This document shows, piece by piece, positions 1-64,000 of a DNA stretch of 64,000 bases; within the stretch, counting starts at the first letter, position 1, and each line of letters begins with the position of its first letter. The stretch covers positions 310,001 through 374,000 of the forward strand of contig NZ_JAGSPD010000001.1 of the NCBI RefSeq assembly GCF_019203985.1. The letters are read 5' to 3'. Both the position numbers and the translations under genes were made by a program. This DNA comes from Winogradskyella luteola (GTDB lineage: Bacteria > Bacteroidota > Bacteroidia > Flavobacteriales > Flavobacteriaceae). The notes under the pieces were generated by a model, which worked only from the letters and a program-made list of their open reading frames with translations, made no database searches and had not been told where the DNA came from.

Positions 1-1
1 G

Positions 2-529
2 GCATTGGTGGAGAACATTCAGCGCCAAGATTTAGATCCTATAGAAATTGCACTATCCTACCAACGCCTAATTGATGAAATTCAATTAACACAAGAACAA
101 ATGAGTGAACGTGTTGGCAAAAAACGTTCTACGATTGCCAACTACTTACGATTGTTAAAACTAGACCCAATTATTCAAACTGGTATGCGAGATGGTTTTA
201 TCTCAATGGGCCATGGCAGAGCTATGGTAAATATTGAAAGTCAGATCGATCAATTAGAGGTTTACGAAAAAATTATAAGTAATAAACTTTCCGTACGAGC
301 TACAGAGCAGTTAGTAAAAAACTTAAATACAGAGGCAAGCCCAACTTCTCAAAGCGCACCAATCGAAGTCCCTAAACACATTAAAAAAGGTGTCAAGGAG
401 TTTTCGGAATATTTTGGGCACAAGATTGATGTAAAAGTATCAAAAAACGGAAGCGGAAAAATCACTATTCCATTTCATTCGGAAGAAGATTTTAATAGAA
501 TTAAAAAATTAGTGCAGCGTGCTAAATAA
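2..529 (+). CDS. parB: ParB chromosome partitioning protein, C-terminal part
   Basis: C-terminal part of ParB, which binds parS sites near the replication origin and works with ParA in chromosome segregation. The frame is open to the left edge, so the start codon and most of the N-terminal CTPase domain lie outside the window. Visible are the conserved ALVENIQR box at the very start, a helix-turn-helix around LTQEQMSERVGKKRSTIANY, and a basic C-terminal dimerisation region. The TTG at 5 could be read as a start but sits inside the conserved box, so it encodes an internal leucine. The last 11 bases overlap the next gene. parA is expected just upstream; that is inferred, not seen. Confidence 0.95.
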   Translation, partial: ALVENIQRQDLDPIEIALSYQRLIDEIQLTQEQMSERVGKKRSTIANYLRLLKLDPIIQTGMRDGFISMGHGRAMVNIESQIDQLEVYEKIISNKLSVRATEQLVKNLNTEASPTSQSAPIEVPKHIKKGVKEFSEYFGHKIDVKVSKNGSGKITIPFHSEEDFNRIKKLVQRAK

Positions 530-1127
530 GCGTCAATACTTTCTCTTACTGTTTCTATTTTCAATGGTTTTATCATTTTCTCAAGAAAAGAAAAATGATA
601 GCACCGATATTGGTCTGGACAAAGAATTGGTAGTCATAGAAGAGCAAGCCATAGAACGAAAGCCAATTGATCCTTTGCGACCATCTAAAGCTGCATTCTA
701 TTCAGCAATTTTACCTGGTGCAGGTCAGGCATACAATAAGAAATACTGGAAAATTCCAATAGTTTGGGGAGCTATAGGTACTGGGATTTATTTTTACGTT
801 AGAAACGACAAACAGTTTGACCGCTACAGAGACGCCTACAAAAGACGTCTGGCAGGCTTTACGGACGACGAGTTTTCTGATGCTGATGGCAACCCACTTA
901 TTTCTGATGATGGTTTAATTAGAGCGCAACAGCAGTTTAGGCGTAACAAGGAAATATCCTTGTTGGTAACCATTGGTTTGTATGCCCTAAACATTATTGA
1001 TGCCAATGTTGATGCCCATTTATTGCAGTTTAATGTTGATGAAAACCTAAGCCTTAGTCCGCATTACCAATACAATCAAATGGAAAATTCTTCAGATTTG
1101 GGCTTAACACTAAATTTTAAGTTTTAG
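519..1127 (+). CDS. DUF5683 domain-containing exported membrane protein
   Basis: A 202-residue protein with an N-terminal signal peptide (residues 1-22, hydrophobic FLLLFLFSMVLSF, then SQEKK). The DUF5683 core contains the typical PxKAAFYSAILPGAGQAYN stretch followed by two hydrophobic segments (around IPIVWGAIGTGIYFYV and ISLLVTIGLYALNII). The start is a GTG that overlaps the end of parB by 11 bases, which suggests translational coupling. The function of the family is unknown. Its constant place between parB and dapB in flavobacteria is established context and points to a cell-envelope role, but that is inference. dapB follows after one base. Confidence 0.88.
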   Translation: MLNKRQYFLLLFLFSMVLSFSQEKKNDSTDIGLDKELVVIEEQAIERKPIDPLRPSKAAFYSAILPGAGQAYNKKYWKIPIVWGAIGTGIYFYVRNDKQFDRYRDAYKRRLAGFTDDEFSDADGNPLISDDGLIRAQQQFRRNKEISLLVTIGLYALNIIDANVDAHLLQFNVDENLSLSPHYQYNQMENSSDLGLTLNFKF

Positions 1128-1128
1128 A

Positions 1129-1830
1129 ATGAGAATAGCTTTACTTGGTTACGGCAGAATGGGAAAAAGTATTGAGTCGATTGCTCTAGAAAGACACCAT
1201 ACCATTACCCTAAAAGCAACCAGCAACACTACGGTATTCGATTTTTCAAATACAGATGTGGCCATAGATTTTAGTTTACCATCAACAGCTATAAGTAATA
1301 TTAAAAAGGCTTTAGATGCAGGTATTCCCATAATTTCTGGCACTACAGGTTGGTTAGAGGATTATGATACAATTGTTGACTATTGCAGTTCTAAAAACGG
1401 CACGTTTTTATATGCTTCAAACTTTAGTTTAGGAGTTAATATTTTTTTTGAAATCAATAATAAGTTAAGTCAGTTGATGGCTAAAGTTGATGGTTACACT
1501 ACTCAAATTGAAGAAATTCATCATACAAAAAAACTAGATGCACCTAGTGGCACGGCTATTACTTTGGCTGAACAAATCATCGGTAACTCTGATTATAAAA
1601 ACTGGACTTTAGGCGAAGCTCAAAAAGATGAAATTCATATTGAAGCCAAGCGCATTCCAGAAGTTCCTGGAACTCATGAAATTACCTATAATTCTAAAAT
1701 CGACTCTATAAACATTAAGCATACAGCGCATAACAGACAAGGTTTTGCTTTAGGGGCTGTTATAGCAGCAGAATGGATTGCGAATAAAAAAGGCGTATTC
1801 ACTATGCGCGATGTGTTAAACATTGGTTAA
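1129..1830 (+). CDS. dapB: 4-hydroxy-tetrahydrodipicolinate reductase
   Basis: Reduces 4-hydroxy-tetrahydrodipicolinate to tetrahydrodipicolinate with NAD(P)H in the diaminopimelate/lysine pathway, supplying peptidoglycan crosslinks; cytosolic. The N-terminus has the nucleotide-binding GYGRMG motif, SGTTGW follows near residue 70, and the substrate-binding signature EIHHTKKLDAPSGTA is intact near residue 130. At 233 residues it is slightly shorter than the roughly 270 of enterobacterial enzymes, as usual in Bacteroidota. It starts one base after the DUF5683 gene, so both are probably in one transcript with lepB downstream. Confidence 0.96.
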   Translation: MRIALLGYGRMGKSIESIALERHHTITLKATSNTTVFDFSNTDVAIDFSLPSTAISNIKKALDAGIPIISGTTGWLEDYDTIVDYCSSKNGTFLYASNFSLGVNIFFEINNKLSQLMAKVDGYTTQIEEIHHTKKLDAPSGTAITLAEQIIGNSDYKNWTLGEAQKDEIHIEAKRIPEVPGTHEITYNSKIDSINIKHTAHNRQGFALGAVIAAEWIANKKGVFTMRDVLNIG

Positions 1831-1892
1831 CTTGCCCAAATTTTGAAACAAATTAGAATAATTTTCAACCTTTATAGATAAAACTTAACGAT

Positions 1893-3512
1893 ATGACTTG
1901 GACACAATGGTTTATATTTTTAATGATATTGCAAATTATTCATGGGCTCGGCACATGGAAACTTTACGTTAAGGCTGGCAGACAAGCTTGGGAAGCCTTT
2001 GTTCCTGTTTATAATGCAGTGGTGTTAATGAAAATCGTATCTCGTCCTTGGTGGTGGGTCATTTTAATGTTTTTACCAATTGTAAACCTCATCATGATTC
2101 CCGCAGCTTGGGTAGAAACTGCTAGAGCTTTTGGTAAGGATACAAAGTTAGATGCACTTCTATGCATTGTTACTTTTGGTTTTTATCTCTATTATCTAAA
2201 TTATGTCGCAGATGTCAATTATATCGAAAATAGAAAGCTGACACCAAAAACTTCGGCTGGCGAGTGGATTACCTCTATTCTATTTGCTATTGTTGCCGCA
2301 ACAATTGTTCACACGTATTTCTTTCAACCTTTTGTAATCCCATCATCATCCTTAGAAAAATCGTTGTTGGTTGGCGACTTTCTTATTGTAAGTAAAATAC
2401 ATTACGGAGCTAGAGGACCAATGACTACCGTTGCAGCTCCAATGGTACATGATACGATCCCTGTGTTAAAAAAGAAATCTTATCTCTACAACGATAATTT
2501 TGAAGAAAAGAACACCTCTTGGATAAATAAACTACAACTGCCCTATTTTAGATTACCAGGTTTTGAAAACGTAGAACGTAATGATATTGTGGTTTTTAAC
2601 CAACCAGCAGATACTTTGTTGGATATGAATAATTTTACCCCAGATCGTAATTACTATAAGCCTATTGATAAAAAAACAAATTTGGTAAAGCGCTGTGTTG
2701 GGCTTCCTGGGGATACTTTAGAAGTGAAAAATGGTATTGTTTATATAAATGGTATTCAAAATAAATTACCAGATAGAACTAAGCTTCAATTTTCACATGA
2801 TATTACCTTTAAAAACATCAAGTTAAATACAAAATCAGACTTCGATAGAGTACAATCTATATTAAAAAAGTATGATATTACAGATAGAATCGGTTTTAAT
2901 CAAAGAACTAATAGCTACACAGTCCAAGCAACAGTTGACGCAGCAAAAAAAGCTACAGTTCATCCAAATATAGAATCTATAACCTATGTTCCAGAAGAGA
3001 AAGGCTTAAGAGATAATCGCGTATTCCCTCATGACCCCAACTATAATTGGAATTATAATCATTTTGGCCCTTTATGGATTCCTAAATCTGGATCCACAGT
3101 ACAATTGAATACCGAAAATATATCACTTTATAAGCGTGCCATTGCTGAATATGAAGGCAACAAGGTAGTAACAAGAGGCAATCAAATTTTTATTAACGAT
3201 CAACCAGCTAAATCCTACACCTTTAAACAAGATTATTATTGGATGATGGGAGACAACAGACATAACTCTATTGATGCGAGAGCTTGGGGATTTGTGCCCT
3301 ACAACCATATATTCGGTAAGCCCGTATTTATTTGGATGAGTATTGATGGCATTAACGATGGTATTAAAAATTGGAGACCTCGTTGGGACCGTATTTTCAC
3401 TACCGTTAGTGGTAGTGGTAAGCGTACGTCCTATCTTATTCCATTTATAGTGGTTATTTTTGGTCTAATGTTCTTCAATAAGTGGAGGAAGAAAAAGAAA
3501 GCTAAAGCCTAG
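1893..3512 (+). CDS. lepB: Signal peptidase I, long Bacteroidota form
   Basis: Membrane-bound serine protease that removes signal peptides from exported proteins. Residues 1-110 form a DUF5684-like region with about three membrane segments ahead of the classical anchor. The catalytic domain has IPSSSLEKSL with the expected nucleophile Ser153, the general base Lys266 in VKRCVGLPGD, and the late box GDNRHNSIDARAWG. At 539 residues it is about twice the minimal size because of the N-terminal extension and a roughly 150-residue insertion between the lysine box and the GDNR box. It ends with a hydrophobic segment and the basic tail KWRKKKKAKA. The 62-base gap from dapB may hold its own promoter. 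Confidence 0.93.
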   Translation: MTWTQWFIFLMILQIIHGLGTWKLYVKAGRQAWEAFVPVYNAVVLMKIVSRPWWWVILMFLPIVNLIMIPAAWVETARAFGKDTKLDALLCIVTFGFYLYYLNYVADVNYIENRKLTPKTSAGEWITSILFAIVAATIVHTYFFQPFVIPSSSLEKSLLVGDFLIVSKIHYGARGPMTTVAAPMVHDTIPVLKKKSYLYNDNFEEKNTSWINKLQLPYFRLPGFENVERNDIVVFNQPADTLLDMNNFTPDRNYYKPIDKKTNLVKRCVGLPGDTLEVKNGIVYINGIQNKLPDRTKLQFSHDITFKNIKLNTKSDFDRVQSILKKYDITDRIGFNQRTNSYTVQATVDAAKKATVHPNIESITYVPEEKGLRDNRVFPHDPNYNWNYNHFGPLWIPKSGSTVQLNTENISLYKRAIAEYEGNKVVTRGNQIFINDQPAKSYTFKQDYYWMMGDNRHNSIDARAWGFVPYNHIFGKPVFIWMSIDGINDGIKNWRPRWDRIFTTVSGSGKRTSYLIPFIVVIFGLMFFNKWRKKKKAKA

Positions 3513-3530
3513 ACTTCTAAAAAAGACATC

Positions 3531-4142
3531 ATGAGTTGTCTTGTATATCCAACATATTTTCCCAACATAGCACATTTTGTTGCCATGGTTCGCTCAGATT
3601 CGGTCTATTTTGAAGTCTGCGATAATTACCAAAAGCAATCGTATAGAAACCGTACCGAAATTTATGGTGCTAATGGCAAACTTGCTTTAACTGTTCCTGT
3701 GAGTTATACACAAAAGAACAGACAACTCTATAAAGATGTTAAAATTGCAAACGAAGATAATTGGCAGATACAACATTTAAAATCATTGCAGTCTGCTTAC
3801 AGTATGTCACCCTTTTTTGAATTCTACATTGATGATTTGATGCCATTGTTTGAAAAGCGATTTGATTACATTCTGGATTTTAATTTGAAATGCTTTGAGA
3901 CACTTTTAGATAGTCTTCAGATTGAAATTATTACGCAACGAACTATCATTTTTGAAAAATCACCTGACAACAAAACCGATTACAGATCTTTGGCTAAACG
4001 AAATCACAAAGTAGAATCTTTTAAATCCTATGTTCAGGTGTTTAGTGAAAAACATGGGTTTATATCTAATCTTAGCATCTTGGATTTACTGTTTAATGAA
4101 GGACCAAATTCAGAATTATATTTAAAGAAACAAAAATTATAG
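3531..4142 (+). CDS. WbqC family protein
   Basis: A 203-residue cytosolic protein of the WbqC-like family, whose members sit in surface-polysaccharide loci and are thought to take part in modified-sugar biosynthesis. Recognisable traits are the early YPTYFPNIAHF segment, the charged YQKQSYRNRTEIYGANGK stretch and the central WQIQHLKSLQSAYS motif. It follows lepB after 18 bases, probably in one transcript. The family call is confident; the biochemical role is not established from sequence. Confidence 0.85.
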   Translation: MSCLVYPTYFPNIAHFVAMVRSDSVYFEVCDNYQKQSYRNRTEIYGANGKLALTVPVSYTQKNRQLYKDVKIANEDNWQIQHLKSLQSAYSMSPFFEFYIDDLMPLFEKRFDYILDFNLKCFETLLDSLQIEIITQRTIIFEKSPDNKTDYRSLAKRNHKVESFKSYVQVFSEKHGFISNLSILDLLFNEGPNSELYLKKQKL

Positions 4143-4195
4143 ACCTTAAAAACACCCCTAAAAGCCCATTAAGGGGACTTTAGGAATATAAATAT
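4142..4195. terminator. Possible weak terminator hairpin after wbqC
   Basis: The 78-base gap after wbqC contains nested inverted repeats (CCTAAA paired with TTTAGG, and CCTTAA/TTAAGG). There is no strong T tract, so this is a weak candidate only. Confidence 0.3.
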
Positions 4196-4220
4196 AGAAT
4201 CGTATTTTTAGATATAACAC

Positions 4221-4529
4221 ATGTTGAAATTCTGTTTACATTATGGTTTACACTTTGGGTTACCCTTAGCTATTGCACTTGTTTTCTTCAAAAAAACTTG
4301 GCTTAAGTCTTATCTAATAATGCTTTCGGCATTTATTATCGATTTGGATCATTTATTGGCGAATCCGGTATTTGATCCCAGTCGTTGCAGTATTAATTTT
4401 CATCCGCTTCACTCCTACTATGCTATTGTGGTCTATGCGATACTTTTAATACCTAAACCAACAAGGATTTTTGCCTTGGGGTTACTGGCACATATTATTT
4501 CAGATAGTGTAGATTGTTGGTTGATATAG
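4221..4529 (+). CDS. DUF6122 family small membrane protein
   Basis: A 102-residue integral membrane protein with about three hydrophobic segments. Conserved histidines and aspartates lie near the membrane borders: HYGLHFGLP at the start, DLDHLLANPVFDP near residue 40, and FHPLHSYY. The His/Asp pattern is typical of DUF6122 and recalls metal-dependent membrane hydrolases such as YdjM/LexA-type families, but no activity has been assigned. It stands alone, followed by the convergent gene at 4585-5619. Confidence 0.8.
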   Translation: MLKFCLHYGLHFGLPLAIALVFFKKTWLKSYLIMLSAFIIDLDHLLANPVFDPSRCSINFHPLHSYYAIVVYAILLIPKPTRIFALGLLAHIISDSVDCWLI

Positions 4530-4584
4530 TATATTTTAACATTCACATAGCGTTCCTTAAGGCGGCAACACCTTCAACTAAATT

Positions 4585-5619
4585 TTATTCTAAACTGAGC
4601 GTTGCTTTTATTGGATAGTGATCCGAAAGTTTTAACCCGTTATAGGTTTTAAAACCATTGATGGAAAAACGTTTATCTGCTAAAATAAAATCTATTCTAA
4701 GTGGAAAGTATTTAAAATCATACGTTTTACCAAAGCCGTTACCTGCTTCTTCAAAGGTATCTACCAAATCATTACCCTTAATTTCTCTGTAGACATAAGA
4801 ATAAGCTGTATTATTAAAGTCACCAGTTACGATAGTCTTATAGGGAGATTTCGCTTTATGAGCCAGAAATAATTCAACCTGCTGTTGTTGTGCCTTAAAT
4901 GTAGTTCCCACTTGCTTAAACAACTGCTCCGAAGATCCCTTTTTAAGCTCATCAACATCAGTATTTACACCAGACGATTGTAAGTGCAAATTATAGATTC
5001 TAATCGTATCCTTAGCCCTTACCACGTCAACAAAAATGGCATTATTACTTGTATTTGTAAATTCTAACGAACCAGAATTCACAATAGGAAATTTTGAAAA
5101 CAATGCCTGACCTCGCTTTATAGCATTATTAAATGTTGTATTGTAACCGTAATAACCTTCAAGCTCAATAGGATCTTTGGTTCTGTACTCTTGTAAGCAA
5201 ATGATATCTGGTTGTTCCCTTTTTATAAATGCTTCAATATCTGCTTTCACAGTTTTACTTGGTAACCAAGAATACATATTAAACAATCTCACATTAAAGG
5301 ATAATAGGGAGATATTATTTGTGTCTTCTATCTGTTTGGAAGATGAAAATTTATATAAGGAACCTAAATAACTCCAGCCTAGAAGTAAAACGATTAAGGA
5401 TAATAACATTTGCTTCTTTACTTGAAGCAACCAGTACACAAAAAATAGAATATTGAGTAGCAACAGTAAGGGTACACCCAAACTCAAAACAGATAAAGTT
5501 GCAAAATTTTTTGGCGGCACATAAGGCAATATATAAGAAATGAGCAATAAGAATGCTGCCAACGAATTGACCAAAAACATAATCTTACCAAAGAATTTCA
5601 ACTTCTTCATATATTTCAC
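4585..5619 (-). CDS. Endonuclease/exonuclease/phosphatase family membrane protein
   Basis: A 344-residue protein with about three N-terminal transmembrane segments (residues 10-90) and an exonuclease III-like phosphodiesterase domain. The catalytic pattern is present: a leading LSFNVRLFN, the metal-binding Glu in DIICLQEYRT, TGDFNN in the centre, and a closing SDHYPI with the catalytic Asp-His pair. Substrates in this superfamily range from nucleic acids to phospholipids, and the membrane anchor makes an extracytoplasmic role likely, but the substrate is unknown. It is the last gene of a minus-strand run from the TPR gene at 11132 downwards, 18 bases from the rhomboid gene. Confidence 0.88.
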   Translation of the reverse strand: MKYMKKLKFFGKIMFLVNSLAAFLLLISYILPYVPPKNFATLSVLSLGVPLLLLLNILFFVYWLLQVKKQMLLSLIVLLLGWSYLGSLYKFSSSKQIEDTNNISLLSFNVRLFNMYSWLPSKTVKADIEAFIKREQPDIICLQEYRTKDPIELEGYYGYNTTFNNAIKRGQALFSKFPIVNSGSLEFTNTSNNAIFVDVVRAKDTIRIYNLHLQSSGVNTDVDELKKGSSEQLFKQVGTTFKAQQQQVELFLAHKAKSPYKTIVTGDFNNTAYSYVYREIKGNDLVDTFEEAGNGFGKTYDFKYFPLRIDFILADKRFSINGFKTYNGLKLSDHYPIKATLSLE

Positions 5620-5637
5620 ATGCGGATGAGGCCCTTC

Positions 5638-6507
5638 TTAATTCTTACCCGATCTAAAAAGAAACTCTTTTTCTTTAGCGGTTAAGCTCTCATAACCACT
5701 CTTGCTGATTTTGTCAAGGATTAAATCTACCTTTTTCTGATCATTAAACGCATTAAACTCTTTTTTAGTCTTGCCAGCATAAGCAGTCTTTTGTTGTTTT
5801 CGATGTACCGTTTTTAATGTCGACTTAGAGCTAAACCAACTCATAACAGTATCTATAAGACGTTCAAAACCTGAGCCTATATCTTTACCTTCTTTTAATT
5901 TTATCGCATAATAATACCCTAGAACTGCACCTCCAAGATGTGCTACATTTCCACCTTGATTACCACCAAATAGACCTAAAATATCCAATGCAACTATGGC
6001 CATAGCAATATACTTAAGCTTAATGTTAGCAACCAGAACCCTAACTTCAGTTTCTGGCATATACACACCTAGAAAAATTAGCATGGCATTAATGCCTGCT
6101 GAAGCACCAACCAAAGGAGGAGCATTTATTACAAATTCCTTTGGTAAAACATTATAAACAAAAAGAAATGCCAAGCCTCCAACAATGATTCCCAAAAAGT
6201 AAATATTGAGTGCCATTTTAGGTCGAAACAAATTCAACAACATTCTTGATATATAATACAATATCAGAAGGTTAAAAAGAATATGAAAGAAACCATAATG
6301 TGTAAATCCGTATGTGATGAGCGACCAGGGTTTCCATAAAAACTGAAAAAAATCTGAGGGTAAGCTTAAATAAGTTAGGCCATTAGCGGTTCTGCCAAAA
6401 ACCTTAATCAATTGTCCGATAATGAAAACAATAATGTTAATGACAATTACTTTTTCAAAAGCATTGAATCTATTGAACTTATATTTTAGGCCTTTAAAAC
6501 TGCTCAT
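5638..6507 (-). CDS. Rhomboid family intramembrane serine protease
   Basis: A 289-residue polytopic membrane protease that cleaves transmembrane helices. The catalytic serine lies in GASAGINAML, the catalytic histidine in AHLGGAVLGYYYA, and the conserved HILFNLLILYY segment of the second core helix is present. A cytosolic C-terminal tail of about 80 residues ends in KSGYESLTAKEKEFLFRSGK, matching the DUF6576-type tail found on flavobacterial rhomboids. It is separated by two bases from a second rhomboid gene, so the two are cotranscribed paralogues. Confidence 0.92.
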   Translation of the reverse strand: MSSFKGLKYKFNRFNAFEKVIVINIIVFIIGQLIKVFGRTANGLTYLSLPSDFFQFLWKPWSLITYGFTHYGFFHILFNLLILYYISRMLLNLFRPKMALNIYFLGIIVGGLAFLFVYNVLPKEFVINAPPLVGASAGINAMLIFLGVYMPETEVRVLVANIKLKYIAMAIVALDILGLFGGNQGGNVAHLGGAVLGYYYAIKLKEGKDIGSGFERLIDTVMSWFSSKSTLKTVHRKQQKTAYAGKTKKEFNAFNDQKKVDLILDKISKSGYESLTAKEKEFLFRSGKN

Positions 6508-6509
6508 AA

Positions 6510-7277
6510 TTAATTCCAGCGGTATTTATCCCGTTCGTTTTTCTTCCAAAAGTACATGAGCAAGAAACCTGTAAATGCACCACCTACGTGAGCCATAAAA
6601 GCTGTATTGCTTGGACTAAATATAGCTTGGCCTGTTAAACCAGAAAATAAATCCAAGGCAATGATTGCAGGTATAAAGTACTTTGCCTTAATAGGTATCG
6701 GTAAAAATATGAGCATGAGTTTAGACTCAGGAAACAGCATTCCAAAAGCAACTAAAATACCCATTATTGCACCAGACGCACCAATCATTGGCGTTATATA
6801 TGAGCTTGCAAAAGTTCTAGTTTCCTCAATACTACCTAAAATGTTTGACCAATTTTTGTCATATTGCCCATTGGAAAGTAAGCTCAAAATAGTATCCTCA
6901 GATAAACCAGACTCTATTAAGGCAACAAATCCCGTATTAAATTGATAATATGAAAAAGCTATTTGTATTATAGCAGCACCAAAACCAGACAACAAATAAA
7001 ACGTTAAGAATTTTTTCCACCCAAAAACCTGTTCTACCGCTGTTCCAAACATCCAAAGTGCAAACATGTTAAAAAGTAGATGGGCAATTGACTGGTTACT
7101 GTGCATAAACATATGCGTCAAAAATTGCCAGGGTTGAAATAATTCATTTTTAGGAAAATGTAAAGCAAACCAAGTCATAAGAGGCTCCCCTTGATTGCCA
7201 ATTGACATCATTCCAATATACATAATCACATTAATAATCAGCAAATGTTTTACAGCATCAGTTATTTGTGTTCTCAT
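6510..7277 (-). CDS. Rhomboid family intramembrane serine protease
   Basis: A 255-residue rhomboid protease, paralogous to the gene immediately downstream. It has the conserved HLLFNMFALWMFG helix, the catalytic serine in GASGAIMG and the catalytic histidine in AHVGGAFTG. Unlike its neighbour it has almost no cytosolic tail, but carries a loop of about 45 residues with GLSEDTILSLLSNGQYDKNW between core helices. It starts three bases after the end of mutL on the same strand. Substrates are unknown. Confidence 0.92.
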   Translation of the reverse strand: MRTQITDAVKHLLIINVIMYIGMMSIGNQGEPLMTWFALHFPKNELFQPWQFLTHMFMHSNQSIAHLLFNMFALWMFGTAVEQVFGWKKFLTFYLLSGFGAAIIQIAFSYYQFNTGFVALIESGLSEDTILSLLSNGQYDKNWSNILGSIEETRTFASSYITPMIGASGAIMGILVAFGMLFPESKLMLIFLPIPIKAKYFIPAIIALDLFSGLTGQAIFSPSNTAFMAHVGGAFTGFLLMYFWKKNERDKYRWN

Positions 7278-7280
7278 ATA

Positions 7281-9134
7281 CTACATAAATTTCTTTTCAA
7301 TATCATCAACTCCCAGTGTTATAAACGTAGGTCTATTGGTTGGTGATACGTTGGGTTCTTTACAAGCAAATAGGCTATTGACCAAATGCTCTTGTTCTGT
7401 GTGGCTTAAGGCTTGTCCATTTTTTATCGCCAAGCTTTTCGCCATAGATTTAGCCAACAAGTCTGTGGCACTAAAATTAGCATCCGGAACATCAGTTTCT
7501 ACATCACTAATTAATTGTTCTAAAATAATAGATACCTCACTTTCTGGCACTCCAACTGGTACTCCCGTAATTGTAATGTCCTCATCAGATACTTTAGAAA
7601 ACACAAAACCCGTGTGCTCTAAATCCGTTTTTAAGTTCGAAATTATTTGAGTCTCATTGGGAGTAAAATGCAATTGTAATGGAAATAACAACTGCTGACT
7701 AGTCGCTTCCTTAATGGTTATATGCTTTAAGAAATTTTCATACAGCACGCGTTGATGCGCCCTGTTTTGATCAATAATGAGCATACCAGATTTTAAGGTA
7801 CTTATAATATATTTTTGTTGTAATTGAAACGTCGTTTTAGAAGTTTCAACTGAAGTGTTACCAAACAGCGATTCGGTTTTAGAATCACTTTCAAAAGTAA
7901 CCTCGCTAAAATCATTTTCAGAATTATTGCCTTTGGACTCCAAACCAACATACAAACTTTCCCAAGATGCCATTGGTGCTTTCTTAAAACTTGTATACTG
8001 CGATGTGTGTTTTGCTTTATTATCATCAGCAAACGGATTAAAACTTCTATCCACTTCAATAGATGGTGAAGCTGCACTTTTATTTTTATAGCTGTAAGGT
8101 GTATTGAGTTGACTTTGATGTTCAAAATCCAAAACAGGGGCAATATTAAATTGTCCTAAGCTATGCTTTACTGCGGAACGCAAAATGGCATATAAAGTGT
8201 GTTCATCGTCAAACTTAATTTCGGTTTTAGTCGGATGAATATTAATGTCAATCGTTTTGGGATCAACAGTTAGATTTAAAAAATAACTCGGATGATACCC
8301 ATCTTTTAGCAAACCTTCAAATGCAGCACTAATGGCATGATTAAGGTATGGACTTTTTATAAAACGTTGATTTACAAAAAAGAATTGCTCCGAACGCGTT
8401 TTCTTTGAGTATTCAGGTTTTCCAACAAATCCAGAGATTTTCAACACTTCTGTTTCCTCTTCAACAGGTACTAATTTTTCGTTAGTTTTATTTCCAAAAA
8501 TATGCACCACACGTTGTCTGTAATTCTCACTTGGAAGATGAAATAATTCACTTCCGTTATGGTAAAACGCAAAAGCAATATTTGGATGTGCCAATGCTAC
8601 ACGATGAAATTCGTCTGTAATGTGGCGTAACTCGACAGTATCTGACTTTAAAAAATTTCGTCTCGCTGGAATATTGAAAAATAGATTTTTTACAGCAACA
8701 GAAGTACCCGTCGGAGTAACAGAAACCTCTTGTGACTTCACTTTACTACCTTCAATTTCTATCGCAGTTCCTAGTTCGTCTTCAGATCGTTTGGTTTTCA
8801 ATTCTACATGCGCAATGGCCGCAATACTAGCTAGAGCTTCTCCTCTAAAACCTTTAGTATTAAGTTGAAATAAATCTTCTGCCGATTTTATTTTGGATGT
8901 GGCATGACGCTCAAAACTCAAACGCGCATCGGTGAAGCTCATGCCTTTACCATTATCAATAACCTGAACCAAGGTCTTACCTGCGTCTTTTATAATGAGT
9001 TTCACTTCTGTGGCACTAGCATCTATGGCATTTTCGAGAAGTTCTTTAACTACAGAAGCAGGCCGCTGTACCACCTCACCTGCTGCAATTTGGTTGGCAA
9101 CATGATCTGGTAAAAGTTGAATGATATCTGTCAT
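7281..9134 (-). CDS. mutL: DNA mismatch repair protein MutL
   Basis: Mismatch-repair ATPase that links MutS recognition to downstream excision. The N-terminal GHKL ATPase is canonical: QIAAGEVVQRPASVVKELLE, then DNGKGM, RHATSKI and GFRGEALASIAA. The variable linker (about residues 350-420) leads to a C-terminal dimerisation domain. The endonuclease motif DQHA(x)2E reads DQNRAHQ at residues 455-461, and the late C-P-H-x-R-P element reads SPTNRP near residue 597. The metal-binding residues of endonuclease-type MutL therefore seem to be lost. Length 617 is normal. It begins one base from the end of the small membrane-protein gene upstream. Confidence 0.96.
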   Translation of the reverse strand: MTDIIQLLPDHVANQIAAGEVVQRPASVVKELLENAIDASATEVKLIIKDAGKTLVQVIDNGKGMSFTDARLSFERHATSKIKSAEDLFQLNTKGFRGEALASIAAIAHVELKTKRSEDELGTAIEIEGSKVKSQEVSVTPTGTSVAVKNLFFNIPARRNFLKSDTVELRHITDEFHRVALAHPNIAFAFYHNGSELFHLPSENYRQRVVHIFGNKTNEKLVPVEEETEVLKISGFVGKPEYSKKTRSEQFFFVNQRFIKSPYLNHAISAAFEGLLKDGYHPSYFLNLTVDPKTIDINIHPTKTEIKFDDEHTLYAILRSAVKHSLGQFNIAPVLDFEHQSQLNTPYSYKNKSAASPSIEVDRSFNPFADDNKAKHTSQYTSFKKAPMASWESLYVGLESKGNNSENDFSEVTFESDSKTESLFGNTSVETSKTTFQLQQKYIISTLKSGMLIIDQNRAHQRVLYENFLKHITIKEATSQQLLFPLQLHFTPNETQIISNLKTDLEHTGFVFSKVSDEDITITGVPVGVPESEVSIILEQLISDVETDVPDANFSATDLLAKSMAKSLAIKNGQALSHTEQEHLVNSLFACKEPNVSPTNRPTFITLGVDDIEKKFM

Positions 9135-9418
9135 TAGCTATTAGGAAAGAAAATAGACAAGTCGAAGCCTATAAGAAATAAGAATAATAAAATTAAAATA
9201 CCTGCAATAATAAAGACACGTTTATTAACTTTTTCATCTCTGTCATTTTGATATTCATCTAGAGCTGCATTTAATTTCCCCTTTATTCCTTTTGGTGGGT
9301 TAATGGTTTTTCTATGTGCATCAAATTTATGTTTTACCTCATAAGGACTACTATCACCTTTATAGTAACGTGGCTTGTAACTATACTTTCTATTTTTCTT
9401 TAATTTCATTAATCTCAT
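9134..9418 (-). CDS. Small basic protein with C-terminal membrane segment
   Basis: A 94-residue protein with a basic N-terminus containing KKNRKYSYKPRYYKGDSS, a charged middle part, and one C-terminal transmembrane helix (FIIAGILILLFLFLIGF). It shares the K-x-x-(K/R)-(F/Y)-S-Y-K-P-R-(F/Y) head and the single C-terminal helix with the next gene upstream, so the two look like tandem paralogues. Homologues are sometimes labelled as a riboflavin synthase subunit, apparently by genomic proximity; nothing in the sequence supports an enzyme. The stop overlaps the mutL start by one base. Function unknown. Confidence 0.75.
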   Translation of the reverse strand: MRLMKLKKNRKYSYKPRYYKGDSSPYEVKHKFDAHRKTINPPKGIKGKLNAALDEYQNDRDEKVNKRVFIIAGILILLFLFLIGFDLSIFFPNS

Positions 9419-9425
9419 AATACCC

Positions 9426-9653
9426 TTATTTAATATACCCTTCGAGGATATACATTAAAACAAAAAGAGATACTAACATTATAATCAGAGCAGGTAAAGA
9501 TGTGAGCATATTACCCTTACGTTTTGTATTACTCTTAATTTTAGTCCACTTTGTCTCCAAGTCATCTCTCGACTCTTCCCGATTATTATCGGAATTAGAA
9601 TCCTGAAAACGAGGCTTATAGCTAAAGCGTTTATTTTTTCTCTGATTTAACAA
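9426..9653 (-). CDS. Small basic protein with C-terminal membrane segment (paralogue)
   Basis: A 75-residue tail-anchored-like protein. It begins MLNQRKNKRFSYKPRF, is charged in the middle and ends in one hydrophobic helix (LPALIIMLVSLFVLMYILEGYI). The N-terminal SYKPRF motif matches the SYKPRY motif of the downstream gene. Seven bases separate the two. Function unknown; a membrane-associated regulatory or scaffold role is only a guess. Confidence 0.65.
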   Translation of the reverse strand: MLNQRKNKRFSYKPRFQDSNSDNNREESRDDLETKWTKIKSNTKRKGNMLTSLPALIIMLVSLFVLMYILEGYIK

Positions 9654-9856
9654 GTACTCTTATGATTCAAACCTGATATATCTCAAAAGTACTTAAAATA
9701 CTAGGAAAAATAGCCTAAGGATTCCTTAAAATTATTAACAAAAAGGATGCCAATATAAGAAGTTGAAATTGAATCTGAATTCGAAACTGAGATTTAACTC
9801 TTACAAACTTGAAAAAGAAAAGGCCTTAATAATAAACTGAAAACTGAGACCGAGAG

Positions 9857-10363
9857 CTACTTAGTCTGCTTCCTCAAATCTGCCATTTTAATTGCAGTAA
9901 TGGCTGCTTCAGTACCTTTATTACCATGCTTTCCACCAGAACGGTCAATAGATTGTTGCCTATTATTATCTGTTAAGACACAAAAAATTACAGGAATATC
10001 ACCTTTTAGATTTAAATCCTTAATGCCTTGCGTTACACCTTCACAAACAAAATCGAAGTGTTTGGTTTCACCTTGGATTACACAACCTATAACAATGATA
10101 GCGTCTAGCATTCCTGAATTCGCATAAATACTTTTAGACATTCTGGCAGCCCCATAAGTGAGTTCAAATGTCCCAGGTACATTCCAACGCACAATATTCT
10201 CTTTCACTGCTCCACAGTCTGTCAAAGTATCAAAAGCACCTTGCCAAAGTCCTTCTGTGATTTCATCATTCCACTCAGAAACAACAATCCCAAACCGAAA
10301 GTCTTTCGCGTTTGGGATTGTTGTTTTATCGTAATTAGATAAATTATGATTTGCCGTAGCCAT
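9857..10363 (-). CDS. ribH: 6,7-dimethyl-8-ribityllumazine synthase
   Basis: Condenses 5-amino-6-ribitylamino-uracil with 3,4-dihydroxy-2-butanone 4-phosphate to lumazine, the penultimate step of riboflavin synthesis; forms cytosolic icosahedral or pentameric assemblies. Visible motifs are the substrate-binding VVSEWNDEIT, VPGTFELT, the central IGCVIQGETKHFDFVC with the catalytic histidine after the GETK segment, and the C-terminal LTDNNRQQSIDRSGG. At 168 residues it is full length. It starts four bases after the TPR gene on the same strand and is probably cotranscribed with it. Confidence 0.96.
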   Translation of the reverse strand: MATANHNLSNYDKTTIPNAKDFRFGIVVSEWNDEITEGLWQGAFDTLTDCGAVKENIVRWNVPGTFELTYGAARMSKSIYANSGMLDAIIVIGCVIQGETKHFDFVCEGVTQGIKDLNLKGDIPVIFCVLTDNNRQQSIDRSGGKHGNKGTEAAITAIKMADLRKQTK

Positions 10364-10367
10364 GGTT

Positions 10368-11132
10368 TTATAAACTTGCTTCTACTTTTCCTATCAGTAC
10401 ATCTACTTGTCCTGCTTCTGTAGAATCAGGAAAGTCGGATTTAATACGCTTTAGGTAATCCAATGCTTTTGAATTCTCACCCAAATCAATAGCTACACGA
10501 GCAGCCTTTAATAAATATAATGGTGTTGTAAATTCGTTTGTATTCGCATTAAATGCTTTTTCATAATATTCTAAAGCTTCTGGTAATTGCTCTAATTGTA
10601 CAAAAGCATCACCAATACCACCTTTTGCAATCGGGTTCAGCATTTTATCATCACTTGAAAAATCACCTAAATACGTCACTGCATTTTGATAATCCTTTAA
10701 GTTTAAGTAAGCCATACCTGCATAGTAGTTTGCTAAGTTAGCAGCAGGGCTTCCGCTATATTGGTCAATAATATCCAGCATGCCGTATTTACCTTCACCA
10801 CCATTTAAAGCCATATTGTAAAGTGAATCTGCAGCAATGCCATTAGCAGCATCATCAAAATACGTTTTGGCTTGGTACATTTCGTTCATAGCCTCTTTGT
10901 GATTTGGCTCAGCAATAAATTTATTATAACCTAAGTAAGCCAAAACAGCTAATGCAACAACTGCGATAATACCAATAATATAGTTTTGGTTTTTAACTAC
11001 CCACTCTTCCGTTTTTGAAGCACCCTCATCTAAGGTATTAAATACCTCAGCCGTTGTTGAGTTTTCCTCAACGACTTCTTCCTTTTCTTTTTTGGTTTTT
11101 GGTTTGTAGCCTCTTTTCTTATACGTTGCCAT
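10368..11132 (-). CDS. Tetratricopeptide repeat membrane protein (YfgM-like)
   Basis: A 254-residue bitopic membrane protein. A lysine- and glutamate-rich cytosolic head (residues 1-46) precedes one transmembrane helix (YIIGIIAVVALAVLAYLGY). The periplasmic part contains TPR-like repeats, e.g. AANLANYYAGMAYLNLKDY and PEALEYYEKAFNAN. The layout resembles YfgM, a periplasmic chaperone partner of the Sec translocon, but the sequence alone does not prove the same function. It is transcribed divergently from recF and heads the run to ribH. Confidence 0.82.
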   Translation of the reverse strand: MATYKKRGYKPKTKKEKEEVVEENSTTAEVFNTLDEGASKTEEWVVKNQNYIIGIIAVVALAVLAYLGYNKFIAEPNHKEAMNEMYQAKTYFDDAANGIAADSLYNMALNGGEGKYGMLDIIDQYSGSPAANLANYYAGMAYLNLKDYQNAVTYLGDFSSDDKMLNPIAKGGIGDAFVQLEQLPEALEYYEKAFNANTNEFTTPLYLLKAARVAIDLGENSKALDYLKRIKSDFPDSTEAGQVDVLIGKVEASL

Positions 11133-11154
11133 ATCTTGTCTATTAATGCGTGCG

Positions 11155-11162
11155 CAAAAATA
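11155..11162 (-). promoter_or_regulatory. Probable -7 box for the TPR-ribH transcript
   Basis: On the minus strand the sequence reads TATTTTTG, a full match to the Bacteroidota -7 consensus TAnnTTTG, 23 bases upstream of the ATG at 11132. No convincing TTG box was found about 19 bases further upstream. Confidence 0.5.
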
Positions 11163-11272
11163 AAATTTTTATTGGGAATTAAAAGCCTATTTATTTGTTA
11201 TTTTTCAATAATTTGCAGGAATAATTTAAGCTTCATAACAGTACTAAATTCAAAGGAAAGCGAATTATTTTT

Positions 11273-12352
11273 ATGATTCTAAACACACTATCTTTAGTTA
11301 ATTACAAAAATTTTGAAAGTCAGGTTTTCGATTTTGACGCTAAAATCAATTGTTTTGTTGGTGTAAATGGTGTCGGAAAAACCAATGCACTAGATGCAAT
11401 TTATCACTTGGCATTTGGGAAAAGTTATTTTAACCCTATTGCACTTCAGAACATAAAACATGACACTGAATTTTTTGTGGTTGATGGCAATTTTGAAAAG
11501 CATAAACGCACAGAAAAAATCATAGTTTCGCTTAAACGTGGACAGAAAAAAATTATAAAACGAAACGGAAAGGCTTATGAAAAATTCAGTGAGCATATTG
11601 GTTTTATTCCGCTTGTTATTATTTCGCCAGCAGATCGTGATTTAATCATCGAAGGCAGTGACACACGAAGAAAGTTTATTGACAGTGTTATTTCGCAAAG
11701 TGACAAAACCTACTTAGCATCACTTATTGCCTACAACAAAGTGCTATCGCAACGTAATGCGTTGCTTAAATACTTTGCGCTTAACAATACGTTTAATGGG
11801 GATACGCTTACCATTTACAATGAGCAACTAAACACATTTGGCAACGACATATTTAAAAAGCGTGATGAGTTCCTTAAGATATTCATTCCGATTTTTAAAG
11901 AGCGTTATCAAGCCATCTGTCAAAGTAAAGAAACCATTGATTTAAAGTATAAAAGTGATTTGTTTAATGGCGAATTAATTCATCTTTTAGAATCTAACCT
12001 AAACAAAGACAAAGCTTTACAATACACAAGTGTTGGTTCGCACAAGGATGATTTAGTGTTTTTAATTGATAAATTTCCAATCAAAAAATTTGGAAGTCAA
12101 GGACAGCAAAAATCATTTTTAATCGCTTTAAAGTTGGCACAATTCGATTTCATAAAACAACAAAGCGGTGTGTCACCTATTTTACTGCTGGATGATATTT
12201 TTGATAAGCTTGATGAAAACCGAGTTGCTCAAATCATCAGTTTGGTTGATGATGAAAACTTTGGGCAGATATTTATAAGTGATACCCATGCCGATAGAAC
12301 AGAAAATATTGTAAAGCAGATTCATCAATCCTATAAATTGTTTAAGCTATGA
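11273..12352 (+). CDS. recF: DNA replication and repair protein RecF
   Basis: SMC-like ATPase that with RecO and RecR loads RecA at single-strand gaps. It has Walker [13 protein letters not shown] at residues 30-41, the ABC signature [18 protein letters not shown] and Walker [14 protein letters not shown] near the C-terminus. Length 359 is normal. The stop overlaps the start of the following small lipoprotein gene (ATGA), implying coupling. The nearby DUF721/DciA gene is a common recF companion. Confidence 0.96.
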
Positions 12353-12834
12353 TAAAAGTTATCGTTATTGTGAAGCAGGTTTTTTCAATCTGCTATGGCA
12401 ATCTTTCAAATCTAAAAAAGTCTCTTTTTATATTGATTTTAGTGTCCTTTCTTAGCTGTTCGAAAAATCCTGAAACCTTTATAGAACATCTCAACGGTTA
12501 TTGGGAAATTGAAGAAGTCACGTTAAGTGATGGTACAAAAAAGCAATATAAATTCAATGAAACCATAGACTATATTAAAATCAACGATAGTTTAAAAGGG
12601 TTTAGAAAAAAGTTAAAACCTGGCGTAAATGACACCTACTTTACGTCTGATGATGCAGAAGCATTAGTCCTAAAAATAGAAAGCGGCAATTTAAATATGT
12701 ACTACAGTACACCATATGCACAATGGAAAGAAACAGTTCTTGAGGCTTCACCAAAGCATTTAAAAATTAGCAATGCGGATAAAAATGTATATTTATATAA
12801 ACGTTACACTCCCATTAAACTAGATGTTGAATAA
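12349..12834 (+). CDS. Small lipocalin-like lipoprotein, uncharacterised
   Basis: A 161-residue protein whose N-terminus contains a lipoprotein signal ([13 protein letters not shown]) preceded by an unusually long head of about 23 residues. The start used here overlaps the recF stop by four bases; a later start would give a more normal signal peptide, but no in-frame ATG was seen. The mature part has a short beta-rich pattern ([15 protein letters not shown], then strands ending in KNVYLYKRY), as in lipocalin-like domains. Function unknown; probably anchored in the outer membrane. Confidence 0.65.
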
Positions 12835-12944
12835 TTTTGAAATCTTGTACCAAGAACTAAAGACCAACATTAATTTTTATTATTGCTTAGTTTAATGTAC
12901 TTTAACTAATAAAAATAAGATTCCTGCTTAAGTAAGAAGTAAAC

Positions 12945-13241
12945 ATGGCAAAGCGCAATAATGACAATCGACCCATACAAGATATTCTAAAAGAGTTTGT
13001 AAAAACCAATAATTTACAATCTGGTTTAGACAAAGTAAATGTGCGCGAAGCTTGGGCAAATCTTATGGGTAACGGAGTCAACAATTACACTACAGCTATT
13101 GAATTAAAGCACGAAACGCTATACGTACAATTGAGCTCAAGCGTTTTAAGGGAAGAGCTGAGTTACGGTAATGAAAAGATTGTTAAAATGCTCAATGAAT
13201 CTATTGGTAAAGACGTAGTCAAAAAATTAGTACTTCGCTAA
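12945..13241 (+). CDS. DUF721 (DciA-like) protein
   Basis: A 98-residue protein of the DUF721 family, which includes DciA, the ancestral loader of the replicative helicase DnaB. Typical features are an amphipathic N-terminal helix followed by VREAWANLMGNGVNNYT and the hydrophobic LYVQLSSSVLREELSYG strand-helix unit. It lies 592 bases after recF, matching the recF-DUF721 association seen in many bacteria. The family call is firm; a helicase-loading role is inferred from the family. Confidence 0.85.
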   Translation: MAKRNNDNRPIQDILKEFVKTNNLQSGLDKVNVREAWANLMGNGVNNYTTAIELKHETLYVQLSSSVLREELSYGNEKIVKMLNESIGKDVVKKLVLR

Positions 13242-13316
13242 ACTTCAAAATCCTAAAGTTTTCAAAAATCTAAAAATGATATATTATCGGCTTTGTATCT
13301 TTACAAAAAGCATAAG

Positions 13317-13844
13317 ATGAGACTCATTCTATTTTTATCTATTTGTATACTTATGCAGCCCATGATCTTATTTCAATTTAAATACAATAGCAATATTGAC
13401 AACTGGAAAATTTTAGACGATGTTGTTATGGGCGGACGATCAGATGGAAACTTTAAAGTCAATACAGATGGTCATGGAGAATTTTCAGGTAAAATTTCAC
13501 TAGATAATAATGGTGGTTTTTCCTCACTGCGGTATTATTTTGAAACGGTCGATTCTTCAAAATATTCAAAATTTAAAATTAGAATAAAGGGAGATGGTAA
13601 AACCTATCAGTTTAGAGTCAAAAATGATGGCAGTGATAAATATTCATACATCTATAGTTTTAAAACAAGTTCAGAATGGCAAGCTGTAGAAATCCCATTC
13701 GATGAGATGTATGCTTCATTTAGAGGCTATCGTTTAGATATTCCTAATTTTGATGGCAAGCAAATGGAAGAAATTGCATTTCTTATAGGTAACAAAAAAG
13801 AAGAGCATTTTAAACTACTTATCGATTCCATAACTTTAGAATAA
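13317..13844 (+). CDS. CIA30 family protein
   Basis: A beta-sandwich protein of the complex I intermediate-associated protein 30 family, about 175 residues with an N-terminal hydrophobic signal (MRLILFLSICILMQPMILF). Hallmarks are WKILDDVVMGGRSDG, then FSGKISLDNNGGFSSLRY, and the closing IAFLIGNKKEEHFKLLIDSI. A TTG at 13293 would add eight residues; the ATG at 13317 is preferred because it gives a clean signal and lies 13 bases after a TATCTTTA -7-like box. Bacterial members are often oxidoreductase-associated or exported; the exact role is unknown. Confidence 0.82.
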   Translation: MRLILFLSICILMQPMILFQFKYNSNIDNWKILDDVVMGGRSDGNFKVNTDGHGEFSGKISLDNNGGFSSLRYYFETVDSSKYSKFKIRIKGDGKTYQFRVKNDGSDKYSYIYSFKTSSEWQAVEIPFDEMYASFRGYRLDIPNFDGKQMEEIAFLIGNKKEEHFKLLIDSITLE

Positions 13845-13882
13845 TATTTGGTACTTTTAAGCTTTAATAACTTTTAGCTTAA

Positions 13883-16303
13883 ATGAAATACATAAAACTG
13901 GTTCTTTCTTTTCTACTGACCGTAGGCATATTTTTTGTTTTAAACACTAAATTAGGAGCTGTTCCTCCCATTGGTAAGTTTCTCAATCCATACAATGGCA
14001 TTTGGCAGAATGAAACCGACGAGTCCATATCTGGCAACATTTTTATTTCTGGATTAAAAGATGAAGTTACGGTACATTACGACGCACAACTCATCCCGCA
14101 TGTTTTTGCCCAAAACGAAAGCGACCTCTACAAAGCGCAGGGTTACTTAACTGCTAAACACCGTTTGTGGCAATTAGAATTTCAAACCTATGCAGCAGCC
14201 GGACGCTTGTCTGAAATTGTTGGAGAGGGAGCTTTAAATTACGACAGAACCGAACGTCGAAGAGGTATGGGCTATGGCGCAGACCAAGCTATAGCCTATA
14301 TGAAAAAGCACGACACCGAGACCTTGGGTTTTATTCAGGATTATGCCGATGGTGTTAATGCATACATCGAACAACTCGCCCCAGAAGATTATCCTGTAGA
14401 GTATAAATTACTAGATTATAAACCCGAAATATGGACTCCAAAAAAAACGGCATTGCTTTTAATGTATATGACCAAAATGCTGGCTGGAGGTGATGAAGAT
14501 TTAGAAAAAACGAATGCCTTAAGATTATTCGGAAAAGATAATTTTGATTTATTATTTCCTGATTTCTTCGATATTACTGATCCTGTTATTCCAAAAGAAA
14601 CAGATTGGAGTTTTATTGATGTCCCACAAACAGCATTACCAGAAAGCAAAGCAGTTTTAGATACGATTAGAGAAACCATAGCACAACCACATCCCGATAA
14701 TGGAAGTAACAATTGGGCAGTATCTGGGAAGAAATCCACTACTGGTAATCCTATTTTGGCTAACGATCCTCATTTAGGGTTAAATCTACCAGCCATTTGG
14801 TTTGTAATGCAATTGAGCACGCCAAATCACAATGCCTTTGGTGCAACCATTCCTGGAGCATTGAGTGTTATTTCCGGCTTTAACCAACACATAGCTTGGG
14901 GTGAAACCAACGCCACTAGAGATGTTATTGATTGGTATAAAATTGAATTTAATGACGACCGTACTAAATACAAGTATAATGGTTATTGGAGAGATGTTAC
15001 CATTCGAGTGGAGAACATTAAAATAAAAGGTAGAGAAACCTACAAAGACACAGTGCTTTACACACATCATGGACCTGTTGTATATGATAAAAATTTTAAA
15101 TCCGATAAAGAATTAAGAGGTTATGCCATGAAATGGATTGGACACGAAGGAGGCAACAACCAAAAAACGTTTCTAGAGCTTAACAAAGCAAAAAATTATG
15201 ATGATTATGTCAACGCCCTACAATATTGGAATGCACCAGCGCAAAATTTTGTATTTGCGTCTACTGAAGGAGATATTGCATTATGGATTCAAGGTAAATT
15301 CCCCAATAAATGGGAAGGTCAAGGAAAATTCTTAATGGATGGCAGCAATCCCGAAAACGATTGGCAAAGTTATATTCCACAACAGTTTAATGCCAAAGTA
15401 AAAAACCCTAAACGTGGCTTTGTAAGTTCAGCAAATCAGCATCCTGTGGATGAAAGCTATCCATATTATGTTTTTAATGATGGCTATGAAACCTACCGAA
15501 ACCGTGTGATTAATGACTACTTTAGTTCTAAATCTAAATTTAGTGTTGAGGATTTTAAGGATCTGCATAACAACAATTATAACCTAAAGGCCTCGGAGCT
15601 AGTTCCGTATATGTTAGAACATATGGATACCTCTTCATTAACTAAAGAAGAAAAAGTAATCTATGAAGAAGTAAAAGCCTGGAAATTTAACAATGATATT
15701 GATGAAGTGGGACCAAGCATCTGGCGTCAATGGTATAGTAAGCTCTATAATATGGTTTGGGACGAATTTGATGTAGAAGACATAGCACTCGATTTGCCTT
15801 TTACTTACCAAACGATTCACTTATTAAAACATAACGGCAATCATAAATTTATGGATATTGTTGATACCGATGAAACCGAAACTGCCAAGGATTTGTTTTT
15901 GTTAGCTTTCAAAGAGGCTGCGGAACGTCTACTAGAAATCAAAGACGAAGCGGGAGACTATAAATGGGTAAGTTACAAGGGCACTTATGCTGGTCATTTA
16001 TTACAGGCACTACCTGCATTCTCTAGATTTGATATCCCAATCGGTGGCGACCGAAATATTGTCAATGCCACCTCAGAAAATCATGGACCTTCATGGCGAA
16101 TGATTGTAGAAATGACTTCACCTCCAACAGCCATTGGCATATATCCAGGTGGACAATCTGGAAACCCGGGCAGTAAATACTATGATAACTTTATTGATGA
16201 TTGGGCAGCAGGAAACTATCACAACCTTATTTTTTTACAGCCAAATACAGCCACAGATGCTATTATTGGCACTCAAACTTTAACACCAATTAATAATGAA
16301 TAA
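13883..16303 (+). CDS. Penicillin acylase family (Ntn-hydrolase) protein
   Basis: An 806-residue secreted N-terminal-nucleophile amidohydrolase. The N-terminal hydrophobic signal covers residues 1-25. The precursor is expected to cleave itself before Ser275 in NGSNNWAVSGK, which becomes the nucleophile of the beta chain. Other landmarks are ILANDPHLGLNLPAIW, SGFNQHIAWGETN and the late NHGPSWRMIVEM. The family includes acylases for beta-lactams, acyl-homoserine lactones and other amides; the substrate cannot be told from sequence. Its stop overlaps the next gene by eight bases. Confidence 0.92.
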   Translation: MKYIKLVLSFLLTVGIFFVLNTKLGAVPPIGKFLNPYNGIWQNETDESISGNIFISGLKDEVTVHYDAQLIPHVFAQNESDLYKAQGYLTAKHRLWQLEFQTYAAAGRLSEIVGEGALNYDRTERRRGMGYGADQAIAYMKKHDTETLGFIQDYADGVNAYIEQLAPEDYPVEYKLLDYKPEIWTPKKTALLLMYMTKMLAGGDEDLEKTNALRLFGKDNFDLLFPDFFDITDPVIPKETDWSFIDVPQTALPESKAVLDTIRETIAQPHPDNGSNNWAVSGKKSTTGNPILANDPHLGLNLPAIWFVMQLSTPNHNAFGATIPGALSVISGFNQHIAWGETNATRDVIDWYKIEFNDDRTKYKYNGYWRDVTIRVENIKIKGRETYKDTVLYTHHGPVVYDKNFKSDKELRGYAMKWIGHEGGNNQKTFLELNKAKNYDDYVNALQYWNAPAQNFVFASTEGDIALWIQGKFPNKWEGQGKFLMDGSNPENDWQSYIPQQFNAKVKNPKRGFVSSANQHPVDESYPYYVFNDGYETYRNRVINDYFSSKSKFSVEDFKDLHNNNYNLKASELVPYMLEHMDTSSLTKEEKVIYEEVKAWKFNNDIDEVGPSIWRQWYSKLYNMVWDEFDVEDIALDLPFTYQTIHLLKHNGNHKFMDIVDTDETETAKDLFLLAFKEAAERLLEIKDEAGDYKWVSYKGTYAGHLLQALPAFSRFDIPIGGDRNIVNATSENHGPSWRMIVEMTSPPTAIGIYPGGQSGNPGSKYYDNFIDDWAAGNYHNLIFLQPNTATDAIIGTQTLTPINNE

Positions 16304-16652
16304 GACCATTACCAACTTTATAGCAACACTAATTTTAGCTGTTCTTTTATCATTTGTTTTACCTTGGTGGTCGGTAATGACTGCGGCTTTAGCTACCTCT
16401 TTGTTTCTACCACTAAAAAAAGCAGCTGTCTTTTTTGTGCCTTTTTTGGCTATCCTTCTGTTTTGGGCGGTGTATAGTTTTATGTTAAGTAGTGGAAACG
16501 ATTACACTTTGGCCAAGCGTATCGCTGTATTATTACCATTGGGCGGAAACCCCTATGTTTTAATTTTAGTTACAGGAATTGTTGGAGGATTGGCTGCTGG
16601 TATAGCTGCTATTTTTGGGAAGCAGTTAAGTTTAATGGCAAGTAAAAACTAG
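16296..16652 (+). CDS. Small polytopic membrane protein, uncharacterised
   Basis: A 118-residue membrane protein with about four hydrophobic segments (residues 8-25, 28-40, 45-65 and 85-108). It overlaps the penicillin acylase gene by eight bases, so the two are probably translated together and this protein may support the acylase or its export. No recognised domain. Accessory block 1 begins just after it. Confidence 0.7.
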   Translation: MNKTITNFIATLILAVLLSFVLPWWSVMTAALATSLFLPLKKAAVFFVPFLAILLFWAVYSFMLSSGNDYTLAKRIAVLLPLGGNPYVLILVTGIVGGLAAGIAAIFGKQLSLMASKN

Positions 16653-16713
16653 ATGTAAGACATTTTTAGTCGCTTCTACACGTCCTAAAACCTAATAAAG
16701 ACATTTAAAATAT

Positions 16714-16731
16714 GTAAGCCTACGTATAAAA
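16714..16731 (+). repeat. Left border motif of accessory block 1
   Basis: GTAAGCCTACGTATAAAA differs from GTAAGGTTACGTATAAAA at 27162-27179 by two bases. Both copies lie just before an accessory gene block and just after a core gene. It continues as GTAGGGTATAACCCTTAATAG, which carries a small GGGT/ACCC hairpin. CGTATAAAAGTAGG is the inverted counterpart of the CCTCTACTTTATATAT segment that ends the block at 19541. Confidence 0.55.
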
Positions 16732-16780
16732 GTAGGGTATAACCCTTAATAGTTGTCATATATAAAACAAAACAATTATT

Positions 16781-17545
16781 ATGAAAAAAACAACTTTACT
16801 TTTAATCAAATTAATAGTGTTAATCACTTTTAATACCCATGCCCAAATTATTTATACAGATATAACTGACGGAATTCCTTCTGGCATTGATTTTAATCGG
16901 GACGGAACAAATGAATTTAATATCATGGCTAACGGTGTTTATATTGAATATTTCGCATATCCAGACAATAATATTCATGCTCTTGGAACACTAGAAGATG
17001 AATTATGGTTTGTTCCTGACTGCGTAGCAGAAGGGTTTATAGTTGATGGATCTAATCAATGGGAAGGCCAAGGAGATTGCTCAATAACTGGTTTTCCTGA
17101 CCCAAATCCTACAATTACTTTTAATCAAGATGAATATCTAGCTGTCAGGTTTAAACTTGGAGGAACTGACATATATTATGGTTGGATTAGATTTTCTATG
17201 GACAATTCGAGCAATATTACTTATAAAGATTACGCATATGAAAGTACACCAAACACACAAATTGCAACTGGAGCAAACGCACTAAATGTGAATGAATTTG
17301 AGTTAACAAAAAAAATTAACATCTACCCAAATCCAGCAAAAAACTCAATTACAATTAATTATGAATTTCAAACCAATGATTCTAAAATAATAATTTATGA
17401 TTTATCAGGAAGACTTGTTAATCAAACAATGCTATCAAACAATAATAATATAATTGATATTTCAGGATTAAATTCAGGAGTATACATTGTTAATTTAATT
17501 GAAGATGATACAAAAACTGGATTCAAAAAATTGATAGTTGAATAA
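16781..17545 (+). CDS. Secreted protein with T9SS type A sorting domain
   Basis: A 254-residue secreted protein. A signal peptide (MKKTTLLLIKLIVLITFNTHAQ) is followed by a beta-rich region with DFNRDGTNEFNI, a calcium-site-like Asp/Asn loop. The C-terminal 75 residues form a type A sorting domain: INIYPNPAKNSITI, then IIYDLSGRLV, then ISGLNSGVYIVNL and the terminal FKKLIVE. The domain directs export through the gliding-associated type IX secretion system and is then removed. The central region has no recognised function. First gene of accessory block 1, followed by a 19-base-arm inverted repeat. Confidence 0.88.
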   Translation: MKKTTLLLIKLIVLITFNTHAQIIYTDITDGIPSGIDFNRDGTNEFNIMANGVYIEYFAYPDNNIHALGTLEDELWFVPDCVAEGFIVDGSNQWEGQGDCSITGFPDPNPTITFNQDEYLAVRFKLGGTDIYYGWIRFSMDNSSNITYKDYAYESTPNTQIATGANALNVNEFELTKKINIYPNPAKNSITINYEFQTNDSKIIIYDLSGRLVNQTMLSNNNNIIDISGLNSGVYIVNLIEDDTKTGFKKLIVE

Positions 17546-17550
17546 AGTAT

Positions 17551-17627
17551 GTCTAGTCCTTAAATATGGTATACAAATTTTCAGCGTAAATTAATTTTTA
17601 ACCTGTAGCCATATTTCAGGACTAGAC
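17551..17627. repeat. Long imperfect inverted repeat after the T9SS gene
   Basis: Left arm GTCTAGTCCTTAAATATGG (17551-17569) pairs with right arm CCATATTTCAGGACTAGAC (17609-17627) with a single mismatch; the spacer is 39 bases. It lies six bases past the T9SS gene stop and 28 bases before the SDR start. There is no T tract, so an ordinary terminator is less likely than a recombination-site or cassette-border structure, although termination cannot be excluded. Confidence 0.7.
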
Positions 17628-17654
17628 AAAATAACTAATCAAAAAATAGAAAAT

Positions 17655-18593
17655 ATGAAAACAGTTGGAATTATTGGTGGTTCTGGCTTCATTGGAAGCC
17701 ATACTACAAAGAAGTTTTTACAAGAAGGTTTTAAGGTCAGGGTCTCTGCCACTGATATTTCCAAAACAGAAAAATATGAGCACTTAAAAGATTTACCAAA
17801 CGCAAAAAATCTTAAAATTCTTCCTTTAAAAGTTGAAAACAAAAATCAATTAAAAGACTTCACAAAAAGTTGCGAAATAGTGGTTCATGGAGGTACACCT
17901 TTTCAGTTGGATGTACAAGACCCTAAAACAGAACTATTTGACCCAACAATCAAGGGAACGGAAAACTTTCTTGAAGTAATTAACGAAACGCCAACCATTG
18001 AAAAAGTAGTTTTTGTTGCTTCTGTCGCCTCATACAATACAAATTTCCCATTGCTCCCAGAAGGAAAGAATTCTAATGATACAATCGATGAAAATGACAA
18101 ACCATTTATGAGCGAAGAAAGCCATCCTTATGCACAGGCAAAATTCATTGCCAACCAAACAGTAGAGAAATTTATCAAAGAGAATCCGAATACTAATTTT
18201 GAAATTACAAGTGTATCACCTGTTGCTGTAATGGGAAAATCACTATCGCAGCGAGAAGATTCCACTTCCTCTGGTTTACAATATTTATTCAAAAACAAAA
18301 TAGCACCAAATCCATTTGTACAAATGCTATTTGATACTGATACAGAATTTGCAATAGTCGATGTAAAAGATGTTGCCAACGGAATTTATAGTGCCAGTAT
18401 CAAAAAAGGTTTACACGGCAAAAACTATTTATTAAGCAGTGAAAGTTGGAAAATCTCTGACATTTCTAAAATGCTTAATAATGAAACACCAAACGAAAGT
18501 GCTAATATGGTTTATAAAAATGATTCTGCAAAAGAAGACTTGGAAATTAAATTTAATCCTGCTAAAGTACCTCTAACTGAATTCGGAAGTTAA
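17655..18593 (+). CDS. NAD-dependent epimerase/dehydratase (extended SDR)
   Basis: A 312-residue extended short-chain dehydrogenase/reductase. The Rossmann motif GGSGFIGSHT lies at residues 8-17 and the catalytic tyrosine-lysine pair in HPYAQAKFIAN, with an upstream FVASVASYNTN serine region. It resembles dihydroflavonol-4-reductase-type bacterial reductases acting on aldehydes or ketones; the substrate is unknown. It lies within accessory block 1, 73 bases upstream of the beta-lactamase, and the two may be one transcript. Confidence 0.88.
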   Translation: MKTVGIIGGSGFIGSHTTKKFLQEGFKVRVSATDISKTEKYEHLKDLPNAKNLKILPLKVENKNQLKDFTKSCEIVVHGGTPFQLDVQDPKTELFDPTIKGTENFLEVINETPTIEKVVFVASVASYNTNFPLLPEGKNSNDTIDENDKPFMSEESHPYAQAKFIANQTVEKFIKENPNTNFEITSVSPVAVMGKSLSQREDSTSSGLQYLFKNKIAPNPFVQMLFDTDTEFAIVDVKDVANGIYSASIKKGLHGKNYLLSSESWKISDISKMLNNETPNESANMVYKNDSAKEDLEIKFNPAKVPLTEFGS

Positions 18594-18665
18594 TATGAAA
18601 TAGATTTAGGATGACCAAAATAATTGTATATTCCCACTACTTCTGAAGATAGGAAAACAAAATTT

Positions 18666-19460
18666 ATGACAAGATTATTATTAATATTATTTTTCCTTAC
18701 CGGATTAGCCTCTATTTCCTGCAAGAAGTCATCGTCACAAGAAAATACGATAAAGCAAAGCATTAATACACAATCAGTTGACAGCTTAACGGTTTATCAA
18801 ACCGAAAATTTAATTATCAAAAAACTATCCAATCATATCTATCAACATGTCTCATTTTTAAATACTGATGACTTTGGAAAAGTGGAATGCAATGGAATGT
18901 TAGTTGTGAATGAAAATGAAGGAGTTGTATTTGACACACCTACGGACAACAAAAGTTCGTTGGAATTAATAAACTTTACCACTAACGATCTTAAAAAAAA
19001 GATAACAGCTATCATTCCAACTCATTTTCACGAAGATTGTGTTGGTGGAATACAAGCGTTTGAACAACATAATATTCCAGCATATGCTTCAACACAAACC
19101 ATAGAATTACTAAAAGAGAACGGTCAAATCTTCTCTAGCCCAATCAAAGATTTTGATGGTAGTCTCACTTTAAGCATTGGAAACAAAAAGGTTTATGCGA
19201 AATACTTTGGAGAAGGCCATACCAAAGACAATATTATAGGATATTTCCCAGAGAGTAATGCCATATTTGGTGGGTGCTTAATTAAAACAGTTGGAGCGAG
19301 TAAGGGGTATTTAGACGATGCAAATACTAACAAGTGGTCTGAAACTGTTCAAAAAATCAAATTAAAATATCCAGGAACAAAAATTGTAATTCCAGGACAC
19401 GGAAAATCAGGAGGAACGGAATTATTTCATTACACCATTAAATTATTTGAATTGAAATAA
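18666..19460 (+). CDS. Subclass B1 metallo-beta-lactamase
   Basis: A zinc-dependent hydrolase of the beta-lactam ring, 264 residues, predicted lipoprotein (LLLILFFLTGLASISCKK). All six B1 zinc ligands are visible: HFHED (two His plus Asp), the third His in GEGHTKDN, the zinc Cys in GGCLIK and the last His in IPGHGKSGG. The residue after the zinc Asp is Cys (HFHEDC), where many B1 enzymes have Arg. The ATG at 18666 is preferred over the TTG at 18624 because it begins the lipoprotein signal directly. It is in an accessory block, not beside a transposase. Beta-lactam resistance is predicted from the family, not shown. Confidence 0.88.
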   Translation: MTRLLLILFFLTGLASISCKKSSSQENTIKQSINTQSVDSLTVYQTENLIIKKLSNHIYQHVSFLNTDDFGKVECNGMLVVNENEGVVFDTPTDNKSSLELINFTTNDLKKKITAIIPTHFHEDCVGGIQAFEQHNIPAYASTQTIELLKENGQIFSSPIKDFDGSLTLSIGNKKVYAKYFGEGHTKDNIIGYFPESNAIFGGCLIKTVGASKGYLDDANTNKWSETVQKIKLKYPGTKIVIPGHGKSGGTELFHYTIKLFELK

Positions 19461-19528
19461 ATAACAGCTAAAACCTCATGTAAAACAGTAACTTTTGGTG
19501 CTGAAACTAAACTATAAATAGAAAAACC

Positions 19529-19564
19529 AGTGCTTAAAATCCTCTACTTTATATATACAACAAC
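19529..19564 (+). repeat. Right border motif of accessory block 1
   Basis: A 36-base segment starting AGTGCTTAAAATCCTCTACT matches the segment at 29451-29486 at 32 of 36 positions. Both copies follow the last gene of an accessory block and precede a core gene. The CCTCTACTTTATATAT part is the inverted counterpart of the CGTATAAAAGTAGG start motif. Confidence 0.65.
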
Positions 19565-19602
19565 AATTAACCTAACTTAAAATTGATTGAAGAGATTTTG
19601 TT

Positions 19603-19630
19603 TTTATCAGAAAAAATGAATTCTGATAAA
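19603..19630. repeat. Perfect hairpin at the edge of block 1
   Basis: TTTATCAGAA (19603-19612) and TTCTGATAAA (19621-19630) form a perfect 10-base stem with an 8-base loop, 43 bases before the LETM1-related gene. It could be a terminator for the preceding block or an operator for the following gene. There is no clear T tract. Confidence 0.5.
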
Positions 19631-19673
19631 TAATTATAGATTTGGAGTATCTTTATGTTATAATTTTAAGTCT

Positions 19674-20867
19674 ATGAATCCATCAGCTAGCGGCTGGATA
19701 AAAAAATTTTGTTCTCAGATTTCCAGAAAAGAACTACCCTATCACAATTTTGATCAGCTTTATAAGGGCTTAAAACAGAATGGATTTATTTATGGAGTTA
19801 ATGTGGGCATTACAAATGCGGTTGATACATTGCACAAATACTCTGAGGATGAGTTGGCCAAAATCAACCTCATCACTACATTATATCACACCTATACGTT
19901 TTACAAACCAGATTTTAACAGTAAAGAATTTATTGCTACGTTACTGAACTATTATAAAGAGTTAGAAGTCTCTGATCTATCACTTTGGGATAAGCTCGTA
20001 ATAGGCAAAAGTGAAAGCTCCATGTTAGAGCGTTTAATACACGATAGAATTCAGTTAGACGACAATCTATTAACACGAAATTTTAATAAATCCATAACCA
20101 ATTCACTTTTGTTCGTAGATGTTTTCACTTTTGAAGCGCATCTAAAAAGTGAAGTCGATGTAAAAGCATATGCTGCTAATCTCGAAAGTTTAATAATTGG
20201 TACACTATACCAATCTCTTAATTCAAAAAGTAAGGTTACGGATTACGACAAAAAGGTCATTGACCTTATTGAAACTTCTACATCTTACATTGATGATGAA
20301 GTATTAGATGCTGAAGATTTAATTTATGACATTACATACAACATCAATAAAAATGAAAAAAAATACCTTATCGATTTAATGTGCTTATCGATTTGGGACG
20401 ATGAAATTCTAGAAAAATCCGAGTTTAGGTTTCTAACAAGTTTAGCCAAACGCTTAGATATGCCAAATTCTGAAATACATGAGTCTATTTTAGATGTAAA
20501 CGATTTTCACAAAAAACATAAGAAAGAAATATTGTTGTTTCAACAATCCAACCCTATCAGTAATTTCTATGAAAACTCATCTCAACTCGTCAACAAATTA
20601 ATAAGAAGAAACAGTAAACGTTTAGTAAAAGAGGTCAATCAGAGTAAAGAGCTTTTATCTCTTATTTCCAAATCCACACATTCAGATTTATCCAAAGAAG
20701 AACAAAAGCTAATGCAATCCCAATTGCTAGACATTTTAAAAACCATACCAAGCTTGGCTATTTTTATGCTTCCAGGCGGGGCAATTTTGTTACCGATTTT
20801 TGCAAAGCTTATTCCTAATATGCTGCCATCTGCCTTTGACGACAATAGGGTTGAAGACAAAAGCTGA
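19674..20867 (+). CDS. LETM1-related protein
   Basis: A 397-residue protein that begins MNPSASGWIKKF and ends in a LETM1-like segment (DILKTIPSLAIFMLPGGA, then PIFAKLIPNMLPSAFDD). In mitochondria LETM1 domains occur in inner-membrane cation-exchange proteins. Flavobacterial homologues are annotated as LETM1-related and biofilm-associated, but their mechanism is unknown. The first 320 residues are helical and acidic, with no membrane segment; the one hydrophobic stretch is in the C-terminal domain. Monocistronic, convergent with the LytTR operon. Confidence 0.8.
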   Translation: MNPSASGWIKKFCSQISRKELPYHNFDQLYKGLKQNGFIYGVNVGITNAVDTLHKYSEDELAKINLITTLYHTYTFYKPDFNSKEFIATLLNYYKELEVSDLSLWDKLVIGKSESSMLERLIHDRIQLDDNLLTRNFNKSITNSLLFVDVFTFEAHLKSEVDVKAYAANLESLIIGTLYQSLNSKSKVTDYDKKVIDLIETSTSYIDDEVLDAEDLIYDITYNINKNEKKYLIDLMCLSIWDDEILEKSEFRFLTSLAKRLDMPNSEIHESILDVNDFHKKHKKEILLFQQSNPISNFYENSSQLVNKLIRRNSKRLVKEVNQSKELLSLISKSTHSDLSKEEQKLMQSQLLDILKTIPSLAIFMLPGGAILLPIFAKLIPNMLPSAFDDNRVEDKS

Positions 20868-20883
20868 ATTCAATATTTTGAAT

Positions 20884-21639
20884 TTATTCTAACCAGTTCT
20901 TAAAATCTTTTACGCGTTCTCTGGCCACAATGACTTCTTGTTCTTTGAATCGGTTTAATTTAATCTGAAGTCTAGAATTAGTATAGCTTATAATATCTTT
21001 TATAGCATTTATGTTGACATAAAATTTTCTACTGATCCTAAAGAATACATAAGGTTCAAGCTCGTCTTCCAGTTGATCCAATGTTATATCCAAAAGGTAA
21101 TTTCTGCCTTCGGTGGTGTAAGCATACGTGCCCTTGTTTTCACTGTAGATACATTCGATGTCCTCAATATTAATAAGTTTTAAATGCTGACCGACTTTAA
21201 CAGAAAAACGCTTTTTATATTCACGCTCAATGGGATTGACCAATAACTTCTTAATATCATTAAAATCTAGAGTAACCGCTTGTTTTTTTGGTGTTCTACT
21301 TTTAAATTTTTTTACTGCAGTGCTTAAATCGTCTTCATCAATAGGTTTCAACAAATAATCTATACTGTTTAGCTTAAATGCCTGTAACGCATATTCATCA
21401 TAAGCCGTTGTAAAAATAACTGCTGAATTAATATCTATAGCTTCAAAAATTTCAAAAGACAAACCATCACTTAACTGAATATCTAAAAAAATAAGATCTG
21501 GATGTTCATTACTTTGAAACCATTCTATGGATTCTTCCACGGAATGCAACATCGTATGTGCTTCAACATCTAAGGCTTTAAGCATTCGCTGCAAACGTCT
21601 TGCTGATGGTTTTTCGTCTTCTATTATAATTACGTTCAT
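20884..21639 (-). CDS. LytTR family response regulator
   Basis: A 251-residue response regulator. The receiver domain has the acidic pair in IIEDEKPSARR, the phosphoacceptor Asp53 in LIFLDIQLSDG, and LLKPIDEDDL with the conserved Lys. The C-terminal LytTR DNA-binding domain (about residues 145-251) includes IEDIECIYSENKGTYAYT and FFRISRKFYVNINAI. It is the last gene of a seven-gene minus-strand operon that contains the cognate LytS-type kinase. Target promoters are unknown; LytTR proteins bind direct repeats. Confidence 0.93.
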   Translation of the reverse strand: MNVIIIEDEKPSARRLQRMLKALDVEAHTMLHSVEESIEWFQSNEHPDLIFLDIQLSDGLSFEIFEAIDINSAVIFTTAYDEYALQAFKLNSIDYLLKPIDEDDLSTAVKKFKSRTPKKQAVTLDFNDIKKLLVNPIEREYKKRFSVKVGQHLKLINIEDIECIYSENKGTYAYTTEGRNYLLDITLDQLEDELEPYVFFRISRKFYVNINAIKDIISYTNSRLQIKLNRFKEQEVIVARERVKDFKNWLE

Positions 21640-21668
21640 TATTTAAATTGAGTATATAATTAATAATT

Positions 21669-21992
21669 CTATTCCCAAAGCTTCTTTTCCGTTGCTTCTA
21701 CTTTTATAAATTCCTTTATTTTTCTATCCTCCCAGCTCTTTTTAAAAAGAAGTCGCCCCTTAAAAACGCTCCATGCATGTATAGCAATAAAAATAGACCA
21801 AGTAGCTATTGTACTAAGATTTAACCATATAATAGCAATCTTATATTCACCTTCCTCAATTACATATAAATTATATAATAAAAGACCCAGAATAATGGTA
21901 TACAATACTAAATGCAAATAAAAAACTTGAAGTTTTCTGACTTTGCTTTTGGCATATATTAGTAGTTGTTTTTGATTGTTGTTTAATTCCAT
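21669..21992 (-). CDS. 2TM domain-containing protein
   Basis: A 107-residue membrane protein with two transmembrane helices (about residues 25-45 and 58-76). The characteristic 2TM-domain end, SWEDRKIKEFIKVE, shows the W-E-x-R-K-(I/V)-x-E-(F/Y) signature shared with the two upstream small genes and with the kinase C-terminus. The start region AKSKVRKLQVFYLHLVLY corresponds to the A-x-(K/R)-(K/R)-V-x-x-(L/E)-x-x-F-Y part of the domain. Part of the LytS/LytTR operon, 29 bases before the response regulator. Function unknown. Confidence 0.85.
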   Translation of the reverse strand: MELNNNQKQLLIYAKSKVRKLQVFYLHLVLYTIILGLLLYNLYVIEEGEYKIAIIWLNLSTIATWSIFIAIHAWSVFKGRLLFKKSWEDRKIKEFIKVEATEKKLWE

Positions 21993-22016
21993 AATACTAT
22001 TAACATATAACTTTAA

Positions 22017-22361
22017 TTATTCCCAATTACGCTCTTCCTTATCCATAAACTCTTGCACTTTACGCTTTTCCCAATCTTTGCCAAAAAAGAAATCTGGTCC
22101 AAATACTCCTATGAAATGAAATGCCAATCCAATGCCCCAAAATATTGCTGTAGCATAAGGGCCAAAGCCTGTAAATCCTTCGCCTGAATTCAATCCGATG
22201 AGTAATATTAAAAAGACATTAACAACTATATACACAGCTAAGTGCCAATAAAATCCAACAAGGGAATCTACCTTTTTCTTTGCTCTTAAGTAGGCTTCTT
22301 CTTTTCTGAAATCTGAAACCTCATCTTTATCCTTATAAGGTTCTATACTATACTTTTCCAT
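22017..22361 (-). CDS. 2TM domain-containing protein
   Basis: A 114-residue protein with two transmembrane helices (around HLAVYIVVNVFLILLIGL and YATAIFWGIGLAFHFIGVFG). The head AYLRAKKKVDSLVGFYWH and tail DWEKRKVQEFMDKEE carry the 2TM signature. It begins seven bases after the preceding 2TM gene of the operon. The role is unknown; paralogy with the kinase C-terminus suggests assembly with it in the membrane. Confidence 0.86.
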   Translation of the reverse strand: MEKYSIEPYKDKDEVSDFRKEEAYLRAKKKVDSLVGFYWHLAVYIVVNVFLILLIGLNSGEGFTGFGPYATAIFWGIGLAFHFIGVFGPDFFFGKDWEKRKVQEFMDKEERNWE

Positions 22362-22368
22362 AATATTA

Positions 22369-22674
22369 TTATTTTGAATCGTTTGACAATTCTTTATTCA
22401 TAAATTCTTCAATTTTACGTTCTTCCCATCCTTGTCCAAATTTAAAGGACAAAAAATGCAATAACAGAAAGATGCCCCAAATCGCCCATACGCTCAAAAC
22501 GTCTATACTTATCAGTTCGTTGGTGAAACTTCCCCAGCTATCTAAATTATTCCAAACTTTAAAAGTTGTTATTACCAAATTTACTAGTAGATATATAATA
22601 ATATGTGTGTAAAAACTCTTCTCTTTTTCAACTTTATTTTTGGCTTTTATATATTTTAAATTCTGATTATCCAT
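22369..22674 (-). CDS. 2TM domain-containing protein
   Basis: A protein of about 101 residues starting at the ATG at 22674 (MDNQNLKYIKAKNKVEKEKS). An ATG at 22710 would add 12 residues and overlap the kinase gene; the later one fits the 2TM start, leaves 13 bases after the kinase stop and has AAAGG upstream. Two helices (YTHIIIYLLVNLVITTF and VWAIWGIFLLLHFLSF) are followed by GWEERKIEEFMNKE, nearly identical to the tail of the kinase. Third stand-alone copy in the operon. Confidence 0.85.
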   Translation of the reverse strand: MDNQNLKYIKAKNKVEKEKSFYTHIIIYLLVNLVITTFKVWNNLDSWGSFTNELISIDVLSVWAIWGIFLLLHFLSFKFGQGWEERKIEEFMNKELSNDSK

Positions 22675-22687
22675 AGCTCTACCTTTA

Positions 22688-24043
22688 TTAATTCCAACGA
22701 TTTCTTTCATCTTCCTTACGCATATACTCTTCTATTTTGCGTTCTTCCCATTTAGCCCCCAAGGCACCATTATCGACATAAACTCTATAGGCCTGAAATA
22801 TTAAGCTTATGCCCCAGCCCAACATTGGGAACCAAAACCATTGAATGGTATGTCTTGAAAATTGATACCATATATAAATTAAAAATGGTATGACTAAACA
22901 ATAGGATATTAAACTGTAATAGAAGCCTTTTAATTCTTCTACACGTTTGCGAGCTCTAACATAATCGTCGTTAAGACGCTCCTCAGATTTTTGTGTTATT
23001 CTCATAATTGATACTTGTTTTGTGAGCATAGGAATTGCCACCGCAAAATCCTTTTCTCTTTGATTGATGTAAACTTTTCGCTCTGAAAGAAGCTTATAGC
23101 GTTGTTTTATGTTTTCTAAACCAACACCACTACTCTTCTTAACAATCTGCTTTGGCTGAAGATTATTCATAATTACTAAATAGTTACCATCTTCATATAT
23201 TTTAATGTGCAATGGCTTATTAGAAGTAACCATATTATGCTTTACAGCATTTTCTAAAAGCAATTGTAATGACAAAGGCACAACTTTACTTTCGGGGTTT
23301 GACGCTTTATCCGGAATTTCAAAAATGATGCTATCTTCGAAACGCATTTTTAAAAGCGACATGTACGTTCTAGCAAAATTCAACTCTTCGTCTACTGTGA
23401 CCAATTCTTTACTTTTCTGTTCTAAAACATAGCGATAGACTTTAGATAACGACGTAGTAAACTTCTGGGCACTATCTGGATTTTCTTCAATTAAACTCGT
23501 TAGCACATTTAAACTGTTGAATAAAAAGTGAGGATCCAACTGATTCTTAAGAGCATCAAACTTTGCACTTGCCGCACCAGCTATTACCTTTTGTTCTTTT
23601 ACCTTATTCTTTTGGTAACGGTTATAGAAATAAACTACATAAAAAACAGAAATTATGCTTAACGTAACCCATAAACCAAAGGCATAATTTTGCCAACTAT
23701 CCCTACTTATAAATACACTAAATGACTGGCCATAAATAACTACAGAAACAAAAACTCTTATAAAAAATATAGCAGCTATAGTTATTATTGTTGCCCCAGA
23801 AATACCATAAGCAATACGCTTTATAACATCATAACTTTCAAATTTTTGCTGTTTTATAAAATTAAAATATATGGTATTTATATAGCTTAAAACAAAAGTG
23901 TAGAGTTGGGTAAATCCAAAATCAATTAAGAAATCATTAAAGCTTTCATATTGAAAATTATTACCGGATACGAGGTTACTTATCACCTGTATAATACATC
24001 CAATAACAAATACAACTATTAAACTCTTAATTGATTTAAACAT
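22688..24043 (-). CDS. LytS-type sensor histidine kinase with C-terminal 2TM domain
   Basis: A 451-residue membrane histidine kinase. Four N-terminal transmembrane helices fill residues 1-145, followed by a His_kinase phosphoacceptor segment NQLDPHFLFNSLNVL, an ATPase N-box region LLLENAVKHN and the G-box-like SSGVGLENIKQRY. An extra C-terminal part (about residues 350-451) is a complete 2TM domain: VRARKRVEELKGFYY, two helices, then KWEERKIEEYMRKE. The fusion to the same domain found as three separate downstream proteins is unusual. It is 14 bases after the TPR gene. The partner is the LytTR regulator at 20884-21639. Confidence 0.92.
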   Translation of the reverse strand: MFKSIKSLIVVFVIGCIIQVISNLVSGNNFQYESFNDFLIDFGFTQLYTFVLSYINTIYFNFIKQQKFESYDVIKRIAYGISGATIITIAAIFFIRVFVSVVIYGQSFSVFISRDSWQNYAFGLWVTLSIISVFYVVYFYNRYQKNKVKEQKVIAGAASAKFDALKNQLDPHFLFNSLNVLTSLIEENPDSAQKFTTSLSKVYRYVLEQKSKELVTVDEELNFARTYMSLLKMRFEDSIIFEIPDKASNPESKVVPLSLQLLLENAVKHNMVTSNKPLHIKIYEDGNYLVIMNNLQPKQIVKKSSGVGLENIKQRYKLLSERKVYINQREKDFAVAIPMLTKQVSIMRITQKSEERLNDDYVRARKRVEELKGFYYSLISYCLVIPFLIYIWYQFSRHTIQWFWFPMLGWGISLIFQAYRVYVDNGALGAKWEERKIEEYMRKEDERNRWN

Positions 24044-24057
24044 GTCTTCTCTTTTAA

Positions 24058-24681
24058 TTACGATTTACATTCTTCCAGAACCTGTTCAGCGCGTTTTTTT
24101 CCCCAATTAGGATGGAACTGACTCTCTGGCTTAAAGGTATCAAAAAGTTTAATCGATGTTTTAATATCTTCGCAATATGGTGCGGTATCTTTGCCAAAAT
24201 ATTTAGCACTACCCATGTTCCAATCTGCTTTACAAAATGCAGCTCTAGGGTTTTTAGGCTCTAATTTTAAGGCTTTGGTATATAAATCTGAAATTTTTGC
24301 AGAATACTTCATGCCATAAGTCATACCATCAAAAGCAACCCAATTGGTTAATACTTGAGCTTGCATAATCAAAAGTTCTGCATTGTCTTCACTTTTGGCC
24401 ATTGCGCTATCCAAATGCTCTTGAGCTTTTTCTAACTGTGCTTTTAAAACCGCTTCATCTTTTTCGTTCCAGCTTTTTAAACTGTTAATCTGTGCTATGT
24501 AATAGTTTGGAAGCCACTCGTCTGTTTCGGCTTTAGCTATACGCTCAAACATATTCTCGGCTTCATCCCATTTGTCTGCTTCCCAAAGTTCAAAAGCTTT
24601 AGCCATTCCTTTTTCAAAATTGGTCTGTGCCTGTATTAATCCTGTAAAAATGAGTAAGGCAATGATGATTATATTTTTCAT
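24058..24681 (-). CDS. Periplasmic TPR-like protein
   Basis: A 207-residue exported protein with the signal peptide MKNIIIIALLIFTGLIQAQ and helical repeats that fit tetratricopeptide units (AFELWEADKWDEAENMFER, then LYTKALKLEPKNPRAAFCKA). Three cysteines lie in the C-terminal half (AFCKAD, PYCEDI, LEECKS). It is the second gene of the LytS/LytTR operon, 12 bases after the DUF2141 gene, so it may sense or scaffold an envelope signal. That role is inference. Confidence 0.82.
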   Translation of the reverse strand: MKNIIIIALLIFTGLIQAQTNFEKGMAKAFELWEADKWDEAENMFERIAKAETDEWLPNYYIAQINSLKSWNEKDEAVLKAQLEKAQEHLDSAMAKSEDNAELLIMQAQVLTNWVAFDGMTYGMKYSAKISDLYTKALKLEPKNPRAAFCKADWNMGSAKYFGKDTAPYCEDIKTSIKLFDTFKPESQFHPNWGKKRAEQVLEECKS

Positions 24682-24693
24682 TTTAAATAGTAT

Positions 24694-25116
24694 TTATAGT
24701 GTTATGGTTATTGATGTGTTCTCTTTCAATTCAAACTTGGCATCTTTCCATTTTGGTGGTCCCAAAAAACCTGCTGCATCATTTGAGCATGCGTAGTCTT
24801 CTTTCGGAATTCCCAAAAAATTGGTATCCATTTTACCATTGTCGTTTTCATCATGAAAAACGGAAACTGCATAAGTTCCTTCCGGAATGTTTTTAAAAGT
24901 TACCACACAGCCATTATCAGCAATCTTACTTTTCGTGCCTGTATAGGATTTGCCTAAAAAATCTGCTTCTGTATTGTAAACCGCAATAAACATTTGTCCA
25001 TCGTTACTATCTGCTTTTTCTACCTTAACCGTCAATTGATAAGACTCTTGAGTCTGTGCTTTACAAGTCATAAAGCTTACAATCAATATAACTGTTATTC
25101 TTATTAGAGTTTCCAT
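24694..25116 (-). CDS. DUF2141 domain-containing exported protein
   Basis: A 140-residue secreted protein with signal peptide (ITVILIVSFMTCKAQ) and a beta-sandwich DUF2141 domain recognisable by GQMFIAVYN, IPEGTYAVSVFHDENDNGKMDTN and LGIPKEDYACSNDA. The D-x-N-x-D-x-G-like loop may bind calcium. It is the first gene of the seven-gene LytS/LytTR operon. DUF2141 function is unknown. Confidence 0.86.
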   Translation of the reverse strand: METLIRITVILIVSFMTCKAQTQESYQLTVKVEKADSNDGQMFIAVYNTEADFLGKSYTGTKSKIADNGCVVTFKNIPEGTYAVSVFHDENDNGKMDTNFLGIPKEDYACSNDAAGFLGPPKWKDAKFELKENTSITITL

Positions 25117-25293
25117 GATTTAATAATTTGATACAAATATCAGTCACAAACTAGGATTATTAAAACCTGAATTACCGAATTGTATTTTTTTAATGACGAA
25201 TTGTAATTTTTAAAAAAAACCGTTCTAAAAAGAGTAACTTAGTGAGCCCTTTTTCTACATATAAAATATCTTAATCATTAAACCCAACCAAAA

Positions 25294-27147
25294 ATGAAAT
25301 TAAAGATTTACGAACTCCGTCAGAAAAATAAAAATCAAGTCAGTAAAACTAGAATTCTTATTGCCGCCCTATTTTTAATTTCCTCATTTACTTATGCCCA
25401 AACCGACAAACGTTTAAAAGGCATTGAAAAACAGTTTAATTCTGTTTTGGAAAGTACTAAAACACCCGGTTTTGCCGTGGCTATAGTAGAAGGTGATAAG
25501 ATAATATATGCCAAAGGTTTTGGCTATGCGGATTATGAAAATAAAGTGCCTGCAGATGCCAATACACTTTTTGCCATAGGTTCATCTACAAAAGCTTTTA
25601 CTTCTGCTCTTTTGGGTGTTCTTAGAGAAGATGACAAGCTATCCTTTGATGATAGTCCGTTAAAATATGTGCCAGATTTAGAGTTTTACAATGATGAAAT
25701 GAACAATAACATCATCATTAAAGATTTAATGCGTCATAGTACAGGTTTGCCAAGACATGATGGTGCTTGGTACTTTTTTCCAAGTCATAGTAAAGATACT
25801 TTGGTGGCTCGTATAAAACATCACGAACCCTTTACGGGAGTGCGACAACAGTGGTATTACAATAACTTTGGATTTTTATTGCAAGGTGTTATTGCAGAAA
25901 AGATTACAGGAAAGACTTGGGAAGAAAATATAGAAGATAAATTCTTTAAACCTTTGGGCATGAACCGTTCTAAAACAAGGATTGACGGTATGAAAAACAG
26001 CACCAATGCCGCTTTTGGTTATAATTTGGACGAAGACAGAACTATCGAAAAAATGGACTACTACGATATTGCAGGTATGTCACCAGCTGGTAGTATTAAC
26101 AGTAGTGTTAACGATATGAGCAAATGGTTAATGACTTGGATTAACAAAGGAAAGTATGGTGAGGAGCAAGTGATCCCTGAAAAATATATAACAGAAGCTA
26201 TGAGCTCACAAATGGTTGCTGCTGCAGGTTTTCCCAATAAAGAATTACCAGGCGTACAATATGCTAATTATGGCTATGGTTGGTTTTTACATTCTTACAA
26301 AGGGCATTATATGGTAGAACATGGTGGCAACATTGATGGTTTCTCTGCAAGTGTAGCATTATACCCTACAGATAGTTTGGGTATTGTGGTATTAGCTAAC
26401 CAAAATGGTTCTGCCGTACCACGATTAATACGAAATATTGCCGCAGACCACATGCTTAAAGTAGAAAAAACAGAATGGGCAAAACAGCATAAAGAGGATT
26501 TAGAAAAAGCACTAAAAGCACAAGAAGAAGCCAAAGAAGGTTCTGAATCCTCTAATGTTAAAGGCACAAAACCATCTCATGCCAAGCTAGACTATACCGG
26601 TGCTTACGAGCATAAAGGCTATGGTAAAGTGGACATTATCGTAGAGAATGACAGCCTCTTTACACAACTCAATGAGAAAAGGCAATATTTACATCATTAC
26701 CATTACGATACGTTTGAACTTATTGATGTTAATGAAGGTAAAGTAGACACAGCAGCTATCGGAGGGTCTTTAAAAATCACCTTCAGCACCAATGAAGCTG
26801 GTGATATTGACTATGGACGTGTTGGCATCGAGCCCATGTTAGATCCTATTGCTTTTAAACGTACGCCTAATACTATTGATGTTGATATTGAAACCTTAGA
26901 ACGTTATGTCGGTAAATATGATTTAATGGGCACAGAAATAAAGGTATACATTAAAGATGAAAATGTGCTCTATGCTTTTGTACCTAACCAACCAGAATAT
27001 GAACTTGTACCAACAGCAGCACATAAGTTTAACCTTAAAATTTTAGACGGTTTTAAAGTGGAATTTATTGAAGTTGATGGTGAGTTTAATGAGGTAAAGT
27101 TTATACAACCAAACGGCACTTTTGTAGCGAAGCGAAAAGCTGAGTAA
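25294..27147 (+). CDS. Serine hydrolase (beta-lactamase class C / PBP-like)
   Basis: A 617-residue exported serine hydrolase. The signal peptide ends near residue 35 (LFLISSFTYAQ). The SxxK motif is Ser97-Ser-Thr-Lys100 in FAIGSSTKAF, the YxN motif is in WYYNNFG, and the third box is HGG in VEHGGNIDG. An Ala/Glu/Lys-rich linker (about residues 390-425) leads to a C-terminal beta domain of the DUF3471 type. Homologues include D-aminopeptidases and esterases; true beta-lactamase activity is unlikely to follow from sequence alone. Accessory block 2 starts after it. Confidence 0.9.
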   Translation: MKLKIYELRQKNKNQVSKTRILIAALFLISSFTYAQTDKRLKGIEKQFNSVLESTKTPGFAVAIVEGDKIIYAKGFGYADYENKVPADANTLFAIGSSTKAFTSALLGVLREDDKLSFDDSPLKYVPDLEFYNDEMNNNIIIKDLMRHSTGLPRHDGAWYFFPSHSKDTLVARIKHHEPFTGVRQQWYYNNFGFLLQGVIAEKITGKTWEENIEDKFFKPLGMNRSKTRIDGMKNSTNAAFGYNLDEDRTIEKMDYYDIAGMSPAGSINSSVNDMSKWLMTWINKGKYGEEQVIPEKYITEAMSSQMVAAAGFPNKELPGVQYANYGYGWFLHSYKGHYMVEHGGNIDGFSASVALYPTDSLGIVVLANQNGSAVPRLIRNIAADHMLKVEKTEWAKQHKEDLEKALKAQEEAKEGSESSNVKGTKPSHAKLDYTGAYEHKGYGKVDIIVENDSLFTQLNEKRQYLHHYHYDTFELIDVNEGKVDTAAIGGSLKITFSTNEAGDIDYGRVGIEPMLDPIAFKRTPNTIDVDIETLERYVGKYDLMGTEIKVYIKDENVLYAFVPNQPEYELVPTAAHKFNLKILDGFKVEFIEVDGEFNEVKFIQPNGTFVAKRKAE

Positions 27148-27161
27148 TACTCTAAAAATAC

Positions 27162-27179
27162 GTAAGGTTACGTATAAAA
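27162..27179 (+). repeat. Left border motif of accessory block 2
   Basis: GTAAGGTTACGTATAAAA matches the motif at 16714-16731 at 16 of 18 positions. It begins 15 bases after the serine hydrolase stop and runs directly into a hairpin at 27175-27243. Confidence 0.55.
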
Positions 27180-27243
27180 AACAATGTGCTTTACTACTAA
27201 ATTTGAGATATAAAACATAGTGGAGCTAAAAGCATTGTTTTTA
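27175..27243. repeat. Imperfect hairpin at the left side of block 2
   Basis: AAAAAACAATGTGCT on the left pairs with AGCATTGTTTTTA on the right, with two unpaired bases in the left arm and a loop of about 40 bases. GTTGGCTAC follows at 27251. It could terminate the serine hydrolase transcript or be a recombination-site-like structure. Confidence 0.5.
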
Positions 27244-27276
27244 GTTCTCTGTTGGCTACAATAAAAAAACAACCGA

Positions 27277-28365
27277 ATGAATAAACGAATACACAAATTT
27301 ATTTCATCTTTTTTTAAAGGATTTGTTCCAATTATATATATGATATTTATCCTTGCTGGAATAATTTCAGCTTTAGTATCTGGTTTAATTGAATATGAAG
27401 TTTTTTCAGAATTATATAAAAAAAGTATTGGCGATTCAAGTTGGTTAATCTTTTCAGTTCCCTTTTTAGTTGTTTTCTCATTTGAGATAGTAAAAATCTT
27501 CCTCATTTTTCTAAACAAGCAATCAGATATTAGTGCAAATTCACATTATTTTAAAGACAAAAGACATTTTTTGAATTTGAGATATATTCTAATTTTCGTG
27601 TCTTTTTTATCAACTCTAATTTATTCATTTTATAACTTACAAAATCCAGAATACGAACTGTTATTAAAGCAAAAAAAAACTGAATTAACATCAAAATTTG
27701 AATTAGATAGAGATGCAATAAACAAAACTTATGATGACCAATTAGAAATACAAACAAAGGAAGTTGATGCGCAAATAGCACTTTATGATGGCAGAATGGT
27801 TACTGAAGAGGATTATAAATTTGCTGGAAGACAAGAATTCAGAGGACCAAGATTTAAAGAAGCTAAAAAAAATAAGGAAGCACAGGAAAAAAGAAGAAGC
27901 CAAATAATAAATACAGTTAATAACAAGAGAAATATTGAAATTGGAGAATTATCTGCTAAACTAGAAACTGATAAACTTAATGCTGAAAATAATTTGAATA
28001 AATCGAATATTGCTGGAAACAAAATGCTTAAAGCAACATTAGGAACGTTTAAAAAGAATTTCCCTGAATGGTCTTACATTCTAATTGTATTTATATTAAG
28101 CTTAATATTGAGTGTTGGATTAGAATATATTATTTGGTCTTCATTTACTGTATTAGCTATGAATCACGGAGAAATATTTGATTTCGGCATTCAAGCAGGG
28201 AAATACGAAAATGCAACGGAAACTGAAATTAAAATGAACCAAGCAGATGCTAATAAAGAAATTCAAACTGTCGCAAATTTGGCAAGGTCAATCGTCAATA
28301 CTGTAAAGGAAAAATCTGATGATTTATTTAAAAGAGGAAAAAATCAAATAAGAAATAATAAATAA
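27277..28365 (+). CDS. Uncharacterised membrane protein with long coiled coil
   Basis: A 362-residue protein with no recognised domain. Three hydrophobic segments lie in residues 14-125, then a charged region of about 120 residues (KQKKTELTSKFELDRDAINK to KLNAENNLNKSN) that looks like a coiled coil, a fourth hydrophobic segment (WSYILIVFILSLILSVGLEY), and a polar tail. The coil would lie on one side of the membrane between helices 3 and 4. Arg is almost always AGA and Gly mostly GGA, unlike the CGT-rich flanking genes, which suggests different ancestry. First of three unknown genes in accessory block 2. Confidence 0.75.
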   Translation: MNKRIHKFISSFFKGFVPIIYMIFILAGIISALVSGLIEYEVFSELYKKSIGDSSWLIFSVPFLVVFSFEIVKIFLIFLNKQSDISANSHYFKDKRHFLNLRYILIFVSFLSTLIYSFYNLQNPEYELLLKQKKTELTSKFELDRDAINKTYDDQLEIQTKEVDAQIALYDGRMVTEEDYKFAGRQEFRGPRFKEAKKNKEAQEKRRSQIINTVNNKRNIEIGELSAKLETDKLNAENNLNKSNIAGNKMLKATLGTFKKNFPEWSYILIVFILSLILSVGLEYIIWSSFTVLAMNHGEIFDFGIQAGKYENATETEIKMNQADANKEIQTVANLARSIVNTVKEKSDDLFKRGKNQIRNNK

Positions 28366-28386
28366 GTTTAACTAAAAGTTTTAGAT

Positions 28387-28932
28387 ATGAGTAATTTACC
28401 AAAAAAAAATGACAATAACCCATTAGTTAATCACGACAACTTTGCAAAAGAAATTAGTGATAAAAAAAATGATGCGCAAGTTATATTAAAAAGAAAAGTT
28501 ACTTTATTGCAAAGGATATTTCCAACGGTAGAACAAAAGGAAACTATCAAACACAGTGCTGCAATTCTTGAACAAGAATCAAAATCTGATTTAGAAAAAA
28601 GAAGAATGCATAATGAGTTTTTTAACCAAGCTTTACAAGCAACTTTTGATAAATATTTAACAGAAGGAGCAGAATCAATTCAGAAAGGTTTGACATCAAA
28701 TTTTGCTGCAAATAAAGCTGCTTTAGATAAAGAGATAGTTAGCTTGACAAAAGATTATTTCGCTCAAATGGAACTTGATGAAGAAGAAATCTTTAAAATG
28801 AAAAGTGAGAATATGAGAAATAGACAACTTAAAATGCTAAATGATAGAATTGATGAATTTGAAAGAACAATTCAGAATTTAATGCAAAAATATGAAGATG
28901 CTACAAATAAAAGTGTTGGAAAAAAAGACTAA
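28387..28932 (+). CDS. Uncharacterised coiled-coil protein
   Basis: A 181-residue soluble, highly charged, helical protein. An N-terminal polar region (PKKNDNNPLVNHDNF) is followed by predicted helices with heptad-like spacing to the end (EEIFKMKSENMRNRQLKMLN, DEFERTIQNLMQKYEDATNK). No membrane segment, no signal and no known domain. It starts 21 bases after the membrane protein gene and overlaps the following lipoprotein gene, so the three form one transcript. It could interact with the coiled coil of the upstream protein; this is a guess. Confidence 0.7.
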   Translation: MSNLPKKNDNNPLVNHDNFAKEISDKKNDAQVILKRKVTLLQRIFPTVEQKETIKHSAAILEQESKSDLEKRRMHNEFFNQALQATFDKYLTEGAESIQKGLTSNFAANKAALDKEIVSLTKDYFAQMELDEEEIFKMKSENMRNRQLKMLNDRIDEFERTIQNLMQKYEDATNKSVGKKD

Positions 28933-29353
28933 TTTTTTATTACTTTTTATAAGTGTCTTGACTTTACTATCGTGTGAGACAAATTATACAAAGGATGATT
29001 ATCTCAAGGACTATGAACGCTTTGTAGTTGATATAAAAAGAGATTGGAGAGAATTTAATGAGTCTGATTGGTTAACCAAAGACAAAATTAATGATGACTT
29101 TTATAATTCAAAATATAATAAGTTCCAAGGCGAACTTTCTTCAAGCGAAAAAGTACGAGTTCAGAGATTCAACTTTGTTTTTAGATTTTATAAAGGAGAT
29201 ATAACTATTAAATCACTAATAGCTGGAGAATATAATAATTTATTTAAAGATTTGGCGATTGAAGTAAATGACATAATTAGAGAATTAAGAATAGGGTTTA
29301 ACGATTTAGAAAACGAAAGAACAACTATCTTAATTGATAAACTTTTGGAATAA
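28892..29353 (+). CDS. DUF6565-like lipoprotein
   Basis: A 153-residue predicted lipoprotein (lipobox in FISVLTLLSCE). The mature part is helical and charged, with KDDYLKDYERFVVDIKRDW and KDKINDDFYNSKYNKFQGEL, a spacing that resembles DUF6565 family proteins. The ATG at 28892 gives a 14-residue basic head and a 41-base overlap with the previous gene; the GTG at 28913 or TTG at 28916 would give a more standard signal peptide and a shorter overlap. Function unknown; third gene of accessory block 2. Confidence 0.62.
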   Translation: MKMLQIKVLEKKTNFLLLFISVLTLLSCETNYTKDDYLKDYERFVVDIKRDWREFNESDWLTKDKINDDFYNSKYNKFQGELSSSEKVRVQRFNFVFRFYKGDITIKSLIAGEYNNLFKDLAIEVNDIIRELRIGFNDLENERTTILIDKLLE

Positions 29354-29367
29354 ATTACTGTTGCCAA

Positions 29368-29486
29368 CAATGTATAAAAATAGTAGCGGTTTAATCGCTT
29401 TATCGAAAGTAAAATATATAAATCAAACAACTGTAACAAACCGAAAAGTTAGTGCTTAAAATCCGCTACTTTTCATATACAAGAAC
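29368..29486. repeat. Large imperfect hairpin / right border of block 2
   Basis: The left arm near 29370-29400 (TGTATAAAAATAGTAGCGGT, then TTAATCGCTT) pairs with the right arm 29451-29486 (AGTGCTTAAAATCCGCTACT, then TTTCATATACAAG), with a few bulges and a loop of about 50 bases. The right arm matches 19529-19564 at 32 of 36 positions. TTGCCAACAATG precedes the left arm. The size and shape resemble integron attC-like sites, but no integrase or verified core site is present. Confidence 0.6.
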
Positions 29487-29499
29487 ACTCAAAACAAAA

Positions 29500-29523
29500 A
29501 AGACCATCCTCACAGATGGTCTT
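29500..29523 (-). terminator. Terminator of ndk
   Basis: A perfect 9-base stem AAGACCATC/GATGGTCTT with a 6-base loop. On the minus strand it is followed by a T-rich run, as expected for ndk, which ends 26 bases away. Confidence 0.8.
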
Positions 29524-29548
29524 TTCAATTTTATACAAATACTTTTTC

Positions 29549-29968
29549 TTAAAACATCTCTCTACCAGAAAAATGGAACGCACCTTCAATAGCGGCATTA
29601 TCATCACTATCGCTTCCATGTACAGCGTTTTCGCTAATGGAATCTGCAAACATTTTACGGATCGTACCTTCTGCAGCATCAGCTGGGTTAGTAGCACCGA
29701 TCAAAGTTCTAAAATCTTCAACAGCGTTATCTTTTTCTAAAACAGCCGCAACAATTGGTCCACGAGTCATATACTCTACTAATTCTGGGAAGAATGGACG
29801 CTCTTTATGGATGGCGTAAAACTCCTGAGCATCAGCAGTCGTCATTTGGGTTAACTTCATTGCTACGATTCTAAATCCTGAAGCAGTAATTTTTTCTAAT
29901 ATTGCGCCAATGTGTCCTTTTTCAACAGCATCTGGCTTTAACATTGTAAATGTTCTGTTAGTTGCCAT
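29549..29968 (-). CDS. ndk: Nucleoside diphosphate kinase
   Basis: Transfers the gamma phosphate between nucleoside tri- and diphosphates through a phosphohistidine, balancing NTP pools; cytosolic. Signature [18 protein letters not shown] opens the protein and the catalytic histidine is His117 in [13 protein letters not shown]. The short 139-residue form is complete. It has its own promoter and terminator and is monocistronic. Confidence 0.97.
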
Positions 29969-29991
29969 GTATAGTTTTTTTAAATGTGGTG

Positions 29992-30021
29992 CAAAAGTAA
30001 GCTATTTCTCTAATTTATCAA
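29992..30021 (-). promoter_or_regulatory. ndk promoter
   Basis: On the minus strand TTG (30019-30021) and TACTTTTG (29992-29999) are separated by 19 bases, a full match to the Bacteroidota consensus TTG-N19-TAnnTTTG. It lies 24 bases upstream of the ndk start. Confidence 0.75.
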
Positions 30022-30093
30022 GCTTAGCATTTATTAAATTAATGTTAGGATATAATCGTCAATTCGATTAAAATTACTTCTCTGAAATTTTGC

Positions 30094-30216
30094 ACTTCGA
30101 CAAGCTCAGTGAAACTATAGAGAACTATTGGAGCATATGCTTTGTTATCCTTGCGTAGGCAGGAATCCACAAAATCTCTCGAAAATAGATTCCTAACCAA
30201 GTACAAAATGACAATC
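30094..30216. repeat. Dispersed intergenic repeat remnants
   Basis: The 322-base gap between ndk and the DHH gene holds, besides the ndk promoter, a patch of repeat-like sequence: TTCGACAAGCTCAGTGAAAC, TTGCGTAGGCAGGAATCC, TCTCTCGAAAATAGATTCC and a terminal AAAATGACAATC. The TGCG-n-AGGCA-n-GAATC and TCTCTCGAA parts recur at 60193. These are common flavobacterial intergenic elements with no coding potential. Confidence 0.6.
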
Positions 30217-30290
30217 GTACCATAAAACATTGTCTTAATTTCATATTAAAATAGTTTTCAAAACCTCTAAAAATTGTAAATTCGCCTCTT

Positions 30291-31325
30291 ATGATTAAAG
30301 CGCAAATTTTAGAACTAAAAGAACTTTTAAGTACACCTAAACACATCGTCATTGTACCACATAAAAATCCCGATGGTGATGCAATGGGCTCTACTTTAGG
30401 CTTGTATCATTATTTAAAAACGTACAATCACAAGGCGACAGTAATTGCACCTAATGATTATCCTGATTTTTTAAAATGGTTACCGGGAGATGATAAAGTT
30501 TTGAAATTTGAAACGCAACCTGAAGACAGTGAAATGCTTATTGAAAAAGCAGACATATTGTTTACTTTAGATTTCAATGCATTTCATCGTGCTGGAAACA
30601 TGGCAGAAGTCTTAGAAAATTCTGAGGCCATCAAGATTATGATAGACCACCATCAGCAACCCGATGATTATGCCAAATACACGTATTCTGATGTGAGCAT
30701 GTCTTCTACTTGCGAAATGGTGTATAATTTCATTGAAATGCTGGGTGATACCAACAGAATTGACGCGGCTATGGCGACCTGTCTCTACGTTGGTATTATG
30801 ACAGATACCGGTTCTTTTCGTTTTCCTTCAACTACAAGTAAAACGCATCAGGTCATCGGAAATCTAATTGAAAGCGGAGCAGATAATTCGCAAATTCACA
30901 ATAATGTATTCGACTCAAATAGTTATAGCCGTTTACAATTATTAGGAAGAGCCATGCAAAACCTTAAAGTGATTCCAGAACTGCGAACAGCCTATACCAC
31001 ACTTTCGCAAGCAGAACTGGATGAATTCAATTTTAAAAAAGGAGACACCGAAGGTTTTGTTAATTATGGATTGTCGTTAGAAGGTATCATCTTTGCAGCA
31101 ATCTTTATTGAAAATAAACAAGAAGACATAATAAAGATTTCTTTGCGAAGTAAAGGTGAATTTTCCGTGAACGAATTTTCCAGAGCGCACTTTAATGGTG
31201 GAGGCCATACCAATGCAGCTGGTGGACGCAGCGAAACTGATATGCAATCTACCATTGACAAATTTATTAGTATATTACCGCAGTATAAAAATGAATTGTC
31301 CCAACCGACCAATAATGGGCATTAA
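30291..31325 (+). CDS. DHH/DHHA1 phosphoesterase (NrnA-like)
   Basis: A 344-residue cytosolic manganese-dependent phosphoesterase of the NrnA type, which degrades nanoRNA and 3',5'-bisphosphates or linear dinucleotides. The DHH domain has HKNPDGDAMGSTLGLYHYL, the DFN motif in TLDFNAFHRAGN, and IMIDHHQQPDDY. The C-terminal DHHA1 domain closes with GGGHTNAAGG. A TAAATTCG box (30277-30284) just upstream fits the -7 consensus at seven of eight bases. GldI follows 10 bases later. Confidence 0.92.
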   Translation: MIKAQILELKELLSTPKHIVIVPHKNPDGDAMGSTLGLYHYLKTYNHKATVIAPNDYPDFLKWLPGDDKVLKFETQPEDSEMLIEKADILFTLDFNAFHRAGNMAEVLENSEAIKIMIDHHQQPDDYAKYTYSDVSMSSTCEMVYNFIEMLGDTNRIDAAMATCLYVGIMTDTGSFRFPSTTSKTHQVIGNLIESGADNSQIHNNVFDSNSYSRLQLLGRAMQNLKVIPELRTAYTTLSQAELDEFNFKKGDTEGFVNYGLSLEGIIFAAIFIENKQEDIIKISLRSKGEFSVNEFSRAHFNGGGHTNAAGGRSETDMQSTIDKFISILPQYKNELSQPTNNGH

Positions 31326-31335
31326 TTTATTCAAG

Positions 31336-31869
31336 ATGAGGAACCTACTAATAATACTTATTTTAACGTCATTTTGCTTCAGTTGTAAATCACCCGAAGC
31401 CAGAATGCCAGAGTCTGTACAATCGGGTTCCTTCTTAAAAGAATCAGCCAAGCGTAACAAAAAACTGAATGAGAAAGAAAAACAGCTCATTCAAAATATT
31501 ATAAAAAGTAATCCTGACAAAAACTATATTGCTTCCGAAAGCGGATTTTGGTATTATTACAATACAAAAGTTGAAAACGATACCATACAACCAGAGTTTG
31601 GAGACATTGTAGATTTTAATTTTAATGTCTCTGATATCAGCGGCAAAGAAATCTATGCCAATGAAAACAAGACCTATGTTATGGATAAACAAGAATTATT
31701 CACAGGTCTGCGTGAAGGATTAAAACTCATGAAACCAGAAGAAAGTATCACCTTTATTTTTCCATCGCAAAAAGCGTATGGCTACTATGGTGATGATAAT
31801 AAAATAGGAACCAACATTCCTTTAATTTGCGAAGTAACATTAAATACAATAACACAAGAAAATGATTAA
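31336..31869 (+). CDS. gldI: Gliding motility-associated peptidyl-prolyl isomerase GldI
   Basis: A lipoprotein of the FKBP-type peptidyl-prolyl isomerase family associated with gliding and type IX secretion, 177 residues from the ATG at 31336. The lipobox is in LTSFCFSCKSPEA. The FKBP core is visible as FGDIVDFNFNVSDISG, the GLREGLKLMKPEE turn, and FPSQKAYGYYGDDNKIGTNI. An upstream open frame back to 31195 only overlaps the DHH gene and lacks a signal, so it was not used. It overlaps the next gene by eight bases. Confidence 0.88.
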   Translation: MRNLLIILILTSFCFSCKSPEARMPESVQSGSFLKESAKRNKKLNEKEKQLIQNIIKSNPDKNYIASESGFWYYYNTKVENDTIQPEFGDIVDFNFNVSDISGKEIYANENKTYVMDKQELFTGLREGLKLMKPEESITFIFPSQKAYGYYGDDNKIGTNIPLICEVTLNTITQEND

Positions 31870-33022
31870 AAAAGCACTTACAGCACTCGTTGTATTACTC
31901 GTATTGGTAAATATTTCTTGCCAAGAACGTTATCCTAATTTAGAAGATGGACTTTATGCCGAATTTGTAACCAACAAAGGAACCATGCTTGCAGAACTTT
32001 ATTACGATAAGGTTCCTGTAACCGTTGCCAATTTTGTAGCCTTAGCAGAAGGTAATCATCCAATGGTTAAGGAAGAATTCAAAGGCAAGCGTTATTACGA
32101 TAGCATTACTTTTCATCGTGTGGTCAATAACTTTATGATTCAAGGTGGTGACCCCACAGCATCTGGCAGTGGTGATCCTGGATACAAATTTCCAGATGAA
32201 TTTCACCCAGAATTAAAGCACGACAAACCAGGAGTGCTATCAATGGCCAATCCAGGCAGAGATGCCAATGGAAGCCAGTTTTTTATTATGGAAAAAGAAT
32301 GGCCAAGTTTAGATGACAGACACGCCGTTTTCGGACAAGTTATAGAAGGTATGGATGTACACGATTCTATTTCTAATGTTAAAGTTATCGATCCTAGTAG
32401 AAGAAACCATAAACCTGTTGAAGATGTTGTTATTACTGAACTAAACATCATCAGAAAAGGCAAGGATGCTAAGTTCTTTGATGCACCAAAGGTATTTGAA
32501 GAAGAGATGCCAAAAATAAAAGAGAAGCAAGAAAAACTAAAAGCTGAAGCGAGAAAAAAAGCTGAAGAATTAGCAAAAAAGGCTAAGGCTGATTGGCTTA
32601 AGAAAAATGAAGAATTAGAAGGTCGCCGTATAGATTCACCAACAGGAATGGCTATGATTTTCACTCATGAAGGCGATGGTGTAAAACCAACTTCAGCCCA
32701 GCGTGTAAATATTGATTGTGCGGGTTATTTTGAAGATGGCACTTTGTTTTGGACAACTTGGAAAGACGTAGCCGAGAAGAATGGAAAATATGACGAACGC
32801 CAAGAAAAAGCAGGACGTTACGCTCCTTTCCCTATGCCATATAATGAAACAGCTAGTTTAGTTGCTGGATTTAGAGAAGCCATGCTAAATATGAAGGTTG
32901 GTGATAAAGCCAGAGTGTTTATACCGTATTATTTAGGCTATGGTGAAACAGGTAGACCACCAGTTATTCCTGGAAAAACCAATCTTGTTTTTGATATTGA
33001 AATAGCAGGCATTGCAGAATAA
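31862..33022 (+). CDS. Lipoprotein with cyclophilin and FKBP isomerase domains
   Basis: A 386-residue predicted lipoprotein (VLLVLVNISCQE) with two different proline isomerase folds. Residues about 25-200 are a cyclophilin: ITFHRVVNNFMIQGGDP, LSMANPGRDANGSQFFI and the LDDRHAVFGQVIEGMD strand. A lysine/alanine-rich helix (about 215-250) links to an FKBP domain with FREAMLNMKVGDKARVFIPY and GYGETGRPPVIPGKTNLVFDIE. It would fold periplasmic or surface proteins, perhaps T9SS or gliding cargo given its coupling to gldI. That target is inference. Confidence 0.9.
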   Translation: MIKKALTALVVLLVLVNISCQERYPNLEDGLYAEFVTNKGTMLAELYYDKVPVTVANFVALAEGNHPMVKEEFKGKRYYDSITFHRVVNNFMIQGGDPTASGSGDPGYKFPDEFHPELKHDKPGVLSMANPGRDANGSQFFIMEKEWPSLDDRHAVFGQVIEGMDVHDSISNVKVIDPSRRNHKPVEDVVITELNIIRKGKDAKFFDAPKVFEEEMPKIKEKQEKLKAEARKKAEELAKKAKADWLKKNEELEGRRIDSPTGMAMIFTHEGDGVKPTSAQRVNIDCAGYFEDGTLFWTTWKDVAEKNGKYDERQEKAGRYAPFPMPYNETASLVAGFREAMLNMKVGDKARVFIPYYLGYGETGRPPVIPGKTNLVFDIEIAGIAE

Positions 33023-33044
33023 CATCAAAATAACATAAACTATA

Positions 33045-33070
33045 AAATCCCCAATACTGGGGATTTTTTT
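33045..33070 (+). terminator. Terminator after the cyclophilin-FKBP gene
   Basis: AAATCCCC (33045-33052) and GGGGATTT (33059-33066) form an 8-base stem with a 6-base loop followed by a T run to 33070, ending the DHH-gldI-isomerase transcript. Confidence 0.85.
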
Positions 33071-33124
33071 GTGCGCAAATCTCATTTACATTGGTTTTAA
33101 TATTAACCCATAAAATGTAAAACA

Positions 33125-33526
33125 ATGAGAAATGTAATTTTAGTTTTAGCCTTATTAGGTTCACTGGCTTTTGCTCCTGCTAACGAGACACAAACAAAAA
33201 GCCTTGACATGACTACATATAATAGCCCTATTATATATGAACATGCAGCGTTTAATCGTAATGATCCTCGCGGTGCTCAAGTAAGTATTGGATGCACAGA
33301 ATTTAATTTCAACAATGTTGGTTGGAACGACAAGATTTCATCAATATTTGTACCTAGCGGACAAGGATGGATCATCGAAATTTTTGAAGCCAGCCACTTT
33401 CAAGGTCGATCTTACAGAACCAATAGCAGTATAGTGAACTTAGAAAAGTATCACTTTAATGATATTGTATCTTCAATTAAAATATACAAAAACGGAGTAT
33501 TGCAAGGAGATTGTATCTGGAGATAA
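33125..33526 (+). CDS. Secreted beta/gamma-crystallin domain protein
   Basis: A 133-residue secreted protein with signal peptide (MRNVILVLALLGSLAFAPA). The mature part has two Greek-key motifs, each with the calcium-binding signature N/D-N/D-x-x-S/T-S: NDKISS (residues 68-73) and NDIVSS (112-117). The second key also has IEIFEASHFQGRSYR with the typical Tyr/Phe corner and Gly. Two Cys (GCTEF, GDCIW) could form a disulfide. Function unknown; bacterial crystallins bind calcium or are cell-surface proteins. Confidence 0.8.
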   Translation: MRNVILVLALLGSLAFAPANETQTKSLDMTTYNSPIIYEHAAFNRNDPRGAQVSIGCTEFNFNNVGWNDKISSIFVPSGQGWIIEIFEASHFQGRSYRTNSSIVNLEKYHFNDIVSSIKIYKNGVLQGDCIWR

Positions 33527-33544
33527 AATTACCTAACATGTCTA

Positions 33545-33581
33545 AAAAGCCTGTTAGATTTTAAAGTCCAACAGGCCTTTT
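33545..33581. terminator. Bidirectional terminator between convergent genes
   Basis: AAAAGCCTGTT (33545-33555) pairs with AACAGGCCTTTT (33570-33581) with one bulged C; the loop is 14 bases. It lies between the crystallin gene and the oppositely oriented pepD and probably serves both. Confidence 0.7.
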
Positions 33582-33594
33582 AAATCCTTTATTA

Positions 33595-35055
33595 TTATCG
33601 CTTCGGAATATGTTTTAAAATCTCTAATACAAATTTCCAATATTTCTGAGTAGAAGAAATCTGCGCACGCTCATCTGGCGAATGTGCGCCTTTTATATTT
33701 GGACCAAAACTAATCATATCCATATCTGGATAATTTGTTCCCAAAATACCACACTCCAATCCTGCGTGACATGCAGCTACATGAGGCTGTTCTCCATTAT
33801 TTAAGCGTTCATAAATTGGCACCATAACTTTTAGAATATCTGAATCCATATTGGGTTGCCATCCAGGATACTCCCCAGAAAATTCAACATCGCAACCAGC
33901 CAATTCAAAAGTGGCACGTAGCGAATTTGCCAAATCCATTTTTGAAGATTCCACTGAACTACGCGTTAAACAACCTACTTTAATATTACCATCCTTAACC
34001 ATAACTCGAGCAATATTATTAGAGGTTTCTACCAAATCAGGAATATCAGCACTCATAGTGTAAACACCATTATGAGCAGCATATATCGCATTAACGAGCT
34101 GCTCTTGGGCTTCTTGTGGCATCACTTTCTCAGGCAATGTTGTTTCAGAAAGTACAATTTCCATATCTGGCTCCATAGTTTTAAACTCTTTCTTAATGGT
34201 TTCAGACAACGCATTTAATAAACTTGTGAGAACAGCTTCTTTGTCCGCTTCAAAAACTATAGTTGAAACGCTTTCCCTAGGTATGGCATTACGCAAACTT
34301 CCACCATCAATCTCTGCAACGTTTATGTCTTCAATAACAGCATATAATAAACGGTTCATGATTTTATTGGCATTACCCAAGCCTTCATGGATTTGCATAC
34401 CAGAGTGACCACCTTGAAGTCCTTTAACTTCAATTTTATAAGCCATATTACCTTCTTGAATAACCCTGGCTTCATTGTAGGTACCAGTTGCTGTAATATC
34501 AATTCCGCCAGCACAGCCGACTCCAATTTCATCATCTTCTTCGGTATCTAAATTTAAAAGTATGTCTCCTTTTAATAAGCCACCTTTTAGGCCCATAGCA
34601 CCTGTCATGCCAGTTTCCTCATCGATAGTAAACAACGCTTCCAAATCTGGGTGTGCGATAGAATCGCTCTCCAGAATCGCCATAATCGTAGCCACTCCAA
34701 GTCCATTATCGGCACCGAGAGTAGTACCTTTAGCTTTTACCCAATCGCCTTCAACAAACATCTCAATACCTTGTGTATCAAAATCGAAAACGGTATCATT
34801 ATTTTTTTGATGTACCATATCTAAATGCGATTGCATAACTATAGGTTTGCGATCTTCCATGCCTTGAGTTGCTGGCTTTCTAATAATAACATTACCTACC
34901 TCATCTTCTATGGTTTCCAAACCTAGATTTTCGCCAAAATTTTTCATAAATTGTATAACACGCTCTTCTTTTTTTGAAGGTCGTGGCACGGCATTTAAAT
35001 CTGCAAATTTATCCCAAAGGGCTTTGGGTTCTAATTGTCTTATTTCTGAACTCAT
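33595..35055 (-). CDS. pepD: Aminoacyl-histidine dipeptidase (M20 family)
   Basis: A zinc dipeptidase (Xaa-His dipeptidase, PepD type) of the M20 family, 486 residues from the ATG at 35055, very close to the 485 of E. coli PepD. An upstream ATG at 35115 would add 20 residues of poor quality. Metal and catalytic motifs: MQSHLDMVHQ, LGADNGLGVA, IDEETGMTGA and the late ACHAGLECG. Cytosolic; releases histidine and other amino acids from dipeptides. Monocistronic and convergent with the crystallin gene. Confidence 0.93.
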   Translation of the reverse strand: MSSEIRQLEPKALWDKFADLNAVPRPSKKEERVIQFMKNFGENLGLETIEDEVGNVIIRKPATQGMEDRKPIVMQSHLDMVHQKNNDTVFDFDTQGIEMFVEGDWVKAKGTTLGADNGLGVATIMAILESDSIAHPDLEALFTIDEETGMTGAMGLKGGLLKGDILLNLDTEEDDEIGVGCAGGIDITATGTYNEARVIQEGNMAYKIEVKGLQGGHSGMQIHEGLGNANKIMNRLLYAVIEDINVAEIDGGSLRNAIPRESVSTIVFEADKEAVLTSLLNALSETIKKEFKTMEPDMEIVLSETTLPEKVMPQEAQEQLVNAIYAAHNGVYTMSADIPDLVETSNNIARVMVKDGNIKVGCLTRSSVESSKMDLANSLRATFELAGCDVEFSGEYPGWQPNMDSDILKVMVPIYERLNNGEQPHVAACHAGLECGILGTNYPDMDMISFGPNIKGAHSPDERAQISSTQKYWKFVLEILKHIPKR

Positions 35056-35244
35056 ATTCATGTCCACAAAAGTGGCTATTTTTAAAATTAATAATTGATT
35101 CTGTTTAGATTGCAAAAATACAAAATCGAATGTTTTCCTTTTTTAATTTAGAACTTGTTTCAGAATCTCACTTTATATTTCTTAATTCTAAAACGAAGTG
35201 ATCTTGGCTCTTTTTTAATTATTTCTTTTCCCTATTTTTGATTT

Positions 35245-36312
35245 ATGTTGAAAAACAAAAAAATCATTCTAATCCTTTTTCTTGGAATTCAAATCCTACT
35301 GATTTCAATCTTAAAAAGCTTTCCTAAATTTATTGAGCAATTTTACAGTAATGGACTCTATGTTTTCATTTCTAAATCAATGCGCTACGCTTTTGGTTGG
35401 ATTCCATTTTCAATGGGAGATATATTCTACACCATTGCAAGTATTTATCTTATAAGATGGTTGATTATAAACAGAAAACGTATTGTAAAAGACACTATTA
35501 ATTGGTTATTAGATATTGGTGCAACTATTTCTATCGCTTATTTTGCATTTCATATACTTTGGGCTTTTAATTATTACAGACAACCACTGTATAAATCCTT
35601 GAATATTGAAGCTGAATATACGACTGAACAATTAGTAAGTTTTACAAAACGTCTCATTAAAAGATCGAATGCTATTCATAACCAACTTGCCGTTAACGAT
35701 TCAGCAAAAGTTGAAATGCCTTTTACAAAATCTGAAGCATTTGATATGGTAAGCAACGGTTATGAAACATTATCAAAAATGTACCCGCATCTTCATTACC
35801 AATCAAAAAGCGTAAAGAAATCCATTTACAGCACGGCACTTACTTACATGGGTTTTTCTGGTTACCTCAACCCATTTACCAATGAAGCTCAGGTTAATGG
35901 ATTAATTCCTGTTTACAAATTCCCGACAACATCGTGTCATGAAGCAGCGCACCAATTAGGCTATGCTGCCGAAAATGAAGCTAATTTCATTGGAAGTCTG
36001 GCTGCTATACATAATGATGATATACATTTTAAATACTCTGGTTACACCTTTGGGTTACGTTATTGCTTGGTAGAAATTTTTAGACGCGATAAAGATTTAT
36101 ACTACGACATACTTTCCACAGTAAATAAAGGTATTTTAAAGAATTACCAAGAGGTTGAAGACTTTTGGAGATCTTATGAAAACCCTTTAGAGCCTATGTT
36201 TGAAAAAACATTCGATAGCTTTTTAAAAGCCAACAATCAATCTGCCGGAATGAAAAGCTACAGCTATGTTGTTGCACTTTTGGTTAATTATTATGATGAC
36301 AAAGTTTTATAA
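35245..36312 (+). CDS. DUF3810 membrane protein with HExxH-like motif
   Basis: A 355-residue protein with about three N-terminal transmembrane segments (residues 5-110) and a soluble region. The motif TSCHEAAHQLGYAAENEANFI (HEAAH, then a distal EN-EAN) resembles a zinc-metallopeptidase active site with a downstream glutamate ligand, which makes peptidase activity plausible. The family, DUF3810, has no demonstrated role. Other conserved parts are GWIPFSMGDIFY and YMGFSGYLNPFTNEAQVNG. Monocistronic. Confidence 0.8.
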   Translation: MLKNKKIILILFLGIQILLISILKSFPKFIEQFYSNGLYVFISKSMRYAFGWIPFSMGDIFYTIASIYLIRWLIINRKRIVKDTINWLLDIGATISIAYFAFHILWAFNYYRQPLYKSLNIEAEYTTEQLVSFTKRLIKRSNAIHNQLAVNDSAKVEMPFTKSEAFDMVSNGYETLSKMYPHLHYQSKSVKKSIYSTALTYMGFSGYLNPFTNEAQVNGLIPVYKFPTTSCHEAAHQLGYAAENEANFIGSLAAIHNDDIHFKYSGYTFGLRYCLVEIFRRDKDLYYDILSTVNKGILKNYQEVEDFWRSYENPLEPMFEKTFDSFLKANNQSAGMKSYSYVVALLVNYYDDKVL

Positions 36313-36543
36313 ACTTCAAACCTAGTTAAAATGATTCTGAAGAATAAGAAATCTTCTCAAGAACAATTTTAGAACAACACTTATACATCTCAATATAAAT
36401 TTTTCTTGGTTACAATCGAAAAATTTATTCGAAGAAGCATTTCCTTGAGAACAATGGATTCTAAAAGTTAAAATAAACTTATCCAAGTTTCTTTTATCTA
36501 TTATACTTATCTTTAGATTTCTAATTATTAACTAACCAGCTAT

Positions 36544-39516
36544 ATGATAAAAGTACATCTACGTCTGCTCATATTTATGTGCAGTGTTTCGCTGTTTGCA
36601 CAAGACTACTTTCCAAGTAATACTGGAGTGAAAGCAAATAATTCCAATTACACAGCATTTACCAATGCAACTATACACTTATCACCGACTGAGACTATCG
36701 AAAACGCCACGTTATTAATAAAAGATGGCAAGGTGGTTAATGTAGGTAAATCTATAAATATTCCCAAAAACACTACTAAAGTTGACCTTACGGGAAAAAT
36801 GATTTACCCTTCATTTATTGATATGTACACAACTTTTGGGGTTAAAAAACCAGAACGTAATGGTAACGGACCAATATATGGAGCGAGTAGAAGTGGGTTT
36901 TATTGGAATGACCATATTATGCCAGAACAAGACGTAATGGCTAGTTTTAAGTACGATAGCAAATCAGCTTCTGAGTTGCATAAATTAGGTTTTGGAGTCG
37001 TAAACACGCATATGCCAGATGGTATTGTAAGAGGTACTGGAGCACTTATTGCACTAAATAACGGTGCCGATAATTCTATGCGTGTTTTAGATGGTGAAAC
37101 CACACAGCACTTTTCGTTTCGTAAAAGTGTAACCTCCCGTCAGTCTTATCCATCTTCTATTATGGGAAGTATGGCATTATTGCGTCAAATGTATAATGAT
37201 GCAAAATGGTATTCAGACGGAAATGTGGACACTAAAGATTTATCACTCGAAGCTTTAAACAGCAACAAAAACTTACTTCAAATTTTTGAAGCTGGTAGTA
37301 GAGCCAATGTAATGCGAGCTGATAAAGTTGGTGATGCATCTAATGTACAATACACCATTGTTGGTGGCGGTGATGAATATGAGCGTATTAATGAAGTAAA
37401 GAATACCAATGCTACCATTATTCTTCCTATCGATTTTCAATTGGCCTACGATGTAGACAATGCATTCTTGGCTTCTACTCTGTCATTGAGCGACATGCGC
37501 GCATGGAATCAAGCACCACATAATCCGAGATTATTGGCAGAGAATGGTATTCAATTTGCTTTAACAACGCATGGTTTAAAATCTAAAAAGACCTTTAAAT
37601 CCAATCTTATGAAAGCCATAGAAAGTGGTCTTTCCAAACAAAAAGCTCTGGAGGCTTTAACCACTATCCCAGCTAGTTTGTTAGGCAAGTCTGATGTTTT
37701 AGGAACACTAAAGCCTGGAAGTTATGCTAACTTTTTAATTACTTCAGGAGATGTTTTCGATACGAAAACGCAGTTATTTGAAAACTGGGTGCAAGGTAAA
37801 CCTCATGTTATTACCAACATGGATGTAAAAGATATAGATGGAGATTATAATTTTAAACTAGCAGGCAAAGACTATAAACTTTCGATTTCCGAAAGCACAA
37901 CTAAACCTAATGCCAAATTAGAAAGTAACAGCAAAAGCTTGGGCACTAAAATCAGTTATGCCAATGATTGGGTGAATCTCACTTTTAAAACAGCCGATAG
38001 TACTAAAAAAGAATACATAAGAGTTGTTGCAAATTCTGTGAACGTAAACAGTTTAAGTGGTAAAGCCATTATGCCCAACGGGAATGAATTATCATTTTAT
38101 GCAAATAAATCAGAAAATGACACTGAAGAAAAGAGCGAAAAAGAAAAGAAAGCAGATTCTATATCTGAAAAGATGTACATGAGCCCAATTACCTATCCAA
38201 ATTTGGCTTATGGCTTTAAAGAAAAACCAAAATCTGAAACCCTCTTATTTAAAAATGCAACCATTTGGACTAATGAACAAGATGGGGTTTTAGAGAATTC
38301 AGACTTACTTATAAAAAATGGTAAGATCTCAAAAATTGGAAAGAACCTCTCTGATGGGAATGCCAAAGTGATCGATGCTACGGGTAAACACATTACTGCT
38401 GGTATTATTGATGAACATTCGCATATTGCAGCAGCGTCAATTAATGAAGGTGGTCAGAATTCTTCTGCCGAAGTTACAATTGAGGATGTTATTGATGATG
38501 AAGATATTGATATATATCGCAATTTAGCTGGTGGAGTAACCTCTATACAGATTCTACATGGCTCTGCAAATCCTATCGGTGGACGTTCAGCCATCATCAA
38601 ATTAAAATGGGGAGAATCTGCTGAAGATTTAATATATGACAACTCACCAAAGTTTATCAAATTTGCTTTAGGTGAAAATGTAAAGCAATCACGCTTCAAT
38701 AGAAACGAGCGTTTTCCGCAATCGCGTATGGGAGTTGAACAAGTTTTTATGGATTATTTCTCGAGAGCAAAAGCTTATGATGATGCCAAAAAAAGAGGAA
38801 AACCTTACCGTAAAGACACCGAAATGGAAGTATTGGCAGAAATATTAAACAAAGAACGTTTTATTTCTTGCCACTCTTATGTACAGAGCGAGATTAATAT
38901 GCTCATGAAAGTTGCTGAAAAGTTTGACTTTAATATTAATACATTCACGCATATTCTTGAAGGTTATAAAGTTGCCGATAAGATGAAAGCTCATGGAGTT
39001 GGAGGTTCTACCTTTAGCGATTGGTGGGCATATAAATATGAAGTTAACGATGCCATACCCTACAATGCTGCTATAATGCATAATGTTGGAGTTGTTGTTG
39101 CCATAAATAGTGATGATGCTGAAATGGCACGTCGTCTCAATCAAGAGGCAGCAAAGTCCGTAAAGTATGGTAACGTTAGTGAAGAAGAGGCTTTAAGATT
39201 TGTAACGTTGAACCCTGCAAAACTCTTGCATCTAGATGACCGTGTTGGCAGTCTTAAAGTAGGAAAAGATGCCGATGTTGTATTATGGTCAGATCATCCA
39301 CTATCTGTGTACGCCAAAGCCGAAAAAACAATCATTGAAGGTATCACTTATTTTGATATTGAACGTGATAAACAAATGCGAGAAGCCATCAAAAAAGAAA
39401 AAAGCGAGCTGATTAATCTTATGCTTCAGGATAAGAATAAAGGTTTAAAAACGCAACCTGTAAAAAAGAAAGAAAAAGAATTATTGCATTGCGACTCAAT
39501 GGATTCACACAATTAA
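36544..39516 (+). CDS. Two-domain amidohydrolase family protein
   Basis: A 990-residue exported protein with signal peptide (LLIFMCSVSLFAQ) and two amidohydrolase-like halves. In the first half the metal motif is lost (MIYPSFIDMYTTFG where D-x-H-x-H is expected). The second half has the intact IIDEHSHIAAAS, later single histidines in SCHSYVQ and TFTHILEGY, and the catalytic Asp region VVAINSDDAEMARR. The C-terminal beta barrel closes with GSLKVGKDADVVLWSDHPL. Substrate unknown; dipeptide- or imidazolone-type substrates are possible. The next gene, 12 bases on, is a shorter relative. Confidence 0.88.
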   Translation: MIKVHLRLLIFMCSVSLFAQDYFPSNTGVKANNSNYTAFTNATIHLSPTETIENATLLIKDGKVVNVGKSINIPKNTTKVDLTGKMIYPSFIDMYTTFGVKKPERNGNGPIYGASRSGFYWNDHIMPEQDVMASFKYDSKSASELHKLGFGVVNTHMPDGIVRGTGALIALNNGADNSMRVLDGETTQHFSFRKSVTSRQSYPSSIMGSMALLRQMYNDAKWYSDGNVDTKDLSLEALNSNKNLLQIFEAGSRANVMRADKVGDASNVQYTIVGGGDEYERINEVKNTNATIILPIDFQLAYDVDNAFLASTLSLSDMRAWNQAPHNPRLLAENGIQFALTTHGLKSKKTFKSNLMKAIESGLSKQKALEALTTIPASLLGKSDVLGTLKPGSYANFLITSGDVFDTKTQLFENWVQGKPHVITNMDVKDIDGDYNFKLAGKDYKLSISESTTKPNAKLESNSKSLGTKISYANDWVNLTFKTADSTKKEYIRVVANSVNVNSLSGKAIMPNGNELSFYANKSENDTEEKSEKEKKADSISEKMYMSPITYPNLAYGFKEKPKSETLLFKNATIWTNEQDGVLENSDLLIKNGKISKIGKNLSDGNAKVIDATGKHITAGIIDEHSHIAAASINEGGQNSSAEVTIEDVIDDEDIDIYRNLAGGVTSIQILHGSANPIGGRSAIIKLKWGESAEDLIYDNSPKFIKFALGENVKQSRFNRNERFPQSRMGVEQVFMDYFSRAKAYDDAKKRGKPYRKDTEMEVLAEILNKERFISCHSYVQSEINMLMKVAEKFDFNINTFTHILEGYKVADKMKAHGVGGSTFSDWWAYKYEVNDAIPYNAAIMHNVGVVVAINSDDAEMARRLNQEAAKSVKYGNVSEEEALRFVTLNPAKLLHLDDRVGSLKVGKDADVVLWSDHPLSVYAKAEKTIIEGITYFDIERDKQMREAIKKEKSELINLMLQDKNKGLKTQPVKKKEKELLHCDSMDSHN

Positions 39517-39528
39517 AAACTATCAAAC

Positions 39529-40842
39529 ATGAAAAGATTAAATAAAATAAATATCGTATTGATTTTGTTGTGTATCACTATAAGTTTTGCACAGCAAACT
39601 CCTGCTCCAAAACAAACAAAAGATATTGCCATCGTCGGTGCTACTGCACATATAGGTAATGGCGAGGTCATTGAAAATAGTATTATCGTTTTTGGTAATG
39701 GGAAGATAAAGAACGTTTTAGACGCTAGCAAGCCCAATGCTATAACTTTGCAAGCTATGGATATCATTGATGCCAAAGGCAAACATGTCTATCCAGGATT
39801 TATTGTTTCTAACGGCACTTTAGGCCTAGTTGAAGTTGATGCGGTTAAAGCCTCTAATGATCTTTCAGAAATGGGAACTTATAACCCACATATACGCAGT
39901 ATTATTGCATACAATGCCGAATCTAAAGTCATAGAATCCATGAGACCGAACGGTGTTCTATTAGGTCAAGTTGTACCCAGAGGAGGTCGTATCACCGGAA
40001 CCTCTTCCATAGTACAATATGATGCTTGGAACTGGGAAGATGCCGCCATTAAAACTGATGATGGCATACACATTAATTGGCCAAATAGTTTTAGTAGAGG
40101 ACGCTGGTGGCTTGGTGAAGATCCAGGATTAAAACCCAATAAGGATTATGCAAAGCAAGTTAAAGAGCTAACGGATTATTTTAATGAAGCTAAGAGTTAT
40201 AGTAAAGGTGATAGTAAAGAACGTAATTTACCTTTCGAAGCTATGACAGGGTTGTTTGATGGTTCTAAACAGCTTTACATTAATGTGGATGACGAAAAAG
40301 GCATTACAGATGCTGTAAATTTTGCAAAATCTCAAGGATTTTTAAAAATCACTATCGTTGGTGCCTACCAAGCCGGTAATATTGGCAATTTTTTGAAGCA
40401 GAATAGCGTATCAGTAATGTTGCAGCGTGTACATACACGACCAGAGCTAGAAGACCATGATTATGATTACACCTTTAAGTTAGCTAAAAAATTAGTGGAT
40501 GCAGGTGTTTTGGTATCACTCGAAACCAGTGGGCAAATGGAACGCATGAACTCTCGTAATTTACCTTTTTATGCAGGTACTACAGTGGCTTATGGTTTAA
40601 CTAAAGAACAAGCTTTACAATTAATTACACAGAATGCTGCAAAGATTTTAGGTATAGATGATATGTATGGCACATTAGAGGTTGGTAAAAGCGCTACATT
40701 GTTTATAAGCGAAGGAGATGCTTTAGATATGCGTACCAATCAATTGATACATGCATTTATTGATGGTAGAAATATAAGCCTAGAAACTCATCAAACAGAA
40801 CTTTGGAAGCGGTACTCAAATAAATACATTCAACAAGACTAA
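39529..40842 (+). CDS. Amidohydrolase-like protein, degenerate metal site
   Basis: A 437-residue exported protein (signal LILLCITISFAQQ) related to the first half of the neighbouring 990-residue amidohydrolase. The family frame is visible (HVYPGFIVSNGTLGLVEV, then the C-terminal LGIDDMYGTLEVGKSATLFI), but the expected D-x-H-x-H reads IVSNGT and other ligands are hard to find, so metal-dependent catalysis is doubtful. It may act as a partner subunit of the adjacent gene, with which it is probably cotranscribed. Confidence 0.82.
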   Translation: MKRLNKINIVLILLCITISFAQQTPAPKQTKDIAIVGATAHIGNGEVIENSIIVFGNGKIKNVLDASKPNAITLQAMDIIDAKGKHVYPGFIVSNGTLGLVEVDAVKASNDLSEMGTYNPHIRSIIAYNAESKVIESMRPNGVLLGQVVPRGGRITGTSSIVQYDAWNWEDAAIKTDDGIHINWPNSFSRGRWWLGEDPGLKPNKDYAKQVKELTDYFNEAKSYSKGDSKERNLPFEAMTGLFDGSKQLYINVDDEKGITDAVNFAKSQGFLKITIVGAYQAGNIGNFLKQNSVSVMLQRVHTRPELEDHDYDYTFKLAKKLVDAGVLVSLETSGQMERMNSRNLPFYAGTTVAYGLTKEQALQLITQNAAKILGIDDMYGTLEVGKSATLFISEGDALDMRTNQLIHAFIDGRNISLETHQTELWKRYSNKYIQQD

Positions 40843-40849
40843 AACAAAA

Positions 40850-40877
40850 AAAGGCGAGCTTGAAAGCTCGCCTTTTT
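40850..40877 (+). terminator. Terminator after the amidohydrolase pair
   Basis: AAAGGCGAGCT (40850-40860), a TGAA loop, and AGCTCGCCTTT (40865-40875) form a perfect 11-base stem followed by T residues. A textbook intrinsic terminator. Confidence 0.92.
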
Positions 40878-40878
40878 C

Positions 40879-40958
40879 ACTGTCATTCAGAGTATTTCGA
40901 ATATATTCTGTGTCTAAGAATCTATCATAAAATGTCACACTTTTCCCGCAATGACACT
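40879..40958. repeat. Short dispersed element with TGTCATT / AATGACA ends
   Basis: A stretch of about 80 bases starts TGTCATTCAGAG and ends CCCGCAATGACA, so the ends form an inverted repeat. The interior (CGAATATATTCTGTGTCTAAG) carries small symmetric patches. It looks like a MITE or REP-type remnant seen elsewhere in flavobacterial intergenic DNA. Confidence 0.5.
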
Positions 40959-40967
40959 ATAATTATA

Positions 40968-41765
40968 TTATTCTATAACTTTCCCACCTTCAGGCATTTT
41001 AAATATAGTATCATCTGGTGCTTTTTCTGAGAGCATTACATCTTTAAACACTATCGTGTTACGCAATTCCGTAGGTACATTATTTTCATAGTTGTACCAA
41101 CTGATACGTTTTGGTAATACCAACCCATTGATTTCTTGCCAATCGTTATAACGTATATACTTAAAATTATCGCTTTTCCCTTCTTTTCCAAATGTTACCG
41201 TGTAACTCAGCCATTCCATTTGCCCAGTCTCAGAATTATAATACACTACATATTGATCATCAGGAGATACACCTACTTCGGCTTCGTAGGAGATTAAGAT
41301 ACCCGGATAGCTCTTACCTTCAAAAATTAATGGTTCAACCTCTTCATAAATTATTCCATCATCACCAATAATAAATGGCATGGCATAGAAATACATCATT
41401 AAACCTTTATAAAATTTGGCATTGCCTTTATACTCGTTTTCATCTTTTTCATTCACCCACAAGTTGTTTCCATCATAACCCATGGTATAAGTAGGGGTAT
41501 CTATCAACTCTGCTCGTGTCTGTAAGTTAGTCGTGGTTACTTCCTTTCCGTTTGGTTTTTCCATGGTAAAGGATAGTGTTTTCATTTTATTCCAGTTGTC
41601 TATTCCACCGTGAGCATCGAACACCTTGGTAATGGACTCAGGGTAAATACTTGTAGTGATGTCTTCTTTAGTAACCGTTTCAATTTCCGTGGACTTAACT
41701 TTTACTTCATTTTTACAGGAAACAAATACTATTGCAAAAAGAAATATTGATGTTAGTTTTTTCAT
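40968..41765 (-). CDS. DUF6503 family lipoprotein
   Basis: A 265-residue predicted lipoprotein (lipobox in LFAIVFVSCKNE). The mature part is beta-rich, with FDAHGGIDNWNKMKTLSF, the GYDGNNLWVN segment and WQEINGLVLPKRISWY, typical of DUF6503 and resembling outer-membrane lipoprotein-sorting (LolA/LolB-like) folds. Function unknown. Monocistronic, convergent with the amidohydrolase transcript. Confidence 0.83.
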   Translation of the reverse strand: MKKLTSIFLFAIVFVSCKNEVKVKSTEIETVTKEDITTSIYPESITKVFDAHGGIDNWNKMKTLSFTMEKPNGKEVTTTNLQTRAELIDTPTYTMGYDGNNLWVNEKDENEYKGNAKFYKGLMMYFYAMPFIIGDDGIIYEEVEPLIFEGKSYPGILISYEAEVGVSPDDQYVVYYNSETGQMEWLSYTVTFGKEGKSDNFKYIRYNDWQEINGLVLPKRISWYNYENNVPTELRNTIVFKDVMLSEKAPDDTIFKMPEGGKVIE

Positions 41766-41896
41766 CTGTTAATATTTATTGGTCTTTTTAGCTATTATGC
41801 ATAAAACAAACTTAGTATTAAATCTCTTAGTCTTTTTTAAACCTAATGCAAAATACATTAATATTTACAGTATTTTAGTCAACTATTATATTTTTC

Positions 41897-42694
41897 ATGA
41901 CTAAGCTAATCACCAGTCCACAAAACCCATTAATAAAACAACTTACACAGTTAAAAGAAAAGTCGCGAGAGCGTAAAAAAACCAACACCTTTTTAATTGA
42001 AGGCAAACGTGAATTATCTCTTGCCATAAAAAGTAGTTATAAAATTGAAAAACTACTTTTCTATGCCGATTTATTTTCGGAAAGTGAAGCCAAAGCGATG
42101 AGTAGTTACGGTATAGAAATTATCGAAATCTCCAAAGATGTTTTTCAGAAACTAGCACACCGTGATACTACTGAAGGTATCATTGCTGTAGTAAAATCCA
42201 AAGCACATGAGCTAGAAGGCTTGAAATTTGAATCTAAAGACCCATTGATCTTAGTTGCTGAAGCACCAGAAAAACCAGGTAATATTGGTGCCCTTTTAAG
42301 AACTGCTGATGCCGCAAATGTTGATGCTGTGATTATTGCCAACCCAAAATCCGATTTATACAATCCAAATATTATCCGGTCTAGTGTTGGCTGTGTGTTT
42401 ACTACTGAAATTGCTTTGGCTAGCTCTGAAAAAGCTATTGCCTTTTTAAAAAAATATAATTTCAATATTTTTTCAGCGATTCTACAAGAATCCGAACCTT
42501 ACCATATCCAAGATTACACCTTACCAACAGCTATTGTCGTAGGTACAGAAGCTACAGGCTTAACGCAAGAATGGCGAGATGCAGCAACCAAAAATATCAG
42601 TATACCCATGCAGGGCATTATCGATTCTATGAACGTGTCAGTTGCCGCTGGAATTCTTATTTTTGAAGCCAAAAGACAACGAGATTTTAATTAA
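41897..42694 (+). CDS. TrmH/SpoU family RNA methyltransferase
   Basis: A 265-residue SPOUT-class 2'-O-ribose methyltransferase. The N-terminal substrate-binding domain is followed by the knotted domain: motif 1 EKPGNIGALLRTADAA, motif 2 IIVVGTEATGL-like AIVVGTEATGLTQEW, and motif 3 IPMQGIIDSMNVSVAAGIL, which contains the catalytic and SAM-binding residues. Acts on tRNA or 23S rRNA; the exact nucleotide cannot be told from sequence. Probably monocistronic. Confidence 0.92.
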   Translation: MTKLITSPQNPLIKQLTQLKEKSRERKKTNTFLIEGKRELSLAIKSSYKIEKLLFYADLFSESEAKAMSSYGIEIIEISKDVFQKLAHRDTTEGIIAVVKSKAHELEGLKFESKDPLILVAEAPEKPGNIGALLRTADAANVDAVIIANPKSDLYNPNIIRSSVGCVFTTEIALASSEKAIAFLKKYNFNIFSAILQESEPYHIQDYTLPTAIVVGTEATGLTQEWRDAATKNISIPMQGIIDSMNVSVAAGILIFEAKRQRDFN

Positions 42695-42699
42695 CTAAA

Positions 42700-42748
42700 T
42701 GATGTCAGTTCGAGTGATTCCGAATTTTCGGAATTGTACCAAGAACCC
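42700..42748. repeat. Dispersed repeat fragment with TTCCGAA/TTCGGAA hairpin
   Basis: GATGTCAGTTCGAGTGATTC is followed by TTCCGAATTTTCGGAA, a 7-base stem (42718-42724 with 42727-42733). It belongs to the same type of intergenic repeat scraps seen near 30094, 40879 and 60193. Confidence 0.45.
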
Positions 42749-42761
42749 ATAAAACTATCTA

Positions 42762-43994
42762 ATGGAAGCAAAAACTCTTTTTTATATAATTATAGGAATC
42801 ATTATTATCAATTTCATTAAAGACAAAGTCTTAGATGCTATAAACGCTAAACATTTTAATGATGCTGTGCCCGGAGAATTAAAAGATGTCTACGATGAAG
42901 ATGAATATAAAAAATCACAGGCTTACAAAGCCACCAACTACAGATTTGGAATTTGGTCCTCTCTATTTTCATTAGTCTTAACCTTGGCCTTTTTGTTTTT
43001 AGATGGTTTTGAATATGTGGACAATATTGCCAGAAATTATTCAGACCAACCCATAGTTATCGCTTTAATTTTCTTCGGAATTATTATGATTGCCAGCGAT
43101 ATCATCACCACACCGTTTGCCTATTACAAAACCTTTGTCATCGAAGAACGCTTTGGATTTAATAAAACCACAAAGAATACTTTTGTGTTAGATAAGTTAA
43201 AAGGATTGTTAATGATGGCTATAATCGGAGGAGGTATCATCGCATTAATCGTTTGGTTTTATCAAGTGACAGAACATCAATTCTGGCTTTATGCTTGGGG
43301 AATAGTAACGGTTTTTACGGTGTTTATGAATATGTTTTACTCTAAACTAATTGTACCGCTATTTAACAAGCAAACACCTTTAGAAGACGGAGAATTACGC
43401 CATAAAATTTCAGATTATGCCAAATCTGTTGGGTTTAGTTTAAATAAAATTTTTATTATAGATGGCTCAAAGCGTAGTACTAAAGCCAATGCTTATTTCT
43501 CGGGATTTGGAAACGAAAAGCGTGTTACCTTATACGACACCTTAGTTAATGATTTAGAGGATGAAGAAATCGTTGCAGTTTTAGCCCACGAGGTAGGACA
43601 TTACAAACGTAAGCACATCATTTTTAATTTGGTGGCTTCTGTACTACTCACAGGATTAACACTTTATATTTTATCCATATTTATTTCTAATCCCTTATTA
43701 TCTAATGCTATTGGTGTGGCAACACCAAGTTTTCATGTCGGACTAATTACTTTTGGACTACTCTACTCCCCTATTTCTGAGCTTACAGGTTTAATAATGA
43801 ATTACGTCTCACGCGTATTTGAATACCAAGCCGATGATTATGCCAAAAACACTTATAAAGCAGAACCATTAATTAGCTCATTAAAAAAGCTATCTAAAAA
43901 CAGTTTGAGCAATTTAACACCGCACAAAGCCTATGTGTTTATGCATTATTCGCATCCCACACTTTTAGAACGTATTAGGAATTTGAGAAAGTAA
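42762..43994 (+). CDS. M48 family metalloprotease (Ste24/CAAX protease-like)
   Basis: A 410-residue integral membrane zinc protease of the Ste24 type. The N-terminal membrane domain is followed by the catalytic HEVGH in VLAHEVGHYKRKH and the third-ligand region FEYQADDYAKNTY. SKRSTKANAYFSGFG precedes the active site, as in the family. Bacterial members degrade membrane proteins for quality control. Probably monocistronic. Confidence 0.93.
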   Translation: MEAKTLFYIIIGIIIINFIKDKVLDAINAKHFNDAVPGELKDVYDEDEYKKSQAYKATNYRFGIWSSLFSLVLTLAFLFLDGFEYVDNIARNYSDQPIVIALIFFGIIMIASDIITTPFAYYKTFVIEERFGFNKTTKNTFVLDKLKGLLMMAIIGGGIIALIVWFYQVTEHQFWLYAWGIVTVFTVFMNMFYSKLIVPLFNKQTPLEDGELRHKISDYAKSVGFSLNKIFIIDGSKRSTKANAYFSGFGNEKRVTLYDTLVNDLEDEEIVAVLAHEVGHYKRKHIIFNLVASVLLTGLTLYILSIFISNPLLSNAIGVATPSFHVGLITFGLLYSPISELTGLIMNYVSRVFEYQADDYAKNTYKAEPLISSLKKLSKNSLSNLTPHKAYVFMHYSHPTLLERIRNLRK

Positions 43995-44065
43995 ACCTTG
44001 ACTTTGTAAAAATTTTTAGCAAACTTCGTTAACAAAACCTCCAAAAATTTCCCTCAAAAAAACCA

Positions 44066-44096
44066 TTGCACATTACATAAGCTTTCATTACTTTAG
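44066..44096 (+). promoter_or_regulatory. Probable promoter of the RelA/SpoT gene
   Basis: TTG (44066-44068) and TACTTTAG (44089-44096, seven of eight to TAnnTTTG) are 20 bases apart and lie just before the ATG at 44101, giving a leader close to zero. Confidence 0.45.
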
Positions 44097-44100
44097 TTCT

Positions 44101-46308
44101 ATGACCGAGGAAGCCATAGAAATAGAAAACAAAGCCATTGCCAAAGCTTACAAAGAATTACTTAAGGTAAGCTACCAGACCTTAACTGCAGATGATAAAA
44201 AATTGATTCGCCATGCCTTTGAGGTCGCTGTTGACGCACACAAAGACCAACGGCGTAAGTCTGGTGAAGCTTACATTTTTCATCCTATAGCTGTGGCTAA
44301 AATCGTAGCTCAAGAGATTGGCTTGGATGCCACATCCATAGCAGCAGCATTACTGCACGATGTCGTTGAAGACAACCCAAATTATACTATTGCTGATATG
44401 GAACAGCTTTTTGGGGAAACGGTAGCGAGAATTGTAGATGGCCTTACCAAAATATCTTCGCTCAAAAAAGATATGGACGTCTCCTTGCAAGCTGAGAACT
44501 TTCGTAAAATGCTATTAACGCTAAATGACGATGTAAGAGTTATCATCATTAAGATTGCAGACCGTTTACACAATATGCAGACCATGGATTCCATGCGGTC
44601 GGATAAACAAGTAAAAATTGCTTCAGAAACACTTTATATCTATGCACCCTTGGCACATAGAATCGGACTCTACAACATTAAAACCGAGCTCGAAGATTTA
44701 GGTCTTAAGTATACCGAACCCGAAGTCTATAATGACATTGCAGAGAAAATGCAAGAAAGTAAGGAAGAACAAGATGCTTATATTAAATCATTTTCAAAAG
44801 TCATAGAAAAATCACTAAACAAAGAAGGGCTTAGCTACGAGATTAAAGGACGACCAAAATCCATTTTTAGCATTCGACGTAAAATGGTAAAGCAAGGGGT
44901 TTCTTTTGAGGAAGTCTATGATAAATTTGCGATTAGAATTATTTTTAAGTCCGACCTTGACAATGAAAAGTTCCTCGCCTGGAAAATATATTCAGTAGTT
45001 ACGGATCACTTTACACCAAATCCTATTCGACTGAGAGATTGGATCTCTTCACCTAAGTCTACAGGTTACGAAGCCTTACACATTACGGTTGTGGGCCCAA
45101 AAAGCCGTTGGGTAGAAGTTCAGATTCGTAGTGAACGTATGAATGAAATTGCCGAAAAGGGCTATGCTGCACATTACAAATACAAAAATGCTGATGATAA
45201 GGAAGATAATCTAGACCTTTGGATCAACCGTTTACAGGAAGCGTTGGAGAATAACGAAGCCGATGCCGTGGATTTTGTAGAGCAGTTTAAACTCAACCTC
45301 TACTCAAAAGAAATTTTTGTATTCTCACCAAAAGGTGACTTAAAATCGTTACCAAAAGGAGCCACTCCGCTCGACTTTGCTTTTAGCATTCATACCGAAG
45401 TTGGTATGAAAACACGTGGAGCAAAAGTCAATGGTAAATTAGTGCCACTGAGTCACGAATTACAGAGTGGTGATCGTGTGGAAATCTTAACATCCGAAAA
45501 TGCCAAACCAAACGCCAATTGGTTAGACTATGCAACAACGGCCAGAGCACGAAGCAAAATTAAATCGGCCTTAAATGCTCATACTAAAGAGATTGCTGAA
45601 GAAGGCAAGGAAATCTTACGACGAAAATTAAAACAGCTAAAAATCACATTGAATGAAAAATCCATAAATGAGCTCGTCAGCTATTTTAAACTAAAAACGT
45701 CTTTAGATTTATTTTATCGTGTTGGTATTGGCACCATAGACAACACCAAACTCAAAGCTTATGCTTCATCACGAAGCAATATGTTTATGAGTTACATCAA
45801 AAATAAAATCCGAAAGCCAGAAACTCCAAAGGATATCAACAAAGACGAGATTACCTCCAAATATGATATGTTGGTTTTTGGCAAAGAGGAAGAACGCCTA
45901 GATTACACGCACGCCAACTGTTGCAATCCTATTCCTGGTGACAAAGTCTTTGGTTTTGTTACAGTTAATGACGGTATTAAAGTGCACAAAAAGAATTGTC
46001 CAAATGCTGTGAGTTTGCAATCTAACTATGCGTACAGAATTATACAAGCCAAGTGGATCGACTCCTCTCAGCGTACATATACGTCGCATATTAGACTTTC
46101 AGGAATAGATAATTTAGGATTGGTTAATGACATTACCAGTCTTATTTCCGAAAACCTTCATGTTAATATGAAAAGCCTAAGTTTTTCAAGTGACGATGGG
46201 ATTTTTAACGGTGACATCACGGTCGAAGTAAAAAACCAGACCATGCTAAAAAACCTTATGGAAAAACTCAAAAAGATCAATGGGATTGATAAAGTCTCAA
46301 GAGTCTAA
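44101..46308 (+). CDS. Bifunctional (p)ppGpp synthetase/hydrolase RelA/SpoT
   Basis: A 735-residue alarmone enzyme. The N-terminal HD domain is intact (LLHDVVEDN) so hydrolysis is expected. The synthetase domain has KFAIRIIFKSD, SPKSTGYEALHITVV and VEVQIRSERMNEIAEKGYAAH. Then come a TGS domain (IFVFSPKGDLKSLPKGATPL), an alpha-helical region, a zinc-finger-like HANCCNPIPGD, and a C-terminal ACT domain. Controls the stringent response. It is followed by fur 105 bases downstream. Confidence 0.95.
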   Translation: MTEEAIEIENKAIAKAYKELLKVSYQTLTADDKKLIRHAFEVAVDAHKDQRRKSGEAYIFHPIAVAKIVAQEIGLDATSIAAALLHDVVEDNPNYTIADMEQLFGETVARIVDGLTKISSLKKDMDVSLQAENFRKMLLTLNDDVRVIIIKIADRLHNMQTMDSMRSDKQVKIASETLYIYAPLAHRIGLYNIKTELEDLGLKYTEPEVYNDIAEKMQESKEEQDAYIKSFSKVIEKSLNKEGLSYEIKGRPKSIFSIRRKMVKQGVSFEEVYDKFAIRIIFKSDLDNEKFLAWKIYSVVTDHFTPNPIRLRDWISSPKSTGYEALHITVVGPKSRWVEVQIRSERMNEIAEKGYAAHYKYKNADDKEDNLDLWINRLQEALENNEADAVDFVEQFKLNLYSKEIFVFSPKGDLKSLPKGATPLDFAFSIHTEVGMKTRGAKVNGKLVPLSHELQSGDRVEILTSENAKPNANWLDYATTARARSKIKSALNAHTKEIAEEGKEILRRKLKQLKITLNEKSINELVSYFKLKTSLDLFYRVGIGTIDNTKLKAYASSRSNMFMSYIKNKIRKPETPKDINKDEITSKYDMLVFGKEEERLDYTHANCCNPIPGDKVFGFVTVNDGIKVHKKNCPNAVSLQSNYAYRIIQAKWIDSSQRTYTSHIRLSGIDNLGLVNDITSLISENLHVNMKSLSFSSDDGIFNGDITVEVKNQTMLKNLMEKLKKINGIDKVSRV

Positions 46309-46386
46309 TCTTGATTATTATAAAAGTCTTGAAAACTTGTTCATTTCTTTCGGCTTTAATACCTATTTTAATCATCCATATCCTAT

Positions 46387-46402
46387 AAATTTACGTAAAT
46401 TT
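46387..46402. promoter_or_regulatory. Perfect 16-bp palindrome over the fur promoter
   Basis: AAATTTACGTAAATTT is identical to its reverse complement. It overlaps the -7 box TAAATTTG (46396-46403) of the fur-family gene that starts at 46414. A dimeric regulator could bind here, possibly the Fur protein itself (autoregulation); this is inferred from position and symmetry. Confidence 0.6.
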
Positions 46403-46403
46403 G
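46396..46403 (+). promoter_or_regulatory. Promoter -7 box of the fur-family gene
   Basis: TAAATTTG is a full match to TAnnTTTG and lies 10 bases before the ATG, with GCACC following. The leader is very short. Its 5' half is part of the palindrome at 46387-46402. Confidence 0.65.
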
Positions 46404-46413
46404 CACCTTAATT

Positions 46414-46866
46414 ATGAATGCAACAACAGAAGAAAGTAATCAGGAAATCGTAAAGCGCGTTTTTACGCAATTCCTTGAAGACAAAGGTCATAGAAAAACA
46501 CCTGAGCGTTACGCTATACTTCAAGAAATATATGATAGTGAAGAGCATTTTGATATAGAATCCTTATACATCAAAATGAAAAACAAAAACTATCGTGTAA
46601 GTAGAGCTACACTTTATAATACTATAGAATTACTATTGGAATGTGCCTTGGTTCGTAAACATCAGTTTGGACAAAATCAGGCGCACTATGAAAAATCATA
46701 CTTCGACAAACAACACGATCACGTAATACTTACGGACACAGGAGAAGTTATTGAGTTCTGTGATCCACGCATTCAATCCATCAAAAAAACCATAGAAGAG
46801 GTTTTTGATATCGAGATAACTAATCATTCACTATACTTTTACGGCAACCGTAAAACAGACGACTAA
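46414..46866 (+). CDS. Fur family transcriptional repressor
   Basis: A 150-residue metal-responsive repressor of the Fur superfamily (iron, zinc or peroxide sensing). The winged helix includes [16 protein letters not shown] and the recognition segment [15 protein letters not shown]. The dimerisation domain has HFDIE early, then the His-rich DKQHDHVI (His101, His103) and IEFCDP. The usual C-x-x-C after HDHVI is replaced: positions 106 and 109 are Leu and Thr, so the structural zinc site is missing. purA follows after 13 bases, probably in the same transcript. Confidence 0.92.
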
Positions 46867-46879
46867 CTAATTTTTTAAA

Positions 46880-48160
46880 ATGGCAGTAGATTTACTACTT
46901 GGATTACAATGGGGCGACGAAGGCAAAGGAAAAATTGTCGATGTATTTACCTCAAAATACGATATTATTGCACGCTTTCAAGGTGGGCCAAATGCAGGTC
47001 ATACCTTAGTTTTCAATGGCAGAAAGCACGTGCTGCATACCATACCATCTGGGATTTTTCATGACAATACGGTTAATCTTGTTGGTAATGGTGTGGTGAT
47101 AGATCCCGTCATTTTTAAAAAAGAACTAGAAAAACTCGATGAGCAAAATGTGGATTATAAAACCTCACTTTGCATCTCGCGCAAGGCACATATCATTTTA
47201 CCTACGCATCGCCTATTGGATGCTGCGAGCGAAACTGCAAAAGGAAAAGCAAAAATAGGCTCTACACTTAAAGGTATAGGACCAACCTACATGGATAAAA
47301 CTGGGAGAAATGGTATAAGAGTTGGTGATATTGAACTGGCAGATTGGAAAGATAAATACAGAGCTTTGGCCAATAAGCACGAAGCAATGATAGATTTCTA
47401 TAATGTAGATATTGAATACAATTTAGATGAGCTTGAAGCAGATTTCTTTACTGCTATTGAAACACTCAAGACATTAAAATTTATAGATTCTGAAGAATTT
47501 ATACATCAATCGCAAACTTCAGGAAAATCTATTTTAGCGGAAGGAGCTCAAGGCTCACTTTTAGATATCGACTTTGGAACTTACCCTTTTGTAACCTCTT
47601 CTAATACCACAGCTGCTGGTGCTTGTACAGGATTGGGTGTAGCGCCAAACCAAATCGGTGATGTATTCGGAATTTTTAAGGCTTATACCACACGTGTAGG
47701 TTCGGGACCATTTCCAACTGAACTATTTGATAAAGCTGGTGAAACCATGGCACGGGTTGGTCACGAATTTGGTGCCACTACAGGTCGCCCAAGACGATGT
47801 GGCTGGTTAGATTTAGTTGCTTTACGTTATGCTTGCCAAGTCAATGGCGTAACCCAACTCATTATGATGAAAGGTGATGTACTTTCGGGTTTTAAAACCT
47901 TAAAAGTTTGTACGGCATACAATTATAAGGGAGAAACGATTCATCATTTACCTTATAACATAGAAGCAGAAAATGTAACTCCAATTTACACAGAAGTAAA
48001 AGGATGGTCAGAGGATTTAACCGCTATGACAAAAGCTTCAGAATTACCTAAAGCGTTTAATGACTATGTAATATTCTTAGAAAAGGAACTCAATATACCA
48101 ATTACCATAGTATCTGTGGGTCCAGATCGTAAGCAGACAATTGTAAGACAAACGGTATAG
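46880..48160 (+). CDS. purA: Adenylosuccinate synthetase
   Basis: Makes adenylosuccinate from IMP, aspartate and GTP, the first committed step to AMP; cytosolic homodimer. Signature LGLQWGDEGKGKIVD with the catalytic Asp, QGGPNAGHTLVFNG with the catalytic His, the TTGRPRRCGWLDL loop and the guanine-binding end ITIVSVGPDRKQTI. Full length, 426 residues. 13 bases after fur. Confidence 0.97.
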   Translation: MAVDLLLGLQWGDEGKGKIVDVFTSKYDIIARFQGGPNAGHTLVFNGRKHVLHTIPSGIFHDNTVNLVGNGVVIDPVIFKKELEKLDEQNVDYKTSLCISRKAHIILPTHRLLDAASETAKGKAKIGSTLKGIGPTYMDKTGRNGIRVGDIELADWKDKYRALANKHEAMIDFYNVDIEYNLDELEADFFTAIETLKTLKFIDSEEFIHQSQTSGKSILAEGAQGSLLDIDFGTYPFVTSSNTTAAGACTGLGVAPNQIGDVFGIFKAYTTRVGSGPFPTELFDKAGETMARVGHEFGATTGRPRRCGWLDLVALRYACQVNGVTQLIMMKGDVLSGFKTLKVCTAYNYKGETIHHLPYNIEAENVTPIYTEVKGWSEDLTAMTKASELPKAFNDYVIFLEKELNIPITIVSVGPDRKQTIVRQTV

Positions 48161-48244
48161 TTTTTTTAAAATTCTAGATTCTGTTAAAAAAACTGTTAAC
48201 CGATACTAAAGCTAATCTAATAGGTGTTACTTTATACAAGACAT

Positions 48245-50029
48245 ATGGTTATGAATCCTTTAAAGAATCTATTTTTAATACTTACATTTTGCCTTTCAGT
48301 ATTTGGTTTTGCGCAAGAAAAGCAAAAGATTACCATAGAATATGCTGGTATCGCAGCCTCTGACCCAGAAATTGAAGATGGTGCCTTAGTTTTTCTGCGT
48401 GACGAATCACAACAAGTACACTTTATCCACAAAGGCGTTAATATGTGGTGCGATAAAGCTATTTATTATGAAGACCAAGATTATATAGAAGCGTTTAGCA
48501 ACGTCAACATGAAACAAGGTGATTCTATTAATATGGTCGCCAAGTATGTTGAGTACAGTGGTAAAACTGAGTTAGCTTTTGCACAAGGTGATGTGATCTT
48601 AACAGAACCACAATCTGTATTAACAACAGATAAGCTTTATTTTGATAGAACACGTCAATTGGCCTATTACAATACCAATGGCGAAGTAGTGCGAGATTCT
48701 TCCGGAACAATTACAAGTCAAATTGGTCGCTATTACATGAACGCCAAAAAATATCAATTTACCAAAGATGTGGTCTTAGTAAATCCAGATTATACATTAA
48801 ATACAGATCGCCTCGATTTTTTCCCAGATAACGGCCATGCGTATTTGTACGGACCTTCCACAATTGTTGGAGAAACAAGCGAAGTATATTGTGAGCGTGG
48901 TTTTTATGACACCAATAACGATATAGGTTATTTTCAGCGTAACGCAAAAATAGATTATGAAAGCAGAACCGTAGAAGGTGATAGTCTCTTTTTTGATAGA
49001 AACAGAAGTTTTGCCTCTGCGACCAATAACATTACAGTTACAGATACTATTAACAATAGTATCGTTAGAGGCCATTATGCCGAAGTTTGGCGCGATAAAG
49101 ATTCTTTATTTATAACCAAGCGCGCTTTGGCAATAACGGTTCAAGAAAAAGATTCTGTGTATTTACATGCAGACACTTTAATGGTTACAGGTAAAGAAGA
49201 TAATCGTATTACAAGAGCATTTTACAATGCAAGACTTTACAAGAGTGATTTGGCAGGCAAAGCAGATTCCATTCACGTCAACCACCAAACTGGGTTAACA
49301 CAATTCATTAACTTGGATCGCTTTAGCTCTACCGATGCATTTGCAATAGCCAGAAAACCTGTACTATGGAATTTAGATAACCAAATGACAGGAGACACCA
49401 TTCATTTAATTTCTGATGTTAAAACTGAAAAACTTGATTCACTCAAAGTATTCAACAATGCATTTTTGGTAAGTAAGGATACGATTAGCGAAGATGGCTA
49501 TAACCAAATCAAAGGACAAAGACTTATAGGTTTATTCAGGGAAAATGAGCTGTATAATGTAGATATTATTAAAAATGCTGAAACGATACGCTATATGCGA
49601 AATGATAAAAATGAGCTTATCGGTATACAAAAATCAAAATCTGGAAGTATTAACATTCAAATTGTAGAAAAAGCCATTGATGAAGTACGGTTTATAAACC
49701 AAATTGACGGTAATATTTTTCCCGAATCTGAATTCCCCAAAAGCGGAAGACGACTTAGGGGTTTTGATTGGAGAGGAGAAGAACGCCCGATTTCTGTAGA
49801 AGATTTTTTCAAGGACGATCCACCATTAATTTTACCAAAAATAAAAGGTCTTGAAGATTATATCCCGCCAGAAGAATTTACTAATGAAGACCTTGAAAAA
49901 CGTATTGAGGAAGCAGGAAAAGCTACACCAAAAAAGATCAATAAAGCAGCTAGAAATGTACCAAAGAAAAGTACTTCTAAGCCTTCAAAGCATAAGCTCA
50001 TGCCTTTTGACGCATCAAAAAAACAATAG
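48245..50029 (+). CDS. OstA-like (LptA/LptD-N type) protein
   Basis: An exported protein of about 594 residues from the ATG at 48245; another ATG at 48251 and a GTG at 48224 are alternatives. Signal peptide LFLILTFCLSVFGFAQ. The mature part is built of repeating beta strands of the OstA/LptA jellyroll, e.g. INMVAKYVEYSGKTELAFAQ and the repeating VxLxxPxYTLNTDRLDFFP pattern. The family transports lipopolysaccharide across the periplasm. The C-terminal tail is basic and lysine-rich. A single-protein LPS bridge role is inferred. The aminotransferase follows after six bases. Confidence 0.85.
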   Translation: MVMNPLKNLFLILTFCLSVFGFAQEKQKITIEYAGIAASDPEIEDGALVFLRDESQQVHFIHKGVNMWCDKAIYYEDQDYIEAFSNVNMKQGDSINMVAKYVEYSGKTELAFAQGDVILTEPQSVLTTDKLYFDRTRQLAYYNTNGEVVRDSSGTITSQIGRYYMNAKKYQFTKDVVLVNPDYTLNTDRLDFFPDNGHAYLYGPSTIVGETSEVYCERGFYDTNNDIGYFQRNAKIDYESRTVEGDSLFFDRNRSFASATNNITVTDTINNSIVRGHYAEVWRDKDSLFITKRALAITVQEKDSVYLHADTLMVTGKEDNRITRAFYNARLYKSDLAGKADSIHVNHQTGLTQFINLDRFSSTDAFAIARKPVLWNLDNQMTGDTIHLISDVKTEKLDSLKVFNNAFLVSKDTISEDGYNQIKGQRLIGLFRENELYNVDIIKNAETIRYMRNDKNELIGIQKSKSGSINIQIVEKAIDEVRFINQIDGNIFPESEFPKSGRRLRGFDWRGEERPISVEDFFKDDPPLILPKIKGLEDYIPPEEFTNEDLEKRIEEAGKATPKKINKAARNVPKKSTSKPSKHKLMPFDASKKQ

Positions 50030-50035
50030 TAATAC

Positions 50036-51211
50036 TTGCAAGACGATTTTATTAAATATCAAGCACAAACGACACCGCATCCTTTAGCAATGGAAGTCAG
50101 CCATGCTAAAGGCTCTTACATTTATGATAAAAATGGAAAGGCCTATCTTGATTTTGTAGCTGGTGTTTCCGCATGTAGTTTAGGGCATTCGCACCCTAGG
50201 ATAATCCATGCTGTTAAAACACAATTAGACAAATATCTTCATGTGATGGTTTATGGAGAATATATTCAAGAACCAGCACTTGAGTTATCTAAGCTTTTAG
50301 GAAAATATTTACCAGCACCTTTAGAAAGTACCTATTTGGTCAATTCTGGCACCGAAGCTATCGAAGGAAGCATTAAATTAGCAAGACGATATACTGGCAG
50401 AAGCGAAATTATTGCAGCCAAAAATGCTTATCACGGTAATACAATGGGAGCGTTGAGTCTAATGGATTATGAAGAACGTAAAACACCCTTTCTTCCGTTA
50501 ATTCCAAATATAAAGCACATCACGTTTAATGCTGAAGTCGATTTAAATCAAATTACAGAACAAACTGCGGCAGTTATTTTAGAAACTATACAAGGAGGTG
50601 CTGGTTTTATAGAACCTAAACACGATTATCTAAAGAAAGTACAAGAACGTTGTAATGCCGTCGGCTCTATTTTTATATTGGATGAAATTCAGCCTGGCAT
50701 AGGCAGAACCGGGAAGCTTTTTGGTTTTGAAAATTACAATTGCCAGCCAGACATAGTGGTTACAGGCAAAGGATTAGGCGGAGGATTACCTATAGGTGCT
50801 TTCACGGCTTCAACAGAGATGATGCTTACATTAAGTGATAATCCAAAATTAGGGCATATTACTACTTTTGGAGGTAATCCAGTTATAGCAGCCGCTGCTC
50901 TTGCAACTTTAAAGGAAATTACTGAAACCGATCTTATGCAAAAAGCTCTAGAAAAAGAGCAGTTAATAAGAAAACATCTTCAACACAAACATATTAAAGC
51001 AATAAGAGGTCGTGGTCTAATGTTGGCAGCAATTCTTGAAAATTCCGAGCTTGTCAATACTGTAATTCTTAAGGCACAAGACCAAGGATTGATTCTATTT
51101 TGGCTACTTTTTGAACCCAAAGCCATCAGAATTACCCCTCCACTAACTATTTCAAACGAAGAAATCATCAAAGGTTGTAAGATGATAACTTCAATTTTGG
51201 ATTCTCAATAA
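50036..51211 (+). CDS. Class III pyridoxal-phosphate aminotransferase
   Basis: A 391-residue PLP enzyme of class III (acetylornithine/ornithine or 4-aminobutyrate type). Key parts: SGTEAIEGSIKLAR, NAYHGNTMGALSL, the cofactor Asp in FILDEIQPGIGRTG and the PLP-binding Lys in VVTGKGLGGGLPIGAF, ending TTFGGNPVIAAAA. The start is TTG, six bases after the OstA gene; no good ATG is nearby and the encoded N-terminus (MQDDFIKYQAQTTPHPLAME) looks like family members. The amino-donor specificity is not decided by sequence. Confidence 0.9.
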   Translation: MQDDFIKYQAQTTPHPLAMEVSHAKGSYIYDKNGKAYLDFVAGVSACSLGHSHPRIIHAVKTQLDKYLHVMVYGEYIQEPALELSKLLGKYLPAPLESTYLVNSGTEAIEGSIKLARRYTGRSEIIAAKNAYHGNTMGALSLMDYEERKTPFLPLIPNIKHITFNAEVDLNQITEQTAAVILETIQGGAGFIEPKHDYLKKVQERCNAVGSIFILDEIQPGIGRTGKLFGFENYNCQPDIVVTGKGLGGGLPIGAFTASTEMMLTLSDNPKLGHITTFGGNPVIAAAALATLKEITETDLMQKALEKEQLIRKHLQHKHIKAIRGRGLMLAAILENSELVNTVILKAQDQGLILFWLLFEPKAIRITPPLTISNEEIIKGCKMITSILDSQ

Positions 51212-51370
51212 ACTAATCCTTTTAATTTCAACCAATTGACTCTCAATGTAAAGCAAACTTTAAGTGAAGTTTTATTTCAATGTTAATTAATTTGTTAAAA
51301 ACATTAGTTCAACAATCGACAAAAAGCAAACGATAACTGTAATTTAGATTAGTGAATCATTAAACCGCTT

Positions 51371-52777
51371 ATGAATTACAGTCACAACGACGAAAATTTT
51401 CCGCTTACCCGATTTGAATCCATGCTAAAAACAAATGATATTTTGTTTTTTGATTCAAGTGAATTCGAAAACATTATACACTACTATCTCGAAAACGGTA
51501 AAATTGCACTAGCAAAACGCGCCATTAAACTCGGTCTTGAGCAACATCCAACATCCATCAATTTAAGATTGTTTCAGGTAGAAATATTAGTCATTGAAAA
51601 TAAATTTGAAGAGGCCGATGATATTTTAGATATGCTTCATAATTTAGAGCCTACAAATGAAGAAATCTTTATTCAAAAAGCAAATGTACTGTCTAAACAA
51701 GATGAGCATAAAAAAGCTATAGATACATTACTTATTGCCATAGAAATGTCTAGTACGCCAAGTGATGATGGAGACCTATATGCTTTAGTAGGTATGGAAT
51801 ATCTGTTTTTAGATCAGTTTGAGAATGCTCTAATTTATTTTAAGAAATGTCTAGAGACTGATACTTCCGATTATTCTGCACTTCATAATATAGTTTACTG
51901 TTACGACTTTTTAGACCAGAATAATGAAGCTATTGTATATCTTAATAATTTTTTAGATTCCAATCCGTATTGCGAAGTCGCTTGGCATCAATTAGGCCGC
52001 CAATATTTTGCTATAAAGGACTATGCCAAAGCTAATGCTGCTTTTGATTTTGCCATTATATCCGATGATACTTTTGTAGGTGCCTACATAGAAAAAGGAA
52101 AAGTACTAGAAAAGCTAAAGTACTACGAGGATGCCATAGAAAACTACAAAATTACCTTAGCACTGGACGAACCAACATCTTTTGCGCTCTTAAGAATTGG
52201 ACATTGCTACGAAAAACTGGGACAAGAAGATATGGCCTTGCAATTCTTCAAGAAAACTGTCGAGGAAGATGCGCTACTAGATAAAGGATGGATAGCCATC
52301 ACCAAGTTTTACATGAAACGGTTAAACTTTCCAAAAGCTTTACACTACATTAACAAAGCAGTAAATATTGATGGCGAAAATGTTTTATACTGGAAACTTT
52401 TTGCAACTATAAATAAGCGTTTAAACTTCCTTGAAGAAGCAGAAATTGGCTATAAGCGCACTTTGGAATTAGGCAACTATGAACTGGAAACCTGGTTAGA
52501 CAGAAGTGATATTTTAACAACATTAGGTGAGTACGAAGCGGCTATTTATAATTTGATCCAAGCGGCTGAGTTTTATCCAGAAAATACAGAAATAGAATAC
52601 AGACTTGGCGGTTTACATTTTACAATACACCAAACTGAAAAAGGACGTTTTCATCTAAAAAATGCGGTTTCGTTGAATTCTGATTACAGTTTTATCATTT
52701 CGGAATTATTTCCCAAACTTAATGAAAACTTGATGGTAAAAGCTATAATCTCAGAATCTAAAAACACTTCCAACTAA
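51371..52777 (+). CDS. Tetratricopeptide repeat protein
   Basis: A 468-residue protein made of about ten TPR units, for example ALVGMEYLFLDQFENALIYF, VAWHQLGRQYFAIKDYAKAN and EDAIENYKITLALDEPTSFA. No signal peptide or membrane segment is seen, so it is probably cytosolic. Likely a protein-interaction scaffold; the partner is unknown. Monocistronic or first of the transcript running to aroE. Confidence 0.85.
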   Translation: MNYSHNDENFPLTRFESMLKTNDILFFDSSEFENIIHYYLENGKIALAKRAIKLGLEQHPTSINLRLFQVEILVIENKFEEADDILDMLHNLEPTNEEIFIQKANVLSKQDEHKKAIDTLLIAIEMSSTPSDDGDLYALVGMEYLFLDQFENALIYFKKCLETDTSDYSALHNIVYCYDFLDQNNEAIVYLNNFLDSNPYCEVAWHQLGRQYFAIKDYAKANAAFDFAIISDDTFVGAYIEKGKVLEKLKYYEDAIENYKITLALDEPTSFALLRIGHCYEKLGQEDMALQFFKKTVEEDALLDKGWIAITKFYMKRLNFPKALHYINKAVNIDGENVLYWKLFATINKRLNFLEEAEIGYKRTLELGNYELETWLDRSDILTTLGEYEAAIYNLIQAAEFYPENTEIEYRLGGLHFTIHQTEKGRFHLKNAVSLNSDYSFIISELFPKLNENLMVKAIISESKNTSN

Positions 52778-52852
52778 TTCAGCTTCTTCCATAAATTTAA
52801 AATAGAACTCGTATAAAAAAACCATACCTTAGCAGTTCTTATTATTTGAGGA

Positions 52853-53821
52853 ATGCACAGACGATTTTTTGATTATTTAATTATAGCCTTCAAAGGTATT
52901 GCCATGGGAGCTGCCGATGTTGTCCCTGGTGTATCTGGCGGAACCATTGCCTTCATTTCTGGCATCTACGAAGAACTAATAGAGAGTATCGACAAAGTAA
53001 ATCTTGGCGTATTTAAGGTGTGGAGACGCAAGGGTTTTAAAACGGCATGGAAATCTATAAACGGAACATTCTTACTGGCATTATTTTCTGGTGTAGCTAT
53101 TAGCATTCTATCTTTGGCCAAACTCATAAAATGGTTATTGCACAACGAACCCATTTTATTATGGTCGTTCTTTTTTGGGTTGGTTTTAGCGAGTATTCTT
53201 TATATCGCCAAACAAATTAAAGGTTGGTCTGCAAAGCTTATCGTAGCCATCGTAGTAACATCTGGACTTTCATACTATATAACACTTGCAGAACCTTTTG
53301 CATCTCCAGATAGCCCTTTTTATTTGTTGTTTTGTGGTTTCATTGCCATTATTGCTATGATTTTACCAGGTGTCTCTGGCGCATTTATACTATTAATTTT
53401 AGGTGCGTATCAAACCGCCATAGATACCATTAATAATCTTAGAGACGGTTTATTTAATGGAGACATGGAGCTTTTTAAAGATGCGCTTTTAAAGTTTGTA
53501 TTACTTGCAGTTGGTGCTTTAGTAGGTCTTAAAGTATTTTCTAAAACTTTGAACTGGATGTTTAAGCACCAAAAGAATCTCACACTTGCCATTTTAACTG
53601 GTTTTATGATTGGATCATTGAACAAAATATGGCCTTGGAAAGAAGTGTTAAAAACCAGAATGAACTCAGAAGGAAAAGAGGTTACCCTGCTCGATAAAAG
53701 TATTTTACCTTCATCTTATGATGGAGACAATCAAATGCTATTGGCTTTGATATTTATTATTATAGGTTTTGTAACGATCTTAATATTAGAACGTTTAGGT
53801 AATCGAAAAAATAAAGCTTAA
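52853..53821 (+). CDS. DUF368 family (PopT-type) undecaprenyl-phosphate transporter
   Basis: A 322-residue polytopic membrane protein with about eight helices. The duplicated DUF368 signatures are GAADVVPGVSGGTIAFISG near residue 20 and ILPGVSGAFILLILG near residue 165. Members of this family (PopT) flip undecaprenyl phosphate from the outer to the inner leaflet of the inner membrane for reuse in peptidoglycan and polysaccharide synthesis. The stop overlaps the next gene start by one base (TAATG). Confidence 0.88.
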   Translation: MHRRFFDYLIIAFKGIAMGAADVVPGVSGGTIAFISGIYEELIESIDKVNLGVFKVWRRKGFKTAWKSINGTFLLALFSGVAISILSLAKLIKWLLHNEPILLWSFFFGLVLASILYIAKQIKGWSAKLIVAIVVTSGLSYYITLAEPFASPDSPFYLLFCGFIAIIAMILPGVSGAFILLILGAYQTAIDTINNLRDGLFNGDMELFKDALLKFVLLAVGALVGLKVFSKTLNWMFKHQKNLTLAILTGFMIGSLNKIWPWKEVLKTRMNSEGKEVTLLDKSILPSSYDGDNQMLLALIFIIIGFVTILILERLGNRKNKA

Positions 53822-54840
53822 TGCAAAGTACCAGAACACTTAAAGATCGTGTTTTTTTGGTCATTAAAGGTCTCGCTATGGGAGCTGCAAATAAAGTTCC
53901 TGGCGTTTCAGGTGGTGTTGTAGCTTTTGTTGCTGGTTTTTATGAAGAGTTTATTTATTCACTTCAACGTGTTAACAGTACGGCATTCAAGTTACTTTTC
54001 AATGGTCGCTTTAGGAGTTTTTATCGTTATATAAACGGCAAGTTTTTAGCTTTACTTTTCCTTGGAATGATTGTCAGTTATTTTAGTGTTTCTAAAATAC
54101 TTGATTATCTCATTGTTAATTATGAGCTTTATGTATGGAGCACATTCTTCGGAATGATTTTAGGTTCCATCTATTATATCAGTAAAGATTTTAATGCTTG
54201 GAATGCAAAAACGATTATAGCGCTCATCTTAGGAGCTGTAATAGGTATAAGTATAAGTTTTCTAGATCCTGCAACGGAAAATGACAACCTTTGGTTTGTT
54301 TTTTTCTGTGGTATTATTAGCGTTTCAGGTATGACACTTCCTGGCTTTTCGGGCTCATTCATTCTCATTTTATTAGGTAATTATGTTTTACTTCTGGTAG
54401 ATTCTGTAAATGCTTTATATGACTCCATAGCTGATGTGTTTACAGGTAATTTTGAGTTTGTAAAAAATGAGCCTAGAATCCGCATGTTAAAAGTTCTTGG
54501 CGTATTTACTTTAGGCTCTGTTACGGGTTTAGTGACCTTTTCTCATATTCTAAATTATATCTTAAAACATTACAAAAATATAACCTTAGCAACTATTGCT
54601 GGTTTTATTATTGGATCGCTTGGAGTGGTTTGGCCGTGGAAAGAAACCATATACAAAACGTACACTGATGGAACTTTTATTTTAGATTCTACTGGAAAAC
54701 AAGTTATTGCAAATTATGAGCGGTATTTACCAGAATTCAACAGTGAAACTTATATCGCAATTTCTTATATTGCCTTAGGAATCCTTATTGTATTGGGGTT
54801 AGAATGGTATGGACAACGCACAAGAAAAATCAAAACTTAA
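53821..54840 (+). CDS. DUF368 family (PopT-type) undecaprenyl-phosphate transporter, second copy
   Basis: A 339-residue paralogue of the preceding gene, with GAANKVPGVSGGVVAFVAG and TLPGFSGSFILILLG. The first signature has Asn-Lys where the neighbour has Asp-Val, so the two have diverged near the putative substrate path. It overlaps the upstream gene by one base and aroE by 32 bases, so all three are one operon. The pair may form a heterodimer or handle different lipid carriers; this is inferred. Confidence 0.88.
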   Translation: MQSTRTLKDRVFLVIKGLAMGAANKVPGVSGGVVAFVAGFYEEFIYSLQRVNSTAFKLLFNGRFRSFYRYINGKFLALLFLGMIVSYFSVSKILDYLIVNYELYVWSTFFGMILGSIYYISKDFNAWNAKTIIALILGAVIGISISFLDPATENDNLWFVFFCGIISVSGMTLPGFSGSFILILLGNYVLLLVDSVNALYDSIADVFTGNFEFVKNEPRIRMLKVLGVFTLGSVTGLVTFSHILNYILKHYKNITLATIAGFIIGSLGVVWPWKETIYKTYTDGTFILDSTGKQVIANYERYLPEFNSETYIAISYIALGILIVLGLEWYGQRTRKIKT

Positions 54841-55567
54841 GTTTGGTCTCGTAGGAAAAGATATATCCTATTCGTTTTCAAGAGATTATTTTGCAAAAAA
54901 GTTTAAACATGAAAATTTACCACATAGTTATGTGAATTTTGATATATATTCCATAAATGAGCTTGACGATATTATAAAAAATACACCTAATCTTAAAGGT
55001 CTTAATGTTACTATTCCGTATAAAGAAGATGTTATCCCATTGTTGGACGATTTAAATAAGCGTGCCAAAAAGATTGGAGCTGTAAATACAATTAGAATTA
55101 CACGTTATCAAAAACTAATAGGTTATAACACCGATTATTACGGTTTTAAAAAATCGCTTAGGTCACATCTCAAAAAGCATCATAAGCGCGCTTTAATACT
55201 CGGCACAGGAGGAGCGTCGAAAGCTGTGGCCTATGCGCTCAAAAAACTGAAAATCCAATACGATTATGTATCTCGCTCAGAAAAAGAAGGTGTAAAGTTT
55301 TTGTATTCTGATCTAACAGATGATATTATTTCAACCTATACCATTATAATCAATTGTACACCGATTGGCACATTTCCTAATGTAAATGAATGTCCCGACA
55401 TTCCGTACGATGCTATTACCGAAAATCACATTCTTTACGATCTCATCTACAATCCAGAACAAACTAAATTTTTGAGCTGTGGGGATATTAAAGGAGCAAC
55501 AACAATTAACGGGTTAGAAATGCTAAAACTACAGGCAGAAAAAGCTTGGGATATATGGGGTAAGTAG
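54809..55567 (+). CDS. aroE: Shikimate dehydrogenase
   Basis: Reduces 3-dehydroshikimate to shikimate with NADPH in aromatic amino-acid synthesis. The catalytic Lys is in LNVTIPYKEDV, the Asn-Thr site in GAVNTIR, the cofactor motif is ILGTGGASKAVAYALKK, and the C-terminal helix starts TTINGLEMLKLQAEKAWDIW. 252 residues, slightly short. It overlaps the second DUF368 gene by 32 bases, an unusually large overlap that still gives a sensible N-terminus (MDNAQEKSKLKFGLVGKD). Confidence 0.95.
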   Translation: MDNAQEKSKLKFGLVGKDISYSFSRDYFAKKFKHENLPHSYVNFDIYSINELDDIIKNTPNLKGLNVTIPYKEDVIPLLDDLNKRAKKIGAVNTIRITRYQKLIGYNTDYYGFKKSLRSHLKKHHKRALILGTGGASKAVAYALKKLKIQYDYVSRSEKEGVKFLYSDLTDDIISTYTIIINCTPIGTFPNVNECPDIPYDAITENHILYDLIYNPEQTKFLSCGDIKGATTINGLEMLKLQAEKAWDIWGK

Positions 55568-55698
55568 AGGTTGGTGGAAAAATAATCAACCTTTAAACCA
55601 CTAAAATTTCAAACTTTACAGTACCTAATTAATTAAACACCAAAACATTTAAACACCAAACTTTCCACATCTGACTCTTAAACTTTAACTTTGCTAGT

Positions 55699-56274
55699 AT
55701 GAAAGTATACACAAAAACAGGCGACAAAGGCACAACTGCACTATTTGGTGGTACAAGAGTACCAAAACACCACATACGTATAGAGAGTTACGGTACTATA
55801 GACGAACTTAATTCGCATATTGGGCTCATAAGGGATCAATATATCAATCAATTTTATAAAAACACCTTGATGCACATTCAAGACCGTTTATTTACAGTTG
55901 GAGCAATACTGGCAACAGATCCAGAAAAAGCAACATTAAAAAGTGGTAAGGCCAGATTAAATATTCCTAAGATTTCTAACGAGGACATTGAACGCCTTGA
56001 GAAGGAAATGGACTTGATGGAAGCAAGTTTACCACCTATGACACACTTTGTTTTGCCTGGAGGTCACCAAACGGTGTCATTCTGTCATATTGCACGTACA
56101 GTTTGCCGTAGAGCCGAACGTCTAGCCTCTCATCTTAATGATTTAGAGCCGTTTCAACCCGAAACTTTGATGTACATTAATAGACTATCTGACTACCTTT
56201 TTGTATTGGCACGGAAGTTGTCACATGATTTGCAAGCAGAAGAGATTAAGTGGATTCCGCAAAAAGAATCGTGA
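55699..56274 (+). CDS. Corrinoid adenosyltransferase (PduO/ATR type)
   Basis: Transfers adenosyl from ATP to cob(I)alamin, making coenzyme B12. N-terminal VYTKTGDKGTTALFGGTRV binds ATP, then SYGTIDELNSHIG, and the C-terminal HIARTVCRRAERLAS signature. 191 residues, typical. The 131-base gap from aroE suggests its own promoter. Confidence 0.93.
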   Translation: MKVYTKTGDKGTTALFGGTRVPKHHIRIESYGTIDELNSHIGLIRDQYINQFYKNTLMHIQDRLFTVGAILATDPEKATLKSGKARLNIPKISNEDIERLEKEMDLMEASLPPMTHFVLPGGHQTVSFCHIARTVCRRAERLASHLNDLEPFQPETLMYINRLSDYLFVLARKLSHDLQAEEIKWIPQKES

Positions 56275-56381
56275 TTTATTAAATGCTTCTGCGATTAGAT
56301 TTCAATAATGCAATATTGTAATCTAAATAAGTTGAAGATTACACGTTCTTTTTATTAATAAATAATTAATTTGATTTTTTC

Positions 56382-56411
56382 TTGAATTATTCAGCTAAAA
56401 AATTATTTTTG
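56382..56411 (+). promoter_or_regulatory. Promoter of the DUF2795 gene
   Basis: TTG (56382-56384) and TATTTTTG (56404-56411) with a 19-base spacer, a full match to the Bacteroidota consensus, 23 bases before the ATG at 56435. Confidence 0.68.
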
Positions 56412-56434
56412 CAAAAAATTAAAATTACACGCAA

Positions 56435-56656
56435 ATGTATTGGACATTAGAATTAGCATCATATTTAAGTGATGCACCTTGGCCAGCAACTAAAGACGAA
56501 CTTATCGATTATGCGATTAGAACTGGTGCGCCTCTAGAAGTTGTAGAAAATTTACAAGCGATAGAAGACGAAGGAGATTCATACGACTCTATCGAAGAAA
56601 TCTGGCCAGACTATCCAACTGATGAAGATTACCTCTGGAATGAGGACGAATATTAA
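56435..56656 (+). CDS. DUF2795 domain-containing protein
   Basis: A small acidic protein of 73 residues with the DUF2795 core LASYLSDAPWPATKDELIDY and AIRTGAPLEVVENLQAI. The C-terminus is very acidic and aromatic (PDYPTDEDYLWNEDEY). It is well conserved in flavobacteria and apparently strongly promoted, which suggests an abundant regulatory protein, but its function is unknown. Has its own promoter and terminator. Confidence 0.88.
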   Translation: MYWTLELASYLSDAPWPATKDELIDYAIRTGAPLEVVENLQAIEDEGDSYDSIEEIWPDYPTDEDYLWNEDEY

Positions 56657-56672
56657 CACATAATATAATCAC

Positions 56673-56712
56673 AAAAAAGTCTCTTGCGTTATCTTAACTG
56701 AGAGACTTTTTT
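56673..56712 (+). terminator. Terminator of the DUF2795 gene
   Basis: AAAAAAGTCTCT (56673-56684) and AGAGACTTTTTT (56701-56712) form a 12-base stem with a 16-base loop and a T-rich tail. Confidence 0.82.
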
Positions 56713-56835
56713 TATTTTCGAAAAATTCGAAAATAAAATTGCTTCAATTGTCCCTTCGAGGTGACATTAGGGGTGTTTTATAAAATTAAAAATTTAAAGA
56801 TTGATAACCAATCAATCTGTTACAAAATACAAACC

Positions 56836-59800
56836 ATGGGCATATTAGATAAAGTACTTAAAGTTTTTGTTGGAGATAAATCCAAACAAGACGTTGGTGC
56901 TATACAACCAATTGTAAACGAAATAAAAACTTTTGAGCAAGCCCTCGAAGCTTTATCGCATGATGAGCTTAGAGCTAAGACTGCTGAGTTTAAAAATAAA
57001 ATTGCTGAAGTCAGAAAACCACTTCTAGAGAAAAAGAATGAACTTTTAGCTAAGGCAGAAGAAACAGAAGACATCGACGAACGCGAAGATATTTATGTAG
57101 AAGCTGATAAGATTGAAGACGATATCTACGAAGTTACAGAAGAGGTTTTAAACGATATTTTACCAGAAGCTTTTGCTGTGGTCAAAGAAACCGCAAAACG
57201 TTTTGTACACAATACTGAGATTCCAGTTACAGCAAATGCATTCGATAGAGAAGTATCTGGTGATAAGGATTATGTGACCTTAGATGGAGATAAAGCCATT
57301 TGGGCAAATTCTTGGGATGCTGCAGGTAAACCAATTATTTGGGACATGATTCATTATGATGTACAGCTCATTGGTGGTATTGCCATGCATCAAGGAAAAA
57401 TTGCGGAGATGCAAACCGGTGAAGGTAAAACCTTAGTAGCAACCTTGCCTGTATACTTAAATGCATTGGCTGGTAAAGGCGTACACTTAGTAACCGTAAA
57501 TGATTATTTAGCAAAACGTGATAGTGCATGGATGGCACCAATTTTTGAATTCCACGGATTGAGCGTCGATTGTATTGATTATCACACACCAAATTCAGAT
57601 GCACGTCGTAAAGCCTATAATACAGATATTACTTATGGAACAAATAACGAATTTGGTTTCGATTATTTACGTGATAATATGGCACATTCGCCAAACGACT
57701 TAGTACAACGTCGCCATCACTACGCTATTGTGGATGAGGTGGATTCGGTTTTAGTTGATGATGCACGTACACCGTTGATTATTTCTGGTCCTATTCCAAA
57801 AGGAGACGAGCACGAGTTTGATGCATTAAAACCTAAAGTTGAACAAATTGAATCTGTACAGCGCAAATACTTAGTTGGTGTGTTAGCCGAAGCTAAAAAA
57901 CTAATCGCAGCAGGCGACACTAAAGAAGGTGGTTTTCAACTGTTAAGAGTTTATAGAGGTATCCCTAAAAATAAAGCCTTAATTAAATTTTTGAGTGAAG
58001 AAGGTGTAAAACAATTACTTCAAAAAACCGAAAACTTCTACATGCAAGATAACAACAGAGAAATGCCAAAAGTGGATGCTGAACTCTACTATGTTATCGA
58101 TGAGAAGAACAATCAGGTGGAATTGACCGATAAAGGTGTAGAATTCTTATCTGGTAAAGACGATCCTAATTTCTTTGTGATGCCAGAAATGGGAACTGAA
58201 ATCGCTAAGATTGAAGAAAAAGGACTCTCTTCTGAAGAAGAGGCCAATCTAAAGGAAGACCTGTTTAGAGACTTCGGAATTAAATCTGAACGTATCCATA
58301 CGCTCAACCAATTACTAAAAGCTTATGCACTTTTTGAAAAAGACGTACAGTATGTGGTAATGGATAACAAGGTAATGATTGTTGATGAACAGACAGGTCG
58401 TATTATGGATGGTCGTCGTTATTCTGATGGATTACATCAAGCGATTGAAGCCAAGGAAAATGTAAAGATTGAAGCGGCTACACAGACTTTTGCGACTGTA
58501 ACATTACAGAATTACTTCAGAATGTATCGTAAACTGTCTGGTATGACAGGTACTGCAGTAACTGAAGCTGGTGAATTCTGGGAAATCTATAAATTGGATG
58601 TAGTTGAAATTCCAACCAACAGACCAATAGCCAGAGACGATAGAGAAGATTTAGTGTACAAAACAAAACGTGAAAAATACAATGCGGTTATTGATGAAGT
58701 CGTTGGTTTATCCAATGCAGGTAGACCTGTATTGATTGGTACAACTAACGTTGAGATTTCTGAGCTTTTAGGAAAAATGTTGAGCATTCGTAAGATTCCG
58801 CATAATGTATTGAACGCAAAACAACACAAAAAGGAAGCAGAAATTGTTGCCGAAGCTGGTAATGCAGGTCAGGTAACTATTGCTACCAACATGGCAGGTC
58901 GTGGTACCGATATTAAATTAAGTGACGAAGTTAAAGAAGCTGGCGGTTTGGCTATTGTCGGTACGGAGCGTCACGATTCGCGACGAGTAGACAGACAGTT
59001 ACGTGGTAGAGCTGGTCGTCAAGGTGATCCTGGAAGTTCGCAATTTTATGTATCCTTAGAAGATAACCTAATGCGTTTATTTGGTAGTGAGCGTATTGCT
59101 AAGATGATGGACCGAATGGGGTTAAAAGAAGGTGAAGTAATTCAGCATTCAATGATTTCTAAGTCTATTGAGCGTGCACAGAAAAAAGTTGAGGAAAATA
59201 ACTTTGGAGTACGTAAACGTTTACTCGAGTATGATGATGTTATGAACGCTCAGCGTGAAGTGGTGTACAAACGTCGTCGAAATGCTTTACATGGTGAACG
59301 TCTACGTGTAGATTTAGCCAATATGATTTTTGACACCTCAGAAGGTATTGCCATTAGCAATAAAGAAGCTAACGATTATAAGAACTTTGAGTTCGAATTG
59401 ATTCGTTATTTCTCAATGTCCTCGCCTATTTCTGAAGCAGAGTTTGCAAAAATGGGAGAGCAAGAGATTGCTGGTGTCATTTATAAAGAAGCCTTTAAGC
59501 ACTATCGCGAAAAAATGCAGCGTGCAGCAGATTTAGCCTATCCGGTAATTGAAAATGTATATAATACCCAACGAGACCGTTTTAAACGTATCGTTGTACC
59601 ATTTACAGATGGTGTTAAGAATTTACAAGTTGTAACCGATTTAGAAAAAGCATACGAGTCTAAAGGAAAGCAGTTAATTAATGATTTTGAAAAGAATATT
59701 ACATTAGCGATAGTAGATGATGCCTGGAAAACACATTTACGTAAAATGGATGAGCTAAAACAATCGGTACAATTAGCCGTACACGAGCAAAAAGATCCAT

Positions 59801-60192
59801 TATTGATATATAAATTTGAATCTTTTGAGCTGTTTAAAAGCATGATTGACCAAGTGAATAAAGATGTAATTTCATTCTTATTTAAAGGTGAAATACCTCA
59901 GGAAACTGCTAACAATATTAAGGAAGCTAAGCGTAGAAAGCAAGAAAATCTAGAAACACAAAAAGAGGAAATTCCTAATATGGACGAGCGTGCTGCACAA
60001 AGTAGAGCTGCAGGCCAAGGAGCATCTCGCCAACCACAAGTGGTAGAAACTATTGTAAGAGAACAACCAAAGATTGGTCGTAACGACAGAGTAACGATTA
60101 AGCATGTAATGAGCGGCGAAAGTAAAGTCGTAAAATACAAACAAGCCATTCCTTTAATTGATAAAGGAGAATGGGTTTTGGTGAATGATTAA
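56836..60192 (+). CDS. secA: Preprotein translocase subunit SecA
   Basis: ATPase motor that drives proteins through SecYEG. The start is the ATG at 56836 (MGILDKVLKVFVGDKSKQ), not the longer frame back to 56761. Walker A is MQTGEGKTLVA, the DEAD-like box is VDEVDSVLVDDARTPLI, the second helicase domain has ATNMAGRGTDIKL and RGRAGRQGDPGSSQFY. At 1118 residues it is much longer than the roughly 900 of E. coli because of an N-terminal helical insertion around residues 60-100 and another near residues 330-470. The C-terminal zinc-binding CxCxS tail is absent; it ends KYKQAIPLIDKGEWVLVND. Confidence 0.96.
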   Translation: MGILDKVLKVFVGDKSKQDVGAIQPIVNEIKTFEQALEALSHDELRAKTAEFKNKIAEVRKPLLEKKNELLAKAEETEDIDEREDIYVEADKIEDDIYEVTEEVLNDILPEAFAVVKETAKRFVHNTEIPVTANAFDREVSGDKDYVTLDGDKAIWANSWDAAGKPIIWDMIHYDVQLIGGIAMHQGKIAEMQTGEGKTLVATLPVYLNALAGKGVHLVTVNDYLAKRDSAWMAPIFEFHGLSVDCIDYHTPNSDARRKAYNTDITYGTNNEFGFDYLRDNMAHSPNDLVQRRHHYAIVDEVDSVLVDDARTPLIISGPIPKGDEHEFDALKPKVEQIESVQRKYLVGVLAEAKKLIAAGDTKEGGFQLLRVYRGIPKNKALIKFLSEEGVKQLLQKTENFYMQDNNREMPKVDAELYYVIDEKNNQVELTDKGVEFLSGKDDPNFFVMPEMGTEIAKIEEKGLSSEEEANLKEDLFRDFGIKSERIHTLNQLLKAYALFEKDVQYVVMDNKVMIVDEQTGRIMDGRRYSDGLHQAIEAKENVKIEAATQTFATVTLQNYFRMYRKLSGMTGTAVTEAGEFWEIYKLDVVEIPTNRPIARDDREDLVYKTKREKYNAVIDEVVGLSNAGRPVLIGTTNVEISELLGKMLSIRKIPHNVLNAKQHKKEAEIVAEAGNAGQVTIATNMAGRGTDIKLSDEVKEAGGLAIVGTERHDSRRVDRQLRGRAGRQGDPGSSQFYVSLEDNLMRLFGSERIAKMMDRMGLKEGEVIQHSMISKSIERAQKKVEENNFGVRKRLLEYDDVMNAQREVVYKRRRNALHGERLRVDLANMIFDTSEGIAISNKEANDYKNFEFELIRYFSMSSPISEAEFAKMGEQEIAGVIYKEAFKHYREKMQRAADLAYPVIENVYNTQRDRFKRIVVPFTDGVKNLQVVTDLEKAYESKGKQLINDFEKNITLAIVDDAWKTHLRKMDELKQSVQLAVHEQKDPLLIYKFESFELFKSMIDQVNKDVISFLFKGEIPQETANNIKEAKRRKQENLETQKEEIPNMDERAAQSRAAGQGASRQPQVVETIVREQPKIGRNDRVTIKHVMSGESKVVKYKQAIPLIDKGEWVLVND

Positions 60193-60262
60193 TTCCTGCG
60201 AAGGCAAGAATCTCTCGAAGAGAACCTAAAACATAAAAATTGTCATTTCGTAATTGATACGG
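60193..60262. repeat. Dispersed intergenic repeat fragment
   Basis: TTCCTGCGAAGGCAAGAATC, then TCTCTCGAAGAGAACC and ATTGTCATTTCGTAA, resemble the patch near 30140-30216 (TTGCGTAGGCAGGAATCC, TCTCTCGAAAATAG, AATGACAATC). It is a degenerate member of a common flavobacterial intergenic repeat. Confidence 0.55.
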
Positions 60263-60267
60263 AATCT

Positions 60268-60300
60268 AAAAATCCTGATGTAGCCCATCAGGATTTTTTA
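60268..60300 (+). terminator. Terminator of secA
   Basis: AAAAATCCTGATG (60268-60280) pairs with CATCAGGATTTTT (60286-60298) across a 5-base loop and ends in a T run. The stem core matches the terminator at 61060. Confidence 0.9.
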
Positions 60301-60474
60301 TCTACTATAACCAAGCAAAATGAGGCTCTAAATCATTCATAAATTAACATAAAATAGCCCAAAAGCCACCATATTGTTAAAGTTGGTTAAATACAGTTAA
60401 AACTATTTTAAAAAGAAGTTCAAAAACACAAAAAGTTCTTGTTTTGTTCCCTAACAATTATATCATTCAAAATT

Positions 60475-61035
60475 ATGAAAAAAAGTTTACTACTAACTGT
60501 AATCGCAGTTTTAGGATTGGCAAACGTAAATGCACAAAACGTTGAATTTGGTGCTAAAGCAGGTCTCAACTTTGCCAGTATTTATGGAGACAACACAAGT
60601 GACATTGGATTTGTAACAGCTTACAACTTTGGCCTAATGTCTGAAATCTCAATTTCTGAAAAATTTTCCTTTCAACCAGAATTATTATATTCTGGTATAG
60701 GCTATAGTATTGATGATGAAAGTGATGATGATACGGTAGCGTTAAATTATTTAACTGTTCCTTTATTGGGGAAATATTATTTAACCGAAAGGTTTAGTGT
60801 AGAAGCTGGGCCACAAGTAGGCTTCCTATTGTCCGCTAAACAAGAAAGCACAGATGTTAAAGATGCTTTTAAAACTCTAGATTTCGGTACTAGTTTAGGG
60901 CTAGGTTATAAACTAGACAGCGGCCTTAATTTTAGTGCACGCTACACATTAGGATTATCTGACATTAGTGAATCGGAAGATTTCTCAAACAATACTGGTG
61001 TATTGCAACTTTCAATTGGTTATTTCTTTTTCTAA
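60475..61035 (+). CDS. Outer membrane beta-barrel (porin family) protein
   Basis: A 186-residue outer-membrane protein. The ATG at 60475 gives the signal MKKSLLLTVIAVLGLANVNAQ; an earlier frame start at 60439 is rejected. The mature part begins VEFGAKAGLNFASIYGD and alternates polar and hydrophobic residues as in an eight-stranded OmpA/OmpX-like barrel, ending in aromatic residues (LQLSIGYFFF), the outer-membrane sorting signal. Function unknown. Its own terminator follows. Confidence 0.86.
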   Translation: MKKSLLLTVIAVLGLANVNAQNVEFGAKAGLNFASIYGDNTSDIGFVTAYNFGLMSEISISEKFSFQPELLYSGIGYSIDDESDDDTVALNYLTVPLLGKYYLTERFSVEAGPQVGFLLSAKQESTDVKDAFKTLDFGTSLGLGYKLDSGLNFSARYTLGLSDISESEDFSNNTGVLQLSIGYFFF

Positions 61036-61059
61036 GACTTAGCACAAAACAACTTTCCT

Positions 61060-61092
61060 AAATCCTGATGGGTTACATCAGGATTTTTTTAT
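61060..61092 (+). terminator. Terminator of the beta-barrel gene
   Basis: AAATCCTGATG (61060-61070), a GGTTA loop and CATCAGGATTT (61076-61086), followed by a T run. The stem is the same sequence as in the secA terminator. Confidence 0.9.
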
Positions 61093-61158
61093 TGCATCAA
61101 AGAAAACCGCAAAGTCCGATGCGAACTACACGCTAAAACCATCAGCTGACAATAAGTC

Positions 61159-61815
61159 TCAATGCGAATCAACTCTTTTAAAGTAATCATTCATCATTAC
61201 TTCTGACACCGCTTCAAAAATTACGGAACGTTTAAAGAAAAACCATTTTTCTATCCTCAGCACATAAGGTGAGAATCCTGAACGATGACAACCTTTTAAC
61301 GAGGGAATATTACCAACTTCAACAAAGAGTATCACATACCGTACACCTAAATCCTGTACCTTTTTAGATATACTGTCTAATGCTGCTGGCATAATACCTT
61401 TTCTTCTAAATGCTGGAGTTGTAAATACACTTTCCACTAATGCTTCATCATCTTTTAATTCAGGAAATGATTCTCCCCAAAATGCCTTTATATTTTCATT
61501 TTGCTTTGATCCCATTAACCATTGTCTATAACATGGTTTACCTTCTGTATTGGTAGCTACATAACAGGTCGGTATATTTTCTTGTACTAAACCATAATTT
61601 TGCAAATCAGCTGTAAAATGAATTTCATCACTGGCTTTACAAGGTCGTGTTAATAGCTCAATTTGTGCGTTTGGCACTTCAAATTTAACAGTTAAATCGC
61701 GTTTTAAGCCGAAAGCTTCTGTTTTTGATAACACACGTTTAAAGATGCCTTTAATCATAAATTTGAGCTCTCCCTTTTTCACTAAATAAAAAATCCGAAG
61801 TATGGTATTTTTCAT
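61159..61815 (-). CDS. GNAT family acetyltransferase
   Basis: A 218-residue N-acetyltransferase-like protein. The acetyl-CoA-binding segment is VFTTPAFRRKGIMPAALDSI (R-x-x-G-I/M pattern), followed by VRYVILFVEVGNIPSLKGCHRSGF, which fits GNAT motif B. The N-terminal 50 residues are basic and have no counterpart in minimal GNATs. The substrate is unknown. Monocistronic and divergent from the next lipoprotein gene. Confidence 0.78.
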   Translation of the reverse strand: MKNTILRIFYLVKKGELKFMIKGIFKRVLSKTEAFGLKRDLTVKFEVPNAQIELLTRPCKASDEIHFTADLQNYGLVQENIPTCYVATNTEGKPCYRQWLMGSKQNENIKAFWGESFPELKDDEALVESVFTTPAFRRKGIMPAALDSISKKVQDLGVRYVILFVEVGNIPSLKGCHRSGFSPYVLRIEKWFFFKRSVIFEAVSEVMMNDYFKRVDSH

Positions 61816-61924
61816 ATTATAATCGCCTTAAGCCAAGTAAAAATAGACTTTAAAATATAAGTCCATAAGGATAATACAACTTTTTATTATATATTTACTT
61901 TATAACCTACTTAAAATCAATGTT

Positions 61925-62467
61925 ATGAAACCTAACCTTGCCCATTTATTTGTATTGCTCCTTACCTTAATTTTAATGGCTTGTTCTTCTGACGACACCA
62001 ATTCTAACACAGATGAAGCTAATAATGAATTTGTCTTTAACGGTATAACTTATCATTTAGTCTCAGCTATTATCACTGATGAGAATACCGCAACTGACGA
62101 CCCTAGTGACATAGGCATTAGTCTATTTAACAAAACAAGCTCTGAAATTACAGGCAATAATGATTTAAATGATATTAGCTATATCTATTTTGACTTCAAT
62201 GATGTTACAATTCAGAACACAACATATACTGAAATTGAAGATTATGACATTTCTATAAATAGTTCTATTGTCAATAGCGAATTTAATCATGGTACAGTTC
62301 TACTATCAGACAATGATCCAGAATCCGATGTCTATGCGCAATCAGCTTCTGTAACTGTAACTAATTTCACGGAATTTAATATTGTGTTTACCTTTACGTT
62401 TACCAGGAATGATGGACAAGTGATTTCCGGTAGTTACGATGGAAATTATTTTATGCCAGATAATTAA
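61925..62467 (+). CDS. Uncharacterised lipoprotein
   Basis: A 180-residue predicted lipoprotein (LLTLILMACSSDDTNSN). The acidic, Asn/Thr-rich linker is followed by a beta-rich part, e.g. FVFNGITYHLVSAIITDE and the closing FTFTRNDGQVISGSYDG. No recognised domain; the pattern is common among flavobacterial surface lipoproteins. Convergent with the M23 gene. Confidence 0.7.
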   Translation: MKPNLAHLFVLLLTLILMACSSDDTNSNTDEANNEFVFNGITYHLVSAIITDENTATDDPSDIGISLFNKTSSEITGNNDLNDISYIYFDFNDVTIQNTTYTEIEDYDISINSSIVNSEFNHGTVLLSDNDPESDVYAQSASVTVTNFTEFNIVFTFTFTRNDGQVISGSYDGNYFMPDN

Positions 62468-62512
62468 TAGTGTGTATCCTTAGATTTATATATTTGAATT
62501 ACAAAGGAAACA

Positions 62513-63193
62513 CTAACCTAAACCTAAAAGTAAATTAGGATCTGGGCAATTGACTTTATAAAATTCTAAATCTAACTGATTACTGACACCAGGATAATCA
62601 CCTTCATAATCTTGAATGTCTTTTATAATCTGAAAATGTAAATGCGGAGGGTAATCTCCATTAACCTTAGCAGTACCAAGCGATGCGATTTGTTGTCCTT
62701 GTTTTACGTATGCCCCAATCTTTAAATTTTCTATGGATTCCAGACTCAAATGTCCGTAAAGTGAATAAAATCCAAAGGCATCTATTTGATGCTGTAGTAT
62801 AATTGTTGGGCCATAATCACCATAGTTGGTGTTATTTTTAAAGCTGTGTATCTTACCATCTAAAGGCGAAAATACGGATGTGTTTGCTTCAATCCAAAGA
62901 TCTAGACCTAAGTGAATATCGCGTTCTATTTTAGGGTTCTGCTCATTAAAATAAGTACTTCGTTTATAGATACCACGATGTTCTAAATAACCTCCAAAAG
63001 CAGCTTTAGCATTGTTTTTTTCAATGTGATTAAAAATATAAGCTTCTAAATCTTTTGATGATGCAACATTAATGTTGTTTAATTCAGAATTATGGATCGA
63101 CAAATCTAAAAATGTATAATCAGACTTAGGTACGTTCAATATAGGATGTGTATTTAGAGCGCAAAGAATTGCTTCAAAAATGGAAAGAGGCAT
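62513..63193 (-). CDS. M23 family metallopeptidase
   Basis: A 226-residue LytM-type peptidase. The zinc ligands are in IHLGLDLWIEA (His and Asp) and in the HLHF of YPPHLHFQII; the SLYGHL segment gives the additional His. No clear signal peptide is present, unlike most cell-wall hydrolases in this family, so a cytosolic or non-canonical location must be considered, or the true start lies elsewhere. Cleaves peptidoglycan crosslinks if exported. Confidence 0.85.
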   Translation of the reverse strand: MPLSIFEAILCALNTHPILNVPKSDYTFLDLSIHNSELNNINVASSKDLEAYIFNHIEKNNAKAAFGGYLEHRGIYKRSTYFNEQNPKIERDIHLGLDLWIEANTSVFSPLDGKIHSFKNNTNYGDYGPTIILQHQIDAFGFYSLYGHLSLESIENLKIGAYVKQGQQIASLGTAKVNGDYPPHLHFQIIKDIQDYEGDYPGVSNQLDLEFYKVNCPDPNLLLGLG

Positions 63194-63347
63194 AAAAACA
63201 AAATTTCCATAAAAATACGATTCTATTTTAATGGAAAACGGGAAGGCAAATAGATTCTGAAATTAATTCAGAATAACGTATCAGGTTTCAACAGTTTACA
63301 CTAAAGCTAGTAACAAGCTTACTCGACCTGAAAGCTAGAAAATAGTT

Positions 63348-64000
63348 TTAGTTCATAATTAAATTACTGAATTTGGCATTGACAATAATGTTTCTATTAG
63401 AACTTTGCCCTTCAGAATTGGTTCTAATGGTTTTTTGTTCCGTTACTTTATTGTTGAATTTAGAACGACTCCCTTTAAAATACATATTGTAATCAATATT
63501 CTTAGGCAAGTTTACCAATGCATCACTATTTTCCAGTACCAAGTTTAAGTTCTTAAAAGACGCTGTGAGATTAGAAATGGTTAAATCACCGAAACTACCA
63601 TCAATGATTCCTGTATCTGTTAAGTTTTCAATATTAATATTTGACGACTTAGAATTTAAAACTAGATTTTTAGCACTCTTTATTTGAGCCTTATCTACAT
63701 AATTGAGGTTAAGCGTTCCTAAATCCCAAGTATTAATTACTACTGGCGAATAAGAAACATTGATGGAAGTGTCACTTCCATCAATGTGTTCTGCTACTAA
63801 AAAGGCATGTGATATATCTCCTCTTAAGTTATAAATAACTGAAGATAGCTTTAATTCACCATGTCTAATGTTTGTTTTTAGCTTCGCTTTCTTAGGGATT
63901 TTAATTTTGATTACTTTTTTTACTTTACTATTACTACCTGACTCTAAACGTCTAGCCAATATAGATTCTCTTTTGTTACGCATTGAATGACGTCTTTCTT
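63348..64000 (-). CDS. Beta-helix/adhesin-like protein, C-terminal part
   Basis: The frame is open through the right edge (the codons before the ATG at 63983 continue with no stop), so this is the C-terminal part of a longer protein. The visible 211 residues begin MRNKRESILARRLESG, a basic linker, followed by repeating short beta strands of the DUF4097-like putative adhesin type, such as LGTLNLNYVDKAQIKSAKNL and SSNINIENLTDTGIIDGS. Function unknown. The rest of the gene lies outside the window. Confidence 0.62.
   Translation of the reverse strand, partial: ERRHSMRNKRESILARRLESGSNSKVKKVIKIKIPKKAKLKTNIRHGELKLSSVIYNLRGDISHAFLVAEHIDGSDTSINVSYSPVVINTWDLGTLNLNYVDKAQIKSAKNLVLNSKSSNINIENLTDTGIIDGSFGDLTISNLTASFKNLNLVLENSDALVNLPKNIDYNMYFKGSRSKFNNKVTEQKTIRTNSEGQSSNRNIIVNAKFSNLIMN

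Follow-up and report, generated by a model that had tools for sequence, protein, structure and literature searches.

The window analysed here is a stretch of 64,000 nucleotides from Winogradskyella luteola which carries on its minus strand, at positions 20884-25116, an operon encoding a DUF2141 protein, a TPR-like protein, a histidine kinase fused to a 2TM domain, three stand-alone 2TM proteins and a receiver-LytTR response regulator. All features that a sequence-only reading had claimed for this operon were recovered in place on the minus strand, to which all coordinates below refer. The first gene (24694..25116) encodes an exported protein of 140 amino acids, confirmed as a DUF2141 member by its Pfam match (PF09912, E 1.9e-34). 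The second exported protein (24058..24681, 207 amino acids) was correctly described as TPR-like, its match to TPR_19 (E 1.3e-5) being barely above the cut-off; in 57 of 81 operons a relative of this protein is encoded ahead of the kinase. The regulator (20884..21639, 251 amino acids) contains both domains that define LytTR response regulators, i.e. a receiver (PF00072, E 4.7e-14) and a LytTR DNA-binding domain (PF04397, E 1.4e-22), as had been proposed.

The sensor kinase and its 2TM relatives

The histidine kinase (22688..24043, 451 amino acids) comprises four long N-terminal helices, as judged from the predicted structure (model mffc72889de47; mean pLDDT 85, pTM 0.51), a His_kinase domain (PF06580, E 7.8e-26) and a C-terminal 2TM domain (PF13239, E 7.8e-25; residues 363-442, 22718..22957). 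The kinase domain of GanS was the best match in a fold search with this model. LytS sensor kinases possess an N-terminal 5TM-Lyt sensor domain; the window kinase shares PF06580 with them but gave no 5TM-Lyt match at E<=1 in the Pfam search, the label LytS thus being appropriate for the kinase family and not for the sensor domain.

The claim that the same 2TM unit occurs at the C-terminus of the kinase and in three separate proteins was borne out by PF13239. The E-values of the stand-alone proteins (1.2e-13, 6.6e-25 and 4.1e-15) together with that of the kinase domain exclude chance matches, and the bit scores of the four units (51.4, 87.4, 56.0 and 87.2, the curated cut-off being 24.8) identify all of them as 2TM members. 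Stand-alone protein 1 (22369..22710, E 4.1e-15) more likely starts at an in-frame ATG at 22674, right behind the stop of the kinase gene. Protein 2 (22017..22361, E 6.6e-25) is the most typical copy and was predicted as two long helices (model m872679499e93, mean pLDDT 86); a fold search with the 2TM model returned nothing at E<=0.001, the best E being 2.5, and a sequence search for solved relatives of PF13239 found none. Protein 3 (21669..21992, E 1.2e-13) is divergent. Apart from 2TM, the Pfam search of the stand-alone proteins gave one MRAP match below the cut-off only. A fifth 2TM match in the W. luteola genome lies elsewhere on a dihydrofolate-reductase-like protein. The tail W-E-x-R-K-(I/V)-x-E-(F/Y) noted earlier is present in all four window units; among 266 homologous 2TM units it is exact in 86 and present in a looser form in 213, while the W taken by itself is found in 263.

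In a 2TM tree, built from few columns and with only 20 of 263 inner branches well supported, the stand-alone units form a largely separate type, 15 stand-alone rows falling among the kinase domains. The kinase 2TM domains appear clustered on it; a single clade is not established, since branch support is low and the tree requires 12 changes of the kinase label, at least two of them forced by supported branches. The variable copy number and the 15 rows grouping with kinase domains make repeated duplication of 2TM likely.

Co-occurrence of kinase and 2TM proteins

The sequence-only reading had proposed a survey of 2TM/LytTR co-occurrence. We searched 149 Flavobacteriaceae genomes, each representing a genus, using the kinase core without its 2TM domain as query and found exactly one match in 116 of them, 115 of these matches being open frames of 440-547 amino acids (one of them, in G071, with an internal TAG) and one, in G128, having 334 amino acids. 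At least two 2TM matches, counted by eye, likewise occur in 116 of the 149 genomes. The two sets coincide except for G128, which has the kinase match and no 2TM, and G037, in which the kinase is truncated by the contig end; kinase core and at least two 2TM copies are thus nearly always found together. Between one and seven stand-alone 2TM genes are present in 99 of 101 operons inspected, and one to three in all 80 loci from named, mostly close relatives, whose genomes partly overlap the other sets. The two remaining operons differ: in L306, a single case from a genome that is 82% complete, the kinase contains a second 2TM unit and stand-alone copies are absent, while L304 has kinase, regulator, DUF2141 gene and a one-mismatch copy of the predicted regulator site but no 2TM anywhere, including the kinase. 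The kinase of a further locus, L111, also carries two 2TM units.

Outside the order to which the family belongs, a kinase without 2TM adjoins a separate 2TM gene in five of six strong-match genomes of another order. The site described below lies upstream in exact form at three of these loci and with two mismatches at a fourth, and for the four kinases compared the window kinase was the best match among the seven kinases of its own genome (157-175 versus at most 93 bits). Among 13 loci beyond the home order (L151-L163), a 2TM gene stands beside such a kinase in only one, L152.

A predicted LytTR site and core promoter

LytTR response regulators bind pairs of 9-bp direct repeats separated by about 12 bp, and candidate repeats of this kind precede the operon as well as other genes. 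The predicted LytTR-regulator site of the window (25175..25204) is an exact match to the direct repeat ACAATTCGT-N12-ACAATTCGG, the repeats being 21 bp apart. It ends 9 bp ahead of a -33-like element TTTT (25162..25165), part of a conserved T-rich stretch at offset 39-42 from the site start, and is followed by a -7-like element GATATTTG (25134..25141) with TTTG at offset 67. The same offset of TTTG was found for 108 of 129 distinct exact sites and for all 77 sites of nearer relatives.

Of 81 operons, 57 have the repeat pair at spacing 21 in their upstream region (at most one mismatch per ACARTTC half), a count taken in the same upstream regions from which the motif was derived; none of the other spacings between 10 and 39 is seen in more than two of the 81 loci. 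Allowing two mismatches in all, nearer relatives have the site pair upstream in 77 of 78 operons. The exact pattern is present in 88 of 149 genomes and the reversed control pattern in one. Sorted by 2TM count, the exact site was found in none of 19 genomes without 2TM, in one of 14 with one and in 87 of 116 with at least two, the other 29 having no exact site. This co-occurrence suggests the operon's own LytTR regulator as the probable user of the candidate site.

Where more than 80 bp separate the first stand-alone 2TM gene from the gene before it, an internal site is nearly always present (24 of 26 operons); with gaps of 80 bp or less it occurs in three of 55. The window belongs to the latter group, its first stand-alone 2TM gene lying next to the kinase gene with no site between them. 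As most operons are built in this way (gap at most 80 bp in 55 of 81), separate induction of the 2TM genes is not general; an internal promoter would moreover raise the regulator as well and therefore does not reveal whether the feedback is positive or negative.

Site and fixed core promoter also precede a recurring set of envelope genes, i.e. DUF2141, DUF2807/Toastrack and TonB receptor genes. In the W. luteola genome 28 matches with at most two mismatches compare with 23 for the reversed control, for which reason the set was restricted to the four having no more than one mismatch. All four show TTTG at the expected offset, and one lies inside a cluster of PspC/LiaF-TM/Toastrack and DUF2807 genes. 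The conserved promoter element probably marks envelope genes as targets of the switch. Promoter element and predicted regulon are new here; the sequence-only reading did not include them.

Comparison with known systems

LytSR, YpdAB and BtsSR-type systems combine a PF06580 kinase having its own sensor domains with a receiver-LytTR regulator. The window operon shares this pair, but its kinase lacks a 5TM-Lyt match and 2TM is added both C-terminally and as stand-alone proteins. In LiaFSR systems the kinase and regulator belong to families other than PF06580 and LytTR, and the LiaF-type accessory protein, which inhibits the kinase-regulator pair, consists of LiaF-TM and Toastrack-like domains. 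The window operon has no such protein. Its accessory proteins are members of 2TM, a domain that is present in several copies and occurs on the kinase too, and its kinase and regulator belong to PF06580 and LytTR, respectively. As described in PMC3543457, Bacillus LiaFSR shares with the window operon a kinase, a regulator and a membrane accessory protein at one locus, an envelope-related role and an output amplifying its own locus, the latter predicted here from sequence.

According to PMC6193735, the minimal LytTR Regulatory System (LRS; HdrRM, BrsRM) is a regulator paired with a membrane protein that inhibits it, and a pair of 9-bp direct repeats with 12 bp between them lies just upstream of the operon promoter. 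A LytTR regulator, a co-encoded membrane protein and the repeat arrangement are common to both; in contrast to the kinase-free regulator/inhibitor pair, the window operon has a kinase and a receiver domain, and its membrane proteins are PF13239 members. The regulatory logic may be LiaFSR- or LRS-like, built from different parts.

In line with the earlier statement that no mechanism is described, a literature search judged mostly by titles turned up no account of a 2TM-kinase system; no paper naming the accession PF13239 was found, searches on DUF2141, on DUF2807 with LytTR and on the head GIN domain likewise brought up no account of the system, and papers on 2TM domain-containing proteins were judged off topic. 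Two candidates were rejected, as 2TM is a generic term in the relevant part of PMC11237479 and the passage in PMC9425974 concerns DUF4191; the pertinent passage of PMC5395568 merely lists LytTR regulators by number. A Flavobacterium johnsoniae coevolution study (PMC10197871) reports a mutation in either the LytTR gene FJOH_RS09515 or the kinase gene RS09520 in each of five lines. We doubt that these genes belong to the same operon, because their successive locus tags leave no space for 2TM genes.

Proposed mechanism and alternatives

We propose, with a probability of about one half, an autoregulated three-component envelope-response system whose output supplies the 2TM partners that set kinase activity. 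The LytTR regulator would bind the direct repeat and activate the promoters of the operon and of envelope genes. In the inner membrane the stand-alone 2TM proteins would pair with the 2TM domain of the kinase, which would place their helical tails with the WE.RK motif beside the kinase on the cytoplasmic side. Their supply by the output would modulate the kinase, most likely as a LiaF-like damping feedback, though they may instead activate it or receive the signal. The stimulus may be a disturbance of the cell envelope, as suggested by the predicted target genes alone. The earlier idea of a 2TM-kinase membrane assembly tuning signalling is in part indirectly supported by the near-perfect co-occurrence, the neighbouring unfused genes in another order, L306 and L304, the physical contact itself being inferred, and the LytTR-type promoter preceding the 2TM genes in some operons fits the tuning part. 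A counterpoint to this mechanism is L304, having kinase and regulator with zero 2TM.

The stand-alone proteins could instead be induced effectors protecting or remodelling the inner membrane, as proposed for the small membrane proteins LiaI or PspB, with the kinase 2TM merely reading the same membrane state. Own LytTR-type promoters in part of the operons, a copy number of one to seven, the envelope proteins among the remaining predicted targets and the occurrence of 2TM proteins elsewhere without this kinase would all suit such a role. We nevertheless regard it as unlikely, considering the fusion of 2TM to the kinase, doubled in L306 and L111, the unfused kinase abutted by a lone 2TM in another order and the joint absence of kinase-borne and free 2TM in L304. 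This last locus, where kinase and regulator exist without 2TM, also speaks against 2TM proteins as sensory or activating subunits which receive the signal, e.g. via conserved histidines in TM1 and TM2, and switch the kinase on via its 2TM domain. A TM1 histidine is present in at least one stand-alone copy in 80 of 81 operons versus 12 of 81 for the kinase copy; in TM2 the histidine is found in 149 of the 185 stand-alone copies and in 65 of the 81 on kinases. Diversified paralogues could respond to different signals. The histidines are, however, frequently replaced, and we give this reading little credence. Neutral tandem duplication of a membrane anchor, leaving tolerated by-products without regulatory role, would account for the variable copy number and the stand-alone rows grouping with kinase domains. 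It is very improbable given a free copy in nearly all operons, a stand-alone type largely separate from the kinase type and 2TM promoter sites where room exists.

As a further reading, we tentatively suggest a stoichiometric rheostat built from one repeated membrane module, in which one copy in cis on the kinase and a variable number of trans copies from the output would form mixed 2TM bundles setting the on/off balance, paralogue diversity retuning the response of an envelope-defence regulon conserved across Flavobacteriaceae. If true, the mechanism would suggest what 2TM, DUF2141 and DUF2807 lipoproteins, all three of them poorly understood so far, probably do in a large family of bacteria. 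It would also offer a kinase whose regulation by further copies of its own domain, supplied in trans, can be tested, with a promoter element ready for use in reporters.

Operon structure and distribution in Flavobacteriaceae

The operon runs on the reverse strand from window position 25116 to 20884. It begins with the genes of two exported proteins, the first DUF2141 and the second TPR-like; then come a histidine kinase that carries a 2TM domain at its C-terminus, three stand-alone 2TM proteins and, last, a regulator with receiver and LytTR domains. We thereby recover the DUF2141, TPR-like and LytTR regulator genes named in the sequence-only reading, and its placing of a 2TM unit on the kinase C-terminus and in three separate proteins is supported by significant PF13239 matches for all four units, which also have the proposed tail motif W-E-x-R-K-(I/V)-x-E-(F/Y) in common. 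The designation of the kinase as LytS has to be restricted, as the window kinase differs from LytS in missing the LytS sensor domain. Its closest relatives among named genomes are from Winogradskyella (best 88% identity). Just beyond the regulator lies a convergent gene (window 19674-20867), the product of which has a partial LETM1 RBD match.

In a survey of 149 Flavobacteriaceae genomes, one per genus, PF13239 is present in 130, and a search with the kinase core minus the 2TM domain (E<=1e-50) gives exactly one match in 116. Counted by eye, at least two 2TM matches are found in 116 genomes, one in 14 and none in 19, the latter being small (1.3-2.7 Mb). The genomes with at least two matches are the kinase-bearing ones except for one swap: G128 has the kinase and no 2TM match, G037 has five 2TM matches and a kinase truncated at a contig end.

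We inspected 81 operons picked by 2TM matches, the window included, and 20 more, 19 picked by the kinase search and one (G037) by 2TM matches. At least one stand-alone 2TM gene is present in 99 of these 101 operons, loci L306 and L304 having none; within the 81, 22 operons have a single copy, 29 have two, 20 three and 8 four, and one operon each has six and seven. For the 2TM/LytTR co-occurrence which the sequence-only reading proposed to survey, a LytTR regulator lies downstream in 78/81 of these operons chosen via 2TM matches, and relatives of the TPR and DUF2141 genes lie upstream in 57 and 22 (all by profiles built from window proteins). All 80 named-genome loci (best 80 of 419), mostly close relatives and overlapping with the other operon set, have one to three stand-alone 2TM genes. 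In L079 and L318, the stretch from the final 2TM gene to the regulator is long enough for additional genes, and the kinase of L121 (G071) contains one in-frame TAG and is seen as two frames.

2TM domains outside the operon and the family

Elsewhere in the order, two genomes from a different family contain the whole system (L164, L165); in both, a 189-aa frame without assignment lies among the 2TM genes. A 2TM match occurs in 25/118 genomes of a phylum-wide sample, and among 13 loci from other orders or classes (L151-L163) the kinase lies beside the 2TM gene in L152 only. No kinase match was found near four non-operon 2TM genes of the family (L166-L169) or near two fusions, L003 and L170. The 2TM domain in general is thus not tied to this kinase, the tie being a property of this operon. 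The fusions carry the 2TM at the N-terminus of a protein judged by eye to be dihydrofolate-reductase-like (L003:1438-2376, own genome contig C47; L170:4980-5846), a very different use of the domain.

Within the order of L152, 9/60 genomes have a 2TM match, strong in six, and in five of these six the 2TM gene adjoins a PF06580-type kinase without 2TM domain; three of these five genomes are of the same genus, so the cases are not independent. A LytTR gene follows in 4/5 loci and was not seen in L300, where the piece stops ~390 bp past the kinase and the 2TM gene was placed by its genome-search match position, not by gene calling. A relative of the TPR gene, for which Pfam names no family (one protein tested), lies upstream in 3/5. 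Compared with the seven kinases of the own genome, four unfused kinases match the window kinase best (157-175 versus <=93 bits), showing that the 2TM is separate in this order and fused in the Flavobacteriaceae operon.

Kinase-type and stand-alone 2TM domains

The tree of 266 2TM rows is built on few columns; a branch with support 87 sets apart all 81 kinase domains together with 15 stand-alone rows, 13 of which are the first stand-alone gene. This suggests that a kinase type and a stand-alone type are both old and that duplications came later; the tree, requiring 12 changes of the kinase label, falls short of showing the kinase domains as a single clade. A histidine in TM1 occurs in at least one stand-alone copy in 80/81 operons and in the kinase copy in 12/81, and the tail W in 81/81 kinase and 182/185 stand-alone rows.

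The 2TM model consists of two long helices (mean pLDDT 86), for which no PDB relative was found by sequence or by fold. The kinase model (pTM only 0.51) has four long N-terminal helices, a core with GanS as best fold match, a C-terminal hairpin and, after it, a tail helix, so that the catalytic core seems to be membrane-tethered at both ends.

Like the unfused kinases in the order of L152, exceptional loci bear on the proposed partnership of 2TM units and kinase. The kinase of L306, from a genome 82% complete, is 544 aa long and carries two 2TM domains, with the regulator gene immediately downstream; the top five matches of the second domain are first stand-alone genes from other genera, its mean score being slightly higher with kinase than with stand-alone domains (59.5 versus 49.7 bits). 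L111 has two kinase-type domains on the kinase plus one stand-alone gene, and L123 two domains in one stand-alone gene. L304 comprises a DUF2141 gene, a kinase of 334 aa that has no 2TM, and the regulator, preceded by a site with one mismatch; its genome has zero 2TM matches. The absence likely reflects loss, but this kinase is also the most divergent of the 116 (38% identity).

A predicted regulator site and promoter

The upstream regions of the 81 operons have a direct repeat in common, ACARTTCRT-N12-ACARTTCGG. Pairs at exactly 21 bp (<=1 mismatch per ACARTTC half) occur in 57/81 loci versus 36/1620 random windows from the same loci, possibly including true sites; any other spacing in the range 10 to 39 is seen in two loci at most. 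As the motif was derived from these same regions, independent counts carry more weight. The longer pattern has exact matches in 88/149 genomes, and its reversed form has one match, in one genome; as raw counts ignoring kinship, the exact pattern occurs in 0/19 of the small genomes without 2TM, 1/14 with a single match (G115, no gene being found downstream of the site) and 87/116 with at least two. Among nearer relatives with sufficient upstream sequence, the site precedes 77/78 loci (<=2 mismatches; exact in 46), and the order of L152 has exact sites at L152, L296 and L299, a site with two mismatches at L300 and one with three at L297.

A T-rich element follows at a fixed offset of 39-42 from the site start and a box ending in TTTG at offset 67 in 108/129 distinct exact sites, the box accompanying 77/77 sites of the nearer relatives. 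LytTR autoregulation repeats of the same length and spacing are described in PMC6193735, and we infer that the site is bound by the operon's own regulator.

The gap between kinase and first 2TM gene exceeds 80 bp in 26 operons and is shorter in 55. An extra site lies within 24/26 long gaps (<=3 mismatches of 17; 23 at <=2), in 23/24 at 85-126 bp upstream of the 2TM start, and in 3/55 short-gap operons, the window operon, itself short-gap, having none. Such an internal promoter would increase the amounts of 2TM proteins and of regulator compared with that of the kinase.

Predicted regulon

Sorted by the longest frame starting downstream, 91 distinct exact sites (from 30 loci, 60 stretches around non-operon sites and one own-genome site) precede DUF2141 genes (27, in some cases the gene that opens the operon itself), DUF2807 (23), TonB-dependent receptors (13, by a single-sequence profile that may take in any such receptor), TPR (11), kinase (5), DUF4440-like (3), 2TM (1), other genes (6) or none (2); by eye, ~15 additional non-operon sites lie outside this sample. 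The own genome has four sites at <=1 mismatch, all with the box at the expected offset. One lies before the operon, and the others before a further DUF2141 gene, the gene of a TonB-dependent receptor and a gene that weakly matches DUF3471 and DUF4440; this last gene is flanked by a PspC/LiaF-TM/Toastrack gene before and two DUF2807 genes after. Around six other kinases of the own genome (10 kb searched for four, 3 kb for two), the only hit has three mismatches.

The own-genome sites (C1, near 251786, 267202, 282375 and 335175) all lie inside 85 kb of the 433-kb contig, and non-operon sites are at most 30 kb from the kinase in 6/12 cases from single-contig genomes (by eye). From this proximity to each other and to the kinase, the regulon may be chromosomally clustered. 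A cluster at L201:608-5129, comprising a PspC/LiaF-TM/Toastrack protein, a site-preceded gene and two DUF2807 genes, connects the system with PSP/Lia-type envelope genes.

A proposed model for 2TM-tuned signalling

Alongside the gene content, co-occurrence, fusion, joint absence and geometry of site and promoter that we observe, we propose that 2TM units associate with the kinase and that the regulator would activate site-bearing promoters; going by the target genes alone, the stimulus may be a disturbance of the cell envelope. LiaFSR and LRS have a similar working logic, but one defining feature of each is missing here. Damping would be the first choice for the direction of the 2TM effect because of two analogues, the membrane accessory protein LiaF (PMC3543457) and the membrane inhibitors of LRS (PMC6193735). 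The literature searched on its domains and families yielded no published account of this system. We rate the operon as a conserved three-component system, in which regulator output would alter the supply of 2TM proteins and thereby tune the kinase.
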